A stretch of 33,950 nucleotides of DNA from Parcubacteria group bacterium (lineage in GTDB: Bacteria; Patescibacteriota; Minisyncoccia; Phycocordibacterales; Zambryskibacteraceae): assembly GCA_028286565.1 (NCBI GenBank), contig JAQBRH010000004.1, positions 1 to 33,950 on the forward strand. The letters are read 5' to 3'. The translations under genes and the position numbers were made by a program. Positions 1 through 33,950 of this stretch are shown here, piece after piece. Positions within the stretch are counted from its first letter, which is position 1. Each line of letters starts with the position of its first letter. The notes beneath the pieces were generated by a model. It saw nothing but the letters and a program-made list of their open reading frames with translations. It searched no databases and had not been told where the DNA came from.

Positions 1-30
1 GTACGAAGTTGGAACTTTTATAAATAAATA

Positions 31-52
31 GGCGCTATCCGTAGATAGCGCC
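31..52 (-). terminator. Hairpin terminator downstream of the 88..552 orphan gene
   Basis: Perfect 9-bp stem GGCGCTATC/GATAGCGCC with 4-nt loop, followed on the minus strand by an A/T-rich tract (TATTTATTTATAAAAG). Confidence 0.6.
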
Positions 53-87
53 GTTGCGACCGTTTATAAGGCTGGTCGCCGTACCTT

Positions 88-552
88 TTATGCTCCGCGG
101 AGAATGCGGAGCCTTTCCTGCATCGCAGGGAGCGCAAGTATCCTGGCTCGCCTTTCCTGCGCTTCCAGCTCTCCCTCTTCTACATCCCCACCGAGGCGCT
201 TGATGGAGGACAAAATGTCCGCCATCTTCGCGATGATGACCCGAATGCAGAGCTCAACGAGGACGTCCCTTCCGTCCGTTTCCGCAGAAAAAATGGAGCG
301 CTCGGAAACCTGCGAGATCGCAATCTTTCGACTGCCCATATCATGCACCTGCTCGAGGCTAATACCGCAAACAGCGATCTTGCCGAGCGTCTCGGGGCTC
401 CGCTGAGTGAGCCAGACCCAAAGATAGTTGTAGATCATCTCATTGGAGTACAGCTTCTTCGCTGCATCCTTCGGATCGAGTGCGGCGTCACGTGAAGTGA
501 CACTGATCTCTCCGATCAACTGCTTTGCGAGGTTGTGAATGTACCGTCCCAT
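88..552 (-). CDS. Hypothetical protein (orphan), MGRYIHNLAKQ...
   Basis: ORF 88..576; the second Met is preceded by AGGAGGA at SD spacing, so start is placed at 552. Has its own promoter and terminator. No family recognised. Confidence 0.65.
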   Translation of the reverse strand: MGRYIHNLAKQLIGEISVTSRDAALDPKDAAKKLYSNEMIYNYLWVWLTQRSPETLGKIAVCGISLEQVHDMGSRKIAISQVSERSIFSAETDGRDVLVELCIRVIIAKMADILSSIKRLGGDVEEGELEAQERRARILALPAMQERLRILRGA

Positions 553-653
553 GATTTCCTCCTGCCTATAAGGCAAGTGATGATACTCGCTCTGCCGTAT
601 GGCCTGGGTCTGGGATAGACCGCTGAGTAACGCGCATGCGTTCTCCTGGCGAG

Positions 654-671
654 GTTAGCTACGTAGCTAAC
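654..671. promoter_or_regulatory. Perfect 18-bp palindrome GTTAGCTACGTAGCTAAC at the predicted transcription start (operator or 5' hairpin)
   Basis: Exact self-complementarity; lies just downstream of the -10 box at 678..683. Confidence 0.6.
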
Positions 672-677
672 ATATTA

Positions 678-706
678 ATAATACGCCTAAATTGATGTTT
701 TGTCAA
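678..706 (-). promoter_or_regulatory. Sigma70-type promoter TTGACA-N17-TATTAT
   Basis: -35 TTGACA (701..706, minus), 17-nt spacer, -10 TATTAT (678..683). Confidence 0.8.
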
Positions 707-742
707 GTTTTGCTGGCCCTGTGGGACGAAGTTGGAACCAGG

Positions 743-1243
743 TTAAACTAGGCCCTTTTGTGCCTCTTCGATGAGCTTCAAGCTAGTAAGTCGATGATAG
801 TACCTAGATTGATATTCTTCTGAATCTTTGGATAACTCAGAACTCTCCATTTCTTTAATCCTATCTTCTAACATTTTCTTTGCCTCTGATATCTTCATAA
901 AGTGACGATTCTTGCCAATTTCATCTTTTTGGGTACTTATTGGATTCTGTAAAGAAATAAGCCTTGTGAGGAAACCATGAATCTCATATTTCTTCTGTAT
1001 AAAATCTCTATATTGAATTACTACCCCAAGTTCTTTTTCAATAGTTACAACGGCACCAACTTCCTCTAAGCATTCACGTTTTAATCCTTCTTCCATGGTC
1101 TCTCCAGATTCAACTCCACCGCCTGGTAAATAATTATTAAAAAGCAAAATATTATTTTCTTTATCTAAAATAACCACTTTAGCAACTAGGCGGATTGGAT
1201 ACTCCTGAGATTGGTCTCCCTTTAAAACTAAAAGTTGATTCAC
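743..1243 (-). CDS. NUDIX hydrolase
   Basis: Canonical Nudix box GGGVESGETMEEGLKRECLEEVGA. GTG start; AT-rich compared with neighbours. Confidence 0.85.
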   Translation of the reverse strand: MNQLLVLKGDQSQEYPIRLVAKVVILDKENNILLFNNYLPGGGVESGETMEEGLKRECLEEVGAVVTIEKELGVVIQYRDFIQKKYEIHGFLTRLISLQNPISTQKDEIGKNRHFMKISEAKKMLEDRIKEMESSELSKDSEEYQSRYYHRLTSLKLIEEAQKGLV

Positions 1244-1261
1244 GAATATATTATAACTTAG

Positions 1262-1285
1262 GCGCTGCCGATCAGGGACTCGAAT
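1262..1285 (-). pseudogene. Possible tRNA 3'-end remnant (TTCGAGTCCCTGATCGGCA)
   Basis: T-loop-like TTCGAGTC plus acceptor-like 3' end, but no complementary 5' T-stem and no tRNA body upstream. Confidence 0.4.
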
Positions 1286-1314
1286 CTTTTAACCATGTGG
1301 GACCAAATTACGAG

Positions 1315-1387
1315 AGCCACCTGTCAGAGTCGAACTGACGACCTTCACTTTACAAAAGTGTTGCTCTACCAACTGAGCTAAGGTGGC
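1315..1387 (-). tRNA. tRNA-Thr (anticodon TGT)
   Basis: GCCACCT/AGGTGGC acceptor stem, D-arm GCTCAGTTGGTAGAGC, anticodon loop TTTGTAA, T-arm CTGACAG-type stem around TTCGACT. Confidence 0.93.
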
Positions 1388-1388
1388 T

Positions 1389-1625
1389 TTATAAACGGGA
1401 TGACAAATACCTCCTACCAAACCCTGTCTTGAAATACTTCTCCCTTTGTATCGCCTTTTCTTTACTTAAGCAAGCTTCATAGTATTCAAGCGACAAAGGA
1501 ATTCGATCCTTCGTTGCAACGACTAAGCCTTTGTTATGCTTTTGAACTCGAGCCCTCAAATCATCTGTCCATCCGACATACAACTTTCCATCTTTTGAAC
1601 TCCGTAGTACATAAGTGTAATACAT
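1389..1625 (-). CDS. Small GIY-YIG domain endonuclease-like protein
   Basis: YYTYVLRSSKDGKLYVGWTDDLRARVQKHNKG...REKYFKTGFGRRYL matches the short single-domain GIY-YIG family. Confidence 0.85.
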   Translation of the reverse strand: MYYTYVLRSSKDGKLYVGWTDDLRARVQKHNKGLVVATKDRIPLSLEYYEACLSKEKAIQREKYFKTGFGRRYLSSRL

Positions 1626-1627
1626 AG

Positions 1628-1703
1628 TGTTGCTCTACCCGCCCGCCATCGCAAGATTGAGCTTGCTCAGGCGTTGCGGGCGGGCCAACTGAGCTAAGGT
1701 GGC
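1628..1703 (-). pseudogene. Duplicated 5' half of tRNA-Thr interrupted by a palindromic insert
   Basis: GCCACCTTAGCTCAGTTGG + 45-nt palindromic insert + GGTAGAGCAACACT, matching the 5' 31 nt of the intact tRNA at 1315..1387. Confidence 0.85.
1638..1684. repeat. REP/MITE-like nested palindrome
   Basis: Minus strand CCCGCCCGCAACGCCTGAGCAAGCTCAATCTTGCGATGGCGGGCGGG: nested arms CCCGCC/GGCGGG, CGCAA/TTGCG, TGAGC/GCTCA. Confidence 0.7.
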
Positions 1704-1709
1704 GTTGGG

Positions 1710-2150
1710 CTACTTTACCTCTTCTTCGGAGTTTTGGGAATCGATCGCGAGATTCTCCGGAGTATCCTCGAGGCCGGCCGCGGTCTCCTTTTCCATCTCT
1801 GAGATGTTCTTGAAGAATTCGGAGATGCCTTCGTTCTTCGGCTTGAGGAGCTTGGTGTTCCTGATGTCCCCGAGGTATTTCTGGCTTTTCTCCTTGATGA
1901 CCGCTTCGGACTTGTTCAAGAAGTTCCTTGTGTGGAGCGGAAGCTGCTTCTTCACGAAGAACTCGCCCCTTTCCTTTAGATCGCCATAGGAATGCGCCGC
2001 GATGTGCGAGAGAGAGCGGAGTCGGGTATCCCCCTTGGAGATAAGCGTAAGGACGCCCAGGGGCTTCCTGCGCTTTGTCTCCCAAATCTTCGCGAGCAGC
2101 AAGAGGACGATGACCGCGCCCGAGAAGTAAAAAAGGATAATGGATACCAT
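1710..2150 (-). CDS. Hypothetical membrane-anchored protein (single N-terminal TM helix)
   Basis: Start MVSIILFYFSGAVIVLLLLAKIWETKRRKPLG; the upstream part of the listed ORF overlaps tsf and is not credible. Confidence 0.65.
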   Translation of the reverse strand: MVSIILFYFSGAVIVLLLLAKIWETKRRKPLGVLTLISKGDTRLRSLSHIAAHSYGDLKERGEFFVKKQLPLHTRNFLNKSEAVIKEKSQKYLGDIRNTKLLKPKNEGISEFFKNISEMEKETAAGLEDTPENLAIDSQNSEEEVK

Positions 2151-2154
2151 TGTA

Positions 2155-2745
2155 TTATTCGGATACCGAGAAGCGTACGTAGCGCCTGATCTCCGTGCGC
2201 TCGCCGAACTTTTGGACGGCGCCGTTAACGAGGTCCTGGATCTTTTGATCAGGGTTCTTGATGTATGGCTGTTCAAGGAGGACCTTGTCCGCAAAGTACG
2301 AATCAACTTTGCCCGCAAGGATCTTCTCCTGCATGTCAGCCGGCTTGTCGGCGACCTCGGCCTTGAAGGTTTCCATGACCTTGTTCCTGTCCTCTTCGGA
2401 GATCTCTTCCTTCTTCAAATATTTTGGATTGACCGCGGCGACGTGCATGGCGATGTCATAGGCGATGGCCTTGAATTCAGGGTTCTTGGCGACGAAGTCT
2501 GTTTCGCAGGAAAGTTCGACGAGGACGCCTATCGCACCCGAGGCATGGATATAGGAGGCCACAGTCCCCGCTCCGAGAGTTCGGTCACCTTTCTTTGAGG
2601 CGATCTCCGAACCTTTCTTCTGGAGGAGGATGCGCGCCTTTTCGCGGTCACCGCCGGCGTCTTCAAGCGCCTTTTTGCACTGCATAATAGAAAGCCCGGT
2701 TTCTTCGCGGAGAGCTTTGATCTCTTCTGTCGAGACAGTGGTCAT
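2155..2745 (-). CDS. tsf: Translation elongation factor Ts
   Basis: N-terminal IKALREETGLSIMQCKKALEDAGGDREKARILLQKKG; VELSCETDFVAKNPEF motif. Confidence 0.95.
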   Translation of the reverse strand: MTTVSTEEIKALREETGLSIMQCKKALEDAGGDREKARILLQKKGSEIASKKGDRTLGAGTVASYIHASGAIGVLVELSCETDFVAKNPEFKAIAYDIAMHVAAVNPKYLKKEEISEEDRNKVMETFKAEVADKPADMQEKILAGKVDSYFADKVLLEQPYIKNPDQKIQDLVNGAVQKFGERTEIRRYVRFSVSE

Positions 2746-2786
2746 AACGTACAATAATTATATAGTAAAAACACCTATCCGAGGGA

Positions 2787-3527
2787 TTATTTTACCTCTG
2801 GAGCAACTGCGGGTTCAGCGGGCTTCTGTTTTGAAACGCCTTCTTTGTAGGCTTTGACGATCTCAGCGAGGATGTACCCGATGCTTGAGACGGAAGAATC
2901 GTTCGCGGGGATGGCGATGTCGACCGAGTGGAGATCGCAGTCGGATCCTGCAAGGGCGACGACGGGGATGTTCATGCGCTTTGCTTCAGACACAGCGATG
3001 TGCTCTTTCTTCGGGTCAACGACGACGAGGAACTTTGGCAAGGCTTTCATGAGGACGAGTCCGCTGAAGTAGAGGTGGAGCTTGTCGATCTCGCGGTCGA
3101 TAAGGAGGCGCTCCTTTTTGGTGTATTTGCTGAGCTCGCCTTTTTCCTTCTGCATCAATAGCTCTTCCATCTTGGTAACGCGCTTTCGGATCTCAGGGAA
3201 GTTCGTGAGGGTGCCTCCGATCCATCGTCCGTGAACGTAGGGCATAGAGAGGACGTCGCCGGCATCTTTGACCGCTTTTCGTGCTTCTGATTTGCCTCCG
3301 ACGAAGAGGACGGATGCTCCGTTTATCGCTTTGTCTTCGACGAATTTAAGGGCCTTTTCAAGCTCGGTCTTTACCTTCTCAAGGTCGAAGATCTCGATCT
3401 TGTTCTTGGAGCCGTAGATAAAAGGCTTTGAAGACGGGTGTCTGCGGGACTTCACAAAGCCGAAATGAGCTCCATTCTTGAAGAGCTCGGCGATGCGGGG
3501 GTCGTTCACGGTTGATTTATCTGCCAT
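2787..3527 (-). CDS. rpsB: 30S ribosomal protein S2
   Basis: GAHFGFVKSRRHPSSKPFIYGSKNKIEIFDLEKV, YVHGRWIGGTLTNFPEIRKRV, SDCDLHSVDIAIPANDSS. Confidence 0.95.
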   Translation of the reverse strand: MADKSTVNDPRIAELFKNGAHFGFVKSRRHPSSKPFIYGSKNKIEIFDLEKVKTELEKALKFVEDKAINGASVLFVGGKSEARKAVKDAGDVLSMPYVHGRWIGGTLTNFPEIRKRVTKMEELLMQKEKGELSKYTKKERLLIDREIDKLHLYFSGLVLMKALPKFLVVVDPKKEHIAVSEAKRMNIPVVALAGSDCDLHSVDIAIPANDSSVSSIGYILAEIVKAYKEGVSKQKPAEPAVAPEVK

Positions 3528-3540
3528 ATTTGGTCGAACA

Positions 3541-3569
3541 ATCATACCAAAACCCCTCTATTTATGCAA
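3541..3569 (-). promoter_or_regulatory. Promoter upstream of rpsB, TTGCAT-N17-TATGAT
   Basis: -35 at 3564..3569, -10 at 3541..3546 on the minus strand, directly adjoining the prfA stop. Confidence 0.6.
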
Positions 3570-4547
3570 TTATTCGGCCTCATCGCTCGTAAACTCGGTC
3601 GCATTGGCCAGGGCGTCGATAATGGGGTCCAAATAGCCGAGAAAGATCTTCTCGATGTTGTGCCACGATTCCTTGATGCGGTGGTCGGTGATGCGGTCTT
3701 GGAGGATGTTGTAGGTGCGGATCTTCTCGGAGCGATCGGCTGTGCCGATCTGGGCCTTGCGCTCACCGGCATATTTCGCCGCTTCCTCTTCGTCCTTTTT
3801 CATCTGAAGTTTGGCGATGAGGAGGGACATGGCCATCTCGCGGTTCTTCAGCTGATTCCTCTGAGAGGTCGAGCGGACGTCGATGCCTGTCGCTTTGTGG
3901 ATGATGCGGACGGCAGTCTCCACTTTGTTCACGTTCTGGCCGCCGGCTCCTCCCGAGCGAGAGGTCTCGATCTCGATGTCCGTCGGCTTGATCTCAATAG
4001 TGGTCCTTTTTCGGAGGGGCAAGATAGCGACCGACGCGGTCGAAGTATGAACTCTGCCCATCTTCTCGGTTGCCGGCACTCGCTGAACGCGATGCACGCC
4101 CGTCTCATAGCGGAGCTTTTTGTACACATCGAGGCCGTGGATCTCGAACGAGGCTTCTTTGTATCCTCCGATCGAGGTGGTTGATTCATCGATGACTGAG
4201 ACTCCCCAGCCCTGGAACTTGGCATACGCTCTGTACATGTCCGCAAGTTCCTTGGCAAAGAGGGCCGCTTCGTCCCCGCCCGCGCCGGCTCGCACTTCGA
4301 GGATGATCTCGTTCGGAAATTCTTCTTCTTTTTCTTCCTGCTTCTCGATCTCCCGCATTTCCTTCATGAGGGTTTCTTTTTGGAGAGCGATGTCCGCGAG
4401 TTCCTCTTCGGCGAGCTTTTGCATCTCCGGGTCCGTCCCGGCCATCTCCTTTGTCTCCCCTTCCTGCTTTTCGAGGCGCATGAAAGACTCTGCGAGGTAG
4501 GCGGTCCGAGGGTTATCTTTATATTTTTTGATGTCGTCCGGGTTCAT
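3570..4547 (-). CDS. prfA: Peptide chain release factor 1
   Basis: GGQ motif ([18 protein letters not shown]), [14 protein letters not shown] motif. Start set at [12 protein letters not shown]. Confidence 0.95.
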
Positions 4548-4557
4548 ACAATAGAAA

Positions 4558-4585
4558 AGACCTGAGGTAATTGTACCCCAGGTCC
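4558..4585 (-). terminator. Rho-independent terminator after rpmE
   Basis: GACCTGGGGT..ACCTCAGGTC hairpin followed by TTTTC on the minus strand. Confidence 0.7.
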
Positions 4586-4590
4586 GTTGG

Positions 4591-4848
4591 TTATTTCTTT
4601 GAGGCTTTGGCCTGCTTCTGCTTGAAGCGTTCGACGCGTCCTGCGGTGTCGAGGCTCTTCTCCTGACCGGTATAGAAAGGGTGGGTGGCTGAAGAGATCT
4701 CGACGTTGAACATCGGATATTCCTTGCCGTCCTTGGCTTTCTTGGTCTCCTTGGTGGCGACGGTCGAGGGAATGATGAATTCAGCCCCATTTGAGCTGTC
4801 GACGAAGAGGACTGGCCTGTAGTTATCCGGGTGGATTTCCTTTTTCAT
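4591..4848 (-). CDS. rpmE: 50S ribosomal protein L31, type B
   Basis: [30 protein letters not shown]...[26 protein letters not shown]; lacks the zinc-binding Cys residues. Confidence 0.9.
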
Positions 4849-4856
4849 AGAGTGAC

Positions 4857-4884
4857 ACTATAGCACGATTTATATGCCTTGCAA
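4857..4884 (-). promoter_or_regulatory. Promoter of rpmE, TTGCAA-N16-TATAGT
   Basis: -35 at 4879..4884, -10 at 4857..4862; start codon only 8 nt downstream of the -10. Confidence 0.65.
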
Positions 4885-6243
4885 CGGGTCGATCATGGTG
4901 GTTTGGATGGTCGCCGCCTTGGCCATGACCTGGTTGCCATAGGCGGATCCCGGGCCCGCTGCGCAGGATTTGCCCGAATAATACTTGCAGGCGGCGTTTC
5001 GCTCGGCCTCGAAGGTGCCTACCGCCGCACCGTTCCCCTTGAGAAGGATCGCAAGGGCCATGATGGCGTCCTGGGGGTTCCATGGATCAGCGGGATTGTG
5101 GCCCGTTAGGGATGCGACCTGCCCGGCTATGATGTTCCACGTCGAAGGGATGAACTGCGCCGGACCCATCGCCCCTCCGTATCCGATCGAGAGAGGGCAG
5201 GACACCTTGGTGGTGAGAGGATCTCGCCCGACGGCAGGAAGGATGGTCTGCAGGAGAGGAAGGTCGCGGGTCGGATGAATGCCGTTCGCGAAGACCTTGC
5301 CGCTATTCACGCTCTTGGTTTCCCCGGTCAGGAGGTTCGTGATCACGCATGAACCGACGTTCGCGCCGAGATTCGATTCTTGGGTGAGAATGCCGAGAAT
5401 AAGGGCCGGGCGGACACCGGTCTTTGCACTCGCATTGTTCGCATACTGGAGAGCGGTCCCGAAGGGAATGGCGCCCGTGTCGCGGAGATTAAAGAGCACG
5501 GCGCGGATCTGGGCGGCTTTGGCCTGGCGATCGGCGAGGACTTGCGAGTACGATTTCTCCTTATTTTTGCTTTCGGCGAGAAGATCCTTCTTTTGGGCTT
5601 GGCTTACTTCGACTTCTTTCTTAGCCTGTTCGATGAGCGCCTTGGCTGCAGAGGCGGCTTCTTTTTGCTTGGCCAATTCGGCCTTTTGAGCCTCTGTCTC
5701 GGCTTTGTTCCCGCGGAGCAAGGCAAAAACGTCTTGAAGGGATCGCTCGGTCGATGAATAGGTGTCGACGTCCACGAAGAAGCTCGAGAGATCCTCATTC
5801 GAGAGCATCGCCTCGGTTAACGTATATGAATCTATCTCGTTCGTCTTCCTAAGAAGTTCGGCGAGCGAATTCCTCCCGTCTTCGATCTTCCCGTCGAGTA
5901 CGTTTATCTCTGCCTGCTTATCGGTGATATTTTTGCCGAGGCTTGCTATGGCGATGCTTTTGGCCTTGATGCTTGCCTGAGCGGCGTTGATCTTTGCCGT
6001 GAGGGTTGCCACGTCGCGGGCATATGAGGCGCTGTCCTGCTTTGTATTATTTAAAACGGTCGTCCACTTGGCGATCTCGGCGTTACAGGCTTCGAGGTCG
6101 GCTCGAAGCTGATCCTGGCTTTTGCCCGTGGTGTCGGTCGTACACGCATCCGCCGCCAGCGCCGGGAAGGGCGCGAAAGATCCGAGCCCCAGAGAGAGCG
6201 CGATGATTATGGCGAATATTCGTGTTCTAAAAGACCTATTCAT
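4870..6243 (-). CDS. Secreted lytic transglycosylase with N-terminal coiled coil
   Basis: Signal peptide MNRSFRTRIFAIIIALSLGLGSFAPFPALA; long coiled coil; transglycosylase-like motifs ILGILTQESNLG and GGAMGPAQFIPSTW. Confidence 0.82.
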   Translation of the reverse strand: MNRSFRTRIFAIIIALSLGLGSFAPFPALAADACTTDTTGKSQDQLRADLEACNAEIAKWTTVLNNTKQDSASYARDVATLTAKINAAQASIKAKSIAIASLGKNITDKQAEINVLDGKIEDGRNSLAELLRKTNEIDSYTLTEAMLSNEDLSSFFVDVDTYSSTERSLQDVFALLRGNKAETEAQKAELAKQKEAASAAKALIEQAKKEVEVSQAQKKDLLAESKNKEKSYSQVLADRQAKAAQIRAVLFNLRDTGAIPFGTALQYANNASAKTGVRPALILGILTQESNLGANVGSCVITNLLTGETKSVNSGKVFANGIHPTRDLPLLQTILPAVGRDPLTTKVSCPLSIGYGGAMGPAQFIPSTWNIIAGQVASLTGHNPADPWNPQDAIMALAILLKGNGAAVGTFEAERNAACKYYSGKSCAAGPGSAYGNQVMAKAATIQTTMIDPLQGI

Positions 6244-6262
6244 ATGTAATAGAAGAAAGGGC

Positions 6263-6916
6263 TTATTCAGCCTTTGCTTCACCCTCAGAGGCAGCGGCCT
6301 CTTCATCTTTGCCCTTCTTCTCTACTTCGATAGCAGAGAGGTCCACAGGTGCGACCTCTTCCTCCTTCTCTTCTCGAGGAGCGGATACGAGAGCGATCAC
6401 TTCGTCTTCTGGCACCTTGAGGAGAACGCCGGCCGGAAGTTTCAGGTCTTTGGCGAGGATCTGGCTTTCAAAGCTCGACAACGAGGAGATATCGACGACG
6501 ATGTTGTGGGGGAGGTCCTTCGGCATAGCTTCGATCTTCAAGGCGTGGACAACCTTCACGAGCGTACCGCCGAGATCCTTGATAGCAGGGGAAACACCTT
6601 CGAATTCGAGAGGAATTTCAACTTCCACTTTGTGGCCCTTTTCGAAGACATAGAAGTCTGCGTGGCGAGGAACTCCCGAGACGGGGTCAAAATCGATCTC
6701 ATGGATGAGACTTTCAACGGCTCCGGACGGAGTTTGGAGGCTGATCACGCTTGATTCTCCGGCTTCTTTCCAGACCTTCATAAAATCCACCATGGAAATA
6801 GAAATGGGGGTTGAAGGTTCCTTTTTGCCGTAGAATACGGCCGGGAGCTTCCCGGCTTTGCGTAGATCGGCGAGTTTGGCGCTTGTGTCGCGCGGTTCGG
6901 CCTTTAAATTTGTCAT
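6263..6916 (-). CDS. rplY: 50S ribosomal protein L25 (Ctc family)
   Basis: KLRKAGKLPAVFYGKKEPSTPISI-type N-terminus, HADFY motif, Glu-rich C-terminal extension. Confidence 0.9.
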   Translation of the reverse strand: MTNLKAEPRDTSAKLADLRKAGKLPAVFYGKKEPSTPISISMVDFMKVWKEAGESSVISLQTPSGAVESLIHEIDFDPVSGVPRHADFYVFEKGHKVEVEIPLEFEGVSPAIKDLGGTLVKVVHALKIEAMPKDLPHNIVVDISSLSSFESQILAKDLKLPAGVLLKVPEDEVIALVSAPREEKEEEVAPVDLSAIEVEKKGKDEEAAASEGEAKAE

Positions 6917-6922
6917 TTCCCT

Positions 6923-6950
6923 ATTTTACATGAGCGAGGACTAAAATCAA
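6923..6950 (-). promoter_or_regulatory. Promoter of L25 gene, TTGATT-N16-TAAAAT
   Basis: -35 at 6945..6950, -10 at 6923..6928; ATG 6 nt downstream. Confidence 0.6.
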
Positions 6951-6972
6951 CCCCGCCCCGGCCTGGGGTGGC

Positions 6973-8604
6973 TTATTCTATGGCTATATGAGACTCCATG
7001 TATTCAAGGCTGCCGTTCACCTTTTTGCCCGGGTTGAAGATGTTCGACGGATCAAAGATCTCCTTGGTTCGCTTGAAAAGCTCGAGGATCTCTTTTGAAT
7101 ACATTTTGCCGAGGTATGGGGTGCGGACGATGCCGTCGTTGTGCTCTCCGGTGATGGAACCGTGATACTCTCCGACGAGGTTGTATACTTTTTCTCCGAC
7201 TTCCTTGATCACTTGGATGTTTGCCTTATCTTTCATATTCATAAGCGGGATGATGTGGAAGTTGCCGTTCCCCGCATGACCGGCGATGGTGTACACGAGC
7301 TTGTAGTCGTCCAATATCTTTCGCATCTTCGGCAAGAACTCGGGCATGTATTTCGGCTCGACCACCACGTCGTCGATGAACGGCGCGGTTCGCGATCCTC
7401 GGACATGTTTTCGGAGAAGATTAAAGCTCTCTCGGCGGATGGTCCAATATTTGTTCGATTCTTCTTCGCTTTTGGTCTCTCGCATCACGAATCCGAAGTG
7501 CGCGATCTTCTTTTCGAGGGTTTTCATCTTTATTTCTATCTCCTCATCGGTCTTTCCTGCGTATTCGACGAGGACGATGAGCTTGGGGATCCCGCCCCGG
7601 AGCATCATGAACGCCTCGGGGATAAAGGAGAAAAAGAGCTTGAAGAAGGATTTTGCCTTCATAGAGCGGAGCATTTCCGGGAAGAACCTGAAGGCGAGCT
7701 TCATGGTCGCATCATCATAGGTCTCGACCGACTCCGGATTCGTCGGGAGTATCTCGTTCACGAGATCCGCGAGGTGCGAGAGATCGCGCATGAAGACGAC
7801 GAACAGCCTCGACTTGGGTTCTACGGGCACGAGGCGGATCTTTGCCTCCGTCACGAGGGCGAGCGTCCCTTGAGAGCCGACGAGGAGGCGGTTAAGGTCG
7901 AACATGTCGTCTTGCCACACATTCCAGAGATAGTACCCGGCCGAGTTCTTTGAAACCGTCGGACGAGCCGATTCGATGAGCGCATTGTGCGCCCTGATAA
8001 GGTTCGCGATGTCTTTGTAGACGCCTCCTTCGAAAGTTTTCTCGGCCATCTTGGCCTCAAGTTCATTTCTGGTCAGCGGGCGAACAACGTACTCTTTGCC
8101 GTCCGCAAAAATAGCCTTGGTCTCGAGAACAAAGTTTTCCATCTTGCCGTAGCGGAGGGTCTTCTCGCCGGCGCTATTGTTCCCTATCATCCCGCCCAAT
8201 GCGTTCAAGTTCTTCGAGGCCGTATAACAAGGCAAAATAAGGCCTTTTTCGAGGGTTTTCGGCTCAAAGTCCCTATAAAAGACTCCGGGTTGTACAACTG
8301 TCCCTTCAGCCTTCACTTCCCCCACATGATTCATATGCTGCATGACATCCATGATGATGGATTCGTTGAGTGACCCGCCGGACATGCAGGACCCCGCTGC
8401 TCGGATGGTGAGCGAGAGCGTCGGATCGTTCTTCTTGTTCTCTTCCACCCAGGCTACGAGCTTTTGGATATCTTCTGAGTCCATCGGATACACCACGAGC
8501 TTCGGCTTCACTTCAAAGAGCGAAGCGTCGTGGCTATACGTGCGCAAGGTCGACTCGTCGTCGGATACTTCACCCTTAAAAAACTTCTTGATCTCTTCCT
8601 TCAT
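6973..8604 (-). CDS. FAD-binding oxidoreductase (GlcD / D-lactate dehydrogenase-like)
   Basis: FAD-binding signature LGGMIGNNSAGEKTLRYGKMENFV; C-terminal GITGEHNDGIVR-like, FDPSNIFNPGK. Confidence 0.88.
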   Translation of the reverse strand: MKEEIKKFFKGEVSDDESTLRTYSHDASLFEVKPKLVVYPMDSEDIQKLVAWVEENKKNDPTLSLTIRAAGSCMSGGSLNESIIMDVMQHMNHVGEVKAEGTVVQPGVFYRDFEPKTLEKGLILPCYTASKNLNALGGMIGNNSAGEKTLRYGKMENFVLETKAIFADGKEYVVRPLTRNELEAKMAEKTFEGGVYKDIANLIRAHNALIESARPTVSKNSAGYYLWNVWQDDMFDLNRLLVGSQGTLALVTEAKIRLVPVEPKSRLFVVFMRDLSHLADLVNEILPTNPESVETYDDATMKLAFRFFPEMLRSMKAKSFFKLFFSFIPEAFMMLRGGIPKLIVLVEYAGKTDEEIEIKMKTLEKKIAHFGFVMRETKSEEESNKYWTIRRESFNLLRKHVRGSRTAPFIDDVVVEPKYMPEFLPKMRKILDDYKLVYTIAGHAGNGNFHIIPLMNMKDKANIQVIKEVGEKVYNLVGEYHGSITGEHNDGIVRTPYLGKMYSKEILELFKRTKEIFDPSNIFNPGKKVNGSLEYMESHIAIE

Positions 8605-9455
8605 TAGACAAGTCGATTAAATACTCTGAGTTTCTGAGTAACAAGCTTCTTCATCTCCTCTACGCCTTCGGCCATGAATTTGTATGGAGCGAGTTCGTCC
8701 GTGCTCATGCCTTTCTCTATGCCGTGCTTGTAGGCGGCGCGGAGCTCGGTGTTGATGTGGACCACGCTGATCCCCGCTTCGATCGCTTCGCCGACCTCTT
8801 CGTCGGTGTTCCCTGAAGCGCCGTGGAGGACGAGGGGTACGCTGACTAGAGCGGCGATGTCTTTCACTCTCTGGATATTCAGCTTCGGCTCACCGCTCTT
8901 GATGAGGCCGTGGATATTGCCGACCGAGGGAGCGAACATGTCGACGCAGGTCTCATCGACGAACATCTTCGCGTCTTCGGGCTTGGTCTGCGTCTCTTCG
9001 GATATGCCTTCGGGGATCTCATCGCGAAGCTGGGAACCTGTGCCTATAAATCCGAGCTCTCCTTCGACGAGCATGTTCGGGTGATGTTCTTTCGCATAGT
9101 TGACTACTTCCTTGGTCATCATGACGTTCTCGACGAACGGCTTCTCGGCACCGTCGATAATGACCGCATCAAAATGATTGTCGACCGCTTCCTTGGACGC
9201 TTCGACCGAATAGGTGTGATCCGCGTTCAAAAATACCGCCTCGCCTCTCTCCTGGGCGACGGTGACGAGCGCTCGGATCTCCGCCACACCAAGGAACGAT
9301 CGCTCTTTCTCCGACACTCCGACGATGACAGGGACGCCGAGTTCCTTGGCTGCCTGGATGACCGCATTGTAGCCTTCCGAATCCGAGACATTAAAGTGGC
9401 CGATGGCGATCTTTTTCTCCTTCGCTTCGAGGATATATTCTTTAAGTGTTTTCAT
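8604..9455 (-). CDS. Class II fructose-bisphosphate aldolase family
   Basis: AIGHFNVSDSEGYNAVIQAAKE, NADHTYS, VEGELGFIGTG, LVLHGASGNTDEEV, VHINTELR. Confidence 0.9.
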   Translation of the reverse strand: MKTLKEYILEAKEKKIAIGHFNVSDSEGYNAVIQAAKELGVPVIVGVSEKERSFLGVAEIRALVTVAQERGEAVFLNADHTYSVEASKEAVDNHFDAVIIDGAEKPFVENVMMTKEVVNYAKEHHPNMLVEGELGFIGTGSQLRDEIPEGISEETQTKPEDAKMFVDETCVDMFAPSVGNIHGLIKSGEPKLNIQRVKDIAALVSVPLVLHGASGNTDEEVGEAIEAGISVVHINTELRAAYKHGIEKGMSTDELAPYKFMAEGVEEMKKLVTQKLRVFNRLV

Positions 9456-9489
9456 CAGTTTAGTATAACAAACTCTTCAAGAGACCGAG

Positions 9490-9517
9490 AATAATAAAAA
9501 GCCCCTCATTATGGGGC
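9490..9517 (-). terminator. Rho-independent terminator of orphan gene 9527..10063
   Basis: GCCCC-ATAATGA-GGGGC stem followed by TTTTTATTATT on the minus strand. Confidence 0.85.
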
Positions 9518-9526
9518 ATTGGATAC

Positions 9527-10063
9527 TTAGCTGGAGGGTCCCGTAGTGGGCATCAGTTTCAGGAGCTTGGAATGTGGAGCGCTGCGCCTGATGATCGACC
9601 CGGCCAAAAGATTGAAGTGGGCTTCCGCTTCCTCCAAGGATGCGCGAAGCTTTGGAGCCGGACTCTCGCCGATGTGGATGGCGAGCCTCCCCAGACGTTC
9701 TGCGACTACGAAGGCCTTGCGCAGAGTCCAGTAATCGTTGCCCACTCCTCCCTCTCCCGAACTTAAGAGGAACTGGTATTCGGACATCCATGCTTCCCGA
9801 ATGACCGGCAAAATCTCGTGTTCAGCGTTGAACTCGAGAAAATGTGCCAATTGGATACGATCTCGGTCGAGGAGCGAAGGCCAGTTGGAGAGGAAGAGCG
9901 GACCGCTTCCGTCCGGCCATACATACGCTTCGAGCAAAACCCTGAATGACCTTTGCAGAGACGGGATGAACCTGGGACCTTCTGATTCGGTGTGCTTCCA
10001 GCCCTCGTCGCCGCACAGAAAAGTACCACTGGATGGGAACTTCACAATTTGACCGATAATCAT
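9527..10063 (-). CDS. Hypothetical orphan protein, MIIGQIVKFPSSGTF...
   Basis: Listed ORF starts at 10264, but a promoter (10104..10131) and a GAGGAAG SD support an ATG start at 10063. Confidence 0.65.
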   Translation of the reverse strand: MIIGQIVKFPSSGTFLCGDEGWKHTESEGPRFIPSLQRSFRVLLEAYVWPDGSGPLFLSNWPSLLDRDRIQLAHFLEFNAEHEILPVIREAWMSEYQFLLSSGEGGVGNDYWTLRKAFVVAERLGRLAIHIGESPAPKLRASLEEAEAHFNLLAGSIIRRSAPHSKLLKLMPTTGPSS

Positions 10064-10103
10064 TGTCTTCCTCGGAATGAGACGTGACCTGCTTCTAAAC
10101 ACG

Positions 10104-10131
10104 ACTATACTCCGGTGCATGAGATTTGCAA
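10104..10131 (-). promoter_or_regulatory. Promoter TTGCAA-N16-TATAGT upstream of orphan 9527..10063
   Basis: -35 at 10126..10131, -10 at 10104..10109. Confidence 0.65.
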
Positions 10132-10133
10132 AC

Positions 10134-10160
10134 AAAAAAACCGCCCGAATATGGGCGGTT
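10134..10160 (-). terminator. Rho-independent terminator of orphan gene 10159..10605
   Basis: AACCGCCC-ATATTC-GGGCGGTT stem then TTTTTTT on the minus strand; overlaps the stop codon. Confidence 0.9.
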
Positions 10161-10605
10161 ATACCAGGGCCTCTTTCTCGAGGAGACGAGCCTGGAGGGC
10201 TCGGAGGCCCGAACGAATCGCTTCCGCCAGCACCGGGTATCGATGGGGTTCGCATTGGCGCCATAACTCCTTTTCGAGCGCGTCGATGCTTTTTTCGAGA
10301 TACCCGATGTAGGACCCTGCGAGAATATTGTCGGCGGTATGTTCCAGAGCCATCCTCACCCGGCTGTGAACCATAGCGGCCGTCGCCGGCTCATCATCCC
10401 CCGCGAAGTCTGCAAGCGTCACCCTGTCTCGGGTGAATGCTTCCGGCATCTCCCGCAGGGTCATTGCCCCTGCAAACCTGGTCTCATACGCATCAATGAG
10501 AGACCGATAGGCCGGGTTCTCGCTGTACCTGCTCTGCTTAACGGATCTCCAAGCACCCGGCGTCCCCTGAATGTTTCCGGTACTGAGAATAATCGTAAAG
10601 GGCAT
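10159..10605 (-). CDS. Hypothetical orphan protein, MPFTIILSTGNIQGTPGAW...
   Basis: ORF with own promoter and terminator; GAGGTGG SD upstream of ATG at 10605. Confidence 0.65.
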   Translation of the reverse strand: MPFTIILSTGNIQGTPGAWRSVKQSRYSENPAYRSLIDAYETRFAGAMTLREMPEAFTRDRVTLADFAGDDEPATAAMVHSRVRMALEHTADNILAGSYIGYLEKSIDALEKELWRQCEPHRYPVLAEAIRSGLRALQARLLEKEALV

Positions 10606-10633
10606 CACCCACCTCGGTTAAGGTCCTCGACTG

Positions 10634-10661
10634 AATATACTCCGTGGTACAATATTTGCAA
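10634..10661 (-). promoter_or_regulatory. Promoter TTGCAA-N16-TATATT upstream of orphan 10159..10605
   Basis: -35 at 10656..10661, -10 at 10634..10639; near copy of the promoter at 10104..10131. Confidence 0.65.
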
Positions 10662-10664
10662 ACA

Positions 10665-11666
10665 ATGAAAGAACACCAATTTATCGCGATCGGGGACACG
10701 GTTATCGACGAATTTATACGATTGGATGAATCATCGCGGGCGACCCTCTCGGGCGAGCCGGACACCAAGGACTACAAGCTCTGTATCCCCTTCGCGGACA
10801 AGATCCCGTATACAGAAGCATACTTCTTGCCGGCTGTAGGTAACGCCGCGAACGGCGCCGTCGCGGCCGCCCGCCTCGGATTGGAGACCGCTCTCGTCAC
10901 TAACCTCGGAGACGATGCGAACGGGCGAGAATGCCTCGCGGCCCTCGAAGCGAACAAGGTCGACGTCGACTTCGTCAAAACCCACAAAGACAAGAAAACG
11001 AACTACCACTACGCCTTGTGGTACGGCGACGACCGCACCATCCTCATCAAGCATGAGAACTATGAATATTCCCTCCCGGACATCAAAACCCCAAAATGGC
11101 TCTACTTTAGCTCGGTGAACCAGACCGCCTACCCCTTTCATAATGTTGTCGCCGACTATCTTGAAACTCATCCGGAGATCCGCCTCGCTTTTCAACCGGG
11201 CAAATGGGAGATCAAACTCGGCAAGGAGAAACTTTCTCGCCTCTATGACAAAGCCGACATCTTTTTCTGCAATGTCGAAGAAGCCGGAGCCATCCTCGGA
11301 GTAGAGACGCTCGGCGTCAAAGAGCTTTTGAGGAGATTATGGGAAGTCGGACCAAAGATCGTCGTTATCACCGACGGATCTCGCGGCGCGCACGCCTACA
11401 ACGGGACTACCATGTGGACCGTTCCCGTTTATCCTGATATCGCCCCGCCAGTCGAACGCACCGGCGCGGGAGACGCCTTCGCCTCGACCACTGTTGTCGC
11501 GCTCTCTATGGGTAAAGACCTCCCCACCGCTCTCACATGGGGCGCAGTGAACTCCATGTCCGTTGTTCAGCACGTCGGCGCACAACAAGGGCTCCTTTCA
11601 AAAGAAAAAATCGAAGAGTACCTTGCTAAGGCACCCTCCGATTTTAAACCTACCGAATTAGATTAG
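10665..11666 (+). CDS. PfkB-family carbohydrate/nucleoside kinase
   Basis: GDTVIDEF N-terminus, GNAANGAVAAARLG, C-terminal ERTGAGDAFAS signature. Confidence 0.9.
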   Translation: MKEHQFIAIGDTVIDEFIRLDESSRATLSGEPDTKDYKLCIPFADKIPYTEAYFLPAVGNAANGAVAAARLGLETALVTNLGDDANGRECLAALEANKVDVDFVKTHKDKKTNYHYALWYGDDRTILIKHENYEYSLPDIKTPKWLYFSSVNQTAYPFHNVVADYLETHPEIRLAFQPGKWEIKLGKEKLSRLYDKADIFFCNVEEAGAILGVETLGVKELLRRLWEVGPKIVVITDGSRGAHAYNGTTMWTVPVYPDIAPPVERTGAGDAFASTTVVALSMGKDLPTALTWGAVNSMSVVQHVGAQQGLLSKEKIEEYLAKAPSDFKPTELD

Positions 11667-14383
11667 CGAAGCTGGCTTGCCTGTCGAGCCAATTCCTCGA
11701 GAAGTGTCCTCATCGCGTCGAAGACGTTTGATGTATTAGGTACGGTTATGGACGTGCTGCCGGAAACGGTCTGACCTCCTTTGTCCCAGCAAGTGGCTGA
11801 ATAGGTGGTTGTTTGAGTCGGGAATACCGCAAGATACGAGCCCGGAGCATAGGTGTAGCGGGCTCCGCCGGAAATGACGGCGCCGTTGCCGTAAATTTCA
11901 CAGGACTGAACACCGGTCACATCGATGTGGAGCGTTGAGAGAGTGCCGGGAGCTACCGAGGCGGGAACTCCGCTTAGTTTTACTGAAGGAGTAACGACTG
12001 TGGAGCCCGCAGGAGGAGCTACTGTTACCGTCACATTTGCCGAGGAAGGACCTCCCAAGCCGTTACAGTTGATCGTGTAGACAGTCGTAAAGGCAGGAGA
12101 GACGGGGACGCTGCCGGTGGCTCCTCCATTCGAGTTGTAAAGATTTGCGATCGAACATGATGAAGCACTCGTCGCGTTCCATGAGAGCCACGTCGTACCT
12201 CCGCCTGCCGGAAGACTTGCGGGATTTGCGGTGAAGGAAATGGTTGGAGCAGTTTGCTGAACACTAACAGCTATATCCTGCGATTTGCCTTGGCCGTTCG
12301 ATCCCATACAGGAAACTCTGTACACAGTGAGTACTGCTGGAGAAATAGTTGTACTCCCGCTCGAAGCGATAGATGTGCCTTGGTTAATATTGCCGTTTGA
12401 ATTTGCAAGGGTACAGGAAACCGTAGTACCCGCCGCAGGAGTCGAGCTCCAGGTCAGAGTTGAAGATTGTCCGGCTGTAATAGCCATTGGAGAAGCGGTG
12501 AAGGAGAACGCTGCAAGAGTGGCAGGAAGGACCGGAGAACCGGCAACGGTCACCGTGGCATTTTGAACAGTAGGAGTTCCGCCAATAGAATTTGTACAGC
12601 TGATCGAGTACGTTGTTGTCTGGCTTGGCTGGACAACAACTGAACCGCCGGCTTTGGTAGAGGTATTAAACCCGGTGCCGTCGCAGTTAGCACCATTCGA
12701 AGACCACGTCAGCATTGAAGAGAGGCCCGCACTGATCGATGCAGGGTACGCGGTTAGAGTTACTGAAGGAGCGGTGTTTCCATTTCCTACTGAACCGTTA
12801 GAAACCGTTACCGTCGCCGTGGCAGGAACACTCGAACCGCTCGCATTTGAACAGGTCATGGTGTACGTGAATGTGCCGACTGAGGTAAATGCCGGGAGGC
12901 TAGTTACCGTTGCACCTGTTGTTCCATCTGAGCGAAGATTGGTATTGCCTGCTCCTCCCCAGCCTGGAGCGTTGCCTGTAGAAGAACAATATGTTGGAGA
13001 ATTAGCGGCCTTCCAGGTTAGGACAGGCTTGTCTCCAACAATTGCCGTAGATTTGTCCAGGGTGAGAGTGACAACCGGAACCACGGGATTATTGTTAGTG
13101 ACTTGGCCTACAATGACGGATGCTGAGACAGGAACGCTCGAGCCGCTCGCGTTTGTGCAGACCATCGTGTATGTGAATGTGCCTGCTGAGGTAAACGTAG
13201 GGAGGCTAGTTACCGTTGCGCCGGTCGTACCGTCAGAACCAAGATTAGTGTTGCCTGCTCCTCCCCAGCCCGGACCGTTGCCCGTTGAAGAACAGTAGGT
13301 TGGAGAATTAATAGCTTTCCATGTCAGGATCGGCTTATCTCCGACTGCGGCTGTATTTTTGTCCAAGGTGAGAGTAACAACAGGAACAGATGTAAGCGCC
13401 GGAGCTGAAGGATCCTGAATGGTGATGCTCCCCGCCACACTGCCTGAATGAGGCACGTAGCCCGCTCGAGCAACCATGAGAGAAAAGAGGAGGGGCTGAA
13501 TGGAAGTCACGCTTCCTATTCCGACCGGAGGGATCCATATAGGCATAGATCCCGCCGCTCCGCAGCTTGAGAAAAAGGCGCATTTAGTATAGAAGACTAT
13601 CGGAGAGATGTTTGCATATGTGCCCGGCTTCGCATTGGGCATAACGCTTGCAATGATGTTGATATCTCCCTGCAAGTAATCATCTATATCAACGGGCTGC
13701 GTCGGATTGCCGTTAAAGTTAAAAGAGAAGACAGCATCGGAAACCAATCCTACGGAAAGCTTCTCCGCCTTCTCGCCTCTCTGATTATAGAAGTGGAGGT
13801 ACATGCAGAACGGCTGTCCGGGAGCGAAGGTGGCGTTCAGCGATCCTCCGTTTGCGACGCAGGGCAAAGGTCCGAACTTTTTAGTGATGGTCATCCCTTC
13901 TATATAGCCGGGAGTGTTAGTGGAGACGGCAGTTCTCGGAGCTACAGTAGTGATCGGAGCAACAGGACCCGAAGTGACGGTCTCCGTATCATCAACCACC
14001 TTAAGGCCGAGGGCGGCTCTGGTTTGCGGTCCGACATAGCCCGTCGTGTCGATCCCGTGAGTAGCCTGGAACGTTTGGACCGCCGCCTGGGTCAGAGGAC
14101 CGAAGTTTCCGGTCTGATCAACACCGAGGAGCGCCTGGAGGCGTATAACTTCTGGATCATTTTTCAAGCCAAAGAAAAGATTTCTGCTGAATGAAGACTG
14201 AGACGAAACAGCCGCTGAAGAAGATTGACCTCCTGATGAAGCTTGTCCCTGGAGAACGGATAGCTGTTGCAGAAGATCATTTATCTGCGCCTGTAGCTCA
14301 TCGACCGTCACCGCAGATACTGCGGATCCGCCGGAGAAAAAGATGGTAATAAAAATGAGTACTCCGGCTAATAGTTTTTTCAT
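11663..14383 (-). CDS. Secreted peptidoglycan-binding-domain protein with Ig-like repeats
   Basis: Signal peptide, coiled coil, PGB_1-like NDPEVIRLQALLGVDQTGNFGPLTQAAVQTFQATHGIDTTGYVGPQTRAAL, then many Ig-like repeats with Cys. Confidence 0.85.
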   Translation of the reverse strand: MKKLLAGVLIFITIFFSGGSAVSAVTVDELQAQINDLLQQLSVLQGQASSGGQSSSAAVSSQSSFSRNLFFGLKNDPEVIRLQALLGVDQTGNFGPLTQAAVQTFQATHGIDTTGYVGPQTRAALGLKVVDDTETVTSGPVAPITTVAPRTAVSTNTPGYIEGMTITKKFGPLPCVANGGSLNATFAPGQPFCMYLHFYNQRGEKAEKLSVGLVSDAVFSFNFNGNPTQPVDIDDYLQGDINIIASVMPNAKPGTYANISPIVFYTKCAFFSSCGAAGSMPIWIPPVGIGSVTSIQPLLFSLMVARAGYVPHSGSVAGSITIQDPSAPALTSVPVVTLTLDKNTAAVGDKPILTWKAINSPTYCSSTGNGPGWGGAGNTNLGSDGTTGATVTSLPTFTSAGTFTYTMVCTNASGSSVPVSASVIVGQVTNNNPVVPVVTLTLDKSTAIVGDKPVLTWKAANSPTYCSSTGNAPGWGGAGNTNLRSDGTTGATVTSLPAFTSVGTFTYTMTCSNASGSSVPATATVTVSNGSVGNGNTAPSVTLTAYPASISAGLSSMLTWSSNGANCDGTGFNTSTKAGGSVVVQPSQTTTYSISCTNSIGGTPTVQNATVTVAGSPVLPATLAAFSFTASPMAITAGQSSTLTWSSTPAAGTTVSCTLANSNGNINQGTSIASSGSTTISPAVLTVYRVSCMGSNGQGKSQDIAVSVQQTAPTISFTANPASLPAGGGTTWLSWNATSASSCSIANLYNSNGGATGSVPVSPAFTTVYTINCNGLGGPSSANVTVTVAPPAGSTVVTPSVKLSGVPASVAPGTLSTLHIDVTGVQSCEIYGNGAVISGGARYTYAPGSYLAVFPTQTTTYSATCWDKGGQTVSGSTSITVPNTSNVFDAMRTLLEELARQASQLR
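12780..13385 (-). repeat. Tandem intragenic duplication, period 306 bp (102 aa)
   Basis: Two near-identical Ig-like units VVTLTLDK.TA.VGDKP.LTWKA.NSPTYCSSTGN.PGWGGAGNTNL.SDGTTGATVTSLP. Confidence 0.9.
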
Positions 14384-14481
14384 CGGCTTTTGTTATGTAA
14401 TAAACTACCTCTAATCATACCCCTTACTGTAGAGCTGACCTATGGAGTTATCCCCACGTCAAGGGAAGGGCTCGGCAGTCC

Positions 14482-15465
14482 CTACTTTATAAGAGATCTT
14501 ACCGCCTCGATCACTCCCTTCTCCCCCATCCCATAATGTTCGATAAGCTCGTCCGGGGTGCCTGATTGGCCGAATTGGTCACGTACGCCCACAAACCGCA
14601 TGGGGGCCGGGAAATGCTCGGAGAGGCACTCTGCGACGGCGCTCCCCATTCCTCCGCGGATCTGGTGTTCTTCGACGGTGACGATCTTCCCCGCCTTTTT
14701 TGCCAAAGCGATGATCGCTTCCGTATCTAAAGGTTTGATGGTCGAAAGGTTCATCACCTCGACATCTATCCCCTCTTTTTCTAATGTCTGCGCCGCCAGG
14801 AGGGCTTTATGCAAAAGGGCGCCGGTGGCTATGATCCCCGCTTTAGGCTTGGTTGATTTCCAGACGATCTGGGCTTTGCCTATCTCAAACGGAGTCTCAG
14901 CCGTGGTCATGACCGGAGTCTTCTCCCGAGCGAGGCGGAGATACACGGGAGTGCCCGTTTTCGCAGTAGCCATCGTCGCTTTCTTGGCCTCAATGGAGTC
15001 GCACGGAGAGATAACGACCATCTTTGGGATGACGCGGGTGATGGCGATGTCTTCGACAGCTTGGTGCGTCCCGCCGTCCGGTCCGACCGAAATACCCGCA
15101 TGAGATCCGGCGATCTTTACCGGACGATCGTTGTAGGCGATGGTCGTCCTGATCTGCTCCCAGTTCCTGCCCGGAGAGAACATCGCGTATGAGGTGATGA
15201 ACGGCACCTTGCCCATGGCCGCCATGCCGGATGCGACCGACGCCAAGTTTTGCTCGGCCACGCCGATCTCCACGAATCTATTGGGGAACTTCTCTTTAAA
15301 TTTATCCATCTGAGTGGATTCAGTTAGGTCTGCACAGAGTCCTACTACTTGAGGATTATTTTCTCCAGCCATCACTAAGCCTTCTCCGAAGCCTTTGCGG
15401 ATGGGAACTTGTTCAACATCCTTGTCGAACATCTTAGTATTTAATTTTAATGCAGGATTTAGCAT
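14482..15465 (-). CDS. Transketolase, C-terminal (pyrimidine-binding) subunit
   Basis: FVEIGVAEQNLASVASGMAAMGKVPFITSYAMF, GISVGPDGGTHQAVEDIA, LSEHFPAPMRFVGVRDQFGQSG. Confidence 0.93.
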   Translation of the reverse strand: MLNPALKLNTKMFDKDVEQVPIRKGFGEGLVMAGENNPQVVGLCADLTESTQMDKFKEKFPNRFVEIGVAEQNLASVASGMAAMGKVPFITSYAMFSPGRNWEQIRTTIAYNDRPVKIAGSHAGISVGPDGGTHQAVEDIAITRVIPKMVVISPCDSIEAKKATMATAKTGTPVYLRLAREKTPVMTTAETPFEIGKAQIVWKSTKPKAGIIATGALLHKALLAAQTLEKEGIDVEVMNLSTIKPLDTEAIIALAKKAGKIVTVEEHQIRGGMGSAVAECLSEHFPAPMRFVGVRDQFGQSGTPDELIEHYGMGEKGVIEAVRSLIK

Positions 15466-15469
15466 AATT

Positions 15470-15745
15470 CTACTTGTTATTAGCTCTATGAGCACCGGTT
15501 ATCCTTCTTACCAAATAATAAACAACAAACCCAAAAAAAAGATTACCTAAACCAAGTAAAGAGATAAAAGTAGGAATATCATCAACTATATTGCGCCGGG
15601 ATGTATCAAAAGTTCCTGTCAAATAGCTCCAGTAGCCGGGCATGAACTTATACAATAAATAACATTCCAAAATAGTAGCTATCATAGTTACTAAAGCTAT
15701 TAACAAATATTTCAATTCTGGATTTTTCTTAAAAAGATTATTCAT
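15470..15745 (-). CDS. Small membrane protein (about 3 hydrophobic segments)
   Basis: MNNLFKKNPELKYLLIALVTMIATILECYLLYKF...FISLLGLGNLFFGFVVYYLVRR; AT-rich insertion between the two transketolase subunits. Confidence 0.7.
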   Translation of the reverse strand: MNNLFKKNPELKYLLIALVTMIATILECYLLYKFMPGYWSYLTGTFDTSRRNIVDDIPTFISLLGLGNLFFGFVVYYLVRRITGAHRANNK

Positions 15746-16604
15746 GTTCAGATTTAATTTTACCCCCTAAGGTTCGCAACTCTTTGAGCGCCATATCCGC
15801 CTCTTCTTTATTCGGCGGCTTGCCATGCCAGCGATAGTCTCGTTCGAACTCCTTCACTCCCTTCCCGGGGATGGTATGGGCGATGATCACGGTCGGATGT
15901 TCATACACGGTGTTCGCCATCTCGAAGGCGTCAGCGATCTCTTCCATATTATGCCCGTCGACCTCGATCACGTGCCAATTAAAGGCGCGCCATTTATCGG
16001 AGAGTGATTCAAGAGGCATGATATCCTCTGTGTAGCCGTCGATCTGAATATTGTTCCTGTCGACGATGGCCGTGAGGTTAAATAATTTGTTTTTCCCCGC
16101 GAGCATGATCGCCTCCCAATTTTGGCCTTCGTCGAGTTCCCCGTCGCCCATAAAGCAAAAGATCCTTCGGTCCTTATCCTTGGCGTCCATTTTGTCCGCG
16201 ATAGCCATCCCGACCGCCTGCGAGAGTCCGGCGCCGAGCGGACCTGAGGATGTCTCAAGCATCGGCAAAAACTCGCGATGAGGATGACCTTGGAGCCTCG
16301 AGCCGAATTTGCGGAGCGTCTTCAATTCTTCGACGGGGAAATATCCGGCGTGGGCCATGGTCGAGTAGAGGACCGGGCAAATGTGGCCGTTCGAAAGGAC
16401 CACGCGGTCGCGCTCCGGCCATTCAGGCTCTTTTGGCCTATGATTCAAGGTATGAAAATAAAGGACAGTGAAGACGTCGCTCATCCCCAAAGGCCCCGCG
16501 GTGTGACCCGACTTTGCTTCAAGGAGCGCATCGATGATCGAGATGCGGATATCATTCGCGATCTTTTCCAATTCTATTCTTCTTTCGTCTGAAAGGTTGC
16601 TCAT
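15738..16604 (-). CDS. Transketolase, N-terminal (TPP-binding) subunit
   Basis: SGHTAGPLGMSDVFTVLYF, GPLGAGLSQAVGMAIADK, MGDGELDEGQNWEA, DRNNIQIDG. Confidence 0.93.
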   Translation of the reverse strand: MSNLSDERRIELEKIANDIRISIIDALLEAKSGHTAGPLGMSDVFTVLYFHTLNHRPKEPEWPERDRVVLSNGHICPVLYSTMAHAGYFPVEELKTLRKFGSRLQGHPHREFLPMLETSSGPLGAGLSQAVGMAIADKMDAKDKDRRIFCFMGDGELDEGQNWEAIMLAGKNKLFNLTAIVDRNNIQIDGYTEDIMPLESLSDKWRAFNWHVIEVDGHNMEEIADAFEMANTVYEHPTVIIAHTIPGKGVKEFERDYRWHGKPPNKEEADMALKELRTLGGKIKSEHE

Positions 16605-16605
16605 G

Positions 16606-17316
16606 TTATTTTTGGACCAGATCAAGGAAATCGAACAATGCTTCTTCGGGATCTTCTGCTCCAAAGATCCCCGAACCGACGACCAGGCGATCCGCTCCGT
16701 GCTCGATGAGCTCTTCGGCGTACTCGAGCGTCACTCCGCCGTCGATCGAGACGATCGTATCAGGATAGGTTTCCTTCAACTCTCTCAAGCGTTCGAACGT
16801 ATCCGGTTCGAACTGCGACCCCTGCTTCCCTGTCTCTCGGATGCTCATGAGCTGGATAAAATCAGCTTGGAGGACATGAGGAAGGATCTGTTGGATCGGC
16901 GTATCAAAGTTCACAGCAAGCCCGACCTCGACCCCGAGATATGTTTTCCCCACATCGAATCTATTTTTCAGTGTGGAGAGAAACCGCGAAAGCTCGTCCT
17001 TGTCTTCAAAGGCCTCGTAATGCACGACCACCCGTTCTGCTCCGGCGGTGATCCAATCCTCGGCTTCTTCGGCCGGGTCTTTGATCATGAGATGAGCTTC
17101 AAAGCTCACATCTTCCCAGAACGGAAAGCCCTCGACCTCTTCGGTGATCCGCATGAACGAAGATTTGTCTCCCTTATACGGCCAAGAGACCTTGTTGTTC
17201 AGCGTCCCGTCCTCCGCGTCGATCTGGACATACGGCACCCGCCCGGCGACGATCCCAAGCTTCTCTTCGAGATCGTCAAAATCTTCAGGCAGGATGGCGG
17301 GGATTATCTCAGCCAT
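16606..17316 (-). CDS. rpe: Ribulose-phosphate 3-epimerase-like protein
   Basis: IIPAILPEDFDDLEEKL, VQIDAEDGTLN, DAHLMIKDP-like EAHLMIKDPAE, SIDGGVTLEYAEELIEHGADRLVVGSGIF. Confidence 0.85.
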   Translation of the reverse strand: MAEIIPAILPEDFDDLEEKLGIVAGRVPYVQIDAEDGTLNNKVSWPYKGDKSSFMRITEEVEGFPFWEDVSFEAHLMIKDPAEEAEDWITAGAERVVVHYEAFEDKDELSRFLSTLKNRFDVGKTYLGVEVGLAVNFDTPIQQILPHVLQADFIQLMSIRETGKQGSQFEPDTFERLRELKETYPDTIVSIDGGVTLEYAEELIEHGADRLVVGSGIFGAEDPEEALFDFLDLVQK

Positions 17317-17782
17317 GGATATTGTCCATCTTTATGATCCGTCTCTTGTGCCTCTCGCTCCCGCTGAACGGCGTCTCGAGCCATTCGTGGACGACCTGCA
17401 TGGCTTCGTCTTGAGTGATGAAGCGCGCACCGAGCGAAAGGATGTTCGCATCATTGTGGTCGCGAGAGAGCCTGATGATCGACTCGGTGCCGTCTACTTG
17501 CGAAATTCCGCCTCCATAGTAGACAGTGGCTCGGACATGGCTGAAGCGGTTGGCGAACATGGCCTCGCCTTGGCCGGAGCCGCCGAGGATGATCCCCTTC
17601 ACTTCGTTCGGGTGGAGGGAGACCTCCCGAGCGACCGCCGAGATAAAATCCGGGAAGTCGTCCTCTTCGTTGTATTCGAATGTACCCTTGTCTATAACCT
17701 CATACCCGAGCTCGCCGAGAAAGGTGACAAGTTTGGACTTGAGGCCGAACCCGGCGTGATCCGAACCGATGAAGATTTTCAT
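17309..17782 (-). CDS. rpiB: Ribose-5-phosphate isomerase B
   Basis: MKIFIGSDHAGFGLKSKL, DFISAVAREV, GIILGGSGQGEAMFANR, RDHNDANILSLGARFI. Confidence 0.93.
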   Translation of the reverse strand: MKIFIGSDHAGFGLKSKLVTFLGELGYEVIDKGTFEYNEEDDFPDFISAVAREVSLHPNEVKGIILGGSGQGEAMFANRFSHVRATVYYGGGISQVDGTESIIRLSRDHNDANILSLGARFITQDEAMQVVHEWLETPFSGSERHKRRIIKMDNIHG

Positions 17783-17789
17783 CTTTCTA

Positions 17790-18830
17790 TTATTGCACGT
17801 TTTTGCCTGCCTTGATGACGTGGTCGACGAGAGTGTGGGTGTACCCCATCTCGTTGTCATACCAGGCCAAAACCTTCACGAGGTTGCCTCCGACGACGCG
17901 GGTCATCGGGAGGTCGGCGATCGAGGCATGAGCGGCTCCCTTGATGTCGGAGGAGACGATCGGCTCAGAGGTCACTTCGAAGATGTTTTTCCAGCGGTCG
18001 GTCATGGACGCCTCGGTCAGAATTTTGTTCACTTCTTCGGCGGTCGTGTCGCGCTTGGCTATAAAGGTGATGTCTGCGATAGAGCCGACGATGGTGGGAA
18101 CGCGGATAGAGATCCCGTCGAATTTGCCTTCGAACTGGGTAAGGGCCTTGCCTACGGCGATAGCCGCCCCGGTCGAAGATGGGACGATGTTCATAGCGGC
18201 AGCACGGCCTTCTCTAAAATCTTTCTTGTTCGGACCGTCAACTATTCCCTGAGATGCGGTGTATGAATGAACGGTGTTCAAAATAGCCTTCTCGACCCCG
18301 AGGGCTTCATCGAGAATGGCGAGCACAGGAGAAGCTGCATTCGTAGTGCATGAGGCGTTCGAACTGATCTGGCAGGTGGCGAGCTTTTCTTCGTTGATGC
18401 CCATGAGGACCGTGGCGCTCTCGATCCCGGGGACATCCGCTCCGCCTTTCATAGGGGCAGTGATGACCACGCGCTTGGCTCCGGCGTCGAGGTGAGCTTT
18501 GGCCTTATCGGGGCTTATAAAAAAGCCGGTGGATTCGACGACAACGTCGATCTCAAGAGCTTTCCATGGAAGGTTCGCAGGATCTTTCTCCTGAACAAAT
18601 TTTATTTCTTTCCCGTCGACGACGAGAGCGGTCTTGTCCGCGTTGGCGGAAACCTTGATTCCGCTCTGGCCGTAGGCCGAGTCGAACTTCATGAGGTAGG
18701 CGATGTTGTCGATGTCCCCGAGGTCGTTAATAGCTACGACTTCAAGTTCCGGATGCTCCTTTGCGATCTTATAAAATGCTCGGCCGATGCGGCCCGCGCC
18801 ATTGATGGCAACTCTGATTGTTTTAGACAT
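17790..18830 (-). CDS. gap: Glyceraldehyde-3-phosphate dehydrogenase, type I
   Basis: VAINGAGRIGRAFYK, catalytic SNASCTTNAASPVL, WYDNEMGYTHTLVDHV. Confidence 0.96.
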   Translation of the reverse strand: MSKTIRVAINGAGRIGRAFYKIAKEHPELEVVAINDLGDIDNIAYLMKFDSAYGQSGIKVSANADKTALVVDGKEIKFVQEKDPANLPWKALEIDVVVESTGFFISPDKAKAHLDAGAKRVVITAPMKGGADVPGIESATVLMGINEEKLATCQISSNASCTTNAASPVLAILDEALGVEKAILNTVHSYTASQGIVDGPNKKDFREGRAAAMNIVPSSTGAAIAVGKALTQFEGKFDGISIRVPTIVGSIADITFIAKRDTTAEEVNKILTEASMTDRWKNIFEVTSEPIVSSDIKGAAHASIADLPMTRVVGGNLVKVLAWYDNEMGYTHTLVDHVIKAGKNVQ

Positions 18831-18836
18831 GGAGTT

Positions 18837-18842
18837 ATTTTA
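18837..18842 (-). promoter_or_regulatory. Extended -10 (TGTTAAAAT) 6 nt upstream of gap ATG
   Basis: -10 hexamer TAAAAT with upstream TGT; ATG follows after AACTCC. Confidence 0.5.
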
Positions 18843-18854
18843 ACAGGGAGAAAT

Positions 18855-19916
18855 CTATTCTCCTACTCCCGCCGGGATCTCCGGAGCCGAGATGATGATC
18901 TCAGGCTGCGGATCGGTAGCTCTGCGGTTGTGCTCGATCGCTCCCGAGTGGCCGTCCACTTCGTACGACGTGTTCTGCGCTTCAAAGAAATTCACGAGCT
19001 CGAACACGTCGGTCGCCGTCGACATCCACTTCGCGGGGTTGGTGGCATTGTAGTGTTTTGGAAGCCCGAGCTCTTCAAGCCTGCGGTCGGCTACATACTG
19101 AACATACTGGTTCACATAGTCGGCGTTCAAGCCGAGAATTCCTTGCGGGAAAAGGTCTTGATTGTAGGCTGTCTCGAGGTTCACTCCTTCGATGATGATA
19201 TTCCTAATTTCCTCGGCAAAGCCTTCGGTCAAGAGCTCCTCATTTTCTTCGAGGATGGTGTGGACGAGGTTGATGCCGAATTTGAGGTGGAGGGATTCGT
19301 CCCTGATGACCCAATTGATCATCGAACCGAAGTTCCTGAGCTGATTCCTCTGCCTGAACGAGAGGGCCACCATGAAGCCCGAATAGAACCAGATGCCTTC
19401 CATGACGATATTCGTAGCCACCAAGTTTCGTATAAAGTCTTTCTTTCCTTCCACGCTTGATATGTCGAGAGTATCATCGGTCATCCTTCTCATATATCTA
19501 TTGATGTAGGCCTCTTTGTTCGTCATAGAAAGCACGGAAAGATGGAGGTCAAAGATCTTCTCCTTGTCAAAGGGAAAGGTTTGGAGGACATATTCAAACG
19601 CCACACAGTGATTGGCCTCTTCCCACATTTGCTTGGCTAGATAGAGGTGCGCTTCGGGAGCCTTGAGGTATGGATAAATGCCGAGGGCGATCGAACGGTT
19701 AACGATGAGCTCCGCCGGGTTGAAAAAAGCCATGAGGAATTTGACCGCATGCTTCTCGTCCTCGGTCATCTTTTCCCAATCGTCGAGGTCTTCCTTGAGA
19801 GCGATCTCATGAGGAAACCACGTGTTTCGAACCGCCTGATTATAGAGATCATATGCCCATTGGTATCTGATGGGGTGGAGGTTCATGTCGTCCGGTGTGG
19901 CTTTGCCTATGAGCAT
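18855..19916 (-). CDS. nrdB: Ribonucleoside-diphosphate reductase small subunit, class Ic-like
   Basis: Ligand pattern E69, E100-x-x-H103, EGIWFYSGF, RDESLHLKFG; Phe107 at the radical-Tyr position. Confidence 0.93.
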   Translation of the reverse strand: MLIGKATPDDMNLHPIRYQWAYDLYNQAVRNTWFPHEIALKEDLDDWEKMTEDEKHAVKFLMAFFNPAELIVNRSIALGIYPYLKAPEAHLYLAKQMWEEANHCVAFEYVLQTFPFDKEKIFDLHLSVLSMTNKEAYINRYMRRMTDDTLDISSVEGKKDFIRNLVATNIVMEGIWFYSGFMVALSFRQRNQLRNFGSMINWVIRDESLHLKFGINLVHTILEENEELLTEGFAEEIRNIIIEGVNLETAYNQDLFPQGILGLNADYVNQYVQYVADRRLEELGLPKHYNATNPAKWMSTATDVFELVNFFEAQNTSYEVDGHSGAIEHNRRATDPQPEIIISAPEIPAGVGE

Positions 19917-19965
19917 GGGAGTTTGAAAAAATCTAAATGACTAAATAACCAATGAATAAAGCATA

Positions 19966-22566
19966 TTACTGGCAATCATCGCAGATGTTCGCATCGGCGG
20001 GATTTTCGGGCATGTGGATAGTATACGATTTCTGCGATCGAGGAACCATGACCGCGTCTTTTTCTTCCTTTTTTTCCTCATAGGCAAGTACCGGCTCGGG
20101 GGCGCTTACTCTCATGGCTACGACCGATTCAATATGGTGGGGAGTTTCCAGAACCGGAGCGCTCGCAACCTCCTTTGGTTCGATATTCCTGATCGCCGCA
20201 AATCCCTTGCGTCCGCCCGCTTCGGCTTTGTTCACTCGAACGGTGGATTGCTCCGCCGTGTGGCGAGGCTTCATATGGAGATAATAGGTCGATTTCAAGC
20301 CCTTTTCCCATGCGGCTTCGTAGATCTTCATCGTCTCATCGATATCTCTGGTCTCAAGATACATGTTTCGAGAAAGAGCTTGGTCGACCCATTTCTGAGC
20401 TCGGGCAGCCACTTCTATATATGCATACGGAGAATTCGTGAAAGATGTTTTGTACACGTCTCGAATATGCTGAGGGATCATGGTGATCTCTGAAATATCC
20501 CCCTGGCGTTCGATGATGAGCTCTTTGACCTTGTCCCACAGAGAAAGGTTCTTGAGGTCTCGCACCAAGTTGTGGTTAATGTCCAAATACTTGCCTGAGA
20601 TCTTGTTCCTTGAGAAGACCTGCGAGAATCGCGCATCGATCCCGGGAACGGTCCCGACCACGAGTCCGATGTTCGCATTCGGAGCGACGGCCATGAGCGT
20701 CGAGTTCCTCATTCCCTTTTTTACTTTTTCTCGAAGGATGTTCCAATCGAGCCCGCGGTGGTGGCTTTCCTTGTCGACGGTCAGCTTCACTCCCCTTCTT
20801 TCTTCGAGGATCGCGAGCGTGTCTATAGGCACCATGCCTTTGGACCAGCGGGAGCCTTCAAAGTTCTTGTAGCTGCCTCGAGCTTGCGCCAAGCTTGCGC
20901 TCTCATCGATCGCCATATAGGAGACGAACTCGAATATTCGGTCCGCAAAATCATACGCAGGTTCAGAATCATAGGCGAGGCCGAGGCGCTCGAACACATC
21001 CGCGAGTCCCATGACGCCGAGGCCGATGGCCCGGTTCTCTTTGTCGCTCTTCTCGGCTTCAGGCACTGGGAGCTTGTTAATATCGATCAGGTTGTCGAGC
21101 TGGCGAATGGCGAGGCGGACGGTCTCCTCAAGCTTCTGCCAGTTGACCTGCTTTTCGGACACATGGACCGCAAGATTCAGCGACGCGAGGTTGCAGACCG
21201 CGATCTCGTCCCTCGACTGAGGAAGGCAGATCTCGGTGCAGAGATTCGTCATATGGATCGTACCCGTGTTGTTGTTCAGGGCTCGGAGGTTCATCGGGTC
21301 CTTCCAGGTGATCCACGGATGAGACGTGGTCTGAAGAGCCACGAGCATCTTTCTCCAGAGCTCTCGGGCCGGCATCTTCTTAAAGGTCCTCATTCCCCCG
21401 GCTTCAGCCTTGTCGACGTATTCTTGATACCTCTTGGAGAACACCTTGCCGTAGATCTCATTAAGGTCCGGAGTTTCTACCGGGTCAAAGAGATACCAAT
21501 CTTGGCTCGCCTGGACGCGCTTCATGAACTCATCCGAGATGAAAGCGGCGGTGTTGGCTGTGCGCATGCGCATATAGTCGTCTCCGGCGTTGTGCTTCCA
21601 ATCCAAAAATTCGGGGAAATCCAAATGCCAATTCTCCATGTAGAAGCAGAGCGCTCCCTTCTTCTTGCCTCCCCGCTGAATAGCGCGGATGGCGGTGTCG
21701 ATGATCTTGGCGAACGAGGTCGATCCGGTCGAAGCGCCGCCGAAGTTTGATTTTAGCGGTGACCCTGCCGCTCGCAGCTTAGTGACCGAAGCACCGAGAC
21801 CTCCGGAGGATTTTGAAAGGAGCATGACGTCCGAGACGGACTTGGCGATGTGTTCCATGTCGTCGTGGATCTCAAGGAGGAAACAATTCGAGAGCGCCGA
21901 GCGAACAGTGCCCGCGCCGAGGTTCGTCGAACCTCCGGCGATGTACTCATGCTTGGACATCTTTTCATAAAATCGTATAGCCCAGGCGGTCGGATCCGCT
22001 TCGTTGTACGAAAGCCCCATGGCGACGCGCATGAAAAAATACTGCGGAGTTTCTATCGGCTCCTGCTCAGTGTTCTTGATCGCATAGCGGTTGAGGAGGC
22101 CCGACAGGCCCGCATACAAGAAAATATCATCGCGGGATATGTTCAAGGCCTTCGAAAGGACCGCGAGGTCGAACTTTTCTTTCATTCTCTGGTCTAAGCG
22201 ATTCTCATTGATGCCTGTTTCTATATATGCAGCGAAATTCTCTTTGTGCATTCTCTCAAGGATGGCGGGATCATTCTCGTAGCTGCCTATAACCTTCTTG
22301 TAGACGGTCTTCAAGAGGAGGCGGGTGGCGATCTTGTCGAATTCCGGATCATCCTTGATGTTCTGAACCGCCGCATTGATCGTCGCTTCGTCCATCTCCT
22401 CGGTGGAGATCCCATCATACACGGTCAGCCTCGTATCAGTGGCCACTTGCATCACCTTAGAGATCGGGTCTGTTAAACCGTACGCGGCGCGTTCGATCGA
22501 CTTGTTGATCTTGTCGGCATTAAAGTCTTCCTGGGTTCCGTCTCTTCTCGTGATGTATGGGCTCAT
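19966..22566 (-). CDS. nrdA: Ribonucleoside-diphosphate reductase large subunit
   Basis: N-terminal ATP-cone, SNCFLLEIHDD, NLCTEICLPQS, AVCNLASLNL, STYYLHMKPR, C-terminal CDDCQ. Confidence 0.95.
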   Translation of the reverse strand: MSPYITRRDGTQEDFNADKINKSIERAAYGLTDPISKVMQVATDTRLTVYDGISTEEMDEATINAAVQNIKDDPEFDKIATRLLLKTVYKKVIGSYENDPAILERMHKENFAAYIETGINENRLDQRMKEKFDLAVLSKALNISRDDIFLYAGLSGLLNRYAIKNTEQEPIETPQYFFMRVAMGLSYNEADPTAWAIRFYEKMSKHEYIAGGSTNLGAGTVRSALSNCFLLEIHDDMEHIAKSVSDVMLLSKSSGGLGASVTKLRAAGSPLKSNFGGASTGSTSFAKIIDTAIRAIQRGGKKKGALCFYMENWHLDFPEFLDWKHNAGDDYMRMRTANTAAFISDEFMKRVQASQDWYLFDPVETPDLNEIYGKVFSKRYQEYVDKAEAGGMRTFKKMPARELWRKMLVALQTTSHPWITWKDPMNLRALNNNTGTIHMTNLCTEICLPQSRDEIAVCNLASLNLAVHVSEKQVNWQKLEETVRLAIRQLDNLIDINKLPVPEAEKSDKENRAIGLGVMGLADVFERLGLAYDSEPAYDFADRIFEFVSYMAIDESASLAQARGSYKNFEGSRWSKGMVPIDTLAILEERRGVKLTVDKESHHRGLDWNILREKVKKGMRNSTLMAVAPNANIGLVVGTVPGIDARFSQVFSRNKISGKYLDINHNLVRDLKNLSLWDKVKELIIERQGDISEITMIPQHIRDVYKTSFTNSPYAYIEVAARAQKWVDQALSRNMYLETRDIDETMKIYEAAWEKGLKSTYYLHMKPRHTAEQSTVRVNKAEAGGRKGFAAIRNIEPKEVASAPVLETPHHIESVVAMRVSAPEPVLAYEEKKEEKDAVMVPRSQKSYTIHMPENPADANICDDCQ

Positions 22567-22629
22567 AACTTTTTGTACTTAATTTCTATAGATTGTACGA
22601 AAGATCGACCCTCAAAAACTGGGGATAGC

Positions 22630-22663
22630 CCGCAAAAAAATAAAAAACCACCGCTGTAAAGGC
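22630..22663 (-). terminator. Rho-independent terminator after DUF192 gene
   Basis: CCACCGCC-TTTACA-GCGGTGG hairpin followed by TTTTTTATTTTTTT on the minus strand. Confidence 0.88.
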
Positions 22664-22719
22664 GGTGGGTAAACGAGGGTGCCACTGCGGGGCCCCAGAG
22701 GATGTTTTAAGAGAAAACC

Positions 22720-23163
22720 TTAGTTGACAGAGAAGGGATCCCCTATCTTTATGTTATGGATCATCGCATACCCTGACGGAAGCTCAAGTACGAAATTCGC
22801 TTCCGAGGACGGGTAAAAGACTTTCGGATACGAAGACGGATCGACGGAGTTTTCGACATGGACCACCTTATTATTGAGGATCCAGATGATGTCTATGGGG
22901 AAGGTCATATCCTTCATCCAGAACCCATAGGTCGCCGGCCGCTCAAAGATAAAGAGCATGCCGGTTCCTTGATCGAGCGATGTCCTCCCGGAGAGCCCCA
23001 CCTCTCGAAGGTGGAAGTTATCCGCCACTTGGACGGGGATGCTCGCCCCTTGGAGATTCACGTTGCCCGGATTGAAGACCGTTTGAACCGCCGCCGGCCG
23101 CTTTGCTACGACCAAGAGCAGCACAACGATGATGAGGGCCAGGCCGATAAGTATTTTCTTCAT
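22720..23163 (-). CDS. DUF192 family protein, membrane-anchored or secreted
   Basis: IPVQVADNFHLREVGLSGRTSLDQGTGMLFIFERPATYGFWMKDMTFPIDIIWI is the DUF192 signature. Confidence 0.9.
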   Translation of the reverse strand: MKKILIGLALIIVVLLLVVAKRPAAVQTVFNPGNVNLQGASIPVQVADNFHLREVGLSGRTSLDQGTGMLFIFERPATYGFWMKDMTFPIDIIWILNNKVVHVENSVDPSSYPKVFYPSSEANFVLELPSGYAMIHNIKIGDPFSVN

Positions 23164-23164
23164 A

Positions 23165-25804
23165 TTATTTTGCGATAAAGGCTCTTGTCAGCGGCCCGAG
23201 GAAGCCGACAGCCGGGCTGATGCCGTACCGTGCCTGGAACTCCGCGAGTGCGGCTCTCGTCATGTTGCCGAAGAATTCGGTTGTGCCGTTCTGCTTCAAG
23301 GCTTCTGCTCGAGGACCCGAAGCTTTGCTGATGAGATATTGCTGGAGCGCTCGAACGTCCGAGCCTGTTGATCCGACCGTGAGATTTCGCGGGAAATTCT
23401 TCCTGCCTTCTTCGGTCGGAACCGGCGTAGGAGCCCCCGGAATATACGGACCGGTTACTTCGCCGGGATTTACCGGCGTCGGGACTGGGACCGGGACCGG
23501 AGTCGGAGTAACAGGATTCTGGATCGGTACATACGGGGACGGTACAGGAGTTACGGGAGTCGGGGTAGGTGTGGGAGTGGGAGTAGGCGTTGGGGTTGGG
23601 GTCGGAATAGGCGCAGGAGGGATATAGGCAGGCGGATTGTTGAATGATGGATTGCCCGGCTTCCCGCCCACGACGCCCACGGTAGCGGAATACAGTGCAG
23701 GCCAATTAACTCCTATATCTGTCCCGTCTAAAGCTTTGCCTTTATAAGGGCTACTTGAAGTCAGAGAATAATCTCCGTTATAACCTCCATTATTATTCAC
23801 GAAACCAATAGCACTGTAAGAAGGTTTGGTGAAGTTGCCGGGTAAAATAGGTGTCGACTGTCCCACCACTACATTGTTGGTTATTACATATCCGGGTAAT
23901 GCACTTATCCCGGCTATTCCGTATTCGCCGAAATTTGAAATGTTATCGGTCATGACGAAACGATTATTAGCGAATCCGGTTGGGTCAGAAGTGAGGAAGT
24001 TTGCATTCTTTCCTGATTGGAAAATGCTGTTATGCCTAAACGTTACATCATCAGAAGCGAGAAGAACCTGGACAATTCCGTCGCAGCAGCTTGAAGCGGG
24101 ATATGAGCCGCGCCACTTATCTTTATCTATATCAAGGAAAAGATTGTTTTCGATCAAGAACTTTGACCCTCCCTGAGAACCGGTGCAGATCATGCACACG
24201 TTCACCGCCAAAGCGGATCCTTTAATAATATTGTTCGTAACGGTAATGTTTGAGGTATGTATGAACGGGGCGCCTCCTCCCTGGTTTACGGCTTTGAGCA
24301 AGAAAGCGTACCCGGCCTGAGCGTCAGACCAGTTATTTTCCAGAACGTTGCCGTTAACCAAGATGCGATCGCCTTCTTTAAGTTCAAAAATATTTTTAAC
24401 CGCCCAATATATGCCCGCATAGTCTCCGTTAGGGCTGTTTGGATTCCAGCTCGTCGGCTTGAAGAAATAGTTATTGGTGATCTCTATGTCCTTGGTGACC
24501 ATTCCATAAATATACGGATCGGCCCCTCCGAAATTGATGGTCTCCGTAGAAGCTGAGAGGAAATTGTTCGTAATTTTTAAAGGTCCGGGTCCGTTGTATC
24601 CATTGATCGCCTGGGTATCCTGGCCAACACCGTGGAATTCAGAAAGATACGAGTCGATGACCGCTTGGTAGGCTCCGTTCATACCCACTCCATACTTGAT
24701 GTGCGTGGTGGGCTGGCCATGGATATATGACCGATCGAAGATAATATGGTGAGGCAGAGTGGAAATAGTATTGGCTGGATCTGCTCCCAAGTTGATCAGC
24801 CCGCCATTAAATCCACCTCGCCCTCCGCCCGGTAATACAGGGCCACAGCAAGAGCTTGGGAGCCCGTCGTCGGTGATCTCCACGCCGATGAAGCGGTAAT
24901 ATGACGACGATGGATTGGCAAAGATCGCTCTGCCGGACGCCACGGCGACAATTTTCGGCATATTTGGAGCGTCAGAAGGCGACACTCGAGTTCCTTGAGG
25001 AGGAAGGCTTGATACTTTGCTTGATTGTATGACGATCCACTTATTTGATGGGTTGTTTTTTGCAGGAAGAGTAAAGTTCCCCACAAAGGAGGCTCCTGCC
25101 TGGAGGACAATGGTGTCTCCGGGCTGGGCATTATTAAGAGCTCCTTGCAAATTTCCCCCGGCATTAACAGCGATGACTTGACCCGTCTGGCTCGGCATAG
25201 AGACGTTCACATATACCTGCGGAAGGTCGGGCAGTCGTACGGGAACATTTGCTATCGGGGTCGGGGTGGGAGTAGGCGTCGGTGTAGGGGTTGGAGTCGG
25301 AGTCGGAGTTGGGGTCGGAACGGGAACGGGAGCCGGGGCAGGCGCAGGAGAACCATTGGCGATGGTGACGCTGACTGTCGCAGGCGTAGAGAAATTGCCC
25401 GAAAGATCCACGGCTACCGCTCCGAGCGTGTGCGCCCCGTCGGGAAACGCGGTTGTGTCTATCGTCTTTGAATAGGGAGACAGGTTGTCTCTGTCTCTGT
25501 AGTGAACTCCATCCACCTCGAACCACACTCCGGCGACACCCACGTTGTCCGTAGCCGAAGCGGCGAGAACGGCGTCTCCGGAAACGGTTGCCCCGTTCGA
25601 AGGAGCCGAGGAGAGGCCGACGGTCGGAGGCTGGGTGTCCGAGGCGACTTGCGCCAGATTATTGCCTCTGAAGACGAGGGCCAGCTCCCCTATTATCCTA
25701 TGGAAAATCTCACCGGGCACAATACTTCCGGATCTGTACGTGAGGAGGAGAGTAGGAATCAAGATAATGCCAACCGCGATTCCTAAAATTGTGCTTTTTT
25801 TCAT
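23165..25804 (-). CDS. Surface protein: Ig-like domain, PT linker, right-handed beta-helix region, second PT linker, C-terminal peptidoglycan-binding domain
   Basis: Signal/TM N-terminus; repeated NN-rich beta-helix rungs ([34 protein letters not shown]); (PT)n linkers; [18 protein letters not shown]...[34 protein letters not shown]. Confidence 0.82.
   Translation of the reverse strand: [879 protein letters not shown]
23455..23630 (-). repeat. Low-complexity (Pro-Thr)n linker coding repeat
   Basis: [24 protein letters not shown] encoded by hexameric-like GGxGTx repeats on the plus strand. Confidence 0.85.
25250..25350 (-). repeat. Low-complexity (Pro-Thr)n linker coding repeat, second copy
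   Basis: [37 protein letters not shown]. Confidence 0.85.
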
Positions 25805-25867
25805 GGATAAGGGTTATAAATTAAAAGACCCATTAAATATTAGTATATACCCCTTGCACTACAATAC

Positions 25868-25901
25868 AAAAGACCTCCTGCGGATAGCAGAGAGGTCTTT
25901 T
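25868..25901 (-). terminator. Terminator after RRM gene (symmetric, possibly bidirectional)
   Basis: AAAAGACCTC...GAGGTCTTTT inverted repeat with T-run at the 3' arm. Confidence 0.85.
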
Positions 25902-25923
25902 GTTAGTAAGACGCCGAAGCGTA

Positions 25924-26211
25924 TTACATAGGGCGTCGCATGTCGCCTCGAGGAGCACGAGGCTCAAGAGGGCGAGCAATGTTGACGGTAAGTTTTCGAC
26001 CTTCGAAATCCATACCGTTCCACATGTTGATAGCCGCATCCGCTTCCGCTTCAGAGGCCATTTCAACGAATCCGAATCCCTTGGATCGTCCGGTCATTCG
26101 ATCGATGATGATCGAAGCTGACGTGACGTTTCCTGCCTTCCCGAATGCATCGCGAAGGGCCTGCTCAGTCGTGGTGTAAGGAATACCCCCGACGTAAAGC
26201 TTTGTTGACAT
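25924..26211 (-). CDS. RRM-domain RNA-binding protein
   Basis: RNP2 KLYVGGIPY and RNP1 KGFGFVEM motifs; basic C-terminus. Confidence 0.94.
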   Translation of the reverse strand: MSTKLYVGGIPYTTTEQALRDAFGKAGNVTSASIIIDRMTGRSKGFGFVEMASEAEADAAINMWNGMDFEGRKLTVNIARPLEPRAPRGDMRRPM

Positions 26212-26319
26212 ATACTGTTCTGCCGGCCTTTAAAATATAATTTGTGTAAGCGCCGGACTTTTCTCTTTGCACACCGCAGGTAAAACCTTGAAGCTACGCG
26301 AGAAACTTACATCAAGGGT

Positions 26320-26348
26320 ATTATATACCAGGAGATAATTTTTGTCAA
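26320..26348 (-). promoter_or_regulatory. Perfect-consensus promoter TTGACA-N17-TATAAT of RRM gene
   Basis: -35 TTGACA 26343..26348, -10 TATAAT 26320..26325, spacer 17. Confidence 0.9.
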
Positions 26349-26351
26349 CCG

Positions 26352-26729
26352 TCAATCTGTGGATTGTTCCTGGAGGTCGAGGCAGACCGAATTGATGCAG
26401 TATCGCTTCCCCGTCGAGGCTGGCCCATCATCGAAAACATGGCCGAGGTGGGAATGGCACCTGGCGCACTTTACTTCCGTCCTTTTCATGCCAAAGGAAT
26501 CGTCTTCTTCGAGGATAACGTTCTCGCGGTTCGCCGCATCATCGAACGAGGGCCAGCCCGTGCCTGAATCGAATTTTGCCTCGGATGAAAAGAGCTCGTT
26601 CCCGCAGACCTTGCAGACATACATGCCTTTTTTCTTGGTATGCAGATATTCTCCGGAGAAGGCCGCTTCCGTCCCCTTTTCCTTGAGGACATGGAACTCT
26701 TCCGGGGTCAATTCTTCGTCTTTTTTCAT
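26352..26729 (-). CDS. msrB: Peptide-methionine (R)-S-oxide reductase
   Basis: FSGEYLHTKKKGMYVCKVCGNELFSSEAKFDSGTGWPSF, CARCHSHLGHVFDDGP, GKRYCINSV. Confidence 0.96.
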   Translation of the reverse strand: MKKDEELTPEEFHVLKEKGTEAAFSGEYLHTKKKGMYVCKVCGNELFSSEAKFDSGTGWPSFDDAANRENVILEEDDSFGMKRTEVKCARCHSHLGHVFDDGPASTGKRYCINSVCLDLQEQSTD

Positions 26730-26734
26730 GGTTA

Positions 26735-28183
26735 CTAAAGTTTATAGTCCCACGCGAAATCAGGCAGATATACCGAGTAGTGCTGGGCGTTGTAGGCGCC
26801 GGTAGAAACCGCCACTCCGCTGCCTTGATCTTCTAAGAGAGCGGTAGGATGAGCCTTGATGAAGGCGATCCCTTTTATTTCGCCAGTAGCATATTCCCTG
26901 CCGTTGAACACATGTTGTTTCAGCCAATCATACTTTTGACTGATGACCGGCGAAGTCTTGGCTAATTCTCTGAACACCTTGCCCTCTGTCACGAACATGG
27001 ACATGGATTCGGCGAAGTCTTCTTGGGCCGTACGGGTATACGCATCAGATGCCTTATCCGAAAGGGACCAGCCCATGGCATAGGCCGAGACAAACTCATT
27101 CCTTGCGCTGCTTGGGCGTCGGATAGGGAAAATTTTCCATCCATTACTGCCAATGGTCTGTTTACTTGTATCGTACGAGATATCGTAAAAGCTTGTGGTA
27201 TCGACAACACCTCTTGAAGTTCCGGCTTCTTTGGGGTAAACATTTCCGTCAAGGAAGTGGGAGTATTCGTGGATCTGCGTCCCGACGATGGCCAGATCCG
27301 AGCCCCAAAATGACAGAACGCCTCGGGTGTTAATGGTGCAGTTGTCGTCCACCTCGGGATATAGAACACTTAGACAAACTTTGTACCCAGCCGCTGAATT
27401 ACTGAATTGGCTGCCTCCTTGATCCCTCATGTATGCCTTAAAGTTCGCTTCGCTCCATACCATAATATTCGAAGGAAGAGCCGAGAAGGCTATGTCGAAG
27501 AGGGCTGCCGCATGTTCTTTCGTGGGTTCGTTCTTTGGAGCGGTCATGAAATAGGGATACAAAGGGAAATTCTTCGCCAGCTTCAGATCTTCAACTTCTC
27601 TCAAGGCAAGCTGCGAATCTATCTTTTGGAGAGTAGATGCATCAATGGTGGTAGTAACAGGAAGACCGTTCACACGCTTAAAGTCTCCTAGGAATTCTTG
27701 TCCGACATACGCTTCGCTATTGTATCCCTCTTGATAACCGAGCATGCGCAGAGCGCTGACGACTCGATAGGCAAATGAATCAGTGGGCACATTTTTTCTT
27801 ATGGCCTTCAATGGGAAGGTTGAGATGTCCACACCGGGATTTTCTCCGGAAGCGATCTTTTGAGCCGTCGCATCATCCTTTAGAAACTGGCTTTTCAAGG
27901 TGAAGACGATCTTACTCTCCGGGGACGAAGTAGGAGCCGGTGAAGCAGGAGTAGCTTTGGGCTGAGTCGGAGTCGTGGAAACCGGAGAGACAGAAGTATC
28001 GTTGCTTTCTGCCGTGTTCGATCCGGCTGATTCTTTATTTTTATTTATTGCGCCCAGAGTGCTGACAAACTTTTCATGCTGTTGTTTGTCTTTGTACACC
28101 GCGTATCCCCCGCCCGCCGCCGCCAAACCCGCAACGATCAAAACTATGAGTAAAAGTGACGCAAACCCTTTTTGATATTTCAT
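26735..28183 (-). CDS. Secreted or membrane-anchored putative zinc metalloprotease (HEYSH)
   Basis: N-terminal MKYQKGFASLLLIVLIVAGLAAAGG anchor; Ser/Thr/Pro linker; HExxH motif IHEYSHFLDG (27257..27271); late conserved EDFAESMSMFVTEG. Confidence 0.7.
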   Translation of the reverse strand: MKYQKGFASLLLIVLIVAGLAAAGGGYAVYKDKQQHEKFVSTLGAINKNKESAGSNTAESNDTSVSPVSTTPTQPKATPASPAPTSSPESKIVFTLKSQFLKDDATAQKIASGENPGVDISTFPLKAIRKNVPTDSFAYRVVSALRMLGYQEGYNSEAYVGQEFLGDFKRVNGLPVTTTIDASTLQKIDSQLALREVEDLKLAKNFPLYPYFMTAPKNEPTKEHAAALFDIAFSALPSNIMVWSEANFKAYMRDQGGSQFSNSAAGYKVCLSVLYPEVDDNCTINTRGVLSFWGSDLAIVGTQIHEYSHFLDGNVYPKEAGTSRGVVDTTSFYDISYDTSKQTIGSNGWKIFPIRRPSSARNEFVSAYAMGWSLSDKASDAYTRTAQEDFAESMSMFVTEGKVFRELAKTSPVISQKYDWLKQHVFNGREYATGEIKGIAFIKAHPTALLEDQGSGVAVSTGAYNAQHYSVYLPDFAWDYKL

Positions 28184-28407
28184 GCTATGTAGCATACCAC
28201 TATTTGGCTGAGGCGGGGATTCTGTCCTTACAGGACCAGTACCCCGATTGGATAATGTATATGGCGGAGAGATTCGGTCACGAGTCGTTTTCTGCTGAAA
28301 ACGCTCTCGACCCCGCCTCGCGCCGTCGCGCTCCGGCTTTCTCATCTCTTTCCTCACGCGCCGACGTCCGACGCAGACAGCACCCCGGCTGTCCTTGCCG
28401 GTCGTTG

Positions 28408-28494
28408 CGGAGGCGGAGAGATTCGAACTCTCGAGACCCTTTCGAGCCTGCTACCTTTCCAAGGTAGTGCACTAGACCACTATGCGACGCCTCC
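28408..28494 (-). tRNA. tRNA-Ser (anticodon GGA)
   Basis: GGAGGCG/CGCCTCC acceptor stem, anticodon stem-loop CTACC-TTGGAAA-GGTAG, long variable arm, T-arm GAGAGTTCGAATCTCTC. Confidence 0.95.
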
Positions 28495-28507
28495 GTGTCG
28501 GAAGATA

Positions 28508-28993
28508 CTACCCTATTTTTCTCTTCTTGAGAATTTCGTCGACCATCTGTATCTCGTGGTCTATACCTTCAATGAGCTCGTACTCTCCAACTTCAGACGC
28601 ATCGATCCAGGCGAACTCCGTCGCATCCTCATCAAGTACCACTTCTCCACTTATATATGAAGCAAAATAACTAAGCACGAGAACTGGGACACCGTCGCCT
28701 TTTATAAAGGTGAGGTCGAGGAGATATTCAGGCTTGCCTATCTCAAGTCCAACTTCTTCGTGGATTTCACGAACAAGGGCATTCGTCACAGAGTAATACC
28801 ATTGATTGTCACCCACATGAGTACGAGGCAGATCAGTGTAATCATCAGTAGTTAATCCTCCGCCAGGAACGGTCCACTTGTTCGGGAAATGCTTTTTATG
28901 CGGAGCACGCTTAGTGATAAGGAATTTGCCTTCAGCATTATAAATGATGGCGGTAGTCGCAACTCTGTGCAGCTCTTTGTCTTTGATATCCAT
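28508..28993 (-). CDS. NUDIX hydrolase with an insertion in the Nudix box
   Basis: KWTVPGGGLTTDDY...ALVREIHEEVGLEIG. Confidence 0.85.
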   Translation of the reverse strand: MDIKDKELHRVATTAIIYNAEGKFLITKRAPHKKHFPNKWTVPGGGLTTDDYTDLPRTHVGDNQWYYSVTNALVREIHEEVGLEIGKPEYLLDLTFIKGDGVPVLVLSYFASYISGEVVLDEDATEFAWIDASEVGEYELIEGIDHEIQMVDEILKKRKIG

Positions 28994-29002
28994 ATATAAA
29001 GC

Positions 29003-29857
29003 TTACCACCTGCCGGAGGATCCGCCACCGCCAGATGATCCTCCGCCGAAGCCTCCAAACCCGCCACCCCCGCCTCCACCTCCTCCGAAGCCGCCCATCC
29101 AAAAAGGGGGCCTTGGTCCTCCGTTCCCGTGGTTCGCATGAGCCTTTGAGACTATATAGTCAAACAGAAGTCCAAGGGGGATAAGGATGACTGCGGCGAT
29201 CACCCCCAGGACAACGCCGTTGAAAATCCCGAGAGCTATGCCGGCGATCCCGCCCACCAGTCCGCCTCCCCACCACGACTTTGACCGGCCGAGCACGCTT
29301 GCAAGTACAAAGAGTCCGAAGATGGCAGCATTTCCCCAGGGAATGCTCGCAGCGTTTCCGGATGAGTTCGAGAGGATGGGTTCGGATCGCCGTACATCCT
29401 GGATTATCTGATCAACCGCACCCATGACGCCGTTATCATACTCATTCTTCTGAAATGCCGGCACCAGAATATCCGAGATGATGTGCGAGCTTTCGATGTC
29501 TGTGAGCACAGGCTCGAGTCCGTAGCCCACTTCGATCCTCGCCTCTCTGTCTCCGAGAGAGATCAGGAAGAGAACTCCCGTATCCTTTTCCTTATTGCCG
29601 ATACCCCATTCCACAAACAACTTGTTCGCGAAGTTCTCTATAGTATCCCCGCCCAAGTTCTCGATCGTCACTACCGTCACTTCGCTTCCGGTTTCGGTTT
29701 TTAGATCCCCGAGCTTGGTATCAACGGAAAGGATAGTGTCCGAAGAAAGCATGTGTGCAAAGTCGTTCACGAATCCGGCAGGCTTGCCCGGAGAGACATA
29801 GGCAAAGAGCGAGAGCGGAAAAAAGAGGATGGAAGCGACGAGAAATCGCTTAAACAT
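29003..29857 (-). CDS. TPM-domain membrane protein (YgcG-like), Gly-rich C-terminus
   Basis: GFVNDFAHMLSSDTILSVDTKL...GSEVTVVTIENLGGDTIENFANKLFVEWGIGNKEKDTGVLFLISLGDREARIEVGYGLE; C-terminal GGGGGGGGFGGFGGGSSGGGGSSGRW. Confidence 0.93.
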   Translation of the reverse strand: MFKRFLVASILFFPLSLFAYVSPGKPAGFVNDFAHMLSSDTILSVDTKLGDLKTETGSEVTVVTIENLGGDTIENFANKLFVEWGIGNKEKDTGVLFLISLGDREARIEVGYGLEPVLTDIESSHIISDILVPAFQKNEYDNGVMGAVDQIIQDVRRSEPILSNSSGNAASIPWGNAAIFGLFVLASVLGRSKSWWGGGLVGGIAGIALGIFNGVVLGVIAAVILIPLGLLFDYIVSKAHANHGNGGPRPPFWMGGFGGGGGGGGGFGGFGGGSSGGGGSSGRW

Positions 29858-29860
29858 ACG

Positions 29861-30418
29861 TTATTGGAGATTTACGGTCGGAGCAGTCGAAGCCGTCGCA
29901 TCAGCCTTGAAGTAAGATCGCTCGTGGAAGCCGAAGAGTCCGGCGATGAGGTTCGTCGGGAAGGTTTTCACTTTCGTATTGTAGCCTTGGACGATCTCAT
30001 TAAATCTATTTCGCTCGACGTTGATGCGGTTCTCAGTGCCTTCAAGCTCTGTCATGAGGTCTCGAACGGTGCCCACAGAAACAAGCGTCGGATAATTTTC
30101 GGTAATGACGAGGAGCCGTCCAAGGGCGGATTCAACTTGAGTGGCTGCGGCGGCCTTTTCATCCGGAGTAGTCGCGCCCGAGTATCGGGTACGAGCGTCA
30201 GCGATATCTCCGAACACTTTTTGCTCCTGGCCGAGGACCGCCTTGGTCGAGTTCACGAGGTTGGGGATGAGGTCGAAGCGTCGTTGATATGCGTTCTCTA
30301 CCTGACCCCACTGCGCGTCCGCCTGTTCGTTCAACGGCACAAGGCTGTTATACGAAGAGTAGAGCCAGATAACGAGGACCAGAATGATGCCTAAGACGAT
30401 GTATGTACCTTTTTTCAT
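29861..30418 (-). CDS. lemA: LemA family protein
   Basis: YNSLVPLNEQADAQWGQVENAYQRRFDLIPNLVNSTKAV; ENYPTL; ENRINVERNRFNEIVQGYNTKVKTFPTNLIAGLFGF. Confidence 0.95.
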   Translation of the reverse strand: MKKGTYIVLGIILVLVIWLYSSYNSLVPLNEQADAQWGQVENAYQRRFDLIPNLVNSTKAVLGQEQKVFGDIADARTRYSGATTPDEKAAAATQVESALGRLLVITENYPTLVSVGTVRDLMTELEGTENRINVERNRFNEIVQGYNTKVKTFPTNLIAGLFGFHERSYFKADATASTAPTVNLQ

Positions 30419-30528
30419 AATGAATGTGTGAGCGTCCGAACTATGTGGTTAATATTTGTATTTTACCACGTTTGACTCTTATGTATAAGAGGAGTAGGTT
30501 TTTTACAGACCTTCACCGGGAGACGGCC

Positions 30529-30870
30529 ATGCTAGGAATCGGAGACTTCGTCAACGGATCATTTACTCGAAGCAAGGAACGGAGGGTTCGAGGAGATCAG
30601 TGGGAACAATTTATAAAGGAAGACGGAGTGACGATCAAGCTCGTCGAGAACCGAGGCTCGCAGTCTGACATCAAAAACATCGTCGAGGGGCAAGAGTACC
30701 GTTCGGTGATCCTCGGAGTCGTCTATACAGCTCCGGATAAACCGTTTCGGATCCTTCGGGTCAAAGTTCTCGAGCCTGTATTCCGCACTCCCGAAACCGC
30801 CCCCGTTCTTCCGCCCTTGCCGGACAAAGGACACCGGACCAGGCAAAATGCCATCGGCTTCGGCCATTGA
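30529..30870 (+). CDS. Hypothetical orphan protein, MLGIGDFVNGSFTRSKERR...
   Basis: ORF 30424..30870; start placed at ATG 30529 after CGGGAG; followed by its own terminator. Confidence 0.55.
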   Translation: MLGIGDFVNGSFTRSKERRVRGDQWEQFIKEDGVTIKLVENRGSQSDIKNIVEGQEYRSVILGVVYTAPDKPFRILRVKVLEPVFRTPETAPVLPPLPDKGHRTRQNAIGFGH

Positions 30871-30893
30871 TCTTCTTCGGAAGGTCTTTTTAT

Positions 30894-30895
<2 letters not shown>
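30869..30895 (+). terminator. Rho-independent terminator with TTCG tetraloop
   Basis: GATCTTC-TTCG-GAAGGTC then TTTTTATTT on the plus strand. Confidence 0.9.
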
Positions 30896-32567
<1,672 letters not shown>

Positions 32568-32903
32568 TTAGTTTTTTATGACCGCCAGGAGATTGTCTTC
32601 ACGGAGGAGGTAGAGCTCTTCGCCGTCCATCTCTACTTCGTCGTATGCATATTTGGAGAAGACGACGATGTCCCCGACCTTCACATTCACGGGAATTATG
32701 TTTCCTTCATGGTGTCGTCCGGGTCCGACGGCGAGCACTTCGCCTTGGGCTGATTTTTCTTTTGAAGCGGAGTCAGGAAGGATAATGCCGAAATGCTTGT
32801 TCCCGCTCACCTCTTCCATAGTGAAGGGCCGGACGAGCACCCGGTCCCCGAGCGGGGCGATCGAAAGCTTTTTTTGAGAAGTTTTTGTTGTGGGTTTTTT
32901 CAT
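32568..32903 (-). CDS. groES: 10 kDa co-chaperonin GroES
   Basis: IAPLGDRVLVRPF, GIILPDSASKEKSAQGEVLAVGPGR, VGDIVVFSKYAYDEVEMDGEELYLLREDNLLAVI. Confidence 0.97.
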   Translation of the reverse strand: MKKPTTKTSQKKLSIAPLGDRVLVRPFTMEEVSGNKHFGIILPDSASKEKSAQGEVLAVGPGRHHEGNIIPVNVKVGDIVVFSKYAYDEVEMDGEELYLLREDNLLAVIKN

Positions 32904-32939
32904 ATCGTGGATTAAAACTGCTCTTGTAAGGTGGCCGAA

Positions 32940-32980
32940 TTATACCCCATTTTTCCTCCGCATCAACTCTATCCCGATTG
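32940..32980 (-). promoter_or_regulatory. Promoter of groES-groEL, TTGATG-N16-TATAAT
   Basis: Minus strand GAGTTGATGCGGAGGAAAAATGGGGTATAATTCGG; coordinates approximate. Confidence 0.65.
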
Positions 32981-33019
32981 CCCAAAGATAGGTTTCTTGT
33001 ATAATACGTGAGTTAGCTT

Positions 33020-33247
33020 ATGGCCCACGCCCTACCATATATACAGATAGTCCTCTCACTCCTCCTCATCGGGGGAGTGCTTCTCCAGCGCTCTGAAGCG
33101 GGCCTAGGAAGCGCGTTTGGAGCGGACGGCATGACGTCGGGCAAATACAACCGCCGAGGATTCGAGAAGACCCTTTTCCAGCTGACCATCCTCGTCGCAG
33201 TTCTCTTTGCCGTCACCGCCTTCGCCTCGCTCTTCCTCGCGCGATAA
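33020..33247 (+). CDS. secG: Preprotein translocase subunit SecG
   Basis: Two TM helices; IGGVLLQRSEAGLGSAFGADGM signature; TATAAT box just upstream. Confidence 0.93.
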   Translation: MAHALPYIQIVLSLLLIGGVLLQRSEAGLGSAFGADGMTSGKYNRRGFEKTLFQLTILVAVLFAVTAFASLFLAR

Positions 33248-33258
33248 TCGCGTCAATC

Positions 33259-33950
33259 ATGACCTATTCATCACTCCGGACGCTTCTTGTGAAGCGCTTC
33301 GATCTACCAAAAGAACGTTCCGTCAACAAAGCCGTCCGTTCCTTCACCATTGCGGAGAAGACGGTCTTCTATTTTTTTGTTGGCCTCTTCGTCCTCTCCG
33401 GCCTCTCGCTCGTCTACCAAATAAACAGCGCCTACCTCGTCGAAGTCCCTCTCCAGGGCGGCAGCCTCTCCGAAGGAGTAGTCGGGAACCCGCGGTTCAT
33501 CAATCCGGTGCTCGCCTATTCGGAAGCGGACAAGAACTTGAGCGCCCTTATATATTCGGGCCTCGTCCGCCTTGCTCCGGACGGAAGCATTGTGAACGAT
33601 ATTGCGGATGACGTCTCGATCTCTCCTGACGGCCTTACGTACACAGTTCATATCCGCCCGGACGCCACCTTCCAAGACAATGAGCCTATCACTTCGGACG
33701 ACGTCGAGTTCACCATCCAGAAAATAGAGAACACCGCCCTGAAGAGCCCCCTCTTCGGCACCTGGGCGGGCATCGGAGTCGAGAAGCCCGACGCCTCGAC
33801 GGTCGTCTTCACCCTGAAGAAACCGTACGCCCCGTTCATAGATAACCTTACGCTCGGGATTTTGCCCAAGCACATCTGGAAGAACGTCACCGACGACGAG
33901 TTTTCGTTCAGCCAATTCAACGCTCTCCCGATCGGCTCTGGGCCGTACAC
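33259..33950 (+). CDS. Extracellular solute-binding protein family 5 (peptide/oligopeptide ABC transporter), truncated by window edge
   Basis: Manual translation from ATG 33259: MTYSSLRTLLVKRFDLPKERSVNK...GLVRLAPDGSIVNDIADDVSISPDGLTYTVHIRPDATFQDNEPITSDDVEFTIQKI...; not in the ORF track because no stop is reached. Confidence 0.9.
   Translation, partial: MTYSSLRTLLVKRFDLPKERSVNKAVRSFTIAEKTVFYFFVGLFVLSGLSLVYQINSAYLVEVPLQGGSLSEGVVGNPRFINPVLAYSEADKNLSALIYSGLVRLAPDGSIVNDIADDVSISPDGLTYTVHIRPDATFQDNEPITSDDVEFTIQKIENTALKSPLFGTWAGIGVEKPDASTVVFTLKKPYAPFIDNLTLGILPKHIWKNVTDDEFSFSQFNALPIGSGPY

Follow-up and report, generated by a model that had tools for sequence, protein, structure and literature searches.

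The element described here appears, by the logic of its organization, to have its nearest precedent in the mobile ORFs with duplicated gene ends of fungal mitochondria, which are known from atp6 of Allomyces and from atp6, atp9, cox2 and nad3 of Glomus (PMC3630166). In both systems, an endonuclease ORF is located between the leftover of a native gene end and another copy through which the gene stays complete. This other copy may be foreign and recoded in the fungi, and appears so here at the loci L127 and L167 discussed below; the fungal ORFs differ, however, in that they occupy the 3' ends of protein-coding genes in mitochondria and mostly encode LAGLIDADG enzymes (PMC3630166). The elements analyzed here reside at the 5' ends (sometimes the 3' ends) of bacterial tRNA genes and at the starts of other genes, and combine a 78-aa GIY-YIG domain with a cognate palindrome. 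The REP palindromes and the associated RAYT, a Y1 transposase, likewise consist of a small enzyme gene and lineage-matched palindromes, some of which stand alone at other places in the genome. Palindromes that match the ORF lineage and have dispersed copies are found here as well, but the Y1 tyrosine transposase is absent, the sole gene of the unit encodes a GIY-YIG protein, and the targets are tRNA genes.

Two systems are related by their nuclease. SegB is a free-standing, tRNA-gene-associated GIY-YIG homing endonuclease that is reported to cut inside tRNA genes; unlike the elements here, it is phage-encoded and located in tRNA arrays, and neither a cognate palindrome nor a tRNA remnant that is split was found in the published account (PMC13096335). 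Insertions in rRNA genes of the CPR, which are of the non-intron type and were judged to be sparse, also encode GIY-YIG proteins, and the authors placed these outside spread by homing (PMC11270868). The phylum and the nuclease superfamily are the same as in the present case, whereas the interrupted genes encode rRNA, and tRNA genes are not mentioned (PMC11270868). A survey of the GIY-YIG superfamily covers prokaryotic Slx1-like proteins, and the passages of that survey devoted to them contain no description of tRNA-splitting elements (PMC1564403); among openly licensed PMC papers, no description of tRNA-splitting GIY-YIG elements with palindromes was found.

The locus in question belongs to a 33,950-nt stretch of DNA from a Parcubacteria group bacterium, hereafter the window. 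The original prediction placed a 78-aa GIY-YIG ORF between direct repeats of the first 31 nt of tRNA-Thr; the coordinates (Table 1) agree with this, and the upstream repeat is an exact copy of the start of the intact tRNA. The arrangement stands as predicted, with one omission, namely, a 47-nt palindrome (CCCGCCCGCAACGCCTGAGCAAGCTCAATCTTGCGATGGCGGGCGGG) in the D-loop of the upstream copy, which it splits after nt 19.

Table 1. Features of the tRNA-Thr locus (window coordinates)
Feature	Position	Strand	Remarks
tRNA-Thr 5' remnant, tRNA nt 1-19 (GCCACCTTAGCTCAGTTGG)	1685..1703	-	identical to intact tRNA nt 1-19
GC palindrome, 47 nt, clean insert in remnant D-loop	1638..1684	-	related solo copy elsewhere
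Remnant continuation, tRNA nt 20-31 (TAGAGCAACACT)	1626..1637	-	
GIY-YIG nuclease ORF, ATG to TAA, 78 aa	1389..1625	-	Y5, Y16, G18, R26, H30 and E62 present
Single A between ORF and intact tRNA	1388	-	
Intact (restored) tRNA-Thr(UGU)	1314..1387	-	ARAGORN; Rfam RF00005, 67.3 bits
Conserved membrane-protein gene, upstream	1713..2150	-	synteny anchor, outside the element

Several known types of insertion do not fit this locus. An Rfam search of window positions 1250-1800 matches no intron family and the downstream tRNA is complete, so that the reading of a tRNA intron was dropped; a group I or other self-splicing intron was rejected as well, given the absence of an intron RNA core between tRNA exons. 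A tRNA-integrating element or island of the tyrosine recombinase type would require an integrase, which is absent, and the duplicated end is the 5' rather than the 3' one. A Penelope-like retroelement was discarded because there is no reverse transcriptase and the domain match spans residues 1-71 of the 78-aa ORF. Just downstream of tRNA-Thr, at ~1264-1284 on the minus strand, the window contains a tRNA-Gln 3'-end fragment (ATTCGAGTCCCTGATCGGCAG) at which an intact tRNA-Gln is absent.

The 78-aa protein matches PF01541 (E 4e-14) and retains the catalytic Tyr, Tyr, Gly, Arg, His and Glu, and so belongs to this superfamily; the catalytic residues are 98-100% conserved among 182 ORFs (178 to 182 of the 182 at each site). 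The solved structures that are nearest in sequence are those of UPF0213, single-domain GIY-YIG proteins that are listed as hypothetical proteins (PDB entries 1zg2, E 5e-5, and 1ywl, 0.037). Relatives of the window-type protein were searched for with an alignment of three sequences as the query, and the start positions of the ORFs were set by rule in scripts. The window ORF is 77% identical to an ORF from Woykebacteria and 76% identical to one from Doudnabacteria; within its own genus, the identity is 78% for the genome G005 and at most 47% for all others. In phage records, only weak relatives are detected (4 records, identity of 44% or less). The identities across lineages point to horizontal spread of the kind expected of a homing endonuclease gene.

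The membrane-protein gene adjoins tRNA-Thr(UGU) in 29 of the 31 genomes of the family. The tRNA-Thr site beside it is empty in 26 genomes and occupied in three (the window, G004 and G026), by three different GIY-YIG ORFs; thus, occupied and empty alleles are present at one conserved site with the host gene whole, as is the case for homing genes. The empty site of G005 reads TAGTTCAAC followed by GCCACCTTAGCTCAGTTGGTAGAGCAACACTTTTG, and the occupied site of the window reads TAGCCCAAC, then GCCACCTTAGCTCAGTTGG, the palindrome, TAGAGCAACACT, the ORF and A, then GCCACC; the remnant therefore is in the native position, with about 316 nt added. It abuts the upstream gene as the tRNA does in the empty sites of G005 and G008. 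Comparison of these genomes shows polymorphism of occupancy and repeated independent invasion of one site. The empty sites in relatives, where tRNA-Thr loci with and without the ORF could be compared directly, support the original prediction that a minimal GIY-YIG element entered the tRNA gene and that the complete tRNA was restored downstream. Beside tRNA-Thr of G024 (L108) and G023 (L114), there are possible ORF-less 3' scars with a repeated 3' end and, in L114, a hairpin.

The same architecture recurs in the genus, the family and the phylum, and the arrangement in the window is therefore not due to chance. All 31 family genomes, which like the other genomes surveyed are largely metagenome assemblies, contain GIY-YIG matches (a count that includes UvrC), and 27 of the 79 small ORFs in the family have an intact same-strand tRNA gene shortly downstream; the succession of remnant, ORF and tRNA is found at other tRNAs in the genus of the window, too. 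When named genomes are scanned for the window-type protein, 80 loci are recovered, the majority from Parcubacteria and Microgenomates, and the full pattern is present at many of them. Window-type ORFs are present in 57 of the 117 phylum genomes sampled, so the element is not a one-off. Among 188 distinct GIY-YIG ORFs of the phylum, 70 are followed by an intact same-strand tRNA gene (tRNA start at -40 to +160 nt from the ORF stop) and none by an antisense one, compared with ~1.3 expected by chance; given that the ORFs share ancestry and the counts are not independent events, the tiny Poisson value conveys an order of magnitude only. In an independent draw from the phylum, the loci retrieved contain 30 ORFs, of which 12 directly adjoin a tRNA on the same strand and, again, none an antisense tRNA. 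The 70 tRNA-adjacent ORFs cover all 20 isotypes; for 57 of them the distance to the tRNA is -16 to +10 nt, and in 12 cases the ORF stop is exactly the TAG at tRNA nt 8-10. The remaining 118 of the 188 ORFs are located away from tRNAs. At L017, L027, L028, L059 and L067, the ORFs belong to a distinct GIY-YIG lineage; they follow tRNA-Gln at a distance of ~80-100 nt and are preceded by a CTTCG-rich palindrome.

Most of the tRNA-adjacent ORFs carry a palindrome-split tRNA 5' remnant. In 37 of 61 cases, the remnant scores above the 95th percentile of a null obtained with the wrong tRNA (another isotype); detection relied on a simple two-segment match that misses diverged remnants, and at some tRNA-adjacent ORFs (e.g., L048 and L050) this search shows no visible remnant. 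The occurrence of the ORF beside the 5' halves of other tRNAs, across the family and the phylum, and the movement of one ORF lineage between isotypes further bear out the prediction of element entry, and a lack of relation between the position of GIY-YIG genes and tRNA 5' duplication in the homologues, which would have refuted it, is not observed. The comparison also shows exchange of the elements between tRNA types and between phyla. The acceptor strand of the remnant is the same as that of the restored tRNA in 36 of 43 tRNA cases; foreign acceptor strands are found at L010, L120 and L123, and layered invasions at a single tRNA at L123, L129 and L133. As in the fungal case, the ORF lies between the native remnant and a further copy of that gene end; this copy is foreign or recoded at L127, L167, L010, L120 and L123, and in the window the copies are identical.

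Of 200 shuffled versions of the window palindrome, 199 fold less well than the palindrome itself (z -3.1), which is inserted cleanly, without flanking duplication. Entry at the anticodon stem, as originally envisaged, does not emerge as a fixed property: the palindromes are located anywhere between tRNA nt 3 and 35 and, rarely, in the T-loop (L267). Similarity of the ORFs tracks similarity of the palindromes (Mantel r 0.56, p 2e-4), and this correlation holds for pairs at different tRNAs (r 0.57); correlation of ORF similarity with tRNA isotype is weak (r 0.13). Thus, the palindrome type follows the ORF lineage and not the identity of the tRNA, and the element includes the lineage-specific palindrome by which the remnant is split. 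Solo window-type palindromes are dispersed in 13 of the 31 family genomes (~50 matches vs 4 for a reversed control pattern); the window's own genome has two. The palindrome at G000:C4:155123-155169 is a related solo copy. In L130, the ORF lies between both arms of a palindrome.

The architecture extends beyond the 5' ends of tRNA genes. In a mirror-image (type II) order, an intact tRNA is followed by the ORF and then by a palindrome-split 3' remnant (L025, L033 and L157), and the ORF of L157 is of the window type. At L127, where the ORF is 69% identical to that of the window, the native start MKILVTGGAGF is followed by a partial palindrome, the ORF and a complete epimerase-family gene starting with MKVLITGGAGFIGSH; the two start copies are identical in 25 of 34 nt. 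A similar protein-gene form is found at a formyltransferase gene (L167), with 36 of 46 nt identical between the start copies. Many more ORFs are located at the starts of protein-coding genes, between CCCGTTAGA-type and ACGGGRTGA-type ends. At such loci, including L158, L171, L174, L180, L183, L194 and L261, the ORFs have terminal inverted repeats that range from short to long (CCCGTTAGA.., CCCCGTAGTGAAAATTC..), and the ORF stop often overlaps the start codon of the host gene. In L165, a GIY-YIG ORF with a palindrome is found at the 5' end of an apparent tmRNA gene (GGGGGTGATAGGTTTCGACGG).

Given the recurrence at all kinds of tRNA and at some protein-coding genes, the arrangement looks like a mobile element, and these ORFs likely constitute a family of mobile, target-restoring GIY-YIG elements of Patescibacteria that probably spreads by homing-like break repair. 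The many ORFs located away from tRNAs and the tRNA-adjacent ones that show no remnant weigh against this reading. That both 31-nt copies of the window are identical could also be explained if the 5' end of the tRNA had undergone local tandem duplication and had happened to capture an ordinary GIY-YIG gene, but the recurrence at all 20 isotypes, in the same order and on the same strand, with palindromes and ORFs that are common to different tRNAs, renders this extremely improbable, and a simple tandem duplication is ruled out by the recurrence. It is also highly improbable that the ORF serves the host in tRNA processing, stress response or regulation and is co-transcribed with the tRNA behind a remnant that acts as a regulatory leader: the ORF is always in the sense orientation and abuts the tRNA, as a host gene of this kind would, but occupancy is patchy (3 of 29 at one syntenic site), several unrelated ORFs can occupy one site, ORFs are exchanged between tRNAs and phyla, and protein-coding genes are targets as well.

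Transposition of the REP/RAYT kind is a stronger contender, even if it is, on balance, unlikely. Here, the nuclease would act on palindromes and on hairpins of tRNA genes, and staggered nicks would lead to duplication of a target stretch of 10-60 nt, in which case the tRNA 5' half would have arisen as a long target-site duplication and not as a copy from a donor. The cognate palindromes that go with ORF lineages, the dispersed solo palindromes and the ORF between palindrome arms in L130 are all compatible with this scheme, and so is the match of acceptor strand and remnant, considering that related ORFs use different tRNAs; in general, this identity, despite the frequent change of tRNA type, suggests either same-type homing or target duplication. 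Neither the diverged second copies at the protein targets nor the foreign acceptor strands at tRNAs would be expected from target duplication, however, and the unit encodes neither a transposase nor a reverse transcriptase. The diverged second copies at L127, L167, L010, L120 and L123 favor a donor copy, as in homing, and the homing-like route appears preferable to the transposition-like one. It can nevertheless be proposed, tentatively, that the 78-aa GIY-YIG nuclease and the palindrome represent a class of minimal mobile elements of their own: a REP-like transposition system of two parts that uses hairpins of tRNA genes as landing sites, restores the tRNA upon each insertion, and in this way brings about the duplication and replacement of tRNA genes throughout Patescibacteria.

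Under the homing-like route, the element would consist of one small gene for an Slx1/UPF0213-like GIY-YIG nuclease and a cognate GC palindrome, and its point of entry, in tRNA genes and at some starts of protein-coding genes, would lie between the body of the gene and its promoter side. The nuclease is predicted to break the uninterrupted tRNA gene of the recipient, and the repair would copy in the ORF together with the 5' part of the tRNA or other target gene. The host's own 5' end would stay upstream as a dead, palindrome-broken remnant, with the nuclease ORF in the sense orientation behind it and the complete tRNA gene next, so that the host would remain unharmed. Within the remnant, the palindrome might guard against a renewed cut, keep the ORF from being lost when the repeats recombine, and hinder the remnant from misfolding with the 3' half of the tRNA.

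If this is correct, a widespread class of mobile elements exists in a bacterial group that ranks among the largest and the least understood, and for these elements the essential tRNA genes of every isotype are safe harbors and a single domain-sized gene suffices. Such elements would help to account for the abundance of small GIY-YIG genes in the reduced genomes of Patescibacteria, provide a route for replacement of tRNA genes by foreign alleles (as at L010, L120 and L123), and represent a compact nuclease family with directly testable target choice.

ORF-less inserts are also found near tRNA genes. In the window, tRNA-Ser(GGA) (28407-28494) is followed by a highly conserved, structured insert (28276-28337, minus strand) with the layout GCCGGAG-hairpin-GGGGTCG-hairpin-GTGACC and then by a tRNA-Ser 3' fragment (GAATCTCTCCGCC). 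Copies of the GCCGGAG..GTGACC motif number 17, spread over 7 of the 31 family genomes, with no occurrences of a control pattern, and the short stem of the motif varies in a compensating manner (GCGC/GCGC, GGCC/GGCC, GCAC/GTGC); the window copy has no match in Rfam. Several inspected copies have a tRNA gene before and a tRNA 3' remnant after the motif. In L269 (G000:C2, ~63830-64100), the motif follows tRNA-Gln(CUG) and precedes stretches complementary to the tRNA-Gln 3' half and further copies of the 3' end. In L232 (G020, ~1264-1540), tRNA-Asp is split at the anticodon by ~200 nt that resemble a self-splicing intron; an Rfam search of the whole locus at the gathering threshold gives no intron match. 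Finally, upstream of tRNA-Asp in L227 (G000) and L230 (G007), there are ORF-less scars that consist of a 5' remnant (GCGGCAGTA or GCGGCTGTA) and ~65 nt with palindromic sequence, followed by the intact tRNA-Asp.
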